This document shows positions 1 to 64,000 of a DNA stretch of 64,000 nucleotides, piece after piece. This stretch comes from Marivita hallyeonensis (lineage in GTDB: Bacteria > Pseudomonadota > Alphaproteobacteria > Rhodobacterales > Rhodobacteraceae). Where the stretch lies: assembly GCF_900129875.1 (NCBI RefSeq), contig NZ_FQXC01000009.1, positions 1-64,000 of the forward strand. The letters run 5' to 3'. The notes below the pieces were generated by a model. It was not told the DNA's origin. It ran no database searches and worked only from the letters and a program-made list of their open reading frames with translations. The translations under genes were made by a program, and so were the position numbers. The first letter of the stretch is position 1, and each line of letters opens with the position of its first letter.

Positions 1-141
1 GAGATGGTGATGCCGGGTGACAACCTGAAGTTCGACGTCGAACTGATCGCGCCGATCGCCATGGAAGAAGGCCTCCGCTTCGCCATCCGCGAAGGCGGCC
101 GCACCGTCGGCTCCGGCGTCGTCTCCAAAATCGTCGCGTAA
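1..141 (+). CDS. tuf: Elongation factor Tu, C-terminal end (partial)
   Basis: The window opens inside an open frame that runs to TAA at 139-141. The 46 visible residues are the end of EF-Tu domain III, with the hallmark run [18 protein letters not shown]-Tu is the GTPase that brings aminoacyl-tRNA to the ribosome. The position directly before rpsJ is the classic str–S10 junction. The 5' part lies outside the window. No SD or start can be judged. Confidence 0.97.
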
Positions 142-153
142 GACACCACACAG

Positions 154-181
154 GTAGGTCGGACAGAATTGTCCGACCTAC
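154..181. repeat. Short palindrome between tuf and rpsJ
   Basis: A perfect inverted repeat with 12-bp arms (GTAGGTCGGACA / TGTCCGACCTAC) and a GAAT loop lies 13 bp after the tuf stop. No T-run follows, so it is not a standard terminator. It resembles other short palindromes in this window that carry GTAG/CTAC ends, and it could stabilise the tuf 3' end or be a small repeat unit. Confidence 0.75.
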
Positions 182-284
182 GGAAATTCGGGGACGGTCC
201 AAAGCCGTTCCGACCGGTTCGAAGAAGGCGCAGGGTGGTCTTGCGTGGTCCTCTCAACCGCAACGCCAGTGAAGGCAAAGAAAA

Positions 285-593
285 ATGCAAAGCCAGAACA
301 TCCGTATTCGGCTCAAGGCGTTTGACTACCGTGTGCTCGACGCGTCGACACAGGAAATCGTCAACACCGCCAAGCGGACCGGCGCGCAAGTGCGCGGCCC
401 GATCCCGCTGCCGAACAAGATTGAGAAATTCACCGTTCTGCGTGGCCCGCACGTGAACAAGAAGTCGCGCGACCAGTTCGAGATCCGTACGCACAAGCGT
501 CTTCTCGATATCGTCGACCCGACCCCGCAGACCGTGGACGCTCTGATGAAGCTCGACCTCGCCGCAGGCGTGGATGTCGAGATCAAGGTGTAA
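285..593 (+). CDS. rpsJ: 30S ribosomal protein S10
   Basis: 102 residues, the normal length for S10. The sequence is recognisable throughout, including [14 protein letters not shown] at the N-terminus and RTHKRLLDI near the end. S10 sits in the 30S head and, as NusE, also takes part in transcription antitermination. A GAAGG Shine–Dalgarno at 271-275 sits about 9 nt before the ATG at 285. It is the first gene of the S10 block, with rplC 12 nt downstream. Confidence 0.99.
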
Positions 594-605
594 GGAGAGT
601 ACGAG

Positions 606-1475
606 ATGCGCTCCGGTATCATCGCAAAGAAAGTCGGTATGACCCGGCTGTTCCAGGAAGACGGAAAGCAGATCCCTGTGACCGTTCTCCAACTCGACAA
701 TCTTCAGGTGGTGGCACAGCGCACCCCTGATCAACATGGCTATTCGGCGGTCCAGCTTGGCACCGGTTCGATCAAGGCAAAGCGCGTGTCCAAAGCGATG
801 CGCGGTCACTTCTCTGCCGCGAACGTGGAACCCAAGCGCAAGGTCGCGGAATTCCGTGTCGCGCCCGAGAACCTGATCAACGTGGGTGAAGAGATCACCG
901 CTGACCACTACTTCGAGGGTCAGTTCGTGGACGTCTCCGGCACCTCGATCGGTAAGGGTTTCGCCGGTGCCATGAAGCGGCACAACTTCGGCGGCCTGCG
1001 TGCCTCGCACGGTGTATCGATCTCGCACCGCTCGCACGGCTCCACCGGTCAGTGTCAGGACCCCGGCAAGGTCTTCAAAGGCAAGAAGATGGCCGGCCAT
1101 ATGGGTGCCGTGAAGGTCACCACGCAGAACCTGCAGGTGGTCAAGACAGACGCAGAGCGTGGCATCATCATGGTCAAGGGTGCGGTTCCCGGCTCCAAAG
1201 GTGGCTGGGTGACGGTCAAGGACGCGGTTAAGAAACCGACGCCCGACAACGTGATCCTGCCAGCTGCCCTGCGCTCTGCCGCAGCGGAAGCCAAGCGTTT
1301 GGCCGAAGAGGCCGCCGCACAAGCCGCCGCTGAAGAAGCCGCCGCCGCAGAGGCCGCAGCTGCCGAAGCAGCAGCCGCAGAAGAAGCCGCGCTGAAAGAA
1401 GCCGAAGCTGACATCGCCGCCGAAAAGAGCGACGACGCAGCCGAGGCGCCTGAGAAGAAGGAAGGCGACGAATGA
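606..1475 (+). CDS. rplC: 50S ribosomal protein L3 with Ala/Glu-rich C-terminal tail
   Basis: 289 residues, where L3 is usually about 210. Residues 1-220 are the ordinary L3 fold that binds 23S rRNA near the peptidyl-transferase centre, including the family segment [20 protein letters not shown]. Residues ~221-289 form a low-complexity Ala/Glu tail, probably helical and acidic. The preferred start is 606, preceded by AAGGAGAG. The stop overlaps rplD by 4 nt (ATGA), implying translational coupling. Confidence 0.98.
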
Positions 1476-2089
1476 AACTCGACGTGATCAAACTGGACGG
1501 CGGCAAAGCCGGGTCGGTCGAGCTGTCGGACGAGGTTTTCGACCTCGACCCGCGCGCCGACATTCTGCACCGCGTGGTCCGCTGGCAGCGCAACAAGGCG
1601 CAGCAGGGCACCCACAAGGTGAAGACTCGGTCCGAAGTCAGCTACTCCAAGAAGAAGATCTATCGCCAGAAGGGCACCGGCGGCGCACGCCACGGCTCCC
1701 GCAACGCGCCGATCTTCCGCAAGGGTGGCGTCTACAAGGGCCCGACCCCGCGCAGCCACGCGCATGATCTGCCCAAGAAGGTCCGCAAGCTGGGCCTGAT
1801 GCACGCTCTGTCCGCGAAGGCCAAGGAAGGCGCACTGGTCGTGATCGACACAGCCGAATCCGATGGCAAGACGGGCGCACTGGCCAAACAGGTCGCAAAC
1901 CTGGGCTGGAAGCGTGCGCTGATCATCGATGGCGCGTCGGTCAATGAAGGCTTTGCCAAGGCCGCAGCCAATATCGACGGGCTCGATGTGCTGCCGTCGA
2001 TGGGCGCAAACGTCTATGACATCCTCCGCCGTGACACACTGGTGCTCACGAAAGCGGGTGTCGAAGCACTGGAGGCTCGTCTGAAATGA
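1472..2089 (+). CDS. rplD: 50S ribosomal protein L4
   Basis: 205 residues, standard for L4. Diagnostic segments are [22 protein letters not shown] (residues ~69-90) and [19 protein letters not shown]4 binds 23S rRNA, lines the exit tunnel and in enterobacteria autoregulates the S10 operon. Whether it does so here cannot be seen. It overlaps rplC and rplW by 4 nt on each side, so the three genes are probably translated as a coupled set. Confidence 0.99.
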
Positions 2090-2382
2090 GCGCGAAAGCA
2101 GAACACTACGACGTGATCCGCAAGCCGATCATCACCGAGAAAACCACGATGGCGTCCGAGAACGGCGCGGTGGTCTTCGAAGTGGCGATCGACGCCAACA
2201 AGCCGCAGATCAAGGACGCCGTCGAGGCGCTCTTCGGTGTGAAGGTGAAGGCGGTCAATACGACGATCACAAAGGGCAAGTCCAAACGCTTCCGCGGGAC
2301 CATGGGTCGCCGGAAGGACGTGAAGAAAGCCTACGTGACGCTGGTTGAAGGCAACACGATCGACGTGACCACGGGTCTCTGA
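2086..2382 (+). CDS. rplW: 50S ribosomal protein L23
   Basis: 98 residues, normal for L23, a tunnel-exit protein that docks trigger factor and SRP. Family segments [14 protein letters not shown] and [12 protein letters not shown] are present. It overlaps rplD by 4 nt. It is the last gene before the first break in the ribosomal cluster. In most bacteria rplB follows directly, but here a terminator and about 4.4 kb of other genes intervene. Confidence 0.99.
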
Positions 2383-2417
2383 TCGGGTTGGGCTGAGGTC
2401 CACGTTTTGAGAATGAG

Positions 2418-2454
2418 AAAGCCCCTCGCCAGTGATGGCGGGGGGCTTTTTTTG
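2418..2454 (+). terminator. Rho-independent terminator after rplW
   Basis: Stem arms GCCCCTCGCC (2421-2430) and GGCGGGGGGC (2437-2446) enclose AGTGAT and are followed by seven T. It closes the tuf–rpsJ–rplCDW transcript and so separates rplW from rplB. The convergent lipoprotein gene ends at 2455, right against the T-run. Confidence 0.92.
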
Positions 2455-3015
2455 TTAGTTGCGAAGGCAGTTCAGCATAGTTTTGTGCGATGGGTAGTTT
2501 TGGATAATGATCGCACGACTCACAGGTACTGCGTCTCCGCAGGTGGCTCGGACAACCAAACCTGTAATGAGCTGATCCGAAGGAATGTGGGCCACACCTG
2601 AAAAAAGGCGCTCTTTTGATGACTGCTCTGAGGTTTCACGAACGACAAGCCCATGCCGATTCAGGATCGGTGCCAGCTTTCGCATAGCTGATGTGTGTGT
2701 TTCGAAGAAGCTTCCAAGAAGAAATTCAGCCGGTCCGCTCCAATAGAAGCTGAATGACGTTTTGAACCCATTCGGCAGCTGGATCGACCGACCTTCCAGA
2801 ACCTGAGCGCCACGATACAGCGTGGCGTTTTGCTGTTTCGGATAGAAGCGGGTCAGTTTGAAATTTTCAATCCATGCGCAAACTTCGTAGTCGTCAATGC
2901 TTTCACATGACACATGCCCTTGAATTGGGGTTTTGATCTCAAATACTCCAACGCGATCTTCCAGAGATGTGCAACTGGACAATAAAAAACCGAAGACAGC
3001 ACAAAAAAGGGACAT
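2455..3015 (-). CDS. Putative lipoprotein, unknown function
   Basis: 186 residues. The N-terminus is a hydrophobic signal ending in the lipobox LSSC (Cys15), so it should be a lipid-anchored envelope protein. The rest is not recognised; it contains several Cys and no repeat or enzyme motif. Its codon use looks more AT-rich than the ribosomal genes, which suggests later arrival. It lies convergent to rplW inside the first insert, with no obvious operon partner. Confidence 0.7.
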   Translation of the reverse strand: MSLFCAVFGFLLSSCTSLEDRVGVFEIKTPIQGHVSCESIDDYEVCAWIENFKLTRFYPKQQNATLYRGAQVLEGRSIQLPNGFKTSFSFYWSGPAEFLLGSFFETHTSAMRKLAPILNRHGLVVRETSEQSSKERLFSGVAHIPSDQLITGLVVRATCGDAVPVSRAIIIQNYPSHKTMLNCLRN

Positions 3016-3161
3016 ATCGAAAATAGCCTCAGATGCAAGTTGTGGTCATTCGCGTTTTAGTTCTTGAAGGTAGCCGTGAATTCAATGATTTATTTATTTG
3101 TCGGAGTATTTCTTTGACAGGTAAACTTTGATTTCTCCGATGGTGTGTCCATTCCTTTGGG

Positions 3162-3316
3162 CAAGCGAACAGCGGCGCAGCCTCCGGGCCATCGCCAGAC
3201 TGCCAGGACGGGCTGGCGATTTGGTGCAGCCAGTGCGTCGCTCGGATCATCCGCGAATTTGGTGAGGATGAAGCGCGGCTGAAGGCCGGTTGGATCGTCA
3301 TCCCGCGGTCTGGCGT
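3162..3316. repeat. Dispersed ~150-bp repeat, copy A
   Basis: This fills most of the gene-free stretch 3016-3325. The left core is ATCGCCAGAC...GGGCTGGCGAT at 3190-3220 and the right end is CCCGCGGTCTGGCG at 3302-3315. The left GCCAGAC and right GTCTGGC are inverted, so the whole unit has palindromic ends. Related copies lie at 3954-4070, 25911-26095, 26450-26600 and 38020-38175. It carries no transposase. Confidence 0.75.
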
Positions 3317-3325
3317 TGTTCTGCC

Positions 3326-3844
3326 TCAGGGACCCTTCGACTTCTGGGCCTCAGCATAGGCTTTCAACACGGCCGCCATACGTTGGGTGTAGCCGCGCGG
3401 ATCGTCGCCCTGAAAGAACTCAATCACGTCCTCCGGTAGGCGAAGACTGACGACGGGTTTGGTGCGGGGTGGGGTCACCTTGGCGTTTTCCCAGAACTCC
3501 GGTCCGAGTTCGGGGATATCCGAATAATCGATGTCGCTGTCTGGCACCTTTGCCAGTTCATTAAGTATCAGGGCTCTCTTGTATCGCTTGCTCATAGCGT
3601 GCGCGTTCCGTTGTGTTGGCCTTTCGAGCCGATATGTCCCGTGCCGGTCCGTATGAACCACCAACAATACCGCGACCTGTTCGATCTGACCAAGTGTCTT
3701 GACCCGGACCTCGCCGTAGTCAAACCGGGTATCTTCAACGTCTAGTGTGAAGCCTTCGAAGATACGACAGGCGACGGCGAAGTCGATGCCGTGTTTGGTG
3801 ATGTTGATGTGGTTTTTGTCTTCGTCCCATTCAAATTTCTGCAT
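3326..3844 (-). CDS. BrnT-type toxin fused in frame to BrnA-type antitoxin
   Basis: 172 residues. Residues 1-70 are the N-terminal part of BrnT, a RelE-like ribonuclease toxin (start FEWDEDKNHINITKHGIDF). Residues 84-172 are a full BrnA antitoxin beginning MSKRYKRA with a C-terminal ribbon-helix-helix region (VSLRLPEDVIEFF). The BrnA start codon is at 3595, inside this frame. Normally the two are separate, overlapping genes. Here a small indel near 3633-3645 shifts BrnT into the BrnA frame, removing the usual BrnT C-terminus. The product is either a fusion or just BrnA made from its own start. Confidence 0.8.
   Translation of the reverse strand: MQKFEWDEDKNHINITKHGIDFAVACRIFEGFTLDVEDTRFDYGEVRVKTLGQIEQVAVLLVVHTDRHGTYRLERPTQRNAHAMSKRYKRALILNELAKVPDSDIDYSDIPELGPEFWENAKVTPPRTKPVVSLRLPEDVIEFFQGDDPRGYTQRMAAVLKAYAEAQKSKGP
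3561..3844 (-). pseudogene. brnT: Ancestral brnT reading frame, frameshifted
   Basis: In the frame shifted after about 3635, the typical BrnT ending can still be read: ISARKANTTERARYEQAIQE, stopping at TAA 3561-3563. That ending overlaps the brnA start by 35 nt, as in intact brnTA operons. A single short deletion (not a multiple of 3) around 3633-3645 therefore explains the fusion. A sequencing error would give the same picture. Confidence 0.7.
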
Positions 3845-3848
3845 TATT

Positions 3849-3857
3849 TGTATTACA
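3849..3857. promoter_or_regulatory. Candidate brnTA operator/promoter
   Basis: On the minus strand, just 4 bp upstream of the brnT start, lies the short dyad TGTAATACA within an AT-rich stretch. A TTGCAA box lies further upstream. BrnA is known to repress its own operon at such sites. The dyad is short and the assignment is tentative. Confidence 0.3.
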
Positions 3858-3953
3858 TTTTGTCTTAAATTGCAACCTGAGCGTGTTCGCTAACTGTTCC
3901 TTTGCTTTGGTTAAGCTCGGGTTAAGAGGGCTGTGAGTTGCATCAGTTGACCC

Positions 3954-4070
3954 GAATAGCTGCGCAGCTGCCGGGCCATCGCCAGACTACCCGCACAGGC
4001 TGGCGATTTGGTGGGGGCGGGGCTTCGCTCGGACCATCTGCGGATCCGGGAGGGATTAAGCGCGGTCGAA
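3954..4070. repeat. Dispersed ~150-bp repeat, copy B
   Basis: It shares GCCGGGCCATCGCCAGAC and GCTGGCGATTTGGTG with copy A, plus the middle part with GCTCGGA-CATC and the AAGCGCGG segment. The right-hand CCCGCGGTCTGGCG end is missing, so the copy looks truncated against the ABC transporter gene end at 4078. Confidence 0.65.
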
Positions 4071-4077
4071 CCGCGAC

Positions 4078-4809
4078 TTACTTCAGCGCACGGGCGAGGA
4101 AGGCTTGGGTGTCTGGGTGCTTGGGGGAGCCGAAGAGCGTCTCAGGCGGGCCCTCTTCGACGATCTTGCCGTCCTTCAAGAAACACACCTTATCCGCCGC
4201 CTGACGGGCGAAGCCCATTTCGTGGGTGGCGAGCAGCATGGTCATGCCTTCGGCCTTGAGCATCAGAAGCACGTCGAGCACTTCGCCCACCAGTTGGGGA
4301 TCCAGGGCAGAGGTGATCTCGTCAAAGAGCATCACCTCGGGGCGCATCGCCAAGGCGCGGACGATCGCGACGCGTTGTTGTTGGCCGCCGGAGAGTTGGT
4401 CGGGGTAGTTCTGCATACGATCCGCCAGACCGAAGCGGGTAAACAGGGCTTCCACTTCCGGGCGCAGGTCGTCGCGGCTGCGCCCGAGCACGCGGCGGGG
4501 GGCGAGCATTGCGTTCTCCAGCGCGGTCATGTGGGGGAACAGGTTGTAGCTTTGGAACACCATCCCGATCCGCGCGCGCACACCTTGCGGGTCGAGACCG
4601 GGGACCGAGATATCCTCGCCATCGAGGTAGATTGCGCCGTCCTCGATGGGCTCCAACAGGTTGATGCAGCGCAAGAGTGTGGACTTGCCCGCCCCGGACG
4701 CGCCGATGAGGCAGACCATGTCGCCGGTATCGACCTGCAGGTCGATCCCATCGCACACTGTATTGTCGCCAAATCGTTTGACAACGCCGCGCAGGTCCAG
4801 CTTGGCCAT
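4078..4809 (-). CDS. Polar amino-acid ABC transporter ATP-binding protein
   Basis: 243 residues, typical of the GlnQ/HisP class that powers uptake of polar amino acids at the inner membrane. Walker A GASGAGKST, Q-loop, signature LSGGQQQR and Walker B MLFDEITSALD are all present. It is the last gene of a three-gene operon (binding protein, permease, ATPase) and overlaps the permease stop by one base. The exact amino acid transported is not evident. Confidence 0.95.
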   Translation of the reverse strand: MAKLDLRGVVKRFGDNTVCDGIDLQVDTGDMVCLIGASGAGKSTLLRCINLLEPIEDGAIYLDGEDISVPGLDPQGVRARIGMVFQSYNLFPHMTALENAMLAPRRVLGRSRDDLRPEVEALFTRFGLADRMQNYPDQLSGGQQQRVAIVRALAMRPEVMLFDEITSALDPQLVGEVLDVLLMLKAEGMTMLLATHEMGFARQAADKVCFLKDGKIVEEGPPETLFGSPKHPDTQAFLARALK

Positions 4810-5642
4810 CAGCGCCGTTCTTTCATCTGCTTTGCCATGAGGTAGTCGGCATATCGGGTGGCCGGGATGGTCACGGCGAGGAAGATGATCGCCGCGCCGA
4901 CATAGGGCGTGAAATTGGCGGTCAGGGATTTAAAGACGCCCGCCTGACGGAAGATCTCGACCGGGCCGATAAAGCTCAGCAGCGAGACGTCCTTTTGCAG
5001 TGCGATGAGCATGTTCATCTGCGCGGGCACGACGTTCCGGACGGCTTGCGGCAACACCACGTCGCGCATGACTTGCCGTTCGGAAAGGCCCAGCGACAGC
5101 GCGGCAGAGCGTTGCGAGTGATGCACGGAGTCGATGCCGGAGCGGAAAATTTCGGCGACATAGGCGGAGTAGGTGAGGATCAGCGCAAGGGACCCCCAGA
5201 TGTAGGGTGAATTCCACGGTCGTGGCAGGCCGAGGCCCGGGATGCCAAAACCGATGAGGTACACGGTCAGGATCACCGGCACGCCGCGAAAAACGTCCGT
5301 GAAGGTCGCTCCGAAGATGCGCAGGGGGAAAAGGGCCGGGGACTTTGCGTCGCGGGCGAGGGCGATGAGCAATCCAAGCACGGCGATGGCGGGGGCACAC
5401 CACGCGAAGATCATGACGTTGATCAGAAACGCATCGAGCAGTTTCGGAAAGGTGTCGACCAGCACGTCGGCGTTGAAGAAGCTGCGTTTCACCTTGTCCC
5501 AGCCCGGCGTCAGCGGGACGAGCACAACAAGCGCGACCACCGCCAGAACGGTGCTTGTGCTTGCCACAAGAACCGACCGGCGGCGTTGCTGCGCCTCGTA
5601 GATCTCGCGGCGGGTGAGCCCCGCCGCTTTGGGTGTCTTCAT
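4809..5642 (-). CDS. Polar amino-acid ABC transporter permease
   Basis: 277 residues of the HisM/GlnP permease family. After a cytoplasmic N-terminus (~25 residues) come several membrane segments. The EAA loop, which contacts the ATPase, reads AALSLGLSERQVMRDVVLPQA at residues ~185-205. Only one permease gene is present, so it probably works as a homodimer. It lies 1 nt after the binding-protein stop. Confidence 0.94.
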   Translation of the reverse strand: MKTPKAAGLTRREIYEAQQRRRSVLVASTSTVLAVVALVVLVPLTPGWDKVKRSFFNADVLVDTFPKLLDAFLINVMIFAWCAPAIAVLGLLIALARDAKSPALFPLRIFGATFTDVFRGVPVILTVYLIGFGIPGLGLPRPWNSPYIWGSLALILTYSAYVAEIFRSGIDSVHHSQRSAALSLGLSERQVMRDVVLPQAVRNVVPAQMNMLIALQKDVSLLSFIGPVEIFRQAGVFKSLTANFTPYVGAAIIFLAVTIPATRYADYLMAKQMKERR

Positions 5643-5643
5643 T

Positions 5644-6459
5644 TTACTGGATCAGCGGCACACCGGTGGTGTCCTGAAGCCAGGTCGCTTCGATTTCAGC
5701 CAGACGTCCGCTGTCCTTGAGCGCACCCAGGGCGGCGTCGACGCATTCCTTGAGCGGGTTGCCGTCTTCCATCAGCATGCCGAAATGGTCCGGGTTATCG
5801 GTTTCGTCCGGTGCAAACTGGCCGATGACCTTAGAGCCTTCGATCATCACCGCGCTCAGGAAAAGCGCGGTCGGCAGGTCGAACAGGGCGGCGTCGATCT
5901 GGTTGGCGCTCATGGCCGCGTTGACGTCGGCATTGTCGCCGTAAAGCAGTGGGTCGCTGTCGGGCTGGATCACGTTCATCAGTTTCGGCACAGCTGTGGT
6001 GGAGCCGACAGCACCCCATTTCAACGCCTTGAGTGCCTCCATCGTGGGGGCGGTGTCGGTCGCGCCGGGGCTGACGAGAACGGCCATCGGGGCCGTGTAG
6101 TAGGGCTCGGAGAAGTCCACAACCTGCTCGCGCTCCGGTGTGATCGAGTATTGCTGCATGTTCACGTCGAAATTTTTGGCACCCGGCTGAATCGCCTCGT
6201 CGAAGGAGGACCGGACCCAAACGACATCCTCGGCGGCAAACCCCATCTCTTCGGCCACCGCATAGGCAACGGCGGCTTCAAACCCTTCGCCGCTTTCCGG
6301 CGCATCGTTGAGCACCCAAGGGTAGTAGGCGGGGTTGCCCGTGGCGATGGTGAACTTGCCATCGGTGAGCGTCTTGCCTGCCGCGCAATGCCCTGCGGCC
6401 ATTGCGACTGTGGTGCTAAGCGCGAATGCTGTGAGTGTGGAGAGAACGTAGGCTTTCAT
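5644..6459 (-). CDS. Amino-acid ABC transporter substrate-binding protein
   Basis: 271 residues. A Sec signal peptide (~1-21, ending AMA-AG) is followed by a family-3 periplasmic binding domain; the segments GFEAAVAYAVAEEMGF, FDVNMQQYSITPEREQVVDFSEPYY and the usual dimeric lobes are visible. It delivers an amino acid to the permease encoded next. It is the first gene of the minus-strand operon and transcribed away from rplB, whose promoter lies in the shared 316-bp spacer. Confidence 0.94.
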   Translation of the reverse strand: MKAYVLSTLTAFALSTTVAMAAGHCAAGKTLTDGKFTIATGNPAYYPWVLNDAPESGEGFEAAVAYAVAEEMGFAAEDVVWVRSSFDEAIQPGAKNFDVNMQQYSITPEREQVVDFSEPYYTAPMAVLVSPGATDTAPTMEALKALKWGAVGSTTAVPKLMNVIQPDSDPLLYGDNADVNAAMSANQIDAALFDLPTALFLSAVMIEGSKVIGQFAPDETDNPDHFGMLMEDGNPLKECVDAALGALKDSGRLAEIEATWLQDTTGVPLIQ

Positions 6460-6603
6460 GGATATGGACCCCGTGTTGGACTGTTTGCGAAAAAGGTATG
6501 AAGCGGACGGGGATGAGTCCAGCGCGATGCTCGCCTGCGTGCTAGAAAGCAGAAGCTGAGGCTACGCTTGCTTCTGACCGTGCAGGTCTGCGGTGAAGTG
6601 TGC

Positions 6604-6632
6604 TTGACCTCATAGGCGTCATTGCCTAGTAA
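6604..6632 (+). promoter_or_regulatory. Candidate sigma70 promoter for the rplB block
   Basis: TTGACC (6604-6609), 17-bp spacer, TAGTAA (6627-6632), about 145 bp before the rplB ATG. The -35 is strong and the -10 is weak. It would restart ribosomal transcription after the first insert. The rest of the spacer 6460-6775 holds leader hairpins and the binding-protein gene's upstream sequence; no gene was found in it. Confidence 0.4.
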
Positions 6633-6645
6633 GCCCCAACCGCGC

Positions 6646-6667
6646 AGCCCCGGATTCGTCCGGGGCT
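6646..6667 (+). promoter_or_regulatory. Leader hairpin upstream of rplB
   Basis: AGCCCCGG / CCGGGGCT arms (6646-6653 and 6660-6667) with a six-base ATTCGT loop, followed by TCGTTGTTG, a poor T-run. It lies between the candidate promoter and rplB. A second small hairpin (CCGGG/CCCGG) follows at 6711-6726. It may be an attenuator or an old terminator. Confidence 0.5.
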
Positions 6668-6775
6668 TCGTTGTTGCGATCATCGGGGACCTTCGGGGCC
6701 CTACAACACGCCGGGTAAATGCCCGGTCTACATAGGCGGGGCAACCCGCCGTCTGCTAAACGGAAGACAGAAAGC

Positions 6776-7618
6776 ATGGCACTCAAGTCGTACAAGCCGA
6801 CGACGCCGGGCCAGCGCGGGCTGGTGCTGATCGACCGTTCGGAGCTGTGGAAAGGCCGTCCGGTCAAAGCCCTTACAGAGGGTTTGACCAAGTCGGGTGG
6901 CCGGAACAACACCGGACGTATCACATCCCGTCGTCGCGGTGGTGGCGCCAAACGGCTCTACCGGATCGTTGATTTCAAACGCAACAAGATGGATGTGGGC
7001 GCAACCGTCGCGCGCATCGAATATGATCCCAACCGGACCGCGTTCATCGCGCTGGTGCAGTATGATGATGGCGAACAGGCCTACATCCTCGCGCCTCAGC
7101 GCCTTGCCATCGGCGATCGCGTGATCGCGTCTGCCAAGGCCGACGTGAAGCCGGGCAATGCGATGCCGTTCTCGGGCATGCCGATTGGTACAATCATTCA
7201 CAATATCGAGCTGAAGCCGGGCAAGGGCGGTCAGATCGCACGCGCCGCAGGCACCTACGCCCAGTTCGTGGGTCGTGACGGCGGCTACGCGCAGATCCGT
7301 CTGAGCTCGGGTGAACTTCGCATGGTCCGTCAGGAATGCATGGCCACCGTTGGTGCCGTGTCGAACCCCGACAACTCGAACCAGAACTTCGGCAAAGCGG
7401 GCCGTATGCGCCACAAGGGCATTCGTCCGTCCGTCCGTGGTGTCGTGATGAACCCGATCGACCACCCGCACGGTGGTGGTGAAGGCCGGACTTCGGGTGG
7501 TCGTCACCCGGTGACCCCATGGGGCAAGCCGACCAAGGGCAAGCGCACCCGCAACAAGAACAAGGCGTCGCAGAGCCTCATCATCCGCTCGCGTCACGCT
7601 AAGAAGAAAGGGCGGTAA
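6776..7618 (+). CDS. rplB: 50S ribosomal protein L2
   Basis: 280 residues, the usual L2 size. L2 binds 23S rRNA at the subunit interface and helps peptidyl transfer; the segments [18 protein letters not shown] and [10 protein letters not shown] contain the conserved functional His. The start at 6776 (MALKSYKP) is preferred over an in-frame upstream codon at 6719 because it matches the family N-terminus. It begins the second ribosomal block, with rpsS 3 nt downstream. Confidence 0.99.
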
Positions 7619-7621
7619 CTG

Positions 7622-7900
7622 ATGTCGCGCTCTGTATGGAAAGGCCCGTTTGTCGATGCCTATGTCTTGAAAAAGGCAGAAGCGTCGCGTGACTCCGGCC
7701 GCAATGAAGTGATCAAGATCTGGTCGCGCCGCTCGACGATCCTGCCCCAGTTTGTGGGTCTGACGTTTGGCGTCTACAACGGTCAGAAGCACATTCCTGT
7801 CAACGTCACCGAAGACATGATCGGTCAGAAGTTCGGTGAGTACTCACCGACCCGGACCTATTACGGTCACGCGGCTGACAAAAAAGCGAAGCGGAAGTAA
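7622..7900 (+). CDS. rpsS: 30S ribosomal protein S19
   Basis: 92 residues, standard S19. It starts [10 protein letters not shown] and carries [14 protein letters not shown] and [18 protein letters not shown]19 forms a complex with S13 in the 30S head and contacts the A-site region. Tight spacing of 3 nt on both sides shows co-transcription with rplB and rplV. Confidence 0.99.
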
Positions 7901-7903
7901 GTC

Positions 7904-8284
7904 ATGGGCAAGGAAAAGAACCCCCGCCGCGTGGCTGACAACGAAGCCATGGCGAAGCTGCGGATGCTGCGCACCAGCCCGCAGAAACTGAACCTCGTCG
8001 CTGGTCTGATCCGCGGCAAAAAAGTCGACAAGGCGCTGAACGATCTGACCTTCTCGAAGAAGCGGATCGCGGTGGATGTGAAGAAATGTCTTCAGTCCGC
8101 AATTGCCAATGCCGAGAACAACCACGGCCTCGACGTGGACGAATTGATCGTCGCTGAGGCCTATGTGGGCAAGAACCTCGTGATGAAGCGCGGCCGTCCG
8201 CGGGCGCGTGGCCGGTTCGGCCGCATCATGAAGCCGTTCTCGGAAATCACAATCAAGGTGCGTCAAGTTGAGGAGCAAGCCTAA
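7904..8284 (+). CDS. rplV: 50S ribosomal protein L22
   Basis: 126 residues. L22 lines the exit tunnel; the tunnel hairpin region near [15 protein letters not shown] is clear. The start GTC-ATG at 7904 gives the family N-terminus. The stop overlaps the rpsC start by one base (TAATG). Confidence 0.99.
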
Positions 8285-8997
8285 TGGGGAATAAGACAAA
8301 CCCGATCGGTATGCGCCTGCAGGTCAACCGCACCTGGGACAGCCGCTGGTACGCCGACACGAAGGATTACGGTGATCTTCTGCTTGAAGACATCGCGATC
8401 CGCGAATTCATCGAAAAAGAATGCAAGCAGGCCGGTGTGGCGCGCGTGATCATCGAGCGTCCGCACAAGAAGTGCCGCGTGACCATTCATACCGCCCGTC
8501 CGGGCGTCATCATCGGCAAGAAAGGCGCGGATATCGAAACGCTGCGCAAGAAGCTGGCCGCGATGACCGATAGCGAGCTGCACCTCAACATCGTTGAAGT
8601 GCGCAAGCCGGAACTGGACGCGCAGCTCGTGGGCGAAAGCATCGCGCAGCAGCTTGAGCGTCGTGTGTCCTTCCGCCGTGCCATGAAACGCGCCGTACAG
8701 AACGCTATGCGCATGGGTGCCCTCGGCATTCGCGTGAACGTGGCCGGTCGTCTCGGCGGTGCGGAAATCGCACGGACCGAATGGTACCGCGAAGGCCGCG
8801 TGCCGCTGCACACTCTGCGGGCCGATATCGACTATGCCAATGTCGAGGCGGAAACGCCCTACGGCATCATCGGCATCAAGGTCTGGATCTTCAAAGGCGA
8901 GATCATGGAACATGATCCGTCCGCACGGGATCGCAAGGCGCAAGAACTACAAGACGGTCCCGCACCGCGTGGTGCCGGCGGCGGTCGGAGGAACTAA
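8284..8997 (+). CDS. rpsC: 30S ribosomal protein S3
   Basis: 237 residues. The N-terminal KH domain carries [17 protein letters not shown] (residues ~77-93) and the C-terminal domain carries [20 protein letters not shown]3 sits at the mRNA entry channel and has helicase activity together with S4/S5. It starts one base inside the rplV stop and ends 2 nt before rplP. Confidence 0.99.
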
Positions 8998-8999
8998 TC

Positions 9000-9413
9000 A
9001 TGCTTCAGCCAAAGCGAACGAAATTCCGCAAGATGTTCAAAGGCCGGATCAAGGGCGAAGCCAAGGGCGGATCCGATCTGAACTTCGGGACCTACGGTCT
9101 GAAGGCTCTTGAGCCTGAGCGTGTCACAGCGCGTCAGATCGAAGCCGCCCGTCGTGCCATGACGCGTCACATGAAGCGTCAGGGCCGTGTCTGGATCCGT
9201 ATTTTCCCGGACACTCCCGTCACAGCCAAGCCCATCGAAGTGCGTATGGGTAAAGGTAAAGGCTCTGTCGACCGTTGGGTCTGCAAGGTTAAACCGGGCC
9301 GCGTGATGTTCGAGATCGACGGCGTGAACGAAGACATCGCCCGCGAGGCCCTGCGCCTTGCCGCGATGAAGCTGCCGGTCAAGACACGGGTTATGGTCCG
9401 CGAGGACTGGTAA
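9000..9413 (+). CDS. rplP: 50S ribosomal protein L16
   Basis: 137 residues, normal for L16, which binds 5S/23S rRNA near the A site. [12 protein letters not shown] and [14 protein letters not shown] are diagnostic. Arg82 in VRMGKGKG is the equivalent of the E. coli Arg81 that is hydroxylated by a 2OG oxygenase. In most bacteria rpmC follows directly; here a terminator and 1.9 kb of other sequence intervene, beginning with a 2OG-oxygenase-like gene. Confidence 0.99.
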
Positions 9414-9421
9414 GCCGGTTC

Positions 9422-9445
9422 GGTGCGTCACATCACGCACCCTAC
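9422..9445. repeat. Short palindrome, GGTGCGT/ACGCACC-CTAC type
   Basis: GGTGCGT-CACATC-ACGCACC followed by CTAC, directly after rplP and just before its terminator. The same design is seen at 14758-14781, 26370-26393, 26409-26432 and, with GGTGGGTT arms, at 25257-25310 and 38221-38243. Confidence 0.7.
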
Positions 9446-9451
9446 GAATTA

Positions 9452-9487
9452 GAAAACCCCTGGTGCCGAAGTGCCGGGGGTTTTTTA
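9452..9487 (+). terminator. Rho-independent terminator after rplP
   Basis: An A-rich lead-in, stem CCCCTGG / CCGGGGG around TGCCGAAGTG, then six T. It ends the rplB–rplP transcript. Short direct and inverted stretches follow at 9490-9565 (CGTTCGAACG, GCGATTTCGAAATCGC, GCGTCTTCGAAGACGC), three more small palindromes in a row. Confidence 0.9.
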
Positions 9488-9566
9488 TTAAGCGCCAAGG
9501 CCGTTCGAACGGCCTTGTGATGCGATTTCGAAATCGCGTTTGAAGCGTCTTCGAAGACGCTTTGGC

Positions 9567-10187
9567 CTATTCCCACTTGTAATTGAAGCTTACCGAAACG
9601 CGTTCATCCTCGGACTGGTTCATCACCACCTCATGCCGGAGCCAGCTTTCCCAGAGCAGGACATCACCGACCGCAGGCGAAACGTAGATGAAGTTCCGCA
9701 TCTCCTCGCGCGCGTCTTTGATGCGGGGTGGGGCGGCCATCATCATGGCGTGGCGCGGGTCTTCGAGTTTAAGGGCGGATGCGCCTTCGGGCATGGACAC
9801 GTAGGAGGTGCCGGAAATTACCGAATGCGGGTGGATGTGGGCCGAATGAAATCCGCCTTCGGGCAGGATGTTGATCCAAAGGTCTTCTAGTACCAAGGCG
9901 CGGCCGTCGAGGTCGAACTCCAGGTCTGTGGCAAAAGCCGCGACATGGGCGTCGAGGGATTTGACCAGATCGGCGAAGATCGGGAACCGCCATGGCAGGT
10001 CGGTGAGGGAGGCGTAGGATGTGTAGCCGGGATAGCCTTGCTCTTCGCACCAGTCTTGGCCCGCTTCATCGTCTTGGGCAATGGAGAAGCAGGAGGCTTC
10101 CATTTCCTCGGCGTCGATTTTTGGGCCATGCTCGGACAGGGGGGCTTGGTAGAGGCGGGTCACAAAGAGGGAGGAAATTTTGGTCAT
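9567..10187 (-). CDS. Putative 2OG-Fe(II) oxygenase (TIGR02466-like)
   Basis: 206 residues. The C-terminal half has the double-stranded beta-helix signature: a His-rich metal site HIHPHS (residues 117-122, with His114 just before), a distal His185 in SWLRHEV and the 2-oxoglutarate-binding Arg196 in ERVSVSFNY. Family members hydroxylate proteins or small molecules using Fe(II), O2 and 2-oxoglutarate, but this family's substrate is unknown. It lies convergent to rplP (L16), which is suggestive because L16 is hydroxylated in E. coli by an unrelated cupin oxygenase. Confidence 0.8.
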   Translation of the reverse strand: MTKISSLFVTRLYQAPLSEHGPKIDAEEMEASCFSIAQDDEAGQDWCEEQGYPGYTSYASLTDLPWRFPIFADLVKSLDAHVAAFATDLEFDLDGRALVLEDLWINILPEGGFHSAHIHPHSVISGTSYVSMPEGASALKLEDPRHAMMMAAPPRIKDAREEMRNFIYVSPAVGDVLLWESWLRHEVVMNQSEDERVSVSFNYKWE

Positions 10188-10291
10188 TTGTACTTTCTAG
10201 TTGAGCAAAGCGTCGTCGCAAAGTAGCTGGTCTAAAATATGCTTGTTCTTCTGTGTGGGTCGCTGATCCAACGAAACGGGAAGCGAGACTT

Positions 10292-11227
10292 ATGGGTGAA
10301 TTTGGTTATTACCAAGCTCAATTAGACTTAAAGTACGCAGCGCGTTTTTTGGTAGAGAAGCTGAAGAAAGAAGTGTCCTGTCTCTCGGACAAGACCGTTG
10401 ACGGTTTAGGCTGCAGCGAGACCGATGTTCTTTCGGAGTGGAACGTAAGTCTCAGCCAAGGCGACCTTGACGCTGCTCTGACTTTGGTATGGGCAGATGA
10501 CTCCGCTCAAAAGACTCTGTTAGGTACATGTCTTGCGTTAGTAGACAGGTTTGAACATCCTTCAAGAGGGACCGACTTCGACTGGGAGTGGCACAGTTTC
10601 CAAAGTGTCTACAAATCAGCGCCAGCTCCGTTACGCAGCGCGATAATGAATGGGCTTGAATGGGCGCGCAGATACCAAAAGGTAAGCGACACGGTATGTC
10701 CATCTATCACGGATCGCACCACTCGTTCTGTTGAAGACATTCTTCCAAGATTGAAAGCCATCGCACGGCGCATGACAGAACAACAAATCGAAAGGGTTGC
10801 CTTGGCGGATTACGGACAAGATGTTCAAAAACACAAGACCGCGTTGTCCTCTTTGATCGCAAGTGAGAGTTTGTTGTACCCTGATGGCGACGTCTGGTTC
10901 CCGGCTGAGGTGGTTGAATTGACGTCTCATTCTCCATCACAGCCGGCGTTTACAGAGTGCACCGCGATTGTGTTGATCAACTCTCTCGCCGACGACGATT
11001 GGGTAAGCAACGCAGAATTCCGCTTTTCGCAAAATGCAGGCGCTTACAATACCCTTTCTGAGCATGACCGAGGTGCGATTATTCAAGCTCTGAGGTACTT
11101 CTACGAAACGAATAATGAATGGCAACCGTTTGAAGGTCGCGCAGCAGCGCGCTTGCCGGTAAGCTCTTTTCTTCCGTGGGAACCACCAAGCGATACGCTG
11201 GAAGATAACAAGCGCAGCAGCTTCTAA
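10292..11227 (+). CDS. Orphan protein of unknown function
   Basis: 311 residues from ATG 10292 (MGEFGYYQAQLDLKYAA), preferred to an in-frame GTG at 10253 because GGGAAG precedes it. No signal peptide, membrane segment or known motif is recognised. It is soluble-looking and rich in helices and Trp. Base composition is clearly more AT-rich than the flanking ribosomal genes, so it is probably acquired. It stands alone between the oxygenase and rpmC. Confidence 0.7.
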   Translation: MGEFGYYQAQLDLKYAARFLVEKLKKEVSCLSDKTVDGLGCSETDVLSEWNVSLSQGDLDAALTLVWADDSAQKTLLGTCLALVDRFEHPSRGTDFDWEWHSFQSVYKSAPAPLRSAIMNGLEWARRYQKVSDTVCPSITDRTTRSVEDILPRLKAIARRMTEQQIERVALADYGQDVQKHKTALSSLIASESLLYPDGDVWFPAEVVELTSHSPSQPAFTECTAIVLINSLADDDWVSNAEFRFSQNAGAYNTLSEHDRGAIIQALRYFYETNNEWQPFEGRAAARLPVSSFLPWEPPSDTLEDNKRSSF

Positions 11228-11238
11228 CACAAAACCAC

Positions 11239-11267
11239 TTGCACCAACACACCATCCCGCCTATACG
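11239..11267 (+). promoter_or_regulatory. Candidate sigma70 promoter for the rpmC (spc) block
   Basis: TTGCAC (11239-11244), 17-bp spacer, TATACG (11262-11267), about 88 bp before rpmC. The identical -35, spacer length and -10 recur before rplO. It begins only 12 bp after the preceding orphan gene's stop. Confidence 0.65.
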
Positions 11268-11354
11268 GCCCGCTCATCCACCTCCACCGGGAATCAGGGT
11301 GACCCGCACCAATGACGGGGCTCTCCGGTGATGTTGATAGAAAGGACTGGCGAC

Positions 11355-11561
11355 ATGAACGCCAAAGAGCTCGGTGAGAAGACACCGGACCAACTTCGTG
11401 ATGAGTTGGTCACCCTCAAGAAAGAGGCTTTCAACCTTCGCTTCCAGCAGGCCACCGGCCAGTTGGAAAACACCGCGCGCATCCGTCAGGTGCGCCGTGA
11501 CGTGGCACGCATCAATACCGTGCTGAACCAAAAGGCAGCGGCTGCTGCCAGCGACGCGTAA
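11355..11561 (+). CDS. rpmC: 50S ribosomal protein L29
   Basis: 68 residues, standard L29, at the tunnel exit beside L23. [18 protein letters not shown] and the helical hairpin ending [18 protein letters not shown] are typical. ATG 11355 follows AAAGGA and is preferred to an in-frame codon at 11328. It opens the third ribosomal block, with rpsQ 15 nt on. Confidence 0.98.
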
Positions 11562-11576
11562 GAGGAGGCCTGATAG

Positions 11577-11807
11577 ATGCCCAAACGTATCCTGTCCGGC
11601 ACCGTCACATCGACAGCCAACGCCCAAACCGTGACTGTCTCTGTCGAGCGCCGCTTCAAGCACCCGGTTCTTCAAAAGACGATCCGGAAGTCCAAGAAAT
11701 ATCGCGCCCATGATGAGGCCGAGAAATTCGCAGTTGGGGACACAGTCCGCATTCAGGAATGCGCCCCCAAGTCGAAGACCAAACGTTGGGAGGTTATCGC
11801 TGAATAA
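11577..11807 (+). CDS. rpsQ: 30S ribosomal protein S17
   Basis: 76 residues. The OB-fold S17 start [19 protein letters not shown] and VERRFKHP are characteristic. S17 binds 16S rRNA early in 30S assembly. GAGGAGGCC precedes the start. A 77-nt spacer to rplN follows. Confidence 0.99.
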
Positions 11808-11884
11808 GCGATAGCCTTTCGGCTTTTACGAAACCCCCGGGCCAATGTCTCGTCTGAGCGGTCCGGGACGTCGGGAGAAACACT

Positions 11885-12253
11885 ATGATCCAGATGCAGA
11901 CCAATCTGGATGTTGCTGACAACAGCGGCGCACGCCGTGTTCAGTGCATCAAGGTTCTGGGTGGGTCCAAGCGGAAATACGCGTCGGTGGGTGACATCAT
12001 CGTCGTATCCGTGAAGGAAGCCATCCCGCGCGGTCGCGTGAAGAAGGGTGACGTCCGTAAGGCCGTCGTCGTGCGCACCGCCAAGGAAGTTCGCCGTGAA
12101 GACGGCACCGCCATCCGTTTTGACCGTAACGCCGCCGTTATCCTGAACAACGCAGGGGAACCGGTGGGCACGCGTATTTTCGGACCGGTCGTGCGCGAAC
12201 TGCGCGCGAAGAACTTCATGAAGATTATCTCGCTCGCTCCGGAGGTGCTGTAA
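11885..12253 (+). CDS. rplN: 50S ribosomal protein L14
   Basis: 122 residues, the standard length. L14 lies on the 50S interface and contacts 16S rRNA (bridge B5/B8). [17 protein letters not shown] and the end [19 protein letters not shown] are diagnostic. The stop and the rplX start share one base. Confidence 0.99.
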
Positions 12254-12564
12254 TGGCTGCGAAACTCCGTAAAGGCGATAAGGTGATCGTGCTGGCCGGC
12301 AAAGACAAAGGCAAGCAAGGCACCATCGCGTCCGTGGACCCGAAGGCCGGCAAGGCCGTGGTTGACGGGATCAACATGGCAATCCGGCATCAGCGTCAGA
12401 CCCAGAACAGCCAGGGTGGCCGCATGCCGAAGGCGATGCCTGTCGACCTATCGAACCTCGCCATCGTCGATGCAAACGGCAAGGCGACCCGCGTTGGCTT
12501 CCGCATGGAAGGTGACAAGAAAGTCCGCTTTGCCAAGACAACAGGGGATGTGATCGATGCTTGA
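12253..12564 (+). CDS. rplX: 50S ribosomal protein L24
   Basis: 103 residues with the KOW motif region [19 protein letters not shown] near the N-terminus. L24 starts 50S assembly by binding domain I of 23S rRNA. It overlaps rplE by 8 nt, implying coupled translation. Confidence 0.99.
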
Positions 12565-13117
12565 TGCTGCAAACTACACCCCGCGTCTGAAGGCTGCGTT
12601 TCATGATCAGATCAAGCCTGCTCTGAAAGAAGAGTTCGGCTACAAGAACGACATGATGATCCCGCGCCTTGACAAGATCGTACTGAACATCGGGTGCGGC
12701 GCCGAAGCTGTCAAAGACAGCAAGAAAGCCAAGTCCGCTGTTGAGGATCTGACGAAGATCGCCGGTCAGCAGGCCGTGACCACCAAGGCAAAGAAATCCA
12801 TCGCGGGCTTCCGCGTTCGGGAAGAAATGCCGCTGGGCGCGAAAGTGACCCTGCGTGGTGATCGCATGTACGACTTCCTCGATCGCCTGATCACCATCGC
12901 GATGCCGCGTATTCGTGACTTCCGTGGCGTGAAGCCGTCCTTTGATGGTCGTGGCAACTTTGCCATGGGCATGAAAGAACACATCGTGTTCCCCGAGATC
13001 GACTTCGACAAGGTCGACGAGGTCTGGGGCATGGACATCATCATCACGACGACCGCTCAGACCGATGCGGAAGCCAAGGCGCTGTTGAAGCATTTCAACA
13101 TGCCGTTCAACGCCTGA
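12557..13117 (+). CDS. rplE: 50S ribosomal protein L5
   Basis: 186 residues, normal for L5, which binds 5S rRNA in the central protuberance. [16 protein letters not shown] and [17 protein letters not shown] are recognisable. The start lies inside the rplX end. rpsN follows after 12 nt. Confidence 0.99.
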
Positions 13118-13129
13118 GGAGTTTAGACG

Positions 13130-13435
13130 ATGGCGAAGAAAGCAATGATTGAACGCGAGAAGAAGCGCCAGAAGCTGGTAGAGAAGTATGCCGCCAAGCG
13201 TGCTGAGCTCAAGGAAATCGCGAACGATGAAAGCAAGCCGATGGAAGAGCGCTTCAAGGCGCGCCTCAAGCTTGCGAAACTGCCGCGGAACAGCGCGCCG
13301 ACGCGCCTGCACAACCGCTGCCAACTCACCGGGCGTCCGCACGCCTATTACCGCAAACTCAAGGTCAGCCGTATCGCGCTTCGCGAACTTGCCAGCAATG
13401 GTAAGGCCCCCGGCATGGTCAAGTCGAGCTGGTAA
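13130..13435 (+). CDS. rpsN: 30S ribosomal protein S14 (zinc-free form)
   Basis: 101 residues, the long S14 type that lacks the CxxC zinc ribbon. [19 protein letters not shown] and [11 protein letters not shown]-like segment [17 protein letters not shown] identify it. S14 works in late assembly of the 30S head. It is flanked by rplE and rpsH with about 12-nt spacers each. Confidence 0.99.
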
Positions 13436-13447
13436 GGAGGGCATGAT

Positions 13448-13840
13448 ATGAACGATCCTATCGGCGATATGCTCACCCGTATCCGCAACGCTCAGATGCG
13501 CGGCAAGTCGACCACGTTGACACCGGCGTCCAAGCTGCGTGCGCGTGTGCTCGATGTGATGGCGGACGAGGGCTACATCCGCGGTTACGAAGAAACCAAG
13601 GATGAGCGCGGCCACCCCGCATATGAAATCAGCCTCAAGTACTACGACGGCACCCCTGTGATCCGCGAACTCAAGCGCGTGTCCAAGCCGGGCCGTCGTG
13701 TGTATCTGGGTGTGGGCGACATCCCGCAGGTCCGTCAGGGCCTTGGCGTGTCGATCGTCTCCACCTCCAAAGGCGTCATGACCGATGCAAGCGCCCGCAG
13801 CCACAACGTTGGCGGCGAAGTGCTCTGCACCGTGTTCTAA
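13448..13840 (+). CDS. rpsH: 30S ribosomal protein S8
   Basis: 130 residues. The start [16 protein letters not shown] and the C-terminal [14 protein letters not shown] are the S8 signature. S8 organises the 16S central domain and in E. coli represses the spc operon. AAGGAGGGC precedes the start. Confidence 0.99.
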
Positions 13841-13851
13841 GGAGGTCTGCA

Positions 13852-14385
13852 ATGTCTCGTATTGGCAAACAACCGGTCGAGCTGCCCTCGGGGGTCACGG
13901 CATCCCTGTCTGGCCAGACCATCGAAGTGAAGGGCCCGAAAGGCACCCAGAGCTTCACCGCAACCGACGATGTGACCATCTCGGTCGAGGACAACGTGGT
14001 CCGCATCGACCCGCGTGGCAAATCCAAGCGCGCGCGTCAGCAGTGGGGCATGTCCCGCACGATCGTGGCGAACATGGTTCACGGCGTGACCGACACCTTC
14101 AAGAAAGAACTTGAAATCCAGGGTGTTGGTTATCGTGCGCAGCTTCAGGGCAATGTCTTGAAGCTCAACCTTGGCCTGTCGCATGACGTTGATTTTCAAA
14201 TTCCGGACGGTGTGACCGTAACCGTGCCCAAGCAGACCGAGATCGTGATCGAAGGTCACGATCCTCAGCTGGTGGGCCAGGTGGCGGCGAACATTCGCGA
14301 CTGGCGTCGGCCCGAGCCCTACAAGGGCAAAGGCATTCGCTACAAGGGCGAATACATCTTCCAGAAAGAAGGCAAGAAGAAGTAA
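13852..14385 (+). CDS. rplF: 50S ribosomal protein L6
   Basis: 177 residues with the two repeated L6 domains; [15 protein letters not shown] and the terminal [17 protein letters not shown] are diagnostic. L6 binds near the sarcin–ricin loop. A strong AAGGAGG precedes the ATG. rplR is 12 nt downstream. Confidence 0.99.
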
Positions 14386-14397
14386 GGACCGAAGGCA

Positions 14398-14751
14398 ATG
14401 GCAAACAGTAAAAGACAGCTGTTCCAGAAACGCCGCCTGCGCGTTCGGAACAAACTTCGCAAGGTCAATGCAGGGCGTGCGCGCCTGAGCGTGCACCGTT
14501 CGAACAAGAACATCAGCGTTCAGCTGATCGACGACGTTCAGGGTGTGACGCTGGCAGCGGCCTCGACCATGGAAAAAGACCTCGCTGGCAAGAACACCGT
14601 CGAAGCTGCGGCCAAGGTGGGTGCGGCGATCGCCGAGCGCGCCAAAAAGGCTGGCGTCGAAGAAGCGTATTTCGACCGCGGTGGTTTCCTCTTCCACGGC
14701 CGCATCAAGGCACTTGCCGATGCAGCCCGCGAAGGTGGTCTGAAGATCTAA
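14398..14751 (+). CDS. rplR: 50S ribosomal protein L18
   Basis: 117 residues, standard L18, a 5S rRNA-binding protein. [17 protein letters not shown] and the end [24 protein letters not shown] are typical. It is followed by a 165-nt leader before rpsE rather than the usual few bases. Confidence 0.99.
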
Positions 14752-14757
14752 GCGAAC

Positions 14758-14810
14758 GGTGCGTGTGAACACGCACCCTACAAACACCGTAGGCCGGGCA
14801 TTAGCCCGGC
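14758..14810. repeat. Two short palindromes in the rplR–rpsE spacer
   Basis: GGTGCGTG-TGAA-CACGCACC-like hairpin followed by CTAC (14758-14781), then GCCGGGCA/TTAGCCCGGC (14793-14810). The second resembles the hairpin at 6711-6726. A possible promoter TTGCGG-N17-GATGAT (14818-14846) lies just after. None is followed by a T-run. Confidence 0.65.
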
Positions 14811-14916
14811 TCACGATTTGCGGAAGGCCAGGTCCTTCCCGATGATCCGGGAGCGCTGATGCTCACCTGGATTGGACAACCGGGCAAAAAGCCCACAACA
14901 CAAAGGATGCCTGTAC

Positions 14917-15498
14917 ATGGCAGAACGTGAAAACCGTCGGGGCAATCGCCGCGACCGCGAAGAACAAGCCCCGGAATTCGCCGACCGCCTGGTCGCGATC
15001 AACCGGGTGTCCAAAACCGTGAAGGGTGGTAAGCGCTTCGGCTTTGCAGCCCTCGTCGTTGTGGGCGACCAGAAAGGCCGCGTCGGCTTCGGCAAAGGTA
15101 AAGCCAAGGAGGTCCCCGAGGCCATCCGCAAGGCAACCGAGCAAGCCAAGCGCAAAATGATCCGCGTGCCGCTGCGCGAAGGCCGCACGCTGCACCACGA
15201 CATCGAAGGCCGTCACGGTGCCGGTAAGGTGGTCATGCGCACAGCACCGACAGGTACTGGTATCATCGCAGGTGGTCCGATGCGCGCCGTGTTCGAGATG
15301 CTGGGCGTTCAGGACGTGGTCGCCAAGTCGATCGGCTCGCAGAACCCCTACAACATGATCCGCGCCACGCTGGACGGCCTGTCGAAAGAGGCAAGCCCGC
15401 GCTCCGTCGCGCAGCGTCGTGGCAAGAAAGTCGCCGACATCCTGCCCAAGCGTGAAGACACGCCGCAGGAAAGCGGCCAAGTCGCTGAGGAGGCCTGA
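14917..15498 (+). CDS. rpsE: 30S ribosomal protein S5
   Basis: 193 residues from ATG 14917, preceded by AAAGGA; the in-frame ATG at 14872 adds a non-family extension. S5 carries the dsRNA-binding-like domain ([16 protein letters not shown]) and the helicase/decoding fidelity domain ([18 protein letters not shown]). Ends 5 nt before rpmD. Confidence 0.98.
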
Positions 15499-15503
15499 TC
15501 CCC

Positions 15504-15692
15504 ATGGCTAAGACAATCGTCGTTAAGCAGGTCGGCTCGCCGATCCGCCGCCCGGAAATCCAGCGCAAGACGCTGATCGGCCTGGGCCTGAACAAGATGC
15601 ACAAGACCCGTGAGCTTAAAGACACACCCGCCGTGCGCGGCATGGTCAACAAGATCCCGCACCTCGTCGAGATCATCGAAGAGCGCGGCTGA
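15504..15692 (+). CDS. rpmD: 50S ribosomal protein L30
   Basis: 62 residues, normal for L30. Segments [20 protein letters not shown] and [16 protein letters not shown] identify it. It is the last gene of the third block; rplO normally follows but is 3.4 kb away here. Confidence 0.98.
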
Positions 15693-15722
15693 CACGGTCG
15701 CACCGGTCTTAAAGACTGTTTA

Positions 15723-15760
15723 AGAAGGCCCTTCGTTGCTACGAAGGGCCTTCTTTTTTG
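15723..15760 (+). terminator. Rho-independent terminator after rpmD
   Basis: An almost perfect long stem AGAAGGCCCTTCGT / ACGAAGGGCCTTCT with a short loop, ending in six T and G. Because AAG/CTT symmetry gives T-rich flanks on both strands, it may also serve the convergent oxidoreductase gene ending at 15782. Confidence 0.93.
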
Positions 15761-15781
15761 TGCTGTTTTCGGAGAAAGCGG

Positions 15782-16402
15782 TCATTCCTGATTTGCACCG
15801 AAAAGTGCGCGACATTTCACCTGGGTTTGTTCCAACCATCGGGCTCGCTCCTCGGGTAAGCTGCCATTCACCGGGCGAAAGATCAGACGTTCGAAATGCT
15901 CAACTCCACAATAGGGCAATACGCAATTGCCCCAGATCAGTTGAAGAGGATCACCGAGATCACGATCCTCGCGCTCTGCCTCGGTATCTGATGTGTTGAT
16001 GACCAAAGCCTTCGTCATTCCCAATAACCCGTCGGGCAAACCGTCCGTAGACTGAAGACGATACGCGACGCCAGGAACCAGAATACGATCTATCCAGCCC
16101 GCTAATATCGCTGGCGGCTTCCCCCACCAATTCGGATGAACAACCAGTAATCCTTCAGCTTTCCCAACACCCTCACGATGACTTCGCAGCACTGGATCAG
16201 CAGCCCGGGCGAGCGCTTCCTCGAGTGTGTCTCCGATCGTGTAAGCCTCATCAGGTGAAAGACACGGATCGAACCCTTCCTCGTAGAGGTCGTGATGCTC
16301 GATGGTGTGTCCCGCGGCCGACAGCGCGGATCGCGCGGTTGCAGATATCGCATGGCAAAAGCTATCCGAGCGAGGATGAGCAACGAGAGAGAAGATGTGC
16401 AT
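15782..16402 (-). CDS. Flavodoxin-fold NAD(P)H oxidoreductase (NQO1/MdaB-like)
   Basis: 206 residues from ATG 16402; an in-frame start at 16495 would add 31 unrelated residues. The start MHIFSLVAHPRSDSFCHA is the FMN/FAD-phosphate-binding loop of the quinone-reductase-like flavodoxin family, and HPNWWGKPPAILAGWIDRIL is the conserved active-site segment. Such enzymes reduce quinones or drugs by two electrons in the cytosol. The true substrate is unknown. No operon partner is evident. Confidence 0.85.
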   Translation of the reverse strand: MHIFSLVAHPRSDSFCHAISATARSALSAAGHTIEHHDLYEEGFDPCLSPDEAYTIGDTLEEALARAADPVLRSHREGVGKAEGLLVVHPNWWGKPPAILAGWIDRILVPGVAYRLQSTDGLPDGLLGMTKALVINTSDTEAEREDRDLGDPLQLIWGNCVLPYCGVEHFERLIFRPVNGSLPEERARWLEQTQVKCRALFGANQE

Positions 16403-16534
16403 ACGGCGTCGTCCTATGTAAGCGGATGTGCCGTGAACAAGTGAGAAACACCTTCGGTTGCACCTAGATAATCCTGTCTCATCCGCGTGAATCACCGATC
16501 AGTGCGGCAACTCGGGCGATGTTCGGGTCGTCTT

Positions 16535-17230
16535 TCATGCAGCTGTCATACCAAAGAATCGAGCCCTTACATCCACGATACACCGCTGGCGTGACGCTAT
16601 CGGAGCCTCATGTGGAGCAAAATCAGACTCCACGCTGTCAAGAAAGTCGACCGTACGGCGAAGCAACCGGGTTTTCTCATGCGACAGCGTACCGGGTTCA
16701 TCACCGATCATCTCTTCAATGAACATCACTCCAGCCTGTTTCAGAAAAACGGACTCCGGCCGGCCATCGCGGGTGCAAACGCCGTATACGCCGTTAAGGA
16801 AGTGTCCCCAGGTCGAGTTTGCGTGCTCATCATCGAACTGATCCCCGACCGTCGGAGCCTGTGACTGCAACTCAGCGCCGAGAGGGCTCGAAAGGAACGC
16901 AGCTTTCGCATGGTCATATCGGCTGAAGAAATGTCCTCGGGCACGAGCTTCGGTATCAAGGCCCAATTGGGTGATGTCCCGATACCAATCGGTATGCCCG
17001 CGAAGATGAAATCGATACGTTTGCCGATCTGTGAAATCCGCGACGAAAGATACCGACCGCCCCTTGCCCTCATAAGCATAGGATGGGGCGGGAAAGACCT
17101 TTGCATCGATGAGGGCGTGAAGGTCGTCGGTCGTCGTGCCGACGACATCTGCAAACTGAGATTCTTCCATGAAGTTTGTGAACAGATAATTCAGTAGCAT
17201 GGGACAGCCCTCGATGGTGGTCGTTGGCAT
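16535..17230 (-). CDS. Conserved hypothetical protein, possibly DUF6058-like
   Basis: 231 residues from ATG 17230 (MPTTTIEGCPMLLNYLF); longer frames exist to 17350. The start choice is uncertain, and MLLNYLFTNF at 17200 is a further option. The N-terminal part, with a helix-turn-helix-like stretch about residues 20-35 and a conserved Pro-Ser-Tyr motif (FPAPSYAYEGKG), recalls DUF6058 proteins, a family with no known function. No signal or membrane segment. It stands alone between convergent/parallel neighbours. Confidence 0.6.
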   Translation of the reverse strand: MPTTTIEGCPMLLNYLFTNFMEESQFADVVGTTTDDLHALIDAKVFPAPSYAYEGKGRSVSFVADFTDRQTYRFHLRGHTDWYRDITQLGLDTEARARGHFFSRYDHAKAAFLSSPLGAELQSQAPTVGDQFDDEHANSTWGHFLNGVYGVCTRDGRPESVFLKQAGVMFIEEMIGDEPGTLSHEKTRLLRRTVDFLDSVESDFAPHEAPIASRQRCIVDVRARFFGMTAA

Positions 17231-17359
17231 GACCCTATCAAGCGCTGCTTCCCAAACGCTTCGTTCCGGATCGAAGTGTGAACGACAGCCCCCATCGGTC
17301 GCGCATCGCGGGAATAACGGGCTCATGCCCGATAATCGTCGTTGCCTCAATCCAATGCA

Positions 17360-18013
17360 TCATCGCGCCCGTACGCTGCGAAAAATGCTCATATCCGCCT
17401 GACGTTCGCGCGCTCCGGGCAAGCGTCCGAGCATCCACGCGCCGATGATCGCGCCGTTGAGGACAAAGAGGTACATCGGGTAGGCCAAGAGCAGCCAATC
17501 CAGCGGCCCGACCGCAAGCAGCGCACAGCAGGACGCGATAAAGGACAAGACCCAGGTGGACATGGTTTCACTGTCCGGAAACCAGTAGGTCTTCTGCACG
17601 GTCAGCATGCCGCCCATCAGGCTGATGGTGATCGAGATCATGAGTGCATAAGCGGCGGAGTCGGTGATCGCCCATAGCCCGACACCAATGGCGGCAACTG
17701 CCAGAACAACGCCATCCGCACGTCCCATGAAGGTGCCGCTGCCTCGGATTACGGACAGCAGAAACACGATGGTCGTGCTCCCGGCCTGCGCCGCGGCAAA
17801 CCCGAGGGACGCACCCGCGCCTTCGTAGAGTTGCGACAGAAACGAAATGATGGAAAGCACCGACCAGATCAGCCAGCAGGCGCGATGCGGTCGTGTTCGT
17901 CCGCGCAAGATGTTGGCGATATAGGGCAGATACGCAAACACACTGAGGATCGAGGCAAGTGCACCATAGAATACAGGGCCGTGCACGGCTTGCGATAACA
18001 ATTCTGGCATCAA
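17360..18013 (-). CDS. Multi-pass membrane protein with PQ-loop-like repeat
   Basis: 217 residues with about six or seven hydrophobic segments. The first pair, ASILSVFAYLPYIANILRG then RACWLIWSVLSIISFLSQ, resembles the PQ-loop/SemiSWEET arrangement (helix–Pro–helix), and a related pattern appears later (YALMISITISLMGGML). It is probably an inner-membrane transporter-like protein of unknown substrate. It begins 18013 with MMPELL; the second Met is equally possible. Confidence 0.65.
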   Translation of the reverse strand: MMPELLSQAVHGPVFYGALASILSVFAYLPYIANILRGRTRPHRACWLIWSVLSIISFLSQLYEGAGASLGFAAAQAGSTTIVFLLSVIRGSGTFMGRADGVVLAVAAIGVGLWAITDSAAYALMISITISLMGGMLTVQKTYWFPDSETMSTWVLSFIASCCALLAVGPLDWLLLAYPMYLFVLNGAIIGAWMLGRLPGARERQADMSIFRSVRAR

Positions 18014-18234
18014 AAGGGCCCTAAGCGACCGAATGAAAAAGGTGGCGAATGAAAGGTCTTAAGTCTTGAGGTTCAACCTGCGCGAAACCGTGCTCTGTGG
18101 GAATGGGGGTATTCCTTACCTTGCGTCACCTTTTTCGCTGTTGCTGATGGAACAGGCGGCTTTTGCCCCCACCGCGTTTTTGCCGGGCAATCCTCGCACC
18201 GGTCTTGGCCGCTGGCCTTGCGAAAAAAGGCGGC

Positions 18235-18963
18235 TCAGCCTTCGGACAGAATTTCTGAACTTTGCAGGGTTTCAGGATCGCGCATCGCGCGACCAATGAC
18301 CGGGCAACCAAGGGTCGTCTGCAATGCCGCGGCAAGTTCGTCGATGGTGTCCGTCGTGACGTAAAGCCCGCCGGTGGCATCGGCGAGGCAGCGCGTGACG
18401 TTTTCGTTGCCGAAAGTCTGTTCGGGATTGTTCCACTGGAAATAGGCGTCATGCGGGTTGAGCTGAAAACCGATGACATGGACGGTGAGATCGTAGGCCT
18501 GCGCTGCCAGGTAAGGCCCCAGCTCACAGGGACGCCCGCCGCAGGTCTCGTTTCCGTCAGTCAGAAGAACGATTACCCCCGGCTCTGACCGGTAGTTCAT
18601 CACCTCGGCAGCGCGCGCCACCGACTTGGTCAGCGGTGTCAGCCCGCCCGGTGCGAAACCGCGCGTCGCCTGAAGGATCGGTTCGGCCGCCTTTTCCATC
18701 GGCATGAACTGTAGGGAAATTCCCTCGCAAGCCGCGCCAACCTGTTGTGGGCCATAGATCATCAGCCCGATGCGGCGGACGTCCTCGATCTGGGGCAGGG
18801 CGCGCGCCATCGCGCGTTGCGCCTCGGCGATCTTTGGCAGCCCGGTGATGCCGAACTCGGACTCGATCATGGAAGTCGAGCCGTCAAACACCAGCATGGC
18901 GTCCGTCGTGCAGTCGGGATGGACCACGGTGGGCAAGAGGGCAAGGGCAAGGGCGAACCGCAT
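18235..18963 (-). CDS. Secreted VWA-domain protein
   Basis: 242 residues. A short signal peptide (~1-16) precedes a von Willebrand A domain whose metal site DGSTS lies at residues 27-31, with the later MIDAS elements around GGLTPLTKS and LLTDGNETC. Extra Cys residues suggest periplasmic disulfides. VWA domains bind proteins through a divalent metal. A second, different VWA-like protein is encoded at 33188-33898. The start at 18963 is 170 bp from rplO, divergent from it. Confidence 0.8.
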
Positions 18964-19009
18964 GGATCAATTATGATGCGCTGCATTGCACAGACAAGCG
19001 CCAAGTCTC

Positions 19010-19038
19010 TTGCACTGGCGCAATCTGCTCGCTATACG
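19010..19038 (+). promoter_or_regulatory. Candidate sigma70 promoter for the rplO block
   Basis: TTGCAC (19010-19015), 17-bp spacer, TATACG (19033-19038), about 96 bp before the rplO ATG. The boxes are identical to those before rpmC, supporting both. The spacer also serves the divergent VWA gene. Confidence 0.65.
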
Positions 19039-19133
19039 CCGCCGGTGGCCTGCGGGCCGCACGACTCAACATCAAATATGCCGTGTGCCGCTCTCGTTCG
19101 CTTCGGGGCGGAAGTCCGGCGAGGAGAAGCGAT

Positions 19134-19607
19134 ATGAAACTGCATGAACTGCGCGACAATGCCGGCGCAACCAAGCGCAAAAAGCGCGTCGGCCGTGGCC
19201 CCGGCTCTGGTATGGGCAAGATGGGTGGCCGGGGTATCAAAGGTCAGAAATCCCGTTCGGGTGTGGCCATCAATGGCTACGAGGGCGGCCAGATGCCGCT
19301 CTACCAGCGTCTTCCGAAGCGCGGCTTCAACAAGCCGAACCGGAAGTCCTTTGCCGTTGTGAACCTGGGTCTCATCCAGAAATTCGTCGACGCCGGCAAG
19401 CTCGACGCGAAAGGCACGATCGACGAGGATGCGCTCGTTGCCTCCGGTCTGGTGCGTCGCAAGCTCGACGGCATCCGTGTGCTTGCCAAGGGCGACATCA
19501 CCTCCAAAGTGACCCTCAACGTCACCGGCGCCTCCAAATCGGCTGTCGAGGCGGTTGAGAAGGCAGGCGGCTCACTGACGGTCACAACCGCGCAGGCCGC
19601 TGAATAA
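19134..19607 (+). CDS. rplO: 50S ribosomal protein L15
   Basis: 157 residues. The glycine-rich start [25 protein letters not shown]-like region is typical of L15, a late 50S assembly protein. Preferred start 19134 follows GGAGAAG; an upstream in-frame codon at 19083 is non-conserved. It leads the fourth block, with secY after about 100 nt. Confidence 0.99.
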
Positions 19608-19613
19608 GAGGTT

Positions 19614-19636
19614 GTGAGCGGGCACCCTCCCGCTTA
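19614..19636 (+). promoter_or_regulatory. Hairpin between rplO and secY
   Basis: GTGAGCGGG / CCCGCTTAC arms around CACCT, allowing one G–U pair, 7 bases after the rplO stop. No T-run follows, so it more likely modulates message stability between rplO and secY than ends transcription. Confidence 0.5.
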
Positions 19637-19710
19637 CATACTCCAAGAGCTTTCAAAACGCCGCCAGAGCCGGTCCGCTCATGGCGGCGTTCATCATAAA
19701 AGAGACCCGC

Positions 19711-21075
19711 ATGGTATCAGCAGCAGAACAAATGGCCGCGAACACAAGCTGGTCTGCGCTCGGCAAAGCGACCGATCTGCGCAACCGCATCCTGTTCACG
19801 CTTGGCCTTCTGATCGTTTACCGCATCGGCACCTTCATTCCCGTTCCCGGGATCGATGGCATTGCCCTGCGCGAATTCATGGAGCAGGCCCAGCAGGGCA
19901 TCGGCGGCATCCTGACGATGTTCACCGGTGGCGCGTTGGGGCGGATGGGCATCTTTGCCCTCGGCATCATGCCCTATATTTCGGCCTCGATCATCGTTCA
20001 GCTTCTGGCATCAATGTGGGAGCCGCTGGCACGCCTCAAGAAAGAGGGCGAGCAGGGGCGCAAGAAGATCAACCAGTACACGCGGTACGGGACCGTGGTT
20101 CTGGCCACCTTCCAGGCCTACGGTCTTGCCGTGAGCCTTGAGGCGGGGGATCTTGTCACCGATCCCGGCTGGTTCTTCCGCGCGTCCTGCGTGATTACGC
20201 TCGTGGGCGGCACCATGTTCCTGATGTGGCTCGGCGAACAGATCACGGCCCGCGGTGTGGGCAATGGTATTTCGCTCATCATCTTCGTGGGCATTATCGC
20301 TGAACTTCCCGCCGCATTGGCACAATTCTTTGCGTCCGGTCGTTCCGGCGCCATTAGTCCTGCCGTGATCGTCGGGGTGATCCTCATGGTGATTGCGGTG
20401 ATCACCTTCGTGGTCTTCATGGAGCGAGCGCTCCGAAAAATCACGATCCAGTATCCGCGCCGCCAGATGGGCATGAAGATCGCCGAAGCGCAGAACAGCC
20501 ACCTGCCGGTCAAGGTCAACCCGTCGGGCGTGATCCCGGCCATCTTCGCCTCGTCGCTGCTTCTGCTGCCGACGACGATCAGCACCTTCAGCGGTCAGCA
20601 GACCGGGCCGGTCATGTCGACGATCCTCGCCTATTTCGGGCCGGGTCAGCCGCTCTACCTGCTGTTCTTCGGAGCCATGATCATCTTCTTCGCCTACTTC
20701 TACACGTTCAATGTGTCGTTCAAGGTCGAAGACGTGGCCGACAACCTTAAGAACCAGAACGGGTTCGTGCCGGGCATCCGTCCGGGCAAGAAGACGGCAG
20801 AGTATCTGGAATACGTGGTCAATCGCGTGCTGGTTTTGGGCTCAGGCTATCTGGCGGCGGTCTGTCTTCTGCCGGAAGTGCTGCGCGGCCAGTTCGCCAT
20901 CCCATTCTATTTCGGTGGCACATCCGTGCTGATCGTGGTGTCGGTGACAATGGACACGATCCAGCAGGTGCAAAGCCATCTGCTCGCCCATCAATACGAA
21001 GGTCTCATTCAAAAGTCGCAACTGCGCGGTAAGGGTAAGGGACGTAAAAAACGGGGGGCACCGGCGCGCCGATGA
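19711..21075 (+). CDS. secY: Protein translocase subunit SecY
   Basis: 454 residues with ten membrane helices, the channel of the Sec translocon. The segments [23 protein letters not shown] and [19 protein letters not shown] (cytosolic loop) are conserved. ATG 19711 follows AAAGAGA and is preferred to the in-frame 19681. The stop overlaps adk by 4 nt. Confidence 0.99.
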
Positions 21076-21716
21076 ACATCATACTATTGGGCCCGCCCGG
21101 CGCGGGCAAAGGAACGCAGGCGCGTTTTCTCTGTGACGACCGCAACATGATCCAGCTTTCCACCGGCGATATGCTGCGGGAAGCGAAAGACAGCGGAACC
21201 GAGATGGGCAAGGTCGTCGCCCACGTGATGGCGCGGGGCGAGCTTGTGACCGATGAGATCGTCATCGGCCTGATCCGCGAAAAGCTTCAGGGCGACAAGC
21301 AGGGCGGCTTCATCTTCGACGGCTTCCCCCGCACACTGGCTCAGGCGGATGCGCTGGCGGCCCTGATGAGCGAAACCGGCGAAACACTCGACGCTGTCAT
21401 CGAAATGAAAGTCGACGACAACGCGCTTGTGGCCCGCATCACGGCACGCTCGACCTGTGGGAACTGTGGCGAGGTGTACAACGACATCACCAAGCCGATC
21501 CCGGATGATGGCAAGTGCACCAACTGCGGCGGAACCGAATTCAAGCGCCGCGCGGACGATAACGAGGACAGCCTCAAGCAGCGTCTGATGGAGTATTACA
21601 AGAAGACCTCACCGCTTATCGGCTACTACTATGCCAAGGGGCAGCTGTCTTCGGTCGACGGACTAGGCGAGATGGCAGAGGTCAAGGCCGCCATCGCCGA
21701 TGTGCTTGACGCCTAG
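21072..21716 (+). CDS. adk: Adenylate kinase (zinc-LID form)
   Basis: 214 residues. The P-loop GPPGAGKGT lies at residues 7-15 and the AMP-binding FDGFPRT at 82-88. The LID domain carries four Cys (129, 132, 149, 152) that should bind zinc, as in many Gram-positive and alphaproteobacterial enzymes. It interconverts ATP + AMP and 2 ADP. Overlap with secY shows co-transcription. Confidence 0.98.
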
Positions 21717-21743
21717 CGACGTCTTTCCCGTGTTAACGAATGC

Positions 21744-21775
21744 GCCCCGGATAACCTCCGGGGCTTTTCTTTCTT
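21744..21775 (+). terminator. Rho-independent terminator after adk
   Basis: GCCCCGG / CCGGGGC around ATAACCT, followed by TTTTCTTTCTT. It closes rplO–secY–adk. The convergent lipoprotein gene ends at 21785. Confidence 0.88.
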
Positions 21776-21784
21776 GGCCATAAG

Positions 21785-22327
21785 TCACCGTTGCGAACAG
21801 GTGTGATCCCCGCCGGATGCGACTTTCATGGCAAGAGCTTCGGCAATAGGTGCATCGGTGATCAAGGGGCGAAACCGTCCGCCTTCTGTCATTGAGATAA
21901 ACACCGAAAAGGTAGCGTCATCCGCCGGGCCCTCACCGACCGCGCAGGCCGCGATGGCGATTGAGAACTGACCACTGGTTGCGTCCGCATTCTCGTCTTC
22001 CCAGCGCGCAAACTGGTCGCGCAACCGAATGTATTCCGGCCGGTCATCCGGGGCCAACTGAAACAGCTTCTGACCTTGTGCCGTGTCCAGGACCTGAAGC
22101 AGGAACACACCGGCGTCGCCTTCGCCTGTATCCGTCCGTTCCGCCGAAAAGGTCAGCACCGCCCCATTTGGCGCAACGCTGACCCCCATTGGCAGCTCGA
22201 CCGCGGCCCGAATGTCCTCGGGATCGGCGGTCAAAGGCGACAGGCTGGCGAGAGACAGCACGGTTTTGGGGCTGACATGTGAACATGCGGCGAGCATAAC
22301 GGGCAGAATGATTGTCGTAAGTCGCAT
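21785..22327 (-). CDS. Putative lipoprotein, unknown function
   Basis: 180 residues from ATG 22327, preceded on its strand by AAGGAAAG; a longer frame to 22528 would bury this signal. The N-terminus MRLTTIILPVMLAACSH has lipobox LAAC, so Cys16 should be lipidated. The rest shows a beta-rich pattern and no recognisable motif. It is divergent from the DUF2975/XRE pair. Confidence 0.75.
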   Translation of the reverse strand: MRLTTIILPVMLAACSHVSPKTVLSLASLSPLTADPEDIRAAVELPMGVSVAPNGAVLTFSAERTDTGEGDAGVFLLQVLDTAQGQKLFQLAPDDRPEYIRLRDQFARWEDENADATSGQFSIAIAACAVGEGPADDATFSVFISMTEGGRFRPLITDAPIAEALAMKVASGGDHTCSQR

Positions 22328-22396
22328 AAGTCTTTCCTTGATTCGATAATAAATTAATGTAAAACAGTAAAAAATGATGTTGGAAAGATGGAAATC

Positions 22397-22918
22397 ATGG
22401 CGTATCGGCTTCCTACCGTTCTCTTCTACGCAACCTGGGCAACAATAATCGCGGCACCGGTGGTTTTGGCTGGGCTCATCCTCAACGGGGCGTTCGCACC
22501 AGAGGCGATCAAAGCGGCTTTTCCGCATGTTCCGGTGTCAGATGCGCAAAGCGTCGACGAAATCATCTGTGCGGGCGTCGTCGGTCTGGCGCCGTGGGCG
22601 ATTGCGCTTTGGGTCCTTTATCAGGCGCAAGCGCTGTTTGGTCTTTACCGCGATGGCAAGGCGCTGACGCGCGATGCTGCGCACCGCATCTTTCAACTTG
22701 GCCTCGGGTTGGTCCTTGTGGCCATAACAGCCGTTTTGGCGCGGACAGCGCAAATCCTGATCCTCACGTGGGCCAATGAGGACGGCACGCGCATGCTTGC
22801 CGTGTCTTTCGGCTTCACACATGTCGCGCTTCTGCTGGCGGCCGGGCTGATGACCATCATTGGGCGCAGCATGATCGAGGCCGCCGATGCCGTGGATGAC
22901 ATGCGCGGGATCGTCTGA
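22397..22918 (+). CDS. DUF2975 membrane protein
   Basis: 173 residues from ATG 22397, 9 nt after GGAAAG; the ATG at 22388 abuts that site and is less likely. Four hydrophobic segments, with a central YQAQALFGLYRDGKALT loop typical of DUF2975. Such genes are routinely paired with a small Cro-like regulator, as here (the stop and the next start share one base). The function is unknown; membrane sensing has been proposed for the pairing. Confidence 0.85.
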   Translation: MAYRLPTVLFYATWATIIAAPVVLAGLILNGAFAPEAIKAAFPHVPVSDAQSVDEIICAGVVGLAPWAIALWVLYQAQALFGLYRDGKALTRDAAHRIFQLGLGLVLVAITAVLARTAQILILTWANEDGTRMLAVSFGFTHVALLLAAGLMTIIGRSMIEAADAVDDMRGIV

Positions 22919-23139
22919 TGGAGATCGTCGTGCGACTGGATGTGGTGCTGGCCTTGCGCAAGATGAAGGCGCGCGATCTGGCCGAGCAAATCGGCATTTC
23001 CGAACAGAACGTGAGCCTGTTGCGCACGGGCAAGGTGAAGGGTATCCGCTTCAACACGCTGGCCCGCATTTGCGAGGTTCTGGACTGTCAGCCCGGCGAT
23101 ATTCTGGAGGCGGTTCCGGCCCAAGACGCAAAGGCCTAA
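22918..23139 (+). CDS. Small XRE/HTH_26-type transcriptional regulator
   Basis: 73 residues, almost entirely a Cro/CI helix-turn-helix (LAEQIGISEQNVSLLRTGKVKGIRF, residues ~21-45). It resembles YozG/HTH_26 proteins that accompany DUF2975. The TGATG overlap with the membrane gene means strict co-expression, with the regulator probably acting on this operon. Confidence 0.88.
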   Translation: MEIVVRLDVVLALRKMKARDLAEQIGISEQNVSLLRTGKVKGIRFNTLARICEVLDCQPGDILEAVPAQDAKA

Positions 23140-23158
23140 GCGCACTGAAGCAAAGCCC

Positions 23159-23187
23159 TTGACGTCCCGCGCCAACGCTCCTATTTA
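23159..23187 (+). promoter_or_regulatory. Candidate sigma70 promoter for rpsM–rpsK
   Basis: TTGACG (23159-23164), 17-bp spacer, TATTTA (23182-23187), roughly 157 bp before the rpsM start. It starts the fifth ribosomal block right after the XRE gene. The leader is long (about 150 nt) and GC-rich. Confidence 0.6.
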
Positions 23188-23343
23188 CCGCCATCTCGTT
23201 AAGAGATTCGTCGTCGCAGACCGGGTCGCGCCCGGATGCGGATCACCTGATCAGCTCAAGGCCCAAAGGGTTCAAACCTGCGGGCCTTATGTTGTGAAAA
23301 AAGGGTCTGGAACTACGGACCCGCAACGAAAAGGAAGACCTAC

Positions 23344-23712
23344 GTGGCACGTATTGCTGGCGTGAACATTCCCACTGGGAAACGCGTTCCGATCGCCCTC
23401 ACTTACATCACCGGTATCGGCCATACCTCCGCAAAGCAGATTTGCGAGGCCGTCAATATCGACCCGACCCGCCGTGTGAACGAACTGAGCGATGCCGAAG
23501 TGCTCGCTGTTCGTGAACATATCGACGCGAACTACACCGTCGAAGGCGACCTGCGCCGCGAGACGCAGATGAACATCAAGCGCCTGATGGACCTTGGCTG
23601 CTACCGTGGCCTGCGTCACCGCCGCAACCTGCCCGTTCGCGGTCAGCGGACCCACACCAACGCACGTACCCGCAAAGGCCCCGCAAAGGCCATTGCCGGT
23701 AAGAAGAAGTAA
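23344..23712 (+). CDS. rpsM: 30S ribosomal protein S13
   Basis: 122 residues, standard S13. It begins with a GTG codon ([15 protein letters not shown]) after [35 protein letters not shown] is the conserved C-terminal half that contacts the P-site tRNA. rpsK follows in 15 nt. Confidence 0.99.
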
Positions 23713-23727
23713 GGGAGGGTCTGACAG

Positions 23728-24120
23728 ATGGCACGTGATACCCGTCGCGGAGGCAAGAAAAAGGTCTCCAAGAATATCGCTGCTGGCGTTGCACATGTGA
23801 ACTCCAGCTTCAACAACACCAAGATCCTGATCTCCGACGTGCAGGGCAACGCCATTTCATGGTCGTCCGCTGGCACCATGGGCTTCAAGGGCTCGCGGAA
23901 ATCCACACCCTACGCGGCACAGCTGGCTGCAGAGGATGCGGGCCGCAAAGCGCAGGAACACGGTGTGAAGACGCTCGAAGTCGAAGTGCAGGGTCCCGGC
24001 TCGGGCCGCGAATCCGCGCTGCGCGCTCTGGCCGCCGTGGGCTTCAACATCACGTCGATCCGCGACGTGACACCGATCGCCCACAACGGCTGCCGCCCAC
24101 CAAAGCGCCGCCGCGTCTAA
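23728..24120 (+). CDS. rpsK: 30S ribosomal protein S11
   Basis: 130 residues. The [21 protein letters not shown] and [11 protein letters not shown] segments and the ending [15 protein letters not shown] are diagnostic of S11, part of the 30S platform at the mRNA exit. rpsD, which follows in many bacteria, is absent here; rpoA comes next. Confidence 0.99.
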
Positions 24121-24137
24121 GCGACACTGATTTCTCG

Positions 24138-24167
24138 GCATGGTCTCACCTTCGGGTGGGGCCATGC
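24138..24167 (+). terminator. Hairpin between rpsK and rpoA, possible attenuator
   Basis: GCATGGTCTCACC / GGTGGGGCCATGC around a TTCG tetraloop, followed by TTTCGTCATTTT. The stem is strong and the T-run interrupted, which fits a leaky terminator that would lower rpoA relative to rpsM/rpsK. Confidence 0.6.
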
Positions 24168-24235
24168 TTTCGTCATTTTAACCTCGGGCGTCTTTGCCTT
24201 TTGGACATGGGGCAAAGACAGGAATGGAGGGACGT

Positions 24236-25252
24236 ATGATCCACAAGAACTGGGCAGAACTGATCAAGCCGACACAGCTCGATGTCAAGCCGGGCGCAGA
24301 TCCGTCGCGTGTGGCGACCGTTGTGGCCGAACCGCTGGAGCGGGGCTTTGGTCTGACCCTCGGCAACGCGCTGCGCCGCGTGCTGCTGTCGTCGCTGCAG
24401 GGCGCCGCCATCACCTCCGTGCAGATCGACAACGTGCTGCACGAGTTTTCCAGCGTTGCCGGCGTCCGCGAGGACGTGACCGACATCGTACTGAACCTCA
24501 AGGGCGTGTCGCTCCGCATGGAAGTCGAAGGCCCGAAGCGCGTCTCGATCAACGCCAAGGGTCCGGCAGTCGTCACCGCCGGTGACATCTCTGAGACCAA
24601 CGGTATCGAAGTGTTGAACCGCGACCACGTGATCTGCCACCTCGACGAAGGTGCGGACCTCTACATGGAACTGACGGTCAACACCGGCAAAGGCTACGTG
24701 TCCGCCGACAAGAACAAGCCGGAAGATGCGCCCATCGGCCTGATGCCGATCGACGCGATCTACTCGCCGGTCAAGAAAGTGTCCTACGACGTGCAGCCGA
24801 CCCGTGAGGGCCAGGTGCTCGACTATGACAAGCTGACCATGAAGGTCGAAACCGACGGTTCCGTCACACCGGAAGACGCCGTGGCCTTCGCCGCGCGTAT
24901 TCTTCAGGACCAGCTGTCGGTCTTCGTGAACTTCGACGAGCCGGAAAGCGCGCGTCCGCAGGACGACGACGACGGTCTGGAATTCAACCCGCTGCTGCTC
25001 AAGAAAGTGGACGAGTTGGAACTGTCGGTCCGCTCCGCGAACTGCCTGAAGAACGACAACATTGTCTATATCGGCGATCTCATCCAGAAAACCGAAGCCG
25101 AGATGCTCCGCACCCCGAACTTCGGCCGCAAGTCGCTGAACGAGATCAAGGAAGTGCTGTCCGGCATGGGTCTGCACCTTGGCATGGATGTCGAGGACTG
25201 GCCGCCTGACAACATCGAAGACCTGGCGAAAAAGCTGGAAGACAGTTTTTGA
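24236..25252 (+). CDS. rpoA: RNA polymerase alpha subunit
   Basis: 338 residues. N-terminal dimerisation domain ([30 protein letters not shown]), flexible linker, and the C-terminal domain that binds UP elements and activators ([23 protein letters not shown]). GGAGGGACGT precedes ATG 24236; upstream in-frame codons from 24194 are non-conserved. Confidence 0.99.
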
Positions 25253-25256
25253 GCAC

Positions 25257-25310
25257 GGTGGGTTGAAAACCCACCCTACGCCAACCCGTAGGGTGGGTTT
25301 GTAACCCACC
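25257..25310. repeat. Palindromic GGTGGGTT repeat pair between rpoA and rplQ
   Basis: Two adjoining hairpins, GGTGGGTTG-AAAACCCACC-CTAC and GTAGGGTGGGTT-TGTAACCCACC, facing each other around GCCAACCC. The same type occurs at 38221-38243. It is not followed by a T-run; rpoA and rplQ probably stay co-transcribed. Confidence 0.75.
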
Positions 25311-25406
25311 AAACCCGGGCATCCGCCCCAAGGAGAGTGGCCCTCACGCAGGGGTCGTCAGACAAAGCAAAACCGCTCGTAGAGGGCACCTTAGGAGTAT
25401 AGAAAC

Positions 25407-25829
25407 ATGCGTCACGCACGAGGCTACCGCCGCCTGAACCGCACCCATGAGCACCGCAAGGCGCTCTTTGCCAACATGGCCGGCTCGCTCATCGAACATG
25501 AGCAAATCAAGACAACCCTTCCGAAGGCGAAAGAACTGCGCCCGATCGTGGAAAAGCTGATCACGCTGGGCAAGCGCGGCGACCTGCACGCCCGCCGTCA
25601 GGCCGCGGCACAGCTCAAGCAGGACAAGGACGTCACCAAGCTCTTCGACGTGCTCGGCCCCCGCTACGCCGAACGTCAGGGCGGCTATGTCCGCATCCTG
25701 AAGGCCGGTTTCCGCTACGGTGACATGGCCCCGATGGCGATCATCGAATTCGTCGACCGCGACATCGACGCCAAGGGCGCCGCCGATAAATCCCGTCTCC
25801 AAGAGATGGAAACGGCAGACGAAGAATAA
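25407..25829 (+). CDS. rplQ: 50S ribosomal protein L17
   Basis: 140 residues, within the normal range. [24 protein letters not shown] and [22 protein letters not shown] are diagnostic of L17. AGGAGTATAG precedes the start. It ends the ribosomal protein region, followed by a terminator. Confidence 0.99.
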
Positions 25830-25856
25830 GACCGGTTCCCTTAAGGAACGGTCAAG

Positions 25857-25885
25857 CCCCGCTGGTCTCCAGCGGGGTTTTTTTG
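25857..25885 (+). terminator. Rho-independent terminator after rplQ
   Basis: CCCCGCTGG / CCAGCGGGG with a TCT loop, then TTTTTTTG. It ends the alpha operon. Confidence 0.94.
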
Positions 25886-25910
25886 TTTTGCTCTCTGGCG
25901 CGAATAGCGG

Positions 25911-26095
25911 CAAAGCCGCCGCGCCATCGCGTCGTCCTTGTTGGTCGAACCAATGGCGCAAAAATGGCGACCGCCCCCCGGGCACGGCGATTTTGCCCCC
26001 ATCCGAACGTCGTTCAACCAAAACGAAGATGTGGCCACCATAAACCGCGCTGACCCACCCAAGGATCACCGCACCGCGGCCCGTCAATCGCGCGC
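25911..26095. repeat. Dispersed ~150-bp repeat, diverged copy E
   Basis: The order of sequence blocks matches copy C at 26450-26600: GCCGCGCCATCGC, ATGGCGACCGCCCCCCGGG, GGCGATT, then GTGGC(C/A)ACCATAAA.CGCGC and CACCGCACCGCGG. Many substitutions. It belongs to the gene-free stretch 25830-26624, in which no coding frame with a credible start or family match was found. Confidence 0.55.
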
Positions 26096-26369
26096 CTCAC
26101 CGTACGCACCATTTCCACAGCATTAACCTCAACGCCCGATATCCCCCGCCATTGGATCCGATACCCGCTCCGTCTCTTGGCGGGGCACCCAAAGCGACTT
26201 TACTCTCTCTACGGACGCACAGCGTTCAGACCATGAGAGACGCGTCTCACAAGGCCCTTCGGGGTACAGGTTCGGAGCCTTCCGGGGCTCTGCACGGGGG
26301 AGAGGACGTCCACCCAACTGGGATGGCGCCATCCACTTTTTTGATCACCCGGCGCGTTGCCAAACCGCC

Positions 26370-26432
26370 GTAGGGTGCGTGATCTCACGCACCAACGATT
26401 GCCCATGCGGTGCGTGCAAGCACACACCCTAC
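26370..26432. repeat. Pair of GGTGCGTG palindromes
   Basis: GTAG-GGTGCGTG-ATCT-CACGCACC at 26370-26393 and GGTGCGTG-CAAG-CACACACC-CTAC at 26409-26432, in opposite orientation with GTAG/CTAC outside. They lie in the gene-free region between rplQ and the HNH-like gene. Confidence 0.75.
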
Positions 26433-26449
26433 GAACATTACACCCGGTG

Positions 26450-26600
26450 CGGAACAGCACCGAAGGCGCCGCACCATCGCCAGACCGCCCCCCGGGCTGG
26501 CGATTAATTTCCGTATGCGCAACACTCTTATATCGCCCGGAGGTGGCAACCATAAAACGCGCCGCTCACCCCAAAGACGCCACCCCGCGGTCTGGCGCTC
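26450..26600. repeat. Dispersed ~150-bp repeat, copy C
   Basis: GGAACAGCACCGAAGG-GCCGC-CCATCGCCAGACCGCC...GGGCTGGCGATT at the left and CCCGCGGTCTGGCG at the right, about 75 bp apart. It ends 25 bp before the HNH-like gene stop. Confidence 0.75.
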
Positions 26601-26624
26601 CGGACACGTTCTTACGTTAAACTA

Positions 26625-27533
26625 TCAATCATCAGTCACAGGCCTAAACGCTGATGGACCGAATGCTTCGTAATCTGCACTCAAAGCGTCAAACATTTGT
26701 TTTCCTGCAACGACAAAATCAGCTTTCAGCATCGCTTCATCAACTACACGTTTTTGCTTCTCGGATAGGCTACGAATAAGCTCTTGTGCATTCGCTGCGC
26801 GATCAATGAGATAGTTCAAGAGGTAGGGAGGAATTATAGTGTGTCGGTTGTATACCTTTTTGGATTTAGGGGTTATTTCACAGGCAACCCATGGTTGACC
26901 GTCATTTTTCATCAGGTAGACAGACACCCAAGGGCCCAACTTGACATAAGAACCTAAAATTTTACCGCTATCGGAACCAAAAAGATCCAACTCAGTGTGA
27001 CGACGAATGAAACGGTTCCAATTCGTGGGTAGGCCGTTGTGATCATTTATGTTTCCCAAGCCCAGTGGCAGCAAAAATTGCTTCGCGAACGTGCTTTGCC
27101 TCTTTGTCCCGCAAAGTATCTGCCGTAACTCTATAAGGCTGCTTAGGACTAAACGTTTCTCTGTGGGCGTATAGAAATCTGGATTGTCGGAGTTCTTAGT
27201 TAGATATGCAAGAATACGAAAATGAAGGCTTGCGAGAAACAGATAATCACTCTGTCCCAATTTCTTAGGCATTTTCGCTTCATTTACAGATGGAAGAAAT
27301 ACCTTAGTAGCGAAATTTGTTTCAAGTCTACTGAATTGTCCCTCACAATCGTTGCAAAGAAGTGGTAGTTTCAATCCATCTTGCACTCTTTTGTTGGGTG
27401 TAGCGCCGAAGCGCAGGTATCCTGTTCCACCGGTTTTTTGCATCCACCGGAATACAAACTTTGGAATAACATGGCTATTTTGGATTGACGGCGCTGATCT
27501 GCAAAGAACGCATTTACGGTATCCTTCCATCAA
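26625..27533 (-). CDS. AT-rich protein with N-terminal zinc/HNH-like motif
   Basis: 302 residues. Near the start lie Cys8, Cys11, His21 and later Cys60, Cys63 (KCVLCRSAPSIQNSHVIPKF ... LLCNDCEGQFSRLE), a CxxC–H–CxxC pattern like HNH-type zinc domains. The remaining ~230 residues match nothing I recognise. Its composition is clearly more AT-rich than parE and the ribosomal genes, and it adjoins degenerate repeats, so recent acquisition is likely. A nuclease or defence role is possible but not shown. Confidence 0.7.
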   Translation of the reverse strand: MMEGYRKCVLCRSAPSIQNSHVIPKFVFRWMQKTGGTGYLRFGATPNKRVQDGLKLPLLCNDCEGQFSRLETNFATKVFLPSVNEAKMPKKLGQSDYLFLASLHFRILAYLTKNSDNPDFYTPTEKRLVLSSLIELRQILCGTKRQSTFAKQFLLPLGLGNINDHNGLPTNWNRFIRRHTELDLFGSDSGKILGSYVKLGPWVSVYLMKNDGQPWVACEITPKSKKVYNRHTIIPPYLLNYLIDRAANAQELIRSLSEKQKRVVDEAMLKADFVVAGKQMFDALSADYEAFGPSAFRPVTDD

Positions 27534-27542
27534 AGACGCTCT

Positions 27543-29501
27543 CTAAACATCCAACTCCTCGACAAACCGCGCGTTCTCTTGAATATACTGGAACCGCAGC
27601 TCGGGTTTCTTGCCCATCAGCCGCTCCACCAGATCACCCGTCTCGCCCGGTTCGTCCTCATCAATCGTCACGCGGATCAGTTTCCGCGAGCTAGGGTCCA
27701 TCGTGGTTTCTTTCAGATCCTTCGCGTCCATCTCGCCCAGACCCTTGAAGCGCTGAACGTCGATCTTGCCTTTGCCGCCCAGACCCTTCTCCATCATCAG
27801 TTCCTTCTCGGCATCGTCCGCCACATAGAGCCGCTTGGCCCCCTGCGTCAGGCGATAGAGCGGCGGGCAGGCCAGATACAAATGCCCCGCGTCGATCATT
27901 GGGCGCATCTGGGTGAAGAAGAACGTCATCAGAAGCGACGCGATATGCGCGCCATCGACGTCGGCATCCGTCATGATGATCACCTTGTCATAGCGCAGAT
28001 CATCAAGGTTGAACTTGGTGCCAAGGCCCACCCCCAGAGCCTGGGTCAGGTCATTGATCTCGTTGTTCGACCCCAGCTTCGACGAGGCCGCCCCCAGCAC
28101 GTTCAGGATCTTCCCCCGCAGCGGTAACAGCGCCTGCGTTTTGCGATCCCGCGCCATCTTGGCCGAACCACCAGCCGAGTCGCCCTCGACGATGAACAGC
28201 TCCGTCCCCTCACGGGTGTTCGACGAGCAATCCACGAGCTTGCCCGGCAGGCGCAGCTTCTTCGTCGCCGATTTTCGCGCGGTCTCTTTCTCCTGCCTGC
28301 GCCGCAGCCGTTCCTCGGCCCGCAGGATCAGGAAGTCGAGGATGGCCCCGGCCGATTTCGTATCCGAGGTCAGCCAGTGGTCGAAGTGGTCGCGCACGGC
28401 GCCTTCGACCATCTTCGCCGCTTCCTCGTTCGACAACCGGTCCTTCGTCTGCCCAACGAATTGCGGGTTCTGGATGAAGATCGACACCAGAGCGCAGCCC
28501 CCGGTGATGAGGTCATCGCGGTTGATCTGGTTCGCCTTCTTGTTACCGACGCGCTCTCCATACGCCTTGATGCCTTTCAGGATCGCCGCCCAGAAACCAC
28601 CTTCGTGCGTGCCGCCTTCCGGGGTGGGCACCGTGTTGCAGTAGGATTGGATGAAGCCGTCGCGCGAGGGCGTCCAATTGATCGTCCACTCCACCTTGCC
28701 CGGTGTGTTGAACTTTTCGGAAAAATCGACTGAGCCGGAAAACGGGACGTCCGCATAGGTCGAAACCGAGGACAGGGTTTCGTTGAGGTAATCGGACAAC
28801 CCGCCCGGAAAATGGAACGTCGCTTCCCTGGGTGTCTCGCCATCGTCGATGCGCGACTTCCAGCGGATCTCGACCCCGGAGAACAAGTACGCCTTGGACC
28901 GCGCCATCTTGAACAGGCGGGCAGGCTTCAGGCGCAGAGAACCGAAAATCTCGCCATCGGGATGGAAGGTCACCGAAGTGCCCCGCCGGTTCGGTGCCGG
29001 TCCGACTTTTTCCAGCGGGCCTTTCGGAACGCCCCGGGAGAACTCCATCGCCACAAGCTGCCTGTCCCGCGCGACTTCGACACGCAGGTAATCGGACAGT
29101 GCATTGACGACCGATGACCCGACGCCGTTCAGACCGCCGGAGGTTTCGTAATTCTTGCCCGAGAACTTGCCACCCGCGTTGAGCGTGCAGAGGATGATTT
29201 CGAGCGCCGATTTGGTCGGATCCTTCGGATGCGGATCGGTCGGGATGCCGCGCCCGTTGTCGCGCACAGTGACGGAGCAATCCTCGTGCAGCTCGATCTC
29301 GATCCGCGTCGCGTGACCGGCGACCGCCTCGTCCATGGAGTTGTCGACGATCTCGGCCACCATGTGGTGGAGCGCACGGTCGTCCGTGCCGCCGATATAC
29401 ATCCCCGGGCGCAGGCGGACGTGCTCCATGTCTTCCAGCACGTCGATCGAAGAGGCGTTGTACTCAGTCGGTTCGGTTCCGGAAAGGAGATCCTCGGCCA
29501 T
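27543..29501 (-). CDS. parE: DNA topoisomerase IV subunit B
   Basis: 652 residues, the length of alphaproteobacterial ParE (GyrB is about 800). The GHKL ATPase signatures EIVDNSMDEAVAG (50-62), DNGRGIPTD (81-89) and GGLNGVGSSVVNAL (122-135) are followed by the TOPRIM domain (EGDSAGGSAKMARDRKTQ; DADVDGAHI). With ParC it separates linked daughter chromosomes. Starts MAEDLLSGTEPT at 29501. Confidence 0.97.
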   Translation of the reverse strand: MAEDLLSGTEPTEYNASSIDVLEDMEHVRLRPGMYIGGTDDRALHHMVAEIVDNSMDEAVAGHATRIEIELHEDCSVTVRDNGRGIPTDPHPKDPTKSALEIILCTLNAGGKFSGKNYETSGGLNGVGSSVVNALSDYLRVEVARDRQLVAMEFSRGVPKGPLEKVGPAPNRRGTSVTFHPDGEIFGSLRLKPARLFKMARSKAYLFSGVEIRWKSRIDDGETPREATFHFPGGLSDYLNETLSSVSTYADVPFSGSVDFSEKFNTPGKVEWTINWTPSRDGFIQSYCNTVPTPEGGTHEGGFWAAILKGIKAYGERVGNKKANQINRDDLITGGCALVSIFIQNPQFVGQTKDRLSNEEAAKMVEGAVRDHFDHWLTSDTKSAGAILDFLILRAEERLRRRQEKETARKSATKKLRLPGKLVDCSSNTREGTELFIVEGDSAGGSAKMARDRKTQALLPLRGKILNVLGAASSKLGSNNEINDLTQALGVGLGTKFNLDDLRYDKVIIMTDADVDGAHIASLLMTFFFTQMRPMIDAGHLYLACPPLYRLTQGAKRLYVADDAEKELMMEKGLGGKGKIDVQRFKGLGEMDAKDLKETTMDPSSRKLIRVTIDEDEPGETGDLVERLMGKKPELRFQYIQENARFVEELDV

Positions 29502-29564
29502 GGCAGCTGCTCTGTCTTTGTTGGTTTGCGACAGTATGGCAGAGCAGGCGGGGTGGGGGAAGCG

Positions 29565-29942
29565 TCAGCGTGCCTTGGTGCGCAGCCAATCCGCGAGGTC
29601 TTCTTCGTGGATGATCCCCTGAGCCAATGCGATGATCTGGTTGCCGGTTTCTTCGGTGTCATGTGTGATCGAAATGCCGTTGAGCTTTAGGCACACGATC
29701 ATCGTGCGATACGCCGTCCGCTTGTTGCCATCGTTGAAACAGTGACCACAGGCTACGGCTTGTGCGTAGGCTGCCGCCAACTCGAAGGCATCATTGATCA
29801 TGCCATAGACCAGTCGATTGTCGACGCGCGCGAGAGCACCCTCAAGCGATTTGTCGAGGGCGCGTCCCTGCAGCTCTCCGGGATTCAATACCCCATCGTG
29901 AATCGACTCAACCTGATTGGCCGAGAGGAGAAGATAGTTCAT
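29565..29942 (-). CDS. doc: Doc-type (Fic fold) toxin
   Basis: 125 residues, the size of Doc. The Fic/Doc active-site motif HCFNDGNKRT lies at residues 67-76 (consensus HxFx[D/N]xNKR), with Lys74 in the kinase-like position. Doc proteins inactivate EF-Tu by phosphorylation and halt translation. It starts inside the antitoxin stop with a 4-nt overlap, the standard Phd–Doc order. Confidence 0.92.
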   Translation of the reverse strand: MNYLLLSANQVESIHDGVLNPGELQGRALDKSLEGALARVDNRLVYGMINDAFELAAAYAQAVACGHCFNDGNKRTAYRTMIVCLKLNGISITHDTEETGNQIIALAQGIIHEEDLADWLRTKAR

Positions 29943-30187
29943 TTGTCTTTAAGGTAGTGCAGAACCGGAGCGGCTTGGACCCTCGTATCGTCCAATGCCG
30001 CAGTCACTTCCTCCTTCGTTGCATAGCGCGGTTCTTCTTGCAAAGACGCCTCTTCCGGCACGAGGTAACCGACGCATTTGGAGTTCTTCATTATCGCTAC
30101 CGGCTTGCCTCCGGACCGGGCCAGAACCTTTTGCGGCTCGCGCAGTTCGGTGATTGTGCAGATGTGATTGGTGTGAAGACGTGCCAT
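29939..30187 (-). CDS. phd: Phd/YefM-type antitoxin
   Basis: 82 residues from ATG 30187, preceded by a strong AGGAGGT; an upstream frame to 30235 would cross the operator. The N-terminal Phd fold (TITELREPQKVLARSGGKPVAIMKN) binds DNA, and the acidic C-terminus should cap Doc. The gene is likely self-repressed through the dyad at 30205-30234. Confidence 0.9.
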   Translation of the reverse strand: MARLHTNHICTITELREPQKVLARSGGKPVAIMKNSKCVGYLVPEEASLQEEPRYATKEEVTAALDDTRVQAAPVLHYLKDK

Positions 30188-30204
30188 TGGATGACCTCCT
30201 GAAA

Positions 30205-30234
30205 TGTGCATTTGAATATATATTCTATCGCACA
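30205..30234. promoter_or_regulatory. Symmetric operator upstream of phd–doc
   Basis: A perfect 12-bp palindrome GAATATATATTC at 30214-30225 is flanked, at equal distances, by TGTGC (30205-30209) and GCACA (30230-30234), all centred at 30219.5. It lies 18-47 bp before the antitoxin ATG. Phd-type antitoxins bind such dyads. Confidence 0.6.
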
Positions 30235-30251
30235 AAATTCCAGAGGGTTCC

Positions 30252-30665
30252 TCAGTCGGCCTTGTTATCCTTCATCAGCCGGTCCGCCTTGCGTCGCACC
30301 AGGACGCCGCGCAGGTCGTGCATGGCGAGCAGGAGCGCGTCTGTCACGGCGTCAAGCTGCTCATCCGTGGCCTTGGACTGGGCCCATTGCGTGGTCAGGT
30401 TGAGGTGATCGACCGCACGCAGGATGTCATCGACGTCCCGATCCGCAAGGATCGCTTGCCGCTCGGCCATCCAGTCCCGAATGACAGCGATATCCGCGTC
30501 ACTCAAGTCGCGCCCGCCGTGGGGTTTGACTTCACCGTTTCGGATGTTGACGACGGCGATCTGGTCCATCTCGATCCGACGCTGCCGGTTTTCGGTGTCG
30601 ACGCGGAAGACCAGCGCGCCGTTCTCGCGGACGCGGAAATAGTAGTCTGGCAGATCCGCGCCCAC
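30252..30665 (-). CDS. Conserved hypothetical protein
   Basis: 137 residues from GTG 30665 (MGADLPDYYFRVREN), which lets it start just after the aminotransferase stop; the longest frame to 30707 would overlap that gene by 40 nt. Segments FRVRENGALVFRVDTENRQRR and IAVVNIRNGEVKPHG look conserved within Rhodobacteraceae from memory, but no function is known. Soluble, no signal. Probably co-transcribed with the aminotransferase. Confidence 0.7.
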   Translation of the reverse strand: MGADLPDYYFRVRENGALVFRVDTENRQRRIEMDQIAVVNIRNGEVKPHGGRDLSDADIAVIRDWMAERQAILADRDVDDILRAVDHLNLTTQWAQSKATDEQLDAVTDALLLAMHDLRGVLVRRKADRLMKDNKAD

Positions 30666-30667
30666 GG

Positions 30668-31927
<1,260 letters not shown>

Positions 31928-31955
31928 TCAAGCGATGATCGCGAAAGGAGACGTG

Positions 31956-32348
31956 ATGAGCGAGAGCGACCAAGACTGGTACGCCCCTGAAATTGCAACA
32001 TTTGGCGACCGGCTGACCGCCGCGCGGGAAGCCGCTGGAATGTCCCAGGAAGCGCTGGCGAAACGGCTCGGTGTCAAGAAATCGACGATGCGGAACTGGG
32101 AGGACGACCTGTCCGAACCGCGCGCCAATCGGCTATCCATGCTGGCGGGCCTGCTGAACGTATCGATGATGTGGCTCATCAACGGAGAAGGTGAAGGGAT
32201 CGAAAACCCCGACGCTGAACCGTTGCCCACCGACATGTCCGAAGTTATCCTTGAGGTTCGGGAATTGAAAGCCGATCTGCACGCCAAGGCGGAACAGATG
32301 GCCCGATTGGAAAAGCGTCTGCGTCAGATGATGGACACGTCCACATGA
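31956..32348 (+). CDS. XRE-family transcriptional regulator
   Basis: 130 residues from ATG 31956, after AAAGGAG. An N-terminal Cro/CI helix-turn-helix (FGDRLTAAREAAGMSQEALAKRLGVKKSTMRNWE, residues ~14-47) is followed by an acidic, coiled-coil-like C-terminus (EVRELKADLHAKAEQMARLEK). It overlaps sdhE by 4 nt, so the two are coupled; control of succinate dehydrogenase assembly or of aatA next door is conceivable. Confidence 0.85.
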   Translation: MSESDQDWYAPEIATFGDRLTAAREAAGMSQEALAKRLGVKKSTMRNWEDDLSEPRANRLSMLAGLLNVSMMWLINGEGEGIENPDAEPLPTDMSEVILEVRELKADLHAKAEQMARLEKRLRQMMDTST

Positions 32349-32605
32349 GCGAACTTCGCGAACACCGCCTCAAGCGTCTTTCCATGCGTTCCATGCGGCG
32401 CGGCATCAAGGAGATGGACATCATCCTGTCGCGCTATGCTGACCGCCGCCTGGGCGAGTTCGATGATGACATGCTCGATCGGTACGATGCGCTTCTGTCG
32501 GAAAACGATCAGGACCTGTACCAATGGGTGAGCGGTCAGAAACCGCCACCCGAGGGTCTGCAAGACATCATCTCGGACATCTCAAAAGTCGCATTTCAGC
32601 GCTGA
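32345..32605 (+). CDS. sdhE: Succinate dehydrogenase assembly factor SdhE
   Basis: 86 residues, the usual size. The family motif RGIKEMDIIL is at residues 19-28, followed by the YADRRL and DLYQWVSGQ segments. SdhE helps attach FAD to the SdhA flavoprotein. It begins within the XRE regulator stop (ATGA overlap). Confidence 0.93.
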   Translation: MSELREHRLKRLSMRSMRRGIKEMDIILSRYADRRLGEFDDDMLDRYDALLSENDQDLYQWVSGQKPPPEGLQDIISDISKVAFQR

Positions 32606-32655
32606 ATTTCAGCCTGTTAGCGCACTTAACTGATTATTTGCGATTTTACCTGATG

Positions 32656-32680
32656 CTCCGTCAAAACCGATTTGGCGGAG
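32656..32680. promoter_or_regulatory. Inverted repeat overlapping the marR ribosome-binding site
   Basis: CTCCGTCAAA (32656-32665) and TTTGGCGGAG (32671-32680) form 10-bp arms with one mismatch and a 5-base spacer, 6 bp before the start codon. The right arm includes the GGCGGAG Shine–Dalgarno. It could be the regulator's own operator or an mRNA hairpin covering the RBS. Confidence 0.5.
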
Positions 32681-32686
32681 TACATA

Positions 32687-33184
32687 ATGAGCATTCACGC
32701 ATCTGTTGAGCAGGGCAAATCCAACGTCGTCCTGGACGGTTATCTGGAAGCGCTGGCGCTTGTCGAACGATTGCACCGGCTTCTGCTGGACGTGATCAAA
32801 GATGAATTCGAACGCGTCGGTATCATTGAGATCAACGCGGTGCAGGCGCTGCTTTTGTTCAATATCGGCGATAACGAGGTCACGGCGGGAGAGCTGAAAA
32901 CCCGCGGCTACTATCAGGGCAGCAATGTCAGCTACAATCTGAAGAAGCTCGTCGAAATGGGCTACATGCATCACCAGCGATGCGAGATTGATCGAAGGTC
33001 GGTGCGGGTGCGCCTTACTGCGCGCGGGCGCGAGATCCGCGATCTGATTTCCGCCCTGTTCGCGCGGCACGCCCACGGATTGCTGAGCAAGAACGTCATC
33101 GATGACGACACGCTCTCGGACATGAGCGATACGCTGCGCCGGATGGAGCGGTACTGGACCGATCAGATCCGCTACATCTACTGA
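32687..33184 (+). CDS. MarR-family winged-helix regulator (LdtR/PetP-like)
   Basis: 165 residues from ATG 32687; an in-frame TTG at 32672 is less likely. The winged helix covers residues ~50-110 (ELKTRGYYQGSNVSYNLKKLVEMGYMHHQR then wing RRSVRVRLT). Such alphaproteobacterial MarR proteins respond to small effectors and repress envelope or cytochrome genes. An inverted repeat sits on its RBS, suggesting autoregulation. Confidence 0.85.
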   Translation: MSIHASVEQGKSNVVLDGYLEALALVERLHRLLLDVIKDEFERVGIIEINAVQALLLFNIGDNEVTAGELKTRGYYQGSNVSYNLKKLVEMGYMHHQRCEIDRRSVRVRLTARGREIRDLISALFARHAHGLLSKNVIDDDTLSDMSDTLRRMERYWTDQIRYIY

Positions 33185-33187
33185 CGC

Positions 33188-33898
33188 CTATCCGGGCCGA
33201 TCCTGATCGACCGGGAGCGCACTCAGGATGCGGTCATTCAATTCGCGGAAAAGCTTGCGGGTCATCGCCTCGCGGTAGCCCTGATAGCCTAGGGACGTTT
33301 CGACAAACGCACCGAAACCGTAGCGCACCTCACGCTGAAAATAGTCGATCACCTCGGGCGCGCTGCCCAGAACAGCCAGACCGTTGACGGTGACATTGGC
33401 GAAGGGAAAGTTCTTGTAGGCAAGGCGCGGTGGGAAGCCATCGTTGTTCTCTCCATCGCCGGACACGTCGATGACCTGCCGGTCGCACTCTGGTCCGCGT
33501 GCGAGCAGGGTGGCTCCGTAGCCAAGGGCGTAGCCCATCGCGGTCGGGAACCGGGTGTGGCTGCGCGGGCTGGATGTAAGTGTAGCGATCAGATCATCAA
33601 TCGCGGCGCCATCGGTGAGGGCGACCCAGTCACGCACCATCGTGCTTTGTCGCCGACCGCTCCATTCGTAGATGGCGATAGAGACATACCCCGGCCCTTC
33701 GAGGATCGCCGAGCGGATGGTGGGATCATCTAGAGCCGCCGCGAGGCCATCGCGCTGAAGCACGTATTCCTCGGCATCCACCGAAGATGACACATCGAGG
33801 GCAAGGACTAGGGCCAGCCTGCAATGCTCTTGCGCCACCGCCGCCACCGGCAGGACCGAGGCGGCGAGCGCTGCCAGCACTGCAAGCTGAATGCGCAC
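33188..33898 (-). CDS. DUF1194 (VWA-like) secreted protein
   Basis: 236 residues from GTG 33898, chosen to clear the upstream glyoxalase stop at 33904; a longer frame to 33937 exists. A signal peptide (~1-23, ending AVA-Q) precedes a VWA-like metal site DVSSSVD and a TRFPTAMGYAL / VIDVSGDGENN pair typical of DUF1194. Probably periplasmic, function unknown. Confidence 0.85.
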   Translation of the reverse strand: MRIQLAVLAALAASVLPVAAVAQEHCRLALVLALDVSSSVDAEEYVLQRDGLAAALDDPTIRSAILEGPGYVSIAIYEWSGRRQSTMVRDWVALTDGAAIDDLIATLTSSPRSHTRFPTAMGYALGYGATLLARGPECDRQVIDVSGDGENNDGFPPRLAYKNFPFANVTVNGLAVLGSAPEVIDYFQREVRYGFGAFVETSLGYQGYREAMTRKLFRELNDRILSALPVDQDRPG

Positions 33899-33903
33899 GC
33901 AGC

Positions 33904-34332
33904 TTACCAGTGGCCGGTGTTCTCCATACTGGCCCAAGGCTCCTGCGGCGGCAGAGAGTCGCCCGCTTGCAGCAGTTCAATCGATATGTTGTCGGGCGAG
34001 CGCACAAATGCCATGTGACCATCGCGCGGCGGACGATTGATCGTGACGCCATTGTCCATCAGGTGCTGGCACATCTCGTAGATGTTATCGACGCGGTAGG
34101 CGAGGTGGCCGAAATGGCGGCTGTCCGACGGCAATCCGTCGTCTCCGTCCCAGTTGTAGGTCAGCTCGACCGGGCACTCTTCCTGACCTTCGGGCGCCAT
34201 GAAGATCAGGGTGAATCGACCATTTTCGTTGTCCATCCGCCGCGTTTCCTTCAGGCCAAGCAGCCCGTAGAATTTCATCGACGCGTCCAGGTCTTTCACG
34301 CGCACCATCGTGTGGAGATATCGAAGAGCCAT
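33904..34332 (-). CDS. gloA: Lactoylglutathione lyase (glyoxalase I)
   Basis: 142 residues with the two beta-alpha-beta-beta-beta modules. Metal ligands appear as His7 (YLHTMVRV), Glu56 in VELTYNWD, His74 in HFGHLAYRV, and the late Glu119 in ISIELLQ. It converts the methylglyoxal–glutathione hemithioacetal to lactoylglutathione. The downstream DUF1194 gene begins 6 nt after its stop. Confidence 0.94.
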   Translation of the reverse strand: MALRYLHTMVRVKDLDASMKFYGLLGLKETRRMDNENGRFTLIFMAPEGQEECPVELTYNWDGDDGLPSDSRHFGHLAYRVDNIYEMCQHLMDNGVTINRPPRDGHMAFVRSPDNISIELLQAGDSLPPQEPWASMENTGHW

Positions 34333-34400
34333 CTTATCCTCGCTGAGTCTGTTTCGACAAAGCTAAGCTATCGTCCCGCCGTGTCGAGCCGGAAACGCCT

Positions 34401-35765
34401 CTAGAATGCGGACCGAATGCCGAGACGAATGCCGAAGTTCTCGGTCTCATAGAGGTCGAGGTTGGCGTCCGTCCGCTCTGCTTTCAGCGTGACCGTCGGA
34501 ATGAACCCATAGAAATCGAAGTCCGGCAAGGCGGCGGTGATCGACGCCTCGACGCTGCGCTCTTCGCGCCCGTCGGAGGTGAGGTTGGAAACCTCATGTG
34601 TCTTGTCGGACACCGTGACCCCGAAGTCCCACAGCGCCCGTCCAATCGGCTGGGACAGACTGTACCGCACTCCAATTTCGCGCTTCGTATAATCAAGGTA
34701 GTCGGCGTCGCTCTCCGACTCGATAAGAGTGGCGGACAGCGAAATCCGGTTGCCGTTTTCAAGGCGGTGGCCGTAGCCGACGGCTCCGGTCCAGATCGAT
34801 GCATCATCGCGCCCGTTCAGCCCGTCCTGCGCCTCATGCGACAAGGACAGGTTCAGCAACCCACTCTCGCCAACGACGGTGCGATACTCCGTGCCAAGAC
34901 GGCTGTATCGCAAAAGGTCGTCGCCGCCGAAGGTCACCTTCCCGACACGCGCGTTCCAGCCAAGGTGTGTGCCGGTTTCGGACAGCTGGAACAACTGCTG
35001 CACCCCAATCGCGGCTGAGCTGGTGGCGAAATCTGATCCGTCTGCATCGGGTGCAATCTCCTTGGCATCGTCGGACAGTACGTAGCTGCGATGCTGTGCG
35101 GAAAAGAAAAGATCGGTCCGTCGCGTGCTGGATTGCTGCAGGCGATAGCGCGTACTCAGACCGGTTGATATCTCGACCCCGGACAAAGCCCGCGCTTCGC
35201 CCTGCAGCTGGAAATCAAGCGGCAGGTCGAAGAGTTCCGACGTCTCGTTCCGACTGCCATTGTTGATGTTGGAGCTCGGGGAAATCGAAAAACTCAGGTA
35301 GGTCGACCACCGGTTCTGCGCCCGCACGTACTGAAAATCCCGCGCCGCGCGGGTTTTCAACTGATCATTCGGCGCAATCTGCGCCGCGCGCCGCAACCAC
35401 CACTGCGCCCGAGTATTGTTGCCCGCCGACGCCAAAGCCTGAGCTTGGGCCAAGGCCGCCGCATAGCGCGCACGGTCGAAATCTGCCAAATCCCAGGCCC
35501 TGCGCGCGTGTTCGAGGGCTGTATCGTACCGCCCAAGATCGCGGGCGGCGCGTGACCTGATCAGCTGCGCGTCGATGTCGTTTGCGTCGCGCTGCAACAA
35601 GGCGCCGGCCAGATCGTAGGCCACGTCCGGACGCCCTTGGAGCACGGCCTGGCTGGCCACCTCGCGCATTTCAGCCGGGCTGAGCACGACCTCCGCAGAC
35701 GCGGTGGCCCCCGTGAAGAGCAGGGCCACCGCCGCAACGATGTTTCTGGCAGCTATCAGGGACAT
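34401..35765 (-). CDS. Slam-like outer-membrane protein (surface lipoprotein assembly modifier)
   Basis: 454 residues from ATG 35765. Signal peptide ~1-25; residues ~30-160 form TPR-like helices (VAYDLAGALLQRDANDIDAQLIRSRAARDLGRYDTALEHARRAW shortened pattern A-x2-A-x3); the rest is a series of amphipathic beta strands ending in Phe (GIRSAF), an outer-membrane barrel. This two-part build is that of Slam (DUF560), which moves lipoproteins to the cell surface. It starts 1 nt after the lipoprotein stop. Confidence 0.75.
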   Translation of the reverse strand: MSLIAARNIVAAVALLFTGATASAEVVLSPAEMREVASQAVLQGRPDVAYDLAGALLQRDANDIDAQLIRSRAARDLGRYDTALEHARRAWDLADFDRARYAAALAQAQALASAGNNTRAQWWLRRAAQIAPNDQLKTRAARDFQYVRAQNRWSTYLSFSISPSSNINNGSRNETSELFDLPLDFQLQGEARALSGVEISTGLSTRYRLQQSSTRRTDLFFSAQHRSYVLSDDAKEIAPDADGSDFATSSAAIGVQQLFQLSETGTHLGWNARVGKVTFGGDDLLRYSRLGTEYRTVVGESGLLNLSLSHEAQDGLNGRDDASIWTGAVGYGHRLENGNRISLSATLIESESDADYLDYTKREIGVRYSLSQPIGRALWDFGVTVSDKTHEVSNLTSDGREERSVEASITAALPDFDFYGFIPTVTLKAERTDANLDLYETENFGIRLGIRSAF

Positions 35766-35766
35766 G

Positions 35767-36894
35767 TTACTGTCGGTAAATGATGAAACCACCAGATTCC
35801 TGAACGGTGGAGTCGTTCCGTGGGTCGCCACCTTCGATCACGAGGACGCCGACGATCTCGCTCGCATCCGTCCCGGAAACGATGCCGAAATAAGTACCTT
35901 CCGCGGTTGTGACGATAGAACCATCGTCGAAGCGCGCGCGCTCTGCGATGTCTCCCGTGATTTCCCCGTTGGTATCGGCATTCGTGGGTGACACAATCGA
36001 TGCAAGGTTCGGCAGTACCGGGTTGCCAGCATCATCTGTGAGAATGATGAGGTTGCGCGACGGGGCGCCATCGCCGGAAGCGCCGCCGTTGTCCGCTCCG
36101 ATGGCCGCGAGGTAGTCGTTGGTAATGTCGTTCCCGTTCACATCGAACAGGCGACGGTCACGTACGAAAAGGGCGACACCGCGCTGGCCGTTGTTAAAGT
36201 CTTTGAAATCGAGGAACAGTTCCGCCTCACCCGAAACATATTCGAGCCCGGACTGGCCATCGAAGATCCGGATCCCAGCATATTCGCCGACATACTGCGC
36301 ATCACCGTCCTCCGGCAGCACGAGCCGCACTGGGTCGCCGTTAAAATCAGTTGAGTTGCGCTGATAGACGAAGCCGCCGAAGCCGTAGTCGATATAAGAG
36401 CCGGTGCGCACGATGGCGAATTCGGTCTGGCCGGTGCGGCTGCGACCGTAGACGGCTCGATACTGGAAGGTTCCCAGCACGTTGCCGGTGTCGGGGTCGA
36501 CAGTGCTTTCCGCGCCTTCATAAACGCCGAAGCCGGCAAGCTGGCTGACGGCCGTACCGCGCTCGTAGACGTTGTCACCGTCGAAGGCGAGGTTGTCGAC
36601 GACGAACTGGTCCTGACCCTGATCGTTCAGGTAGCGCACGTTTTCGGCGAAACCGCCGCCATCGTCCGTCCGTTCTTCGGTGCGCACGATGCTCGAGTCG
36701 GGCGTCGGTTCCGCCGTCCCGGGAGGCAATTCCCGGTCGCTGTCGATGGGTGTGGCATCCGGATCGGTTTCGCCATCCGTGGGCGTATCGGTATCCGGAT
36801 CTTCTTCCACGGGCGGGTTCAAAACATCGCCGCCACCGCTGTCACAGGCGGCTACGAAACCAAAACACAGGATCAGGAATAGAATGCGCGTCAT
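35767..36894 (-). CDS. Lipoprotein, candidate Slam substrate (TbpB-like)
   Basis: 375 residues. Lipobox VAAC (Cys17), then a ~60-residue Asp/Pro/Thr-rich stalk, then a beta-rich domain. Two parts recall TbpB/Slam-substrate barrels: the EAELFLDFKDFNNGQRGV strand region and the end GTYFGIVSGTDASEIVGVLV ... ESGGFIIYR, like the FYGP-x-EVxG hallmark. Its gene precedes and nearly abuts the Slam-like gene. The ligand is unknown. Confidence 0.7.
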   Translation of the reverse strand: MTRILFLILCFGFVAACDSGGGDVLNPPVEEDPDTDTPTDGETDPDATPIDSDRELPPGTAEPTPDSSIVRTEERTDDGGGFAENVRYLNDQGQDQFVVDNLAFDGDNVYERGTAVSQLAGFGVYEGAESTVDPDTGNVLGTFQYRAVYGRSRTGQTEFAIVRTGSYIDYGFGGFVYQRNSTDFNGDPVRLVLPEDGDAQYVGEYAGIRIFDGQSGLEYVSGEAELFLDFKDFNNGQRGVALFVRDRRLFDVNGNDITNDYLAAIGADNGGASGDGAPSRNLIILTDDAGNPVLPNLASIVSPTNADTNGEITGDIAERARFDDGSIVTTAEGTYFGIVSGTDASEIVGVLVIEGGDPRNDSTVQESGGFIIYRQ

Positions 36895-37106
36895 CGGAAA
36901 GTCTGCCTCGGTTTGCTCTGGTCTTTTTCACGACCTCTGGCGGGACCGTCCGGCAGAGGCGTGTGAAAGTCAACGCAAAGCAACCGGGGGTGGATGAAAA
37001 AGCGGCGAAGTGCGGCGCGGATGCAAGACACCATCCTTGGTGGTTCCTACATACGCACCCCCGAGATATAGTAAGGTCCGACTCATCCTAGTGGAAAGGA
37101 TTCGCC

Positions 37107-38012
37107 ATGCCCCTGTCGCTGGAACAAGAGGCCGAAATCAAGGAGTTGCGCGCTGCGCCGCAGAACACGCTGCGCGCGGTGAGTGAGGGGATGGAGCGCC
37201 ACCTCTACACGGCGTACCCGGTGCTCGACCACGGGTTCATCCGGGTGGTGGATTACATGGGCGACGATGCCGCGATCTGTCAGGCGGCGCGGGTGTCGTA
37301 CGGCAAGGGCACGAAATCCGTACAGAACGACGAAGGGCTGATCCGCTACCTCATGCGGCACTGGCATTCGACGCCGTTCGAGATGTGCGAGATCAAGCTG
37401 CACGTCAAACTGCCGGTCTTCGTCGCGCGGCAGTGGATCCGGCACCGCACCGCAAACGTCAACGAATACTCGGCCCGGTACTCGATCCTCGACCGGGAAT
37501 TCTACATCCCCGCGCCCGAACACCTGGCCGCGCAATCGGTGGTGAACAACCAGGGCCGCGGTGCGGCGTTGGAGGGCGAGGAAGCCGACCGCGTGCTGCG
37601 CTACCTGCGCGACGATGCAATGCGCTGCTACGACCATTACGAGGAAATGATCAGCCAGGACGGCCAGCAGGGCCTTGCCCGCGAGTTGGCGCGGATGAAC
37701 CTGCCCGCCAATATCTACACGCAATGGTATTGGAAGGTGGATCTGCACAATTTGCTGCACTTCCTGCGCCTGCGAGCGGACGCCCACGCGCAATTCGAGA
37801 TCCGCGTCTATGCCGAGGAAATCTGCAAGGTCGTCGCCGACTGGGTGCCGTTTGCCTATCGCGCGTTCGAGGACTACCGCATGGGCGGCGCGACGCTGTC
37901 TTCTACAGCGTTGGACTGTGTCCGGCGGATGCTGAAGGGCGAGACGGTGACGCAGGAGAATTCCGGCATGTCCAAGGGGGAATGGCGGGAGTTTGAAGCG
38001 GTTTTGAACTGA
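37107..38012 (+). CDS. thyX: Flavin-dependent thymidylate synthase
   Basis: 301 residues. The ThyX signature [15 protein letters not shown] is at residues ~112-126, preceded by FVARQWI. It makes dTMP from dUMP with FADH2 and methylene-THF, independent of ThyA. GGAAAGG precedes ATG 37107. The 212-bp upstream spacer holds no gene. Confidence 0.98.
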
Positions 38013-38019
38013 ATGATGC

Positions 38020-38175
38020 GCGCGAACAGCACCGAAGGTGCCGCGCGATCGCCAGACCGCCCGGACGGGCTGGCGATTTGAGTCACGCTGTGAGCCGCTC
38101 ACACTGTGTTAGGATTTGGCTTTCATAAAGTTCCGCAGATCGACGGTCGGATCGCCATCCCGCGGTCTGGCGGTC
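38020..38175. repeat. Dispersed ~150-bp repeat, copy D
   Basis: CGAACAGCACCGAAGGTGCCGCGC then ATCGCCAGACCGCCCGGACGGGCTGGCGAT-like core (38048-38079) and CATCCCGCGGTCTGGCG (38156-38172). It is the copy closest to C. It begins just after thyX. A GGTGGGTT palindrome with CTAC end follows at 38221-38243. Confidence 0.75.
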
Positions 38176-38220
38176 ACGCGGGCTTTGCCGGGCTGGAGTC
38201 CGGCCCACGGGTGCAAATGT

Positions 38221-38243
38221 GGTGGGTTTGAAACCCACCCTAC
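38221..38243. repeat. Short GGTGGGTT palindrome
   Basis: GGTGGGTTT-GA-AACCCACC-CTAC, immediately upstream (for the minus strand, downstream) of the small secreted-protein gene ending at 38252. Same type as 25257-25310. Confidence 0.7.
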
Positions 38244-38251
38244 GCGGCGGT

Positions 38252-38581
38252 TCAGTTGTGGGTCAGTGGGCCGGTGAGATCTGCGATGGGAATGGTGCCG
38301 GTTTTCGGCAGGAGCGCGAGGTCCAGCTGTGCCTTGGCGCGGAGCTCTTCAACGAGGTCGGGATTGGCGGCCTCCCACGCCTTGAACCCGGCATAGCCCA
38401 AGCGGTTCTGCGCGGCGCGGGCCGGGGTGCCGAGGGGTGCGGGCACTTCGTCGATGAATTCGAGCTTGATCTGATTGTAATTCGCCATGCAGGTGGCGAC
38501 GTCGCCGGAAGACAGAACCTGCGTCGCGGCGGCCTGATCGCAGAGATAGTAAAAAGCAAGAAGTTTCAGGATGGGAGACAT
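38252..38581 (-). CDS. Small conserved hypothetical protein, probably secreted
   Basis: 109 residues from ATG 38581 (MSPILKLLAFYYLCDQAAATQ); the frame also extends to 38593. The N-terminal 22 residues are hydrophobic and may be a signal or anchor. Two Cys (CDQ, CMANY) could pair. No family is recognised. It is AT-neutral and unlinked to its neighbours except by direction. Confidence 0.6.
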   Translation of the reverse strand: MSPILKLLAFYYLCDQAAATQVLSSGDVATCMANYNQIKLEFIDEVPAPLGTPARAAQNRLGYAGFKAWEAANPDLVEELRAKAQLDLALLPKTGTIPIADLTGPLTHN

Positions 38582-38771
38582 GATGGTCCTCACGCATGAG
38601 TGTCTGGACCAGCCTCCCGTCCGATCCGGTTACAGGGGTGTGGAAACGGTAACCGGAAATGTCTGAAGATCGGATGAATGCGCCGCGCGCTGCGGTGGGA
38701 TGCCACAGAGCGCGGGTGTGTCCTGCCTCTTTTTCGGGCAATTGTAGGGGTGATCCCGCCTCATGCCAGCG

Positions 38772-39221
38772 TCAGCCCAGTATGCCGGGCCAGTTGGCGT
38801 TGCCCTTGGCGATGTTGCCGGGGATGTCCTGCAGCCAGAGTTCACGGGCGCGGAGGTTGGCGTTGAGATAAAGCTTGTCTTCGTAGATCGTCCACGCCTC
38901 GGGCGTAGTCGGCGCGAGGTAGCCGCGGGAGGCGGCGAAGGCGCAGTAGCCGCCAAAGGCCGGTTCGTAGGCAGTGGGGTTGGATTGGAATGCATCGGCG
39001 GAGGCCTGATCGGCAAAGCGCCAGGTTGCACCCTTGTAGTTGACGGTGACGGAGGATGATCCGGCAACAGGGCCATTATTCGTGAAGTAGCCGACCGGGT
39101 CGGAGCCATCGATGGCGACACCGCCTTCCTGATAGATTTCCGGCTCGCGCGCCAGGGCGGGGCGGGCGAAGAAGAGTGCCGGGGCGGCGAGGGTAAGCTT
39201 GGCGAAGGTACGGCGGTGCAT
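38772..39221 (-). CDS. YHS-domain protein, Tat/Sec-exported
   Basis: 149 residues from ATG 39221 (MHRRTFAKLTLAAPALFF), which has an RR-like N-terminus followed by a hydrophobic stretch and ALA cleavage site. The body is a YHS domain (AIDGSDPVGYFTNN ... FGGYCAFAASRGY), a fold that often binds metal through Cys. Exported YHS proteins are common in Rhodobacteraceae, without an assigned role. Confidence 0.8.
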   Translation of the reverse strand: MHRRTFAKLTLAAPALFFARPALAREPEIYQEGGVAIDGSDPVGYFTNNGPVAGSSSVTVNYKGATWRFADQASADAFQSNPTAYEPAFGGYCAFAASRGYLAPTTPEAWTIYEDKLYLNANLRARELWLQDIPGNIAKGNANWPGILG

Positions 39222-39399
39222 GGGCGTTGGTCCTTTGTTAACGGGTACAGAGTAGACATGGGCAACCCGTTCGGCAAAGGAAGGAGGCTGATACAATCAT
39301 CCCGCAGCTGTGAAACGCTGTCACATTCCGCCGCCTCTTGGCATTGGCCGTGGTCCCGCATATACGCCCGGTCTGATCCGGAACAGCGGGAGGCCCATC

Positions 39400-40191
39400 A
39401 TGCAGGGCAGCGCCAATCTCAACATCATGATCAAGGCCGCGCGCAAGGTCGGACGGTCGCTGAACAAGGATTTCCGCGAGGTCGAGAACCTGCAGAGCTC
39501 GGCCGTGAACGCGGCGGCGTTTGTGGCGCGGACCGTCGCAGCGACGGCGGATCTGTTGCGCGAGGAACTGACCGGTGTGCGACGCACGTACGGGTATCTC
39601 GACGCGCGTGGCGAAACCGAGGGCGAGGACCCGACGCGACGCTGGATCGTCAACGCGCTGGACGGGCAGACGAATTTCCTGCACGGTCAGCCGCATTATG
39701 CCGTGACGATTGCACTGGAGCACAAGCGACAGATCGTGTCGGCGGTGGTGTTCGACCCGGCCAAGGACGAGATGTTCTATTCCGAAAAGGGACAGGGCGC
39801 CTGGCTGAATGACAATAAACGCGTGCGCGTGTCCAACCGCGACAGGCTGGTCGATGCGGTTCTGGCCCATGGCGTGCCGAACGGTGTCAAGCGGACGCTG
39901 CCCGCGACGCTCAAGGATATGGCGCGGGTGATGCCGGAATGCGCCGGGCTGCGCGCGTCGGGGTCGGCGGCGCTGGACCTTGCCTATGTGGCCTCCGGAC
40001 GGTTTGACGGGTTCTGGCAGCGCGAGGCGACGGTGATCGATCTGGCGGCGGGAATGCTCATCGCGTCTGAGGCCGGCGCGCTGATCGAAGGGATCCGGAG
40101 CGGTCAGAAACCCCTGGAAGACGGCGCGATCCTGAGTGCCAACAATCAGCTGTTTTCCGCCCTCGCCAAGGTGATCCGCACCACCGACTAA
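39400..40191 (+). CDS. Inositol-monophosphatase-family protein with degenerate active site
   Basis: 263 residues from ATG 39400; clearly a SuhB paralogue (MQGSANLNIMIKAARKVGRSL, DPTRRWIV, FDPAKDEMFYSEKG). The metal motif that should read DPxDGTxN is N85-A-L-D88-G-Q90-T-N: the first Asp is Asn and the Thr is Gln. The Glu-rich loop (usually GEEGG) is DARGE, and WDxAAG is V-I-D214-L-A-A-G. Phosphatase activity is doubtful; a structural or regulatory role, as with SuhB in ribosome assembly, is possible. Confidence 0.88.
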   Translation: MQGSANLNIMIKAARKVGRSLNKDFREVENLQSSAVNAAAFVARTVAATADLLREELTGVRRTYGYLDARGETEGEDPTRRWIVNALDGQTNFLHGQPHYAVTIALEHKRQIVSAVVFDPAKDEMFYSEKGQGAWLNDNKRVRVSNRDRLVDAVLAHGVPNGVKRTLPATLKDMARVMPECAGLRASGSAALDLAYVASGRFDGFWQREATVIDLAAGMLIASEAGALIEGIRSGQKPLEDGAILSANNQLFSALAKVIRTTD

Positions 40192-40257
40192 GGCGGGACT
40201 GTTCCCGGAACGCGGGATGTGTATCATAATCTCCGGTTCTTTCTGGGGATGGATGAC

Positions 40258-41091
40258 ATGCGTCTAAGAGGTGTTCGCGGCAGTCGGAATATCGAAGATC
40301 GCCGGCGGCGCGGCGGCGGTGGCAAGGCGGGCATCGGCGGTGTTGGCCTTCTCGTGGTGCTGGCTATCGGCTATTTCGCTGGTGTCGATGTGACGCCGCT
40401 GTTGCAACAGACGACGCAGGCGTCCCAGGCGCCGCGCGAGCTGAGTGCCGAGGAAGAGCGCGCGGCGGAGTTTACGTCGCGGGTGCTGGCAACCACTGAA
40501 GAGGTATGGGGCCAGATCTTTCCGGCGCAAGTGGGGCGTCCCTACGACCCGCCGGTGCTGGTTCTGTTTTCGGGCGCGACCAGTTCGCCCTGTGGCAACG
40601 CAAGCGGGGCGACGGGGCCGTTCTACTGCCCGGCGGACGAAAAGGCATATCTCGACACGGAATTCTTCGCGACCCTGTCGCGCCAGCTTGGCGCGCGGGG
40701 GGATTTCGCCGCGGCCTATGTGATCGCACATGAGGTGGCGCATCACGTGCAGAACGAGCTGGGCATTCTGGGGCAGGTCAACGAACGGCGTCAGGTCGTG
40801 GGGCAAACGCAGGCCAATGCGCTGACGGTGCGGCTCGAATTGCAGGCCGATTGCCTGTCGGGTGTCTGGGCGCGATCGGTGGATGGGTTGCTTGAACCCG
40901 GCGATCTGGAAGAGGCGCTGAACGCGGCGCGGATGATCGGTGACGATCACCTGCAAAAACGCGCGGGTCGGGTGCCGCAACCGCACACGTTCACACATGG
41001 CACGTCCGAACAGCGGTCGCGCTGGTTCGCGACGGGTTACCAGACGGGCGATATCCGAAGCTGCGATACGTTCAGCACTGACAGGCTCTGA
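40258..41091 (+). CDS. Neutral zinc metallopeptidase (YpfJ-like)
   Basis: 277 residues from ATG 40258. After a basic N-terminus and one membrane anchor (~29-42) comes the zinc domain with HEVAHH at residues 158-163, the third ligand likely in ELQADCLSGVWA. Two Cys pairs suggest the active domain is periplasmic. YpfJ family members have no known substrate. The stop is 1 nt before the phosphatase-like gene. Confidence 0.88.
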   Translation: MRLRGVRGSRNIEDRRRRGGGGKAGIGGVGLLVVLAIGYFAGVDVTPLLQQTTQASQAPRELSAEEERAAEFTSRVLATTEEVWGQIFPAQVGRPYDPPVLVLFSGATSSPCGNASGATGPFYCPADEKAYLDTEFFATLSRQLGARGDFAAAYVIAHEVAHHVQNELGILGQVNERRQVVGQTQANALTVRLELQADCLSGVWARSVDGLLEPGDLEEALNAARMIGDDHLQKRAGRVPQPHTFTHGTSEQRSRWFATGYQTGDIRSCDTFSTDRL

Positions 41092-41092
41092 C

Positions 41093-41605
41093 ATGATCAT
41101 CTACGCGCTGCCGGTCGGCCAGGGAATCCTGGGTATTTCGCCCATCCCCGGCGCACGGGGCGACTACGCGGGCGATGTGCAGCATCTGATCGAGTGGAAG
41201 CCCTCGATTGTGATGTCGCTTGTCACCGAGGTTGAACTGGTCACGGCGGGCGCGGCCGGTCTGTGGCGCGATCTGGTGGATACCGGCACGCGATGGGAAC
41301 ATCTGCCGATCAGCGATTTCGGCGTGCCGGATGACGCGTTCGACGAGGCGTGGCCGGATGTGAGCGCGACGGCACGGCGCGCGCTCTTGGGCGGCGGACG
41401 GGTGCTGGTCCATTGCCGAGGTGGGTGCGGGCGATCCGGCATGGTGGCGTTGCGCTTGATGATCGAGGTGGGCGACGCACCCGAGGACGCCCTGACCCGT
41501 CTGCGCGCGGTACGCGCCTGCGCGGTGGAGACCGACGACCAGATGCGCTGGGCGTTCGAGGCGAAACGCGCGCCTGCGGTGTTCCTGCGACATGAGGGGG
41601 AGTAG
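41093..41605 (+). CDS. Tyrosine/dual-specificity-phosphatase-like protein
   Basis: 170 residues. The active-site loop HCRGGCGRSG lies at residues 107-116 (Cys108, Arg114), with a likely general acid Asp75 in PISDFGVPD. This is the atypical DSP fold. Substrate unknown. It starts immediately after the metallopeptidase stop, so they form a two-gene operon. Chosen start ATG 41093. Confidence 0.85.
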   Translation: MIIYALPVGQGILGISPIPGARGDYAGDVQHLIEWKPSIVMSLVTEVELVTAGAAGLWRDLVDTGTRWEHLPISDFGVPDDAFDEAWPDVSATARRALLGGGRVLVHCRGGCGRSGMVALRLMIEVGDAPEDALTRLRAVRACAVETDDQMRWAFEAKRAPAVFLRHEGE

Positions 41606-41607
41606 GT

Positions 41608-41701
41608 GAGAGGCTGGACAACGACCCAAGCGGGGCTCGTTACGGCTGCTTCCTTCCGGACCTGACCGGGTTGGCGAGGCGCTCGCCCGCGCCAACCTCT
41701 C
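41608..41701 (-). ncRNA. ffs: Signal recognition particle RNA, small (4.5S) type
   Basis: On the minus strand the universal SRP tip GGTCAGGTCCGGAAGGAAGC is present. The ends GAGAGGTTGG and CCAGCCTCTC pair to close one long hairpin of about 94 nt. With Ffh it targets membrane proteins. It starts 4 nt from the nudC-side spacer and ends just past the phosphatase gene. The ends are judged by pairing and may be off by a few bases. Confidence 0.93.
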
Positions 41702-41827
41702 GACATGTCAATTAATTCGCGCCGACCGGAATTGCAAGACGGGGACCGTACCGACGGCGGGGACACATTGCCCTTGGCGCAGAAGCGTGGCATCGGCGTG
41801 TGCACGAGAAAATCGGGGGGACAGGGC

Positions 41828-42796
41828 ATGCGGTTTGCGGAACAGGTGACCTTTGGCGGGTCCGCGCTGGATCGCGCGGCAGAGTTGCGAGGCGATATGC
41901 CCGGTCTTGCCGCCGCGATGCAGGATCCCGCTGCGCGAACTTTGGTGCTTTGGAAAGGCAAACCGCTTTTGATCGGGGATGGGCCGAGCCGCATGCTGGC
42001 GCGTCTGCCGCTTGACCATCCGATCCTGAAGGACGCGCGCGTGCCGCCGATTCTTCTGGGTCGCGAAGACGGGGCCGCGCGGTTTGCGCATGACATCTCG
42101 GGCTGGCAGCCGGTGGAGGACACAACCGAGGTCGGCGCATTTGTCGACCGGAGCGAACAACATCACCCCGCCGTTCCCGATGATCACCGGTTTGCCGAGC
42201 TGCGCATGGTGATGACCGCGCTGACCGCGCGGGATGCGGAACTGGCGGCGACGGCCAAGGCGATCATCGGCTGGCACGAGACGCACCAGTTCTGTGCAAG
42301 ATGCGGTGCGCCGAGTGATGTGACCCAGGCGGGATGGCAACGCGTGTGCCAGGCCTGCGGCGGCAGTCACTTTCCGCGGACGGACCCGGTGGTGATCATG
42401 CTGATCACACGCGGCAACAAGGTACTTCTCGGGCGCTCGCCCGGATGGCCGGAGGGCATGTATTCCTGCCTCGCCGGATTCGTGGAGCCTGGCGAAACCA
42501 TCGAGGCGGCGGTACGCCGCGAGGTTTGGGAAGAGGCTGGCATCCGGGTGGGTCAGGTCACGTACCTGTCGAGCCAGCCGTGGCCTTTTCCGGCCTCTCT
42601 GATGTTCGGGTGCCATGGCGCGGCCCTGACCGATGAGATCACGATTGATCCAGTCGAGATCGAGGATGCGATCTGGGTCAGCCGCGAAGAGGTGATGGAC
42701 GCCTTTGCGGGGTTGCGAGACGGGCTCTTGCCCGCGCGAAAAGGCGCGATTGCACATTTTTTGCTACGCCACTGGGTTGCCGATACACTGGATTGA
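41828..42796 (+). CDS. nudC: NADH pyrophosphatase (NudC-type Nudix hydrolase)
   Basis: 322 residues from ATG 41828; longer frames to 41705 cross the ffs promoter region. Order: N-terminal NUDIX-like domain, zinc ribbon CARCG...CQACGG, then Nudix box GFVEPGETIEAAVRREVWEEAGI-type (G-x5-E-x7-REVWEEAG) and the NudC hallmark SQPWPFPASLM. It splits NAD(H) and can remove NAD caps from RNA. Confidence 0.95.
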   Translation: MRFAEQVTFGGSALDRAAELRGDMPGLAAAMQDPAARTLVLWKGKPLLIGDGPSRMLARLPLDHPILKDARVPPILLGREDGAARFAHDISGWQPVEDTTEVGAFVDRSEQHHPAVPDDHRFAELRMVMTALTARDAELAATAKAIIGWHETHQFCARCGAPSDVTQAGWQRVCQACGGSHFPRTDPVVIMLITRGNKVLLGRSPGWPEGMYSCLAGFVEPGETIEAAVRREVWEEAGIRVGQVTYLSSQPWPFPASLMFGCHGAALTDEITIDPVEIEDAIWVSREEVMDAFAGLRDGLLPARKGAIAHFLLRHWVADTLD

Positions 42797-42834
42797 CGCA
42801 ACTCTAGTTCAAGGTGGACAGGAAAGGGCATGCC

Positions 42835-43302
42835 ATGCAGGTGACAGCGACCGAAGATGTGGCCGCACCCATAGACCACGTATTTGCAGAGCTTACCGAT
42901 TTTGCGATGTTTGAACGTCAGGCGTTGCGGCGCGGCATCGACGTGCGGCGGCAATTCAAAGGGGCGGTGCCGCAGATCGGCGAAGGCTGGGACACCAAAT
43001 TCACCTTTCGCGGCAAGGAGCGGGAGGCGAAGATCGCGCTTGAGGCGTTCGCGCATCCAGACACGCTTGGCTTCAGCGGCGCCTCCGGCGGGCTTGAGAC
43101 CGCGACCCAGATCGAACTTGTGCCGTTGTCACCGACCCGTACGCGGGTCAACGTGGTGTTCAAGATGTTCCCGAAAACCCTGTCGGCGCGTCTGCTGGTT
43201 CAGTCCTTCAAACTGGCGCGGTCCAACATCAACAAGAGGTTCAAGAAACGCATGGCACATTATGCGCGCGAGATCGAAGGCAAGGTGGTGAAATCGGCAT
43301 GA
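42835..43302 (+). CDS. SRPBCC-fold protein
   Basis: 155 residues from ATG 42835, after GGAAAGGG. The START/polyketide-cyclase-like pattern (VTATEDVAAPIDHVFAELTDF ... MARSNINKRFKKRM-type long C-terminal helix) indicates a hydrophobic cavity that binds lipid or other small molecules. Function unknown. It overlaps the next gene by 4 nt. Confidence 0.8.
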   Translation: MQVTATEDVAAPIDHVFAELTDFAMFERQALRRGIDVRRQFKGAVPQIGEGWDTKFTFRGKEREAKIALEAFAHPDTLGFSGASGGLETATQIELVPLSPTRTRVNVVFKMFPKTLSARLLVQSFKLARSNINKRFKKRMAHYAREIEGKVVKSA

Positions 43303-44105
43303 CGTATCTTGGATGGATCACGGCGGCCTGTGTCGCGCTGACGCCGCTCATGGCCAGTGCCCATGAATTCTGGATTGAGCCGAGGGCCTATCAGGTTGAC
43401 CCGGGCGGATCGATCGTGGCGACGCTGCGCATTGGCGAAGAGTTCGGTGGCGCCGAACAGGCCTATCTTCCGCGCAGCTTCGCGCGCTTCGAGATGCGCT
43501 GCGCGGGATCGAAGGCGGGCGTGCCGGGCCGTGCCGGAGACCGTCCGGCACTGGCGGTGAAGGCCCCCGCTGACGGTTTGTGCGTCGCCATCCACCAGAC
43601 CCAAAGCTATTCGCTGACCTACCAGGAATGGCAGAAGTTTCTGAATTTCGTGGATCACAAGGATTTCGCGACTGCGGTCGCCGACCATAAGGCGCGTGGT
43701 TTGCCTGAGACCGGGTTCACGGAGCGCTATAGCCGCTACGCCAAAAGCCTGATTGCGGTTGGCTCTGGTCAGGGCAAAGATCGCGCCGAAGGCCTTGCGA
43801 CCGAGATCGTGGCGGAGGCGAACCCCTATACCGACAACGTCTCTGGCGGGATGCCCGTGCGGGTTCTCTACAACGGCAAGCCGCGCGCGAATGCGCAGGT
43901 CGAACTGTTTGCGAAATCGCCCGGTGGATCGGTAAAGATCACGCTGCACCGGACCGATCGGCAAGGTCGGGTTCGTCTTCCGGTGCGCGCGGGGTATTCG
44001 TATCTGGCCGATGCCGTGGTGTTGCGCCCGCTGAAGCCTGCGAAAGACGGCGACCCGGTATGGGAGACGCTATGGGCCTCGCTCACCTTCGCGGTGCCAC
44101 GCTAG
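43299..44105 (+). CDS. DUF4198 periplasmic protein
   Basis: 268 residues. Signal peptide ~1-21 (cleavage after ASA-H), mature start HEFWIEPRAYQVDPGG typical of DUF4198, and the repeated Ig-like strand pattern GMPVRVLYNGKPRANAQVELF. DUF4198 proteins often accompany metal (Ni/Co) uptake and have a conserved N-terminal His. No uptake genes are adjacent here. Coupled to the SRPBCC gene. Confidence 0.88.
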   Translation: MTYLGWITAACVALTPLMASAHEFWIEPRAYQVDPGGSIVATLRIGEEFGGAEQAYLPRSFARFEMRCAGSKAGVPGRAGDRPALAVKAPADGLCVAIHQTQSYSLTYQEWQKFLNFVDHKDFATAVADHKARGLPETGFTERYSRYAKSLIAVGSGQGKDRAEGLATEIVAEANPYTDNVSGGMPVRVLYNGKPRANAQVELFAKSPGGSVKITLHRTDRQGRVRLPVRAGYSYLADAVVLRPLKPAKDGDPVWETLWASLTFAVPR

Positions 44106-44133
44106 GGCGCGGATGCGTGGGCGCCATCGGCGC

Positions 44134-45084
44134 CTAGGCGGAATGCCAGTCGAAGAATCCGGGGCCTGCGCGGTCCAGCAAGGTGCGCGCGAGCGCTTTT
44201 CCCATGTCCGCGCCGTCGGAAATCGGTCCGCTGACCTCATCGGCATGGGACGCGGACCCGTCCGGTCGCAACACCTCTCCGCGCAGGCGGAGTGTGTCTC
44301 CGTCCAGTTCCGCCAATCCGGCGATGGGTGTTTCGCAGGAGCCATCAAGTTCGGCGAGGAAAGCGCGTTCGGCAGCCAGCCGGTGTCCGGTCTCGGTGTG
44401 GTGGATCGCGGCAAGCATTTCGGCGGCGCGGTTGTCGTCGGCACGCCGTTCGATCCCGATCGCCCCTTGCGCCACGGCGGGGAGCATATCGTTCGTCTCA
44501 ATGGCGGTTTTCGGCACCTCGTCCATCTTGAGGCGGTTGAGCCCGGCCATGGCAAGGAAGGTGCAGGAGGCGACACCGTCGGAGAGCTTCTTGAGGCGTG
44601 TCTGCAGGTTGCCGCGAAACTCGACCACGTTCAGGTCCGGACGCCGGTTCAGAAGCTGCGCGCGGCGACGCAAGGATGAGGTACCGACAATCGCGGCCTC
44701 GGGGAGTTGCGCGATGCCCGTGAGTTCTGGCGAGATGAACGCGTCGCGCACGTCCTCGCGCGGCAGGTAGGTGTCGAGCAACAACCCGTCGGGTTGCAGC
44801 ACCGGCATATCCTTCATCGAGTGCACTGCGATGTCGATCTTGCCTGACAGCATGTCCTCTTCGATTTCGCGGGTGAAAAGGCCCTTGCCGCCGATCTCCT
44901 TGAGCGGGCGGTCGATGATCCTGTCGCCGGTGGTCTTGATGACGACGATGGTAAATGCCTCAAATGGCAGATCAAATGCGAGCGCCAACCGCTCGCGGGT
45001 TTCGTTCGCCTGGGCCAGTGCCAGCGGAGAACCGCGTGTGCCGATGTTCAGGGGTTTGTCGGGTGTGGGCAAGTCAATCGTCAT
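44134..45084 (-). CDS. hemC: Porphobilinogen deaminase (hydroxymethylbilane synthase)
   Basis: 316 residues from ATG 45084 (MTIDLPTPDKPLNIGTRGSPLALAQ). The dipyrromethane-cofactor Cys is in the conserved ELDGSCETPIAG, and the RxxR region near SSLRRRAQLL is intact. It joins four porphobilinogens on the heme path. The frame continues upstream to 45294 without family support. Divergent from hemE, 100 bp apart. Confidence 0.97.
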   Translation of the reverse strand: MTIDLPTPDKPLNIGTRGSPLALAQANETRERLALAFDLPFEAFTIVVIKTTGDRIIDRPLKEIGGKGLFTREIEEDMLSGKIDIAVHSMKDMPVLQPDGLLLDTYLPREDVRDAFISPELTGIAQLPEAAIVGTSSLRRRAQLLNRRPDLNVVEFRGNLQTRLKKLSDGVASCTFLAMAGLNRLKMDEVPKTAIETNDMLPAVAQGAIGIERRADDNRAAEMLAAIHHTETGHRLAAERAFLAELDGSCETPIAGLAELDGDTLRLRGEVLRPDGSASHADEVSGPISDGADMGKALARTLLDRAGPGFFDWHSA

Positions 45085-45184
45085 GTGTGGATCTTTAGGC
45101 GTGTAAACTTCGACTGACAACCATGCTTGTCTTGACATATTGCCGCCAAGGGTTGATCCGAAGGCAAGAACACAAGGAACGACT

Positions 45185-46219
45185 ATGGCCGAGACCAAGA
45201 CCATCCTGCGCGCACTGGCAGGTGAGACCCTCCCGACACCCCCGATCTGGATGATGCGACAGGCCGGCAGGTACCTGCCAGAATACCGCGCCACGCGGGC
45301 GCAGGCCGGGGATTTTCTATCCTTGTGTTACAATTCCGAACTTGCCGCCGAGGTCACGTTGCAGCCGATCCGCCGCTACGGATTCGATGCGGCGATTCTG
45401 TTTGCCGATATTCTGCTGCTGCCTCAGGCGTTGGGTGCGGATCTCTGGTTCGTGACCGGTGAAGGCCCGCGTTTGTCCACGATCACGACGCAGGTTGAGT
45501 TTGACAAGCTCGGATCCGGCGAGATGATCCACGACACCCTCAACCCGATATACGAAACGGTGCGCATCCTGCGGCGGGAGTTGCCCGAAGAAACGACGCT
45601 GATTGGCTTTGCCGGCGCGCCGTGGACGGTGGCAACCTATATGATCGCGGGCCGGGGCACGCCGGATCAGGGTCCGGCGCATGCGCTGAAAGACGAAAAC
45701 CGCGCACTTTTCGAGGCGATCATCGAGCGGCTCACCGAGAGCACCATCGACTACCTGTCGGCGCAGATCGACGCCGGTGCAGAGGTCGTGAAGATTTTCG
45801 ACAGCTGGGCGGGGTCTCTCAAGGGAGACGATTTCGACCGCTATGCCAAGTATCCGGCCAAGGTCATCACCGAAGAGATCAAGCGCCGTCATCCGGGTAT
45901 TCCGGTGATTGCCTTCCCGCGTCAGGCGGGGGACGGGTATATCGGCTTCCACGCCGCGACCGGCGCGGATTGTGTGGCTGTCGACGACAGCGTGACGCCC
46001 GAATGGGTGGCAGAGCATGTTCAGCCGGGCGGCTGCGTGCAGGGCAATCTGGCGTCAAAACACATGGTGACGGGCGGCCAGGCTTTGGTTGATGAGACCC
46101 GCCACGTGGTCGAAGCGCTGAAAAACGGGCCGCATATCTTCAACCTTGGTCATGGCATCACGCCAGACGCCGATCCTGAAAACGTCCAGCTCATGATCGA
46201 CACCGTCCGCGGAGGCTAG
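45185..46219 (+). CDS. hemE: Uroporphyrinogen decarboxylase
   Basis: 344 residues from ATG 45185, after AAGGAACGACT. The signature [17 protein letters not shown] is near the start, with [18 protein letters not shown] and the C-terminal [15 protein letters not shown]. It decarboxylates uroporphyrinogen III. A TTGACA box at 45132-45137 may belong to its promoter. The last 4 nt overlap the convergent DMT gene. Confidence 0.98.
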
Positions 46220-47166
46220 ACCCGCTTTTTGAGCTGTCGCTCTCGCAGGAACACGAACAGACCGGCGCTCAGGATCAGTGTGCATCCGGCCCAGACGCTG
46301 GGTGTCGGCCATTCGGCAAAGACGAGCCACCCCCAGAAGAAGGCAAGCGGCAGGCCGATATATTCGAACGGAGCGACGGTGGCCGACGGCGCGATGCGAT
46401 AGGCCGCGTTCAGGCAGTAGGCCATCGTTGCGTTCAGCACACCCATCGCCGCGAATGTCGCCCAGTCGCTGCGTGCGGGCCATTCCCAGGCGCGTAGCAG
46501 AAAGTGCAGGCTCGGGCTGTCCGGTCCGGGGTCGAAACGACCGTCGCCGACACTCAGGAAAAACAGGGCAGATACCCCGATAAAGGCCAGTTGGTTGTAG
46601 ATCGCCATGGCGGAGGCTTTGCTGGTCAGCCCCAGCGCGCGGGTCATGGTCGCCATACCCGCGTAGAGCGTGGCCGCCACGACCGGCAGCACCAGTACCC
46701 AGCGCGAGGTGAGTTCCACATCCAGTGCGCTGGGGTCCTGCATGATCGCCACGCCGACAAAGCCCGCGACAATGGCACCGCCGCGCAGCGGGCCGACACG
46801 TTCGCCAAGGAACAGAGCCGAGAAAAGCGTCAGCAGCAGAGGCCCGACGTAGAACAGAGCCGTCGTCAGACCAAGCGGTAAGACGGCCAGAGAGGCAAAG
46901 AAGGTGAGGTTCGCGCCCACCAGCATCAGACCCTTCACCGCGTGCAGGACGGGCTGATGGGTGCGCAGCAGGCTGAAACCGCCCTCGATCCGCAGGATCA
47001 CGAAGCTGATGCAGATGGCGAGTGATGTGCGCGAAAACACGATGAGGTGCAGGGCGTAATCGTCGGAAAGCACCTTGATCAGCAGATCGTTGATCGAGAT
47101 GGCGACCATCCCGATGCAGAGAAACAGAATGCCCAGACCGGGCCGGTTTTCGCGCTGCGCTGCCAT
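46216..47166 (-). CDS. EamA/DMT-family transporter
   Basis: 316 residues with ten predicted membrane segments and two EamA repeats. The motif [21 protein letters not shown] in the second repeat is typical, and the first carries [13 protein letters not shown]. Substrate unknown; DMT carriers export metabolites or drugs. It ends 4 nt inside hemE, tail to tail. No partner gene. Confidence 0.92.
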
Positions 47167-47309
47167 CCTTTCCGGCTAGCGGTTTCGGACGCCGTCGTCA
47201 CGGTTGAAAGCGACATGCACAGGCAGGACCGGATCCGCGCACAGCTTTGGCCGTTGCGTTCGGGTCGAACGCCGCTAGGTTGCCGGGTCTCGAACGGTGG
47301 AGATGTTTC

Positions 47310-48245
47310 ATGGCGGCGATGGTTCAGATCAGCGATGTGAAGAAGGTCTATGGCGACGGCTTCGAAGCGCTCAAGGGCGTGTCCCTCGACATCGAGGATG
47401 GCGAGATCCTTGCGCTGCTCGGCCCCAATGGCGCGGGCAAGACCACGCTGATTTCCACGATCTGCGGGATCACCCAGCAAAGCGCGGGGACGATCCTTGT
47501 CGGCGGGCACGACAATGTGCGCGACTATCGCCGGGCACGTGAGCTGGTGGGTCTCGTACCGCAGGAGATCAACCTCGAACCGTTCGAGCGGGTGATGAAT
47601 ACGGTCAAATTTTCGCGGGGGTTGTTTGGCAAGCCGCGCAACGATGCATTCATCGAAAAGATCCTCCGCCAGCTGTCGCTTTGGGACAAGCGGGACAACC
47701 GGATCATGGAGCTGTCGGGCGGCATGAAACGGCGGGTGCTGATCGCGAAGGCGCTGTCGCACGAACCGCGGGTTCTGTTTCTGGATGAACCGACCGCCGG
47801 TGTCGATGTCGAGCTGCGCCGCGACATGTGGGAGATCGTGGCCGGGCTGAAACGCGATGGTGTCACCATCATCCTGACCACGCATTACATCGAAGAGGCC
47901 GAGGCCATCGCCGACCGGGTCGGCGTCATCAACAAGGGCGAGATCCTGTTGGTCGAGGCCAAGGAAGACCTGATGACGCGGCTGGGGCAGAAAGAACTGC
48001 GGATCGAATTGCAGGAGCCGGTGGCGACACTGCCGGAGGTGTTGCAGGACCGCGGATTGCGGATCGACGAAGACGGTCGCGTGTTGATCTACACTTACGA
48101 CACGGGGCAGGACCGGACGGGAATCGCGTCGCTGATCCGGGAGGTCACCGAGGCCGGTCTAGTGCTGCGCGACCTGCAGACGACGCAGAATTCGCTTGAA
48201 GACATCTTTGTGGGTCTGGTGAACAATCAGGAGGACGCGGCATGA
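47310..48245 (+). CDS. ABC-2 exporter ATP-binding protein
   Basis: 311 residues from ATG 47310 ([15 protein letters not shown]); in-frame codons from 47247 lack family match. Walker [10 protein letters not shown], signature ELSGGMKRR, Walker [12 protein letters not shown] and a long C-terminal extension of the NodI/CcmA type. It energises export with the adjacent permease (4-nt overlap). The cargo is not evident. Confidence 0.93.
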
Positions 48246-49003
48246 ACTGGCAGGCGATCCGGGCAATCTATGTCTTCGAGATGGCGCGATTCTTCCGCAC
48301 GTTATTGCAGAGCTTCGTGTCGCCGGTAATCTCGACCTCGCTCTATTTCGTGGTCTTCGGCGCGGCGATTGGCTCTCGGATCGATCAGGTGGAGGGGGTA
48401 TCCTATGGCGCGTTTATCGTGCCGGGGTTGATTATGTTGTCGGTGATGACGCAGGCCATCTCGAATGCGTCGTTCGGCATTTATTTCCCCAAGTTCATCG
48501 GCACGATTTACGAATTGCTGTCGGCACCGATCAATTTCCTCGAAATCGTCATGGGCTATGTCGGCGCGGCGGCGACGAAAGCGCTGTTCATCGGCGTGGT
48601 GATCCTTGGCACCTCTGCGCTGTTTGTGGACCTCACGATCCAGAATCCACTGGCGATGCTGGCCTTTCTGGTGCTGACCTGCCTGAGCTTTTCGCTCTTC
48701 GGGTTCATCATCGGTATCTGGGCCGGGAATTTCGAGCAGTTGCAGCTGATCCCGCTGCTGGTCATCACGCCCTTGGTCTTCCTTGGCGGATCGTTCTATT
48801 CGATCTCGATGCTGCCGCCGGTGTGGCAGACGATCTCGTTTTTCAACCCGGTGGTCTACCTCGTGTCGGGCTTCCGCTGGTCGTTCTTTGGTCTGGCGGA
48901 TGTGCCGATCGGTCTATCGTTGCTGGCGATCCTCGCTTTCACGCTGCTGTGCCTCGGGACGATCTGGTGGATTTTCAAGACAGGATGGCGGATCCGTCAG
49001 TAA
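48242..49003 (+). CDS. ABC-2 type exporter permease
   Basis: 253 residues with six membrane segments in the NodJ/ABC-2 pattern ([54 protein letters not shown]). It forms the export channel with the upstream ATPase, to which it is coupled by a 4-nt overlap. Start ATG 48242. Confidence 0.92.
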
Positions 49004-49008
49004 GCCGA

Positions 49009-49338
49009 TCAGAAGCTGACCAGCGCCGCGCCGAAGATCACGAAGCCGCCGCCGACGAGTTCCCGGGCGGACAGGGGCTCGCCGACGAGGTATGTGGCGG
49101 CGAGGACGAGGATGCTTTCGGTGGCGATGATGGCCACGTAGGCGAGGCCAAGAGAGACCTGTCGCAGCAGCAGGATCTCGGCGGTGGCGACGCCGGTGAG
49201 GACGATGGCAATCGCCCCGATCACAAAGATCGTTGCATCGTCCGAGGCCATTTTCATGAGAAGTGTGGCAAGCGCGTAGCCGACACCGGCTGTGATCGCC
49301 AAAAGGGATTTGTTGGAAAGTACGTCCAAAACATGCAT
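49009..49338 (-). CDS. Small four-helix membrane protein (SMR/DMT-like)
   Basis: 109 residues from ATG 49338; an earlier in-frame start at 49395 is less likely. Four hydrophobic helices fill the protein, with the charged pair GEPLSARELVGGGFVIFG near the end as in SMR/EamA half-transporters. Such proteins work as dimers in drug or metabolite export. Convergent with the ABC exporter, only 5 nt from its stop. Confidence 0.75.
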   Translation of the reverse strand: MHVLDVLSNKSLLAITAGVGYALATLLMKMASDDATIFVIGAIAIVLTGVATAEILLLRQVSLGLAYVAIIATESILVLAATYLVGEPLSARELVGGGFVIFGAALVSF

Positions 49339-49464
49339 ATGAGTCACCGCTGAATGAGTGCGATTTGGTTTTCGAAATATCAGCAAACTTACCATAAAAC
49401 CGGCGCGGGGCAGAGGCTGGTATACCTGACCTCGGCGGATTGCCGCCGTACGGTGCCCTTGGCT

Positions 49465-50526
49465 CTAGACCGCTGCGGGCTGTCCCCGACCTCCCATGAC
49501 CCAGTCCATGGTCATGCCGCCGATCCACATGCAGAACAGGGCGAGCCACGCGGTGCCGGCAAAAATCGACCCGCCGGTCACGCCTGCGCCGATGGCACAG
49601 CCTCCGGCCAGCATACCGCCAAACCCCATGAGCGCTGCACCGATCATGGCGTTGCGCATCGGAGTGGGGCCTTCGAAGCCCTGAAACTTGAGCTCACCTG
49701 CAACGAACGCGGCGAGGAAGGATCCGACGACGACCCCCGGTACGAGGCCGATGTCGAATTCGAGGATCGACGAACGGTCAAGGAAAAACATCAGGGTGTT
49801 CGCCGAGGGGCCGGTGAAGGTCGCGCTTTCGATCTGCACAGGGTCGAAAGCGACCTGGCTCAACGCGTAGGTCAGCGCCCAGCCAAGCGCGACGGCAAAG
49901 CCCACGCCGGACGCGAAGACCAGACGGGAAAACCCGATCCGGTTGCGTCGGGACAACTCCAGCGCCAGAAGCGCCGTGGCGAGGCCGAAGACCAGCCCGC
50001 TGCCATCGGGCAGGCGCAGAGTGGTGAGGAGCTCCATGTTGCGTCCGCCTTCGGTGATCCACATCGCGGCGAGGCTGTCGCGGATCGGGGCAAGCCATCC
50101 GGTCAGAGACATCTGCGCAACAACGGCGAAGATAAGGCCCGAGACGACAGAGCGGAGGTTGCCGGTCGCCGCCAGAACCAGAAGCCGCCCGGAACAGCCG
50201 CGTGCCAGCACCATGCCCGCGCCGAACGTCAGCCCGCCGATGATCGCGCCGGACCAGCTTCCCGGAACGGCCATCATTCTGGCCTCTGACGTGTCGATCA
50301 GGCCGAACATCTGTGCCGCCTGAACCCAGACCACCGCTGTGGAGAAGGTCAAAAGCCATACCGCGACCTTGTCTTCCATACGTCCGCGCGCGAACTCGAC
50401 GGCGGCAGCGCGGAGGCAGAAGCGCGAGCGCTGGGCGGCGATGCCGAAGACGATGCCGGTCAGCAGCCCGAATAGTGCGGCAGTCGGCGCTTCGCCGATG
50501 CGGTCAACCAATGCGATCAGGTCCAT
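49465..50526 (-). CDS. YeeE/YedE-family sulfur transporter
   Basis: 353 residues, a full-length (fused two-half) YeeE/YedE protein with about nine or ten membrane segments. The Cys motifs thought to relay thiosulfate or selenium/sulfur are RSRFCLRA, ARGCSGR and AGGCAIGAG. No TusA/YeeD partner follows. The promoter would be in the 119-bp spacer shared with the divergent MFS gene. Confidence 0.9.
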   Translation of the reverse strand: MDLIALVDRIGEAPTAALFGLLTGIVFGIAAQRSRFCLRAAAVEFARGRMEDKVAVWLLTFSTAVVWVQAAQMFGLIDTSEARMMAVPGSWSGAIIGGLTFGAGMVLARGCSGRLLVLAATGNLRSVVSGLIFAVVAQMSLTGWLAPIRDSLAAMWITEGGRNMELLTTLRLPDGSGLVFGLATALLALELSRRNRIGFSRLVFASGVGFAVALGWALTYALSQVAFDPVQIESATFTGPSANTLMFFLDRSSILEFDIGLVPGVVVGSFLAAFVAGELKFQGFEGPTPMRNAMIGAALMGFGGMLAGGCAIGAGVTGGSIFAGTAWLALFCMWIGGMTMDWVMGGRGQPAAV

Positions 50527-50645
50527 ATGGCGCCTCCGTCATGCCGCGTGTTGCATGCGCGAGGTGGAATATGTGCGCCTTGATGTGGATCAGAAACCGC
50601 GGCTTTTCCCTCGCCAAGGGTGACAAGCAGGCGTAAAGGACACCC

Positions 50646-51878
50646 ATGCGGCGCATCGTACCCCTTGGTGAAGCCCGGCACTTGCCGATCTGGCGGCGGC
50701 CCGTGACGCTTCTGTTTCTGATGGCGATTGCCATGCCGCTGAGCTTTGCGACGTGGTCGGCGCTTCTGAACAATTTCGTCATCGAGGTGGCGCAGTTCGA
50801 TGGTGCCGACATCGGTTGGCTGCATACCGTGCGGGAAATCCCGGGCTTTCTGGCCATCGGGGTGATCGTGGTCATCCTTTTCATCCGGGAACAGACGCTG
50901 GCGATGATCTCATTGACGATGCTGGGAGTTGCGACGGCGCTGACGGCTTTCTTTCCGACGATGGGCGGGATCCTTTTCATCACGCTCATCAGTTCAATCG
51001 GGTTCCACTATTACGAGACGGTGAACCAGTCACTGCAGCTGCAATGGCTGCCGAAAGACCGCGCGCCGCAGGTGCTTGGCCTACTGTTGTCGGCGGCGTC
51101 AGCGGCAACGTTGGTGGCCTATGGCGTGATCGTGGTGACGTGGCGCGCCTATGATCTGAGCTATCACAGTGTCTACATGGTGTCGGGCGCGCTCACGATT
51201 GTCATCGTGATCTACTGCGTCATCGCCATGCCGCAGTTTGAATCGCCAAACCCGCAGACCAAGAAATTCATCCTGCGGAAACGCTACTGGCTCTACTACG
51301 CGCTGCAGTTCATGTCGGGCGCGCGACGGCAAATCTTCGTTGTTTTCGCGGCCTTCATGATGGTGGAACGGTTCGGGCTGGACGTGGATCAGATCACAAA
51401 GCTGATGCTTGTGACGCTTTTAGCCAACATGATCCTTGCGCCGGTGTTGGGGCAGGTTGTGCACCGTTACGGCGAACGCAACGCGATGGTGTTCGAGTAT
51501 ATCGGCCTGATCCTTGTCTTCGTCGCCTATGGCGGGATCTACTGGTTCGGCTGGGGCGTGGTGCTGGCGGCGGTGCTTTACGTGCTGAACAATATCTTCT
51601 TCGCGTTGGCGCTGGCATTGAAGACCTACTTCCAGAAGATCGCCGATCCCGGCGACATTGCCCCGACCGCAGCGGTCGCGTTTACGATCAACCATATCGC
51701 GGCGGTGTTTCTGCCTGCGCTCCTTGGCTATTTGTGGCTTGTCTCGCCGGGCGCGGTGTTTGGATTGGCGGCGGGAATGGCGATGGTGTCGCTCATGCTG
51801 GCGCTGATGATCCCGCGCCACCCCGAACCCGGCAACGAGACCGTGTTTTCGCGATACGTGGCAGCGCCGGCGGAGTAA
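50646..51878 (+). CDS. MFS transporter
   Basis: 410 residues, 12 predicted membrane helices. The N-half carries VREIPGFLAIGVIVVILF and the C-half LNNIFFALALALKTYFQKIADPGDIAPT. An MFS carrier with an unusual charged region between halves (QTKKFILRKRYWLYYALQ). Substrate unknown. It begins 119 bp from the divergent YeeE gene. Confidence 0.9.
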   Translation: MRRIVPLGEARHLPIWRRPVTLLFLMAIAMPLSFATWSALLNNFVIEVAQFDGADIGWLHTVREIPGFLAIGVIVVILFIREQTLAMISLTMLGVATALTAFFPTMGGILFITLISSIGFHYYETVNQSLQLQWLPKDRAPQVLGLLLSAASAATLVAYGVIVVTWRAYDLSYHSVYMVSGALTIVIVIYCVIAMPQFESPNPQTKKFILRKRYWLYYALQFMSGARRQIFVVFAAFMMVERFGLDVDQITKLMLVTLLANMILAPVLGQVVHRYGERNAMVFEYIGLILVFVAYGGIYWFGWGVVLAAVLYVLNNIFFALALALKTYFQKIADPGDIAPTAAVAFTINHIAAVFLPALLGYLWLVSPGAVFGLAAGMAMVSLMLALMIPRHPEPGNETVFSRYVAAPAE

Positions 51879-51944
51879 GCTTGCGAGACAGGGGGCTTCG
51901 TGGCAAGGGACGCCAGAGTTCCCTGACCCCGAAAGCGCCCTCCC

Positions 51945-52820
51945 ATGACCACCTATACTGCCTTCACGACCCTGTCGGACAAATCCTCCGCCGAAGCGCT
52001 GGGCGAGGCTTTGGAGGATCTGGAAGATACCCCCTACGGCGTCGGTGTCTTCGAAATCGAGGACGGATCGGGCATGTGGGAAGTCGGCGCCTATTTCATG
52101 GACCCGCCGGATGACGTCGCGCTCGCGCTTTTGTCCGCGGCGCATCGCGCGGGCGACTTCGTTGTCTCCGAAGTGCCCGAAACCGATTGGGTCGCAAAGG
52201 TCCGGCGCGAACTGGTCCCGGTCCACGCTGGTAGGTTCTACGTCTATGGCAGCCACGATGCGGACACGGTGCCCGACAACGCAGAGCCGCTCTTGATCGA
52301 AGCGGCGATGGCGTTCGGGACGGGGCACCACGGTACGACACAGGGCTGTTTACGTGCCCTGGATCGGTTGATCGAGGCAGGCGTGACCTGTCACAACGTG
52401 GCCGATATCGGCTGCGGGACGGCCGTTCTTGCCATGGCGGCCGCGCGGGTCTGGCCCGAGACGGTGCTGGCAAGCGATATGGATCAGGTCGCCGTTGAGG
52501 TGGCAGAGGCCAATGTCACCGCGAACGGATTATCCGGTCGGGTCGATTGCCTTGAGGCGATGGGCTTCGATCATCCGCGCCTGCATGACGCTGCGCCGTT
52601 TGATCTTGTCTTTGCCAACATCCTGAAACAGCCCCTCATCGATCTTGCCCCGGATATGGCACAGCATCTTGCGCCGGGGGGATTCGCGATACTGTCCGGC
52701 ATCCTGAACGAACAAGGCGACGATGTGGCAGAGGTTTATGCACAAAACGGCATCAATACCTGGCATCGTGAAGAGATTGGTGACTGGACGACGATAACGC
52801 TTCAAAAAGCGCCCTCTTAA
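51945..52820 (+). CDS. prmA: Ribosomal protein L11 methyltransferase
   Basis: 291 residues. An N-terminal L11-recognition domain is followed by a SAM-binding domain with the PrmA hallmarks AFGTGHHGTT, VADIGCGTAVLAMAA and FANILKQPLIDLAP. It trimethylates L11. No link to the ribosomal block is seen. The TAA is followed by a 130-bp spacer with a small palindrome (CCGAAAAATCGG). Confidence 0.96.
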   Translation: MTTYTAFTTLSDKSSAEALGEALEDLEDTPYGVGVFEIEDGSGMWEVGAYFMDPPDDVALALLSAAHRAGDFVVSEVPETDWVAKVRRELVPVHAGRFYVYGSHDADTVPDNAEPLLIEAAMAFGTGHHGTTQGCLRALDRLIEAGVTCHNVADIGCGTAVLAMAAARVWPETVLASDMDQVAVEVAEANVTANGLSGRVDCLEAMGFDHPRLHDAAPFDLVFANILKQPLIDLAPDMAQHLAPGGFAILSGILNEQGDDVAEVYAQNGINTWHREEIGDWTTITLQKAPS

Positions 52821-52954
52821 ATCTGCCGCAATTGCCCGAAAAATCGGGTTTTCGCCGTAATTGGGGTCAAATCGCCATGTTTGCCCCATTCTCGCCACAT
52901 TCTGAGCCTAACTGTGTCACATCCGGTGGGGGCCGGAAATCAAGGCTGCTGATC

Positions 52955-53302
52955 ATGTCACGCAATCAGGAAATGTTCGATGAACGGTACCGCAAGGTAC
53001 TTGCCCGTCATCGCCAATTGTCGCGCGGATACGCAACGAAGCTCTCCAAAAACGGTCTCGTCACGCATTACCCGATCGGGCATGTGCGCGATGTGTTGTC
53101 ATTTTCCGTTTTGCTTTGGCCCTTGGGTATTCTGTTTTTCCTTAAGGCCTGCATCGTGACGATCTTCGGTGAAGAAGCTTATCGCGAACAGGTGTCGATC
53201 CTGGCAGAGGGAACCATGGGAGAACAGATCGGGGCGTTCTTTTTGCACATGGACCCGATCACGGGAATCCTGGCTCAGATTCTGGGGCTGATCATCAACT
53301 GA
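52955..53302 (+). CDS. Small membrane protein, unknown
   Basis: 115 residues from ATG 52955; a longer frame from 52832 has no better start. Basic N-terminus (~50 residues) then one clear membrane segment (DVLSFSVLLWPLGILFFLKACIV) and a weaker hydrophobic end. No family recognised. A strong terminator follows at 53337. Confidence 0.6.
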   Translation: MSRNQEMFDERYRKVLARHRQLSRGYATKLSKNGLVTHYPIGHVRDVLSFSVLLWPLGILFFLKACIVTIFGEEAYREQVSILAEGTMGEQIGAFFLHMDPITGILAQILGLIIN

Positions 53303-53336
53303 TCGCCCGTATTTACGGATGTGTTGCGCGCACCAA

Positions 53337-53374
53337 AAATGCCGTGTCAGGGGACTGACACGGCATTTTTTTTG
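53337..53374. terminator. Bidirectional terminator
   Basis: AAAATGCCGTGTCAG / CTGACACGGCATTTTTTTT with a GGGA loop. A-rich and T-rich flanks on both sides let it end both the small membrane protein gene (+) and the DUF1127 gene (-). Confidence 0.92.
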
Positions 53375-53405
53375 ATTTCATTCCGGGGCCAGAGCCCGGA
53401 TCGAC

Positions 53406-53597
53406 TTAGAACGAGTCGACGTCGGCGCGGGTCAGGCCAATATCGTCAAGCTCATGATCGCTCAGCGCGCGCAGCGCGTTGCGTGTGAGGCGGGCATCGT
53501 TCCATGCGGAGAAGTTGGCAAAGAGCGAAGCAAGTGTTGCGCTGAAACCTTTGTGGCCAGCGGCGTATGTGGGGCGGGTGGTGTCGAATGCAGCCAT
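53406..53597 (-). CDS. DUF1127 small protein
   Basis: 63 residues. The C-terminal DUF1127 box RLTRNALRALSDHELDDIGLTRADV covers residues ~36-60. Small DUF1127 proteins of Rhodobacter (e.g. CcaF1) bind RNA and affect stress sRNA processing. AAGGAAAACGGTC precedes the ATG. It is a single-gene unit between its own promoter and the 53337-53374 terminator. Confidence 0.93.
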   Translation of the reverse strand: MAAFDTTRPTYAAGHKGFSATLASLFANFSAWNDARLTRNALRALSDHELDDIGLTRADVDSF

Positions 53598-53644
53598 GAC
53601 CGTTTTCCTTTAAGTGCGCGTGTTGCGGTGTTTCATCTGGCGGG

Positions 53645-53673
53645 CAGATAGGTGCCTAATTCGACTGCAACAA
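53645..53673 (-). promoter_or_regulatory. Candidate promoter of the DUF1127 gene
   Basis: Minus strand: TTGTTG (53673-53668), 17-bp spacer, TATCTG (53650-53645), about 48 bp before the start. The rest of the 318-bp spacer to ruvC (53598-53915) is AT-rich and holds no gene; a weak TTGGCG-N18-TAGCCG (53856-53885) might serve ruvC. Confidence 0.4.
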
Positions 53674-53915
53674 TGGTGATTTTTGCATAGGATTTATGCG
53701 CTTTGTGCATGGCTCGAACAGCATAGTAAGTGGTTGAAAAAAGACGCAGAAATACGACGCGCCGCGTGTCTCTTTTGACCGATATGACGTCTAAGCGACA
53801 TCGGGCATGACGGATTTGGACGGTGTCCCGACTGCGCGTCATTTATATTGATTGCTTGGCGTTTGTTCGCGTTTCGTGCTAGCCGTGCTGAAAAAGCAAC
53901 AAAGGCGCGAGCAGC

Positions 53916-54404
53916 ATGCGTGTTTTGGGGATTGATCCGGGGTTGCGGTTCCTTGGTTGGGGCGTGATCGAGGCCGAGGGCAGCCGTTTGCGTCATGTGG
54001 CAAATGGCGTGTGCCTGTCCGGCACCGGAGAACTTGCCTCCAGACTTCTGGCGCTCCATCAGGCCCTCACGGACGTGTTCGCGCGGTTTCAGCCGCATAC
54101 GGTCGCCATCGAGAAGACTTTCGTGAACAAGGACGCAGTCGGAACGCTCAAGCTTGGGCAGGCGCGCGGTGTGGCTCTTCTGGTGCCCGCACAGTTCGGA
54201 CTGGAGATCGGGGAGTATTCACCCAACTCCGTGAAAAAAACCGTGGTCGGTGTGGGTCACGCCGACAAACGACAAGTCGAGCACATGGTAAAGATGCAGC
54301 TGCCCGGCGCTGAAATCCACGGCTCGGACGCGGCAGACGCCCTGGCGATCGCGATCTGTCACGCGCATCATATGACCGGCCCGGGCATGAGGATGCGCGC
54401 ATGA
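53916..54404 (+). CDS. ruvC: Holliday junction resolvase RuvC
   Basis: 162 residues. Catalytic acids are Asp7 (GIDPG), Glu in AIEKTF (~66), and the Asp pair in [15 protein letters not shown]. It cuts Holliday junctions. Start ATG 53916 (MRVLGIDPG). It overlaps ruvA by 4 nt. Confidence 0.97.
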
Positions 54405-55072
54405 TCGGGCGGATTGCCGGTGTCGTGATTTACAAGGGCGATGATCACGTCCTCATCGACGTGCGCGGCGTTGGCTATTCGGTCTATTGCTCGGATAGGG
54501 TGCTGGCGCAGGTGCCGGGACCCGGAGAAGCGGTGGCCCTGTTCACGGACCTCTTGGTGCGCGAGGATCTGCTGCAGCTCTTCGGGTTTCCCACGCTGAT
54601 CGAAAAGGAATGGCACCGCCTGCTGATGTCGGTGCAGGGCGTCGGGGCTAAAGCGTCACTGGCGATCCTTGGTGCCTTGGGGCCCGATGGCGTTGGGCGG
54701 GCGATTGCGCTGGGCGACTGGAACTCGGTGAAGGCGGCCAAAGGCATAGGCCCGAAAACCGCGCAGCGTGTGGTGAACGAGTTGAAAGACAAGGCCCCGG
54801 CCGTCATGGCGATGGGCGGCACCGCGCCTGTGGCACCGCCGCCCGACACCGACGACGATGCGGTGATCGAACCGGTTCGTGCTGCGCCAGCGGCTCCGGC
54901 CCCTGTGCCATCCGCATCAGCACAGGCAGAGGCATTGTCGGCGCTGGGCAATCTTGGTTATGCGCCCGGTGAAGCGGCCAGCGCTGTGGCGCAGGCGTCT
55001 GGCGAGAATCCAACCGCAACAACGCCGGACCTGATTCTGGCCGCATTGAAACTTCTGGCGCCGAAGGGATGA
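54401..55072 (+). CDS. ruvA: Holliday junction helicase subunit RuvA
   Basis: 223 residues. OB-fold N-terminus ([12 protein letters not shown]), helix-hairpin-helix repeats ([29 protein letters not shown]), a Pro/Ala-rich linker (~135-175) and the flexible domain III ([16 protein letters not shown]). It binds the junction centre and loads RuvB. ruvB follows after 67 bp. Confidence 0.97.
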
Positions 55073-55139
55073 GGGGTGCATGCTCATCCGCCCAAACCTG
55101 CGTCTTCGCGAGGCGCGCCCTTGCATGTGAGGAACGCGC

Positions 55140-56162
55140 ATGAGTTCTGACCCGACACTGCGGCCCGAGCCTTTGCCGGAGGACCGGGACCGGGCATTGC
55201 GGCCGCAGATGCTCGATGATTTCGTGGGGCAAGCGGAGGCCCGCGCCAATCTGCGTGTGTTTATCCAATCCGCCCGACAGCGGGCGGACTCGATGGATCA
55301 CACGCTGTTTCACGGCCCGCCCGGACTGGGCAAGACAACGCTGGCGCAGATCATGGCGCGCGAGTTGGGCGTCGGGTTTCGCATGACCTCCGGGCCGGTG
55401 CTGGCGAAGGCGGGCGATCTGGCCGCGATCCTGACCAATCTCGAAGCGCGGGATGTGTTGTTCATCGACGAGATCCACCGGCTGAACCCGGCCGTGGAGG
55501 AAGTGCTCTATCCGGCCATGGAGGATTACGAGCTTGATCTGGTGATCGGCGAAGGGCCAGCGGCGCGGACGGTCCGGATCGAGCTGCAGCCTTTCACGCT
55601 TGTCGGGGCCACGACGCGGTTGGGGCTGCTGACAACGCCCTTGCGTGACCGGTTCGGCATTCCGACGCGGCTGAATTTTTATACCGAGGATGAGCTGAAC
55701 ACGATCGTTGCGCGCAATGCCGTGAAACTTGGTGTGGAGGCGGCGCCGGAGGGCGCGCGCGAGATCGCCAGACGGTCACGCGGGACACCGCGGATCGCCG
55801 GCCGGCTTCTGCGCCGGGTGGTGGATTTCGCCGTGGTCGAGGGTGATGGGATTGTCACGAAAGAGCTCGCCGATGGCGCGCTGACCCGGTTGGGCGTAGA
55901 TCATATTGGTCTTGATGCGGCGGACCGGCGCTACTTGCGGCTGATTGCCGAGAATTACGCCGGTGGTCCGGTCGGGATCGAAACCTTGTCCGCGGCGCTG
56001 TCGGAAAGTCGGGATGCTTTGGAAGAGGTGATCGAGCCCTATCTCTTGCAGCAGGGCCTGATCCAGCGCACACCACGCGGGCGGATGCTGGCGCAGAAGG
56101 GTTGGAGCCATTTGGGGTTGGCGACACCGCGAGCGACTGGGAGCAAAGATCTGTTTGATTGA
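55140..56162 (+). CDS. ruvB: Holliday junction helicase subunit RuvB
   Basis: 340 residues. AAA+ ATPase with Walker [13 protein letters not shown], Walker [10 protein letters not shown] and the sensor [10 protein letters not shown]; the C-terminal winged helix ends in the family pattern [12 protein letters not shown]. It drives branch migration. GAGGAACGCGC precedes the ATG. Confidence 0.98.
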
Positions 56163-56241
56163 GACGGCTGAATCCGCGCTACAGTCTGCTGTTTCTTAGA
56201 AGGTCTACTCGATTCAAGCAGATACCGAGAACCCTTGTATC

Positions 56242-57447
56242 TCAAATCATCGAAAAACCCTTCATCGCGCCGATGAGGTCAGGGATCTTCTTTTTGAACT
56301 TGAAGAAGCCTGCCGTCGCGTGTGGCCACGCGCGGCGATCGTGGTCGCGCAGCACGCGGGTGAGAGAGACGTCTCTGATATCGTTCAGGATCGCGGCACT
56401 GGGTCCCACGGGCGCATAAGGTGTGACGATCTGAGCACCGCCATAAGACGCGGCCCACTCTTCGATTTCGCGCGCCAAGGTCAGGCCTTTGGTCACTGGG
56501 CCCAGTGTGTCAGACCAGCGTTCCGTCACATCGTCCATCAGCGCCGACTTGAACGTTTTGACCGCGGGCGAAACATGCAGGGGGCTGAGGCCGTCGGTGG
56601 CGTCGAGCGTGGCCGTGGCTATGGGCGCGACGCCAAGATCGAAGAGCCAGCCGGGGCTCAGATCGTCTTCGTGCAGCAGAAGGAGTGTCGGTTGCGATGG
56701 GTCCAACATGTCGCCCGTGGGCGGGTCCATCCGCGGCGGATGATCGGGCCCGTCGAGCGGTTCTGGATTCGGCGTCAGCTGATGGGTCGGATTGAACCGA
56801 CCTTCTGTGTATTTCGAAATGTTGGATGCGCGCGCGGCGTAATTCTTGCCGTGTGTCTGCAGCCCGGCCACCCATCGCCAGCTGAGCGTGTTGGATGCCG
56901 GATCGCCGTCGTAGAGGTGGCGCAGGAAAAAGTCCGCGCCGAGCTCCCATGGCAGGCGCAGGGTGAAGATCCAGATCGAGGCGAACCACATGCGGGCGTG
57001 GTTGTGCAGATAACCGGTCTCGACCAGCTCATGTGCCCAGTGATTGAAGCAGTCGATGTCGGTGTCGCCCTTGCAGGCGGCTTCCCATTCGGCGCGCAAT
57101 CCGGACTGCGTTTGAACGCGGTCCCATGCGTTGGCGAGGCTCTGACGATATCCGCCCCAAACGGCGGGCCGCATTTCGAGCCAACCTTTCCAATAGGTGC
57201 GCCAATAAACCTCCTGGATAAACTTTTCGGCCACACTGGTCGAGAAGTGTCCAAGGACCGCATCGAGCACTTCAGGTTCTGTTAACACTCGGTGGCGTAT
57301 GTAGGGCGACAGCGTGGACACGTTGTCATGGTTTCCCGGGCCGCGGTCGTAATTCCGTTCGGCGGCGTAGTCGCGTCCGGCTTTGGGGACGAACCGGGAC
57401 AGGAGTTCAAGGGCTGCGGTGCGGGTTGGTGGAAATGTCTGGCTCAT
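56242..57447 (-). CDS. Photolyase/cryptochrome-like FAD protein with permuted domain order
   Basis: 401 residues from ATG 57447 (MSQTFPPTRTAALELL); the frame to 57558 is non-conserved. Residues ~1-240 are the FAD-binding helical domain (LHNHARMWFASIWIFTLRL, WRWVAGLQTHGKNYAARASN). Residues ~260-401 look alpha/beta, like the photolyase N-terminal antenna domain, with VTPYAPVGPS and WPHATAGFFKFK. Normal order is the reverse. It may be a light sensor, DNA repair enzyme or neither. Convergent with ruvB. Confidence 0.75.
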   Translation of the reverse strand: MSQTFPPTRTAALELLSRFVPKAGRDYAAERNYDRGPGNHDNVSTLSPYIRHRVLTEPEVLDAVLGHFSTSVAEKFIQEVYWRTYWKGWLEMRPAVWGGYRQSLANAWDRVQTQSGLRAEWEAACKGDTDIDCFNHWAHELVETGYLHNHARMWFASIWIFTLRLPWELGADFFLRHLYDGDPASNTLSWRWVAGLQTHGKNYAARASNISKYTEGRFNPTHQLTPNPEPLDGPDHPPRMDPPTGDMLDPSQPTLLLLHEDDLSPGWLFDLGVAPIATATLDATDGLSPLHVSPAVKTFKSALMDDVTERWSDTLGPVTKGLTLAREIEEWAASYGGAQIVTPYAPVGPSAAILNDIRDVSLTRVLRDHDRRAWPHATAGFFKFKKKIPDLIGAMKGFSMI

Positions 57448-57505
57448 GCCGCGTGAGGTAACTCCGTTCTGCGACCCGTCAACGGCGTGCCGCACCCGGC
57501 CCCCC

Positions 57506-57534
57506 TTGCAGCCCCTCGGACCCGACACTAGTCT
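57506..57534 (+). promoter_or_regulatory. Candidate promoter of clpP
   Basis: TTGCAG (57506-57511), 17-bp spacer, TAGTCT (57529-57534), about 58 bp before clpP. The -10 keeps TA---T. No heat-shock-type box was recognised. Confidence 0.45.
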
Positions 57535-57591
57535 CTGGCTAACTCGCAACCGCGGCACCGTCCGGTCGCCGCTTCATCCAGGCAGGCACAG

Positions 57592-58221
57592 ATGAAAGAT
57601 CCTTTCGACACCTATATGAACACGCTCGTCCCCATGGTGGTGGAACAGACCAGCCGTGGCGAACGCGCTTACGATATCTTCTCGCGACTACTGAAAGAGC
57701 GGATCATCTTCCTCAACGGTCCGGTGCATGACGGCATGTCGTCGCTGATTGTGGCGCAGCTTTTGCACCTCGAGGCGGAGAATCCGTCGAAAGAAATCAG
57801 CATGTACATCAACTCGCCCGGCGGGGTGGTGACGTCCGGTCTGTCGATCTACGACACGATGCAATATATCAAGCCGAAGGTCAGCACGCTGGTCATCGGT
57901 CAGGCGGCGTCGATGGGATCACTGCTTCTCACCGCGGGCGAGGCGGGGATGCGGTTCTCTTTGCCCAATAGCCGGGTGATGGTGCACCAACCGTCTGGCG
58001 GCTACCAGGGCCAGGCGACCGATATCATGATCCACGCGCAGGAGACGCAGAAGCTCAAGCAGCGCCTGAACGAGATCTACGTGAAGCACACCGGTCAGAC
58101 GCTGAAAAAGGTCGAAGCGGCGCTTGAGCGTGACAACTTCATGTCGCCGGAAGAGGCCAAGGACTGGGGCCTGATCGACGAGATTGTCGAGAGCCGTGCC
58201 AAAGGAACCGACGAAGAGTAA
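57592..58221 (+). CDS. clpP: ATP-dependent Clp protease proteolytic subunit
   Basis: 209 residues. The catalytic triad is visible: Ser in [11 protein letters not shown], His in [10 protein letters not shown], and the Asp of the D-x-F-M-S-P region ([18 protein letters not shown]). It forms the tetradecameric barrel fed by ClpX. Start [10 protein letters not shown]. clpX lies 151 bp downstream. Confidence 0.98.
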
Positions 58222-58226
58222 AACGT

Positions 58227-58290
58227 GATCGGGCCACACTGCCACGGATGCGTTTTTGGCGTTGTGGCCCATGATCTGCTGTCCTAAGGT
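58227..58290 (+). promoter_or_regulatory. Hairpin and possible promoter between clpP and clpX
   Basis: GATCGGGCCACAC (58227-58239) and GTTGTGGCCCATGATC (58261-58276) can pair across a loop with TTTTT inside. Partly overlapping is TTGTGG-N17-TAAGGT (58262-58290), which would give clpX its own promoter. Either reading is weak. Confidence 0.35.
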
Positions 58291-58372
58291 TCTGGCAAGA
58301 GAATACGGTACACCTTTAAGGTGAGCGACAACTACCCGATGACGCTCTTGGTTGACCGGGAAAGGTTAAAAG

Positions 58373-59638
58373 ATGGCGACGAATTCTGGCGGCGACAGCA
58401 AAAACACCCTCTACTGCAGCTTCTGTGGCAAAAGCCAACATGAAGTGCGCAAGCTCATTGCCGGACCGACCGTCTTTATCTGCGATGAATGCGTTGAACT
58501 CTGCATGGACATTATCCGCGAAGAGACCAAGGGCGGTGGCCTGAAGTCGACGGATGGCGTGCCGACGCCGCGCGAGATTTGCGATGTGCTGGACGACTAT
58601 GTCATCGGTCAGGCGGTGGCGAAGCGGGTGCTGTCGGTTGCGGTGCACAACCACTACAAGCGTCTGAACCATTCGCAGAAATCCTCGGATATCGAGTTGG
58701 CGAAGTCGAACATCTTGCTGATCGGTCCGACCGGTTGCGGCAAGACACTTCTTGCCCAGACGCTCGCGCGAATTCTGGATGTACCGTTCACGATGGCGGA
58801 TGCCACGACGCTGACCGAAGCCGGATACGTCGGCGAGGATGTCGAAAACATCATCCTCAAGCTGTTGCAGGCGTCGGAATACAACGTCGAACGTGCACAG
58901 CGCGGCATCGTCTATATCGACGAGGTCGACAAGATCACACGGAAGTCCGAGAACCCATCGATCACGCGCGACGTGTCGGGCGAGGGTGTGCAGCAGGCGC
59001 TTCTGAAGCTGATGGAAGGCACCGTGGCCTCGGTGCCGCCGCAGGGTGGGCGCAAGCATCCGCAGCAGGAGTTCCTGCAGGTCGACACGACCAATATCCT
59101 TTTCATCTGCGGCGGGGCGTTTGCCGGTCTCGACCGGATCATCGCGCAGCGTGGCAAAGGCTCGGCCATGGGCTTTGGCGCCGATGTGCGCGACAATGAT
59201 GAGCGCGGCGTGGGCGAAGTGTTCCAGGATCTGGAACCCGAAGACCTGCTCAAGTTCGGCTTGATCCCGGAATTCGTCGGCCGCCTTCCCGTGATCGCGA
59301 CGCTCGAAGATCTGGACGAAGATGCGCTGGTCATCATCCTTACTCAGCCGAAGAACGCCCTGGTCAAGCAATATCAACGTCTGTTCGAGCTTGAGGATAC
59401 AACGCTCAGCTTTACCGACGATGCGCTGACCGCGATTGCCAAGCGGGCCATTGAACGCAAAACCGGCGCGCGTGGGCTGCGATCGATCCTTGAAGACATC
59501 CTGTTGGATACGATGTTCGAATTGCCCGGCATGGATGACGTGACCGAGGTGGTGGTGAACGAAGAGGCCGTGACCTCGGACGCCAAGCCGCTGATGATCT
59601 ACGCGGATCAGAAGAAAGAGCCAGCATCCGCGGGCTAA
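58373..59638 (+). CDS. clpX: Clp protease ATP-binding subunit ClpX
   Basis: 421 residues. N-terminal zinc domain ([17 protein letters not shown] ... CDECVELC), Walker A GPTGCGKT, Walker [10 protein letters not shown], and the pore/GAR region. It unfolds tagged proteins for ClpP. Start [12 protein letters not shown] terminator follows. Confidence 0.98.
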
Positions 59639-59662
59639 CTGTCTGATGAAGAACAGATTTTA

Positions 59663-59691
59663 AGGTGGGCTTTCGGCCCGCCTTTCTTTTT
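59663..59691 (+). terminator. Rho-independent terminator after clpX
   Basis: AGGTGGGC / GCCCGCCT with a TTTCG loop, then TTCTTTTT. It separates clpX from the RidA-like gene at 59706. Confidence 0.88.
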
Positions 59692-59705
59692 GAGGGTGTG
59701 AGAAA

Positions 59706-60074
59706 ATGACAATCCGGCGCATTTCTTCTGGCGGAGAGTTTGAGGCCAAGGTCGGCTATTGCCGGGCTGTGGTGGCAGGTGGTTTCGTGCACGTGGCAGG
59801 CACGGTGGGGCAGGGTGACACGGTTGTCGATCAGTGCCGGAGTGCGTTGGAGGTCATTGGCGGAGCGTTGGAAAAGGCCGGAGCATCCTTCGCAGACGTG
59901 GTGCGCGTGACCTATTACTTGCCCGACCGCCATGAATTCGAGCCGTGTTTTCCCGTTTTGGCAGAGACCTTCGGCGCCAACTCGCCAGCGGCCACGATGA
60001 TCGAATGTGGCCTGATCGATCCGAAATACAGGATCGAGATCGAGGTCACCGCGCTTGCCCCGCCTGCGGCATAG
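59706..60074 (+). CDS. RidA-family protein
   Basis: 122 residues of the YjgF/RidA fold. The family elements GGFVHVAGTVG, VRVTYYLPDR and a late IEIEVTALA strand are present. RidA removes reactive enamine/imine intermediates; however, the usual arginine of the active site near the C-terminus (often IEVEAVA.. with R ~105) cannot be assigned with certainty here. Likely a YjgF subgroup of unknown substrate. Confidence 0.85.
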   Translation: MTIRRISSGGEFEAKVGYCRAVVAGGFVHVAGTVGQGDTVVDQCRSALEVIGGALEKAGASFADVVRVTYYLPDRHEFEPCFPVLAETFGANSPAATMIECGLIDPKYRIEIEVTALAPPAA

Positions 60075-60138
60075 CTGCGCTGGACCTCGCTCTTGATCTG
60101 ACCGTATAAGGCGGTGACCCAAACCCGAGGAGACGTCC

Positions 60139-60522
60139 ATGGGCATTCTCAATACTCTTCTTCGCGCTGTCACATGGTGGAACGGGCAAACGCTTGGCAC
60201 GCAGTTCTACACGTGGCGCAAGGGTGAAAAGGTAGGTGAGGATACACAGGGCAACATCTTCTACCAGTCGCGTGACGGAAAGCGGCGCTGGGTGATCTAT
60301 AACGGTGAGGCCGAGGCCAGCCGCGTGGATCCGGACTGGCACGGTTGGTTGCATCACACGTTCAAGGAACCGCCGACAGAGCGGCCGTTGCCCAAGAAAG
60401 ACTGGGTGAAACCGCATCAGGAGAACCTCACCGGGACGGCGTTGGCCTATGCGCCTGCCGGGTCAATCCGGCGACCGGTGCCAGAGGAGCGCCGCGACTA
60501 CGAGGCGTGGAGCCCGGAATAA
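60139..60522 (+). CDS. NADH:ubiquinone oxidoreductase accessory subunit NDUFA12
   Basis: 127 residues. The pattern [27 protein letters not shown] and [25 protein letters not shown] marks the NDUFA12/B17.2 accessory subunit of alphaproteobacterial complex I. It supports assembly of the NADH dehydrogenase. GAGGAGACGTCC precedes the start. DUF2155 follows. Confidence 0.95.
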
Positions 60523-60561
60523 GACCGGTGCCGATGTGTCGGGCACGCGCGGGGTAAGCTG

Positions 60562-60924
60562 ATGGTGCGGCGACTTTTTTCTGTTGTTGTTTTCTGTGCC
60601 GCGACCGCGGTCTCGGCTCAGTTGGCCACGTCGGATGGGACGGGCGTCACGGTGCGCGCGCTGGACAAGCTGACGGGTCAGGTGTCGGATCTTGAGATTG
60701 CGAATAACCGCTCTGCAAGCGTTGGTCGGATCACCATCGCCGTCAGCGAATGCCGGTACCCCGAAGGCAACGCAGCGGGCGAAGCCTATGCGGAGCTGAC
60801 CGTCACTGAAGTCGGCGTCGAAGGTCCGGTCTTTCAGGGATGGATGATCGCGTCTTCGCCTGCGCTCAATCCGATGGATCACCCGCGCTACGACGTTTGG
60901 GTGTTGCGCTGCACGACCTCTTGA
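60562..60924 (+). CDS. DUF2155 secreted protein
   Basis: 120 residues. Signal peptide ~1-19 (VSA-Q), then the DUF2155 body with the late FQGWMIASSPALNPMDHPRYDVWVLRC. This gene stands between NDUFA12 and aat in many Rhodobacteraceae, but its function is unknown. Its end overlaps the convergent aat gene by 37 nt. Confidence 0.9.
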   Translation: MVRRLFSVVVFCAATAVSAQLATSDGTGVTVRALDKLTGQVSDLEIANNRSASVGRITIAVSECRYPEGNAAGEAYAELTVTEVGVEGPVFQGWMIASSPALNPMDHPRYDVWVLRCTTS

Positions 60925-61523
60925 CCGGAAGACGCGAGTGGAGCGGCGTTGAAATCCGCTTCACGCTGGAGGGCATCCGCGAGCCGTCTGCGGTACTCTG
61001 CCCGGGTGATTTCGATCGCGCCAAGCGAGGCGAGATGGTTGGTCAGAAATTGTGTGTCGAAAAGTGTGAATCCGGACCGCTTCAGCAGATCGACCAGCCA
61101 GGCCAGAGCGATTTTTGACCCGTCGCGCCGCCGCGAAAACATGCTTTCTCCGCAAAAAGCCGATCCGACGGTCACACCGTAGATCCCGCCGATCAACGCG
61201 TCGCCGTCCCAGACCTCAAGCGAATGCGCCGCGCCCCGGCGGTGAAGCTCCTGGTAGAGCCTGTGGATATCCTGATTGATCCATGTCTCGCTGCGATCCG
61301 CGCAGGCGTCGATGACTGCGGCAAAGGCCTGGTTCCGCGTAACCGTGTAATTGTCGCGTCGCAGCGTCTTGGCCAGGCTGCGCGAGATGTGAAACCCGTC
61401 GAGCGGGAAGACCCCGCGTTTGCGCGGATCGACCCAGAACACTTCGGGGTCGTCGCGGTGTTCGGCCATCGGGAAGACGCCAGCGCGGTAGGCTTCCAGC
61501 AGCAGTTCCGGCGTGACCGTCAC
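60888..61523 (-). CDS. aat: Leucyl/phenylalanyl-tRNA–protein transferase
   Basis: 211 residues starting with GTG at 61523. The N-terminal segment GVFPMAEHRDDPEVFWVDPRKRGVFPLDGFH is diagnostic of Aat, which adds Leu/Phe to proteins with basic N-termini so that ClpAP degrades them (N-degron path). It overlaps DUF2155 at its tail by 37 nt. It lies in the conserved order with accC/accB upstream. Confidence 0.95.
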   Translation of the reverse strand: MTVTPELLLEAYRAGVFPMAEHRDDPEVFWVDPRKRGVFPLDGFHISRSLAKTLRRDNYTVTRNQAFAAVIDACADRSETWINQDIHRLYQELHRRGAAHSLEVWDGDALIGGIYGVTVGSAFCGESMFSRRRDGSKIALAWLVDLLKRSGFTLFDTQFLTNHLASLGAIEITRAEYRRRLADALQREADFNAAPLASSGQEVVQRNTQTS

Positions 61524-61563
61524 AGCGCGCCACCGTCTTCAGCGTATCGAAGCCGCGGTGGCG

Positions 61564-62922
61564 TCACTCGTCCTTGCTGGCGTAGGTGCGGTCCAACCAC
61601 TGTTCCAGCCAATGGATATTGTAGTCGCCCGAATGCAGATCCGGCTCTTCCAGCAGGTCGCGGAACAGGGGAACGGTGCTGTCGACGCCGTCGACAATGA
61701 GCTCTCCCAATGCCCGTGACATGCGGGCCAGCGCTTCGTCCCGGTCGCGCCCGTGCACGATCAGCTTTGCGATCAGGCTGTCGTAGTAGGGCGGGATCCG
61801 GTAGCCATCATAGAGCGCGCTGTCCATGCGCACGCCCAAACCGCCGGGGGCATGGTATTGCGTGATCCGGCCCGGCGAGGGCGAGAAATTCGGGACCTTC
61901 TCGGCGTTGATGCGGGCCTCGATGGCGTGGCCGTTGATCTTGAGATCGTCCTGTTCGAAGGACAGGGGCAGGCCGGAGGCCACGCGGATCTGCTCGCGGA
62001 CCAGATCGACGCCGAAGATCGCCTCGGTCACGGGGTGTTCGACCTGAAGCCGGGTGTTCATCTCGATGAAGTAGAACTCTCCATTTTCGTAGAGAAATTC
62101 GATCGTGCCAGCACCGGCATAATTGATCTCCGCGACCGCATCAGCGCAAATCTTGCCGATCTCGGCGCGTTCCTTTGAGGTGATGCTGGGACCCGGGGCC
62201 TCTTCCAACACCTTTTGGTGGCGCCGCTGCAAAGAGCAATCCCGCTCTCCCAGATGGACCGCTTTGCCTTTGCCGTCACCAAAGACCTGAACTTCGATGT
62301 GGCGCGGCGTAGTGAGGTACTTCTCGATGTAGACCTCATCATTGCCGAAGGCGGCTTTCGCCTCTGACCGCGCGGTCTGAAATGCGCGCTCCATGTCGGC
62401 AGCGGTTTTCGCCACCTTCATGCCGCGTCCGCCACCACCCGCGGTGGCCTTCACGATCACCGGATACCCAATCTCTTCGCCAAGTGTCTTGGCCTCGACT
62501 AGATCGGCCACGCCGCCTTCGGACCCCGGCACACAGGGCACGCCAAGCGCCTTGATCGTGTCCTTGGCGGTGATCTTGTCCCCCATGATGCGGATGTGTT
62601 CGGCGGTTGGCCCGATGAAGGTCAGGCCGTGGTCTTCGACGATCTGCACGAAACGCGCATTCTCGGACAGAAAGCCGTAGCCCGGGTGGATCGCCTGCGC
62701 GCCGGTCACTTCGCAGGCCGAGATGATCGCGGGGATTGAAAGATAACTGTCGGTGGAAGAAGGCGGCCCGATACAGATCGCCTCATCCGCCATACGCACG
62801 TGCATCGCGTCGGAATCGGCGGTGGAATGCACGGCGACGCTGTGGATGCCCATCTCGCGGCAGGCCCGCATCACGCGCAATGCGATCTCGCCGCGGTTGG
62901 CAATCAGGATTTTGTCAAACAT
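61564..62922 (-). CDS. accC: Acetyl-CoA carboxylase, biotin carboxylase subunit
   Basis: 452 residues from ATG 62922 ([17 protein letters not shown]). ATP-grasp domain with [12 protein letters not shown] and catalytic [14 protein letters not shown]. It carboxylates the biotin on AccB using bicarbonate and ATP. accB precedes by 15 nt in the same operon. Confidence 0.98.
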
Positions 62923-62937
62923 CACCGACCGTCGCGA

Positions 62938-63426
62938 TTATTCAAGGATGACGAGCGGCGCGCCGTATTCGACCGGGGCGCCGTCTTCCACGAGGATGCG
63001 TTTCACTGTTCCGGCTCTTGGGGCTGGGATGTGGTTCATCGTCTTCATTGCTTCGACGATGAGCAGCGTGTCGCCTTCGTTGATCTGTTGCCCGACAGAG
63101 ATGAATGCGGGCGCGCCCGGTTCGCCTTGCAAGTATACCGTGCCGACCATCGGGGACGTGACCGCGCCCGGATGTTCGGCAGGGTCTTCCGGCGTCGCTG
63201 CGCTCGATGCGTCTGGCGCGGGCGGCGCGGCCGCTGGAACAGCCGCAACAGGTGCCGGCGCAGACATAGCCGGGGCGGCAGGTGACAGGCGGCTTACGCG
63301 CACGTTCAGGCTGTCGTCTTCGCCGTACTCACGCTTGACCTGAACCTCGGTCAAATCGTTTTCCCGAAGGAGTTGTGCCAGCGCCTCGATGAATGCGACA
63401 TCTGCATCGCGCGTGTTTTTGGTCAT
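62938..63426 (-). CDS. accB: Acetyl-CoA carboxylase biotin carboxyl carrier protein
   Basis: 162 residues from ATG 63426. Short N-terminal domain, a Pro/Ala-rich linker (~50-85), and the biotinyl domain with the biotinylated Lys128 in EAMKTMN. It shuttles CO2 between AccC and the transferase. In-frame codons up to 63519 are non-conserved. Confidence 0.98.
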
Positions 63427-63571
63427 GCTGTCCCTCGCCCCGTTATTTTTCCCGCGTGTCGGCGGGCCCCCGAAAGCCAACTTGGGCGCGGGCGCCGTCT
63501 GCACGGGCCGTGCCCGCATTGCACGTCATTCCTTGCACCGATTAAATGTCAGGAGCAAGGGGGAGACCAGC

Positions 63572-64000
63572 ATGAATATCGCGAACTGGCTGACAAGAAC
63601 GGCGGTCCGGTCGCCGGATCGCCCGGCGCTGTTCGACGGGATGCAACAGGTGGCATGCTACGGCGAGGTGGAAGCGCGGTCCCTTCAGATCGCCGGATGG
63701 ATGCGCGCGCAGGGGGTTGCACCAGGGGATCGCGTTGCGGTTTTCATGCAGAACGCGCCAGACTACCTGATCGCGCTCTTCGCGGTGTGGGCAGCTGGAG
63801 CCATTGTTGTGCCGATCAATGCCAAACTGCACGCCAAGGAGGTCGCGTGGATCCTTGAGAATTCGGAAGCGCGGCTGTGTCTGACGCATGGTGCGCTCAA
63901 GGCCAGCCTTGAGGAGATCGAGGGCCCGTGGCGGTTGGTGGACATCGAGCAGGACGGGTTTGGTGCGAAAGCGCTGTGCCATGTGACGCATCGCGCTGGA
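63572..64000 (+). CDS. Acyl-CoA synthetase / AMP-dependent ligase (start only)
   Basis: ATG 63572 after GGGGGAG begins a frame open to the window end (143 codons). The translation MNIANWLTRTAVRSPDRPAL ... GDRVAVFMQNAPDYLIALFAVWAAGAIVVPIN is the N-terminus of the ANL superfamily (acyl-CoA synthetases, fatty-acid–AMP ligases). Substrate cannot be told from this part. Divergent from accB. Confidence 0.88.
   Translation, partial: MNIANWLTRTAVRSPDRPALFDGMQQVACYGEVEARSLQIAGWMRAQGVAPGDRVAVFMQNAPDYLIALFAVWAAGAIVVPINAKLHAKEVAWILENSEARLCLTHGALKASLEEIEGPWRLVDIEQDGFGAKALCHVTHRAG

Follow-up and report, generated by a model that had tools for sequence, protein, structure and literature searches.

The closest described systems are the Slam exporters of Neisseria, the NilB/NilC pair of Xenorhabdus and a marine group of T11SS loci. 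In the neisserial systems Slam1 and Slam2, the exporter joins a TPR domain to a 14-strand barrel, and the cargos TbpB, fHbp and HpuA carry a lipobox and a C-terminal 8-strand barrel and are often encoded by a neighbouring gene (Hooda et al. 2017, PMC5449769, available portion). Xenorhabdus pairs a DUF560-family exporter with a dedicated surface lipoprotein, and host colonisation requires both NilB and NilC (PMC8406197, available portion). The accessible text of Grossman et al. (2025; PMC12282271) describes a marine type of T11SS locus, "cluster 3", from Rhodobacteraceae and Roseobacteraceae: its gene set comprises ThyX, glyoxalase, DUF1194 and exporter, and 10 of the 11 loci examined also hold a cargo lipoprotein of 282-375 aa, Pseudooceanicola marinus LMG 23705 being the one locus without cargo. 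The same text describes cargo as rare by sequence (31 ORFs for 145 exporters, 0.21 per exporter), places all experimentally verified T11SS exporters in its cluster 1 and leaves undecided whether marine cluster 3 exporters still possess cargo. Searches of the open-access literature, as far as it was accessible, brought up no experimental study of any marine representative of the cluster 3-type group.

Here, we analysed a stretch of 64,000 nucleotides from Marivita hallyeonensis contig NZ_FQXC01000009.1 (the window) and found a locus of this kind on its minus strand, with the following features.

37107..38012, plus strand: flavin-dependent thymidylate synthase ThyX, divergent (PF02511; relative in 62 of the best 80 of 89 loci)
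36966..36973, minus strand: TTGACTTT, conserved -35-like element 5' of the cargo gene (motif count in upstream regions)
35767..36894, minus strand: putative cargo lipoprotein of T11SS/Slam type, 375 aa (sequence, fold model, PDB fold matches)
36847..36894, minus strand: signal peptide II, residues 1-16, ending in the lipobox VAAC with Cys17 as mature residue 1 (sequence)
36697..36846, minus strand: acidic, Asp/Glu-rich stalk predicted to be disordered, mature residues 1-50 (low pLDDT over residues 1-40)
36307..36696, minus strand: predicted N-terminal beta (handle/effector) domain, mature residues 51-180 (strands in the model)
35770..36306, minus strand: predicted C-terminal 8-strand barrel, mature residues 181-359 (model strands; TbpB/HphA/fHbp fold matches)
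34401..35765, minus strand: putative Slam-like T11SS outer-membrane protein, 454 aa from ATG (sequence, SlipAM profile, fold model)
35316..35693, minus strand: predicted periplasmic TPR-like domain of seven helices, mature residues 1-126 (model; TPR profile matches)
34404..35309, minus strand: predicted 14-strand outer-membrane barrel, mature residues 129-430 (model with 14 long strands)
33904..34332, minus strand: glyoxalase-family neighbour, GloA-like (PF00903; relative in 68 of the best 80 of 89 loci)
33188..33937, minus strand: DUF1194 neighbour, vWA-like, with a DxSxS motif (PF06707, E 4.5e-63; relative in 63 of the best 80 of 89 loci)

The lipoprotein gene is followed after 1 base by the exporter gene and then by the glyoxalase-family and DUF1194 genes, while the ThyX gene lies divergently on the upstream side of the lipoprotein gene. 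The initial annotation had described a lipoprotein with a VAAC lipobox, an acidic stalk and the motif SEIVGVLV, with a TPR plus outer-membrane barrel gene 1 nt behind it; sequence, coordinates and the exporter's fold model bear this out, and the lipoprotein ends in ESGGFIIYRQ. Both proteins have relatives at roughly 27-57% identity among 149 genomes of the family, so that a chance pair of open reading frames is ruled out. The window DUF1194 protein (33188-33937) has the motif DVSSS and a signal-like N-terminus.

We consider the two genes to form a Slam/T11SS export unit, carried by an alphaproteobacterium from the Rhodobacteraceae/Roseobacteraceae group; its lipoprotein is predicted to be moved to the cell surface, and we assign this reading a probability of about 0.88. 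The gene order, the domain folds, the family links, the conservation of the pair and its joint replacement in Sulfitobacter were obtained by computation. An alphaproteobacterial Slam system had already been proposed in the initial annotation, and the exporter fold, the cargo fold and the family-wide pairing now support it. The locus shares with Slam1 and Slam2 and their cargos the predicted exporter architecture, the lipobox, the predicted C-terminal barrel and the adjoining genes, and differs in a low sequence similarity (a sub-threshold profile match) and in having no TonB receptor nearby, as compared with the accessible text of PMC5449769. It shares with NilB/NilC a putative DUF560-family exporter with a dedicated lipoprotein, but the Xenorhabdus pair belongs to another lineage (PMC8406197, in the portion available). 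Judged by its gene set, the window locus is a further case of the published cluster 3 type: in a Rhodobacteraceae-type genome, the pair is flanked by genes for ThyX, glyoxalase and DUF1194, and exporter, cargo, ThyX, glyoxalase and DUF1194 are common to both, with a window cargo of 375 aa (PMC12282271, in the portion available).

The window lipoprotein carries the lipobox and the exporter-adjacent gene of a Slam-dependent surface lipoprotein. A model built with 62 aligned mature cargos (alignment A5, which includes the window cargo and retains 61 of 65 usable relatives) reached a pLDDT of 88 and comprises the stalk, the N-terminal beta domain and the C-terminal 8-strand barrel, the last of which is predicted to be of the TbpB/fHbp type. 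In a Foldseek search of the PDB, TbpB chains came out on top (E 5e-6), HphA and fHbp were among the 13 matches at E<=0.001 and NHBA stood further down, as did the generic 8-strand barrels PsbO, Ail and OmpX; TM-scores by query length were only about 0.3 and the rmsd was high. Mean conservation over the 62 cargos was 0.41 in the stalk, 0.57 in the N-terminal beta domain and 0.54-0.60 across the folded domains. Since the A5 sequences are trimmed at the lipobox Cys, invariance of this residue in A5 is uninformative; the fair test is alignment A2 (5 of 29 relatives dropped), in which the Cys column is invariant in all 25 uncut rows. Four near-duplicate loci (L078, L087, L104, L117) were removed from A5 and from the exporter alignment A6.

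By sequence, the window cargo matched none of the Pfam and NCBIfam profiles, including TbpB_B_D, FHBP_C and slam_lipo, and had no convincing match in the PDB. Likewise, PDB sequence searches with single proteins returned no match in one case and E 1.9 or worse in another, and the cargo profile found nothing among the PDB sequences. Among the 62 aligned cargos, matches at E<=0.1 were obtained for FHBP_C in 25, for slam_lipo in 10 and for TbpB_B_D in 4. The link to TbpB-domain profiles that the initial annotation had put forward for checking is thus found in some relatives and is absent for the window cargo itself, while the structures it had anticipated, a TPR domain with 14 strands and a barrel in the lipoprotein, are both present in the models.

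What could such a lipoprotein bind? The fold neighbours TbpB and the haemophore HphA would fit a lipoprotein that captures haem, iron or another transition metal in the manner of TbpB or haemophilin and feeds a distant TonB receptor. Differing from the neisserial cargos in the accessible text of PMC5449769, however, the window cargo has a single lobe and its mature form holds no His, Met or Trp, its sole Cys being the lipidated one. Across the 62 aligned cargos, the lipobox Cys at which they were trimmed aside, His, Met, Cys and Trp all stay below 60% in every column, and the net charge is -44 for the window cargo and -33 on average for the 62. The only PF00593 TonB-receptor match of the whole Marivita hallyeonensis genome lies on contig C9, whereas the window lies on contig C20; the earlier remark that no TonB receptor lies near the pair therefore holds. 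Composition, charge and the location of this receptor match argue against haem or iron capture, which we regard as unlikely; the argument may leave room for Tyr-mediated or protein ligands.

The upstream regions point in the same direction. Three metal-box patterns were found in none of 52 upstream regions (58 before removal of near-duplicates), and a fourth metal-regulator pattern occurred in 3 of 52, near the shuffled level of 2.05. A -35-like element is shared instead: TTGACT is present in 36 of the 52 non-redundant 230-nt regions (shuffle maximum 13), and 45 of 60 TTGAC occurrences sit 60-79 nt from the start. A sigma-70 scan of 33100-37200 gave no full promoter. On residue composition, TonB-receptor location and upstream patterns, we rejected metal capture as the main role, and a capture protein of the TbpB or haemophilin kind seems improbable; the same three lines support the proposal of the initial annotation that the system need not serve iron. 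Our leading guess is a surface binding or adhesion protein, perhaps produced constitutively.

Is a cargo beside the exporter common among relatives of this locus? Our first survey took the best 80 of 89 named loci from a single pattern-based scan, which biases the sample toward closer relatives. The cargo profile matched 73 of these 80, including one locus (L134) in which the cargo is in three pieces. Among the cargo-negative loci, one contig begins just before the exporter (L133); the gene next upstream of the exporter encodes another kind of lipobox protein in two (L137, L140), and in four (L129, L131, L135, L136) neither the cargo profile nor reading of the loci showed one there. Of 72 single-ORF cargos, 66 contain the lipobox pattern, and of the six that do not, several are truncated at the end of their contig. 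Where the gap could be measured (70 of 81 loci, the best 80 of 89 plus the window), the exporter's first in-frame start follows the cargo stop at a median of 4 nt and within 60 nt in 68 of 70, although true starts may be further on. Further neighbours in the best 80 of 89 loci, several of them short contigs, were MarR (58/80), XRE (51/80) and an aminotransferase (50/80).

A second survey covered 149 genomes, one per genus of the family. The exporter profile matched 87 of them, 74 strongly (E<1e-70). In 49 of the 74, cargo profile A2 matched beside the exporter; nine weak or partial A2 matches were re-read, and all nine are lipobox proteins that A5, a broader profile, also recognises (42-153 bits). 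Profile A5 further found an upstream cargo in 19 of the 25 A2-negative genomes (23-58 bits). By profile, a cargo consequently lies next to the exporter in 68 of 74 strong-exporter genomes. Two cases judged by eye raise this to 70 of 74: L174 encodes a lipobox protein that ends as the cargos do, and the L172 contig begins within a gene of cargo-like C-terminus. One locus has only a short, different lipoprotein upstream of the exporter (L168), and in three (L163, L164, L178) A2, A5 and reading of the regions gave no cargo upstream. In wider samples, the cargo profile matched 23 of 101 genomes drawn from the order, all in the window's own family, and 1 of 289 drawn across the class, the window's own.

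These profile-based counts confirm that the gene pair is widespread in Rhodobacteraceae, for which the initial annotation had proposed a survey; relatives seem to carry the pair very commonly, and, as judged by profile, a cargo beside a strongly matching exporter is the rule and not a rarity in the family. The 68 of 74 genomes stand against the rare co-occurrence given in the accessible text of PMC12282271. The difference extends to the locus of P. marinus LMG 23705, for which that text reports no cargo, whereas the record we read (L089) encodes an intact 342-aa cargo at 5857-6885. A dedicated cargo next to nearly every such exporter makes cluster 3 export experimentally addressable.

Some cargos of the family (L156, L159, L165, L169-L171, L175-L177 and others) carry a short C-terminal extension with two Cys (C-G-T...C), which is absent from the window cargo. 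A genome of the window's own genus (G501) holds two cargo-family copies, on contigs C9 and C25. The weaker exporter matches in the family (L185-L195) are apparently further T11SS types, some of them (for example L185, L187 and L192) with an upstream lipobox protein of TbpB-like ending.

We further compared how the two genes are inherited. For the 35 loci in which six genes were complete, the distances of cargo and exporter correlated at 0.735 (partial 0.77; reached in 0 of 999 permutations), as against 0.03-0.18 for cargo and flanking-gene distances. L114 and L122, both from Sulfitobacter, account for much of this correlation: the cargo-exporter partial was 0.76 over 32 loci and dropped to 0.46 over the 30 that remain without them, and the cargo-flank correlations rose to 0.35-0.37. 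Between L099 and L122, the four flanking proteins are 87-92% identical, while the cargos share only 31% and the exporters 29%; between L099 and L100, the flanks average 88%, the cargos 74% and the exporters 60%. In trees built by fast search with midpoint rooting on a set that leaves the window's own locus outside, L114 and L122 cluster together, far from other Sulfitobacter, for cargo and exporter but not for the flanks. AU tests, for which three near-duplicates of the 35 loci were removed, rejected the flank tree for cargo and for exporter, and likewise the exporter tree for the cargo and the cargo tree for the exporter; because ThyX alone likewise rejects the combined flank tree (the aminotransferase does not), these tests are strict.

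A joint replacement of cargo and exporter between conserved flanks, at least once and in some Sulfitobacter, is well supported by these identities and trees; outside the Sulfitobacter type, the trees look mostly vertical. The replacement points to a need for exporter and cargo to fit each other, a matter of interest for substrate recognition by Slam. More tentatively, and with the odds against it, the pair might be an exchangeable surface cassette of marine Rhodobacteraceae, replaced jointly by recombination in the conserved flanks under pressure from phages, predators or host surfaces, with the strongly acidic, His-, Met- and Trp-free cargo as a non-metal adhesin or receptor. If so, a cell would swap its surface protein yet keep the matched exporter.

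The pairing and its joint replacement also bear on the possibility, raised for cluster 3 in the accessible text of PMC12282271, that the exporter chiefly serves the DUF1194 (vWA/MIDAS) protein encoded nearby, with the lipoprotein as an accessory or relic. A DUF1194 relative occurs in 63 of the best 80 of 89 loci, and the same text counts DUF1194 in 102 of 145 cases; the lipoprotein, however, is found in 73 of the same 80, short contigs depressing both counts. The lipoprotein gene lies directly upstream of the exporter, whereas the DUF1194 gene lies beyond the glyoxalase gene; moreover, the predicted fold of the lipoprotein is that of known cargos, in Sulfitobacter the lipoprotein and exporter genes were exchanged jointly, and profile search detects three more DUF1194 matches elsewhere in the Marivita hallyeonensis genome. 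We therefore hold DUF1194 as the main substrate to be very unlikely.

The exporter's AlphaFold2 model, built on an alignment of 72 mature exporters with the window's first (A6, with 71 of 75 usable relatives retained), has a mean pLDDT of 95 and shows seven helices followed by 14 long strands, the predicted Slam/T11SS architecture of N-terminal TPR domain and 14-strand barrel. The protein ends in ...IRSAF, and a terminal Phe is typical of outer-membrane barrels. Against the SlipAM/DUF560 profile (PF04575), the window exporter scored 20.9-21.2 bits (E about 2.5e-4), just below the cut-off of 22. The HMM check against SLAM (DUF560) that the initial annotation had suggested gave matches at E<=0.01 for 63 of the 72 aligned exporters, with the window's among them and 1.5e-12 as the best value; a search of the window's whole genome with the profile returned nothing at E<=0.001, likewise in 14 control genomes. 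Among the PDB sequences, the exporter profile picked out chiefly TPR proteins, and Slam was absent from the 50 PDB fold matches listed for the model. That BcsC and porins head this Foldseek result could suggest that the lipoprotein is a usual one facing the periplasm and that its neighbour is a TPR-porin of unrelated task, e.g. BcsC-like polysaccharide export, but this is extremely improbable and a BcsC-like glycan exporter was rejected despite the fold match, given the SlipAM matches in 63 of 72 aligned exporters, the predicted Slam-cargo fold of the lipoprotein, and the longer TPR region and 16-strand barrel of BcsC.

By analogy with Slam systems, the lipoprotein of the two-gene export unit would cross the inner membrane via Sec, would be lipidated at Cys17 and would be carried to the outer membrane by Lol. 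There, the periplasmic TPR domain of the exporter may recruit it, probably via the 8-strand barrel at the lipoprotein's C-terminus, and the exporter's own 14-strand barrel would pass it to the cell surface, where lipid and stalk would hold it with the N-terminal beta domain facing outward.

Broken copies of the pair were also seen in the named loci: a stop codon splits the exporter in L090, both cargo and exporter are in pieces in L134, and the exporter is in pieces in L138, through either decay or sequencing error.
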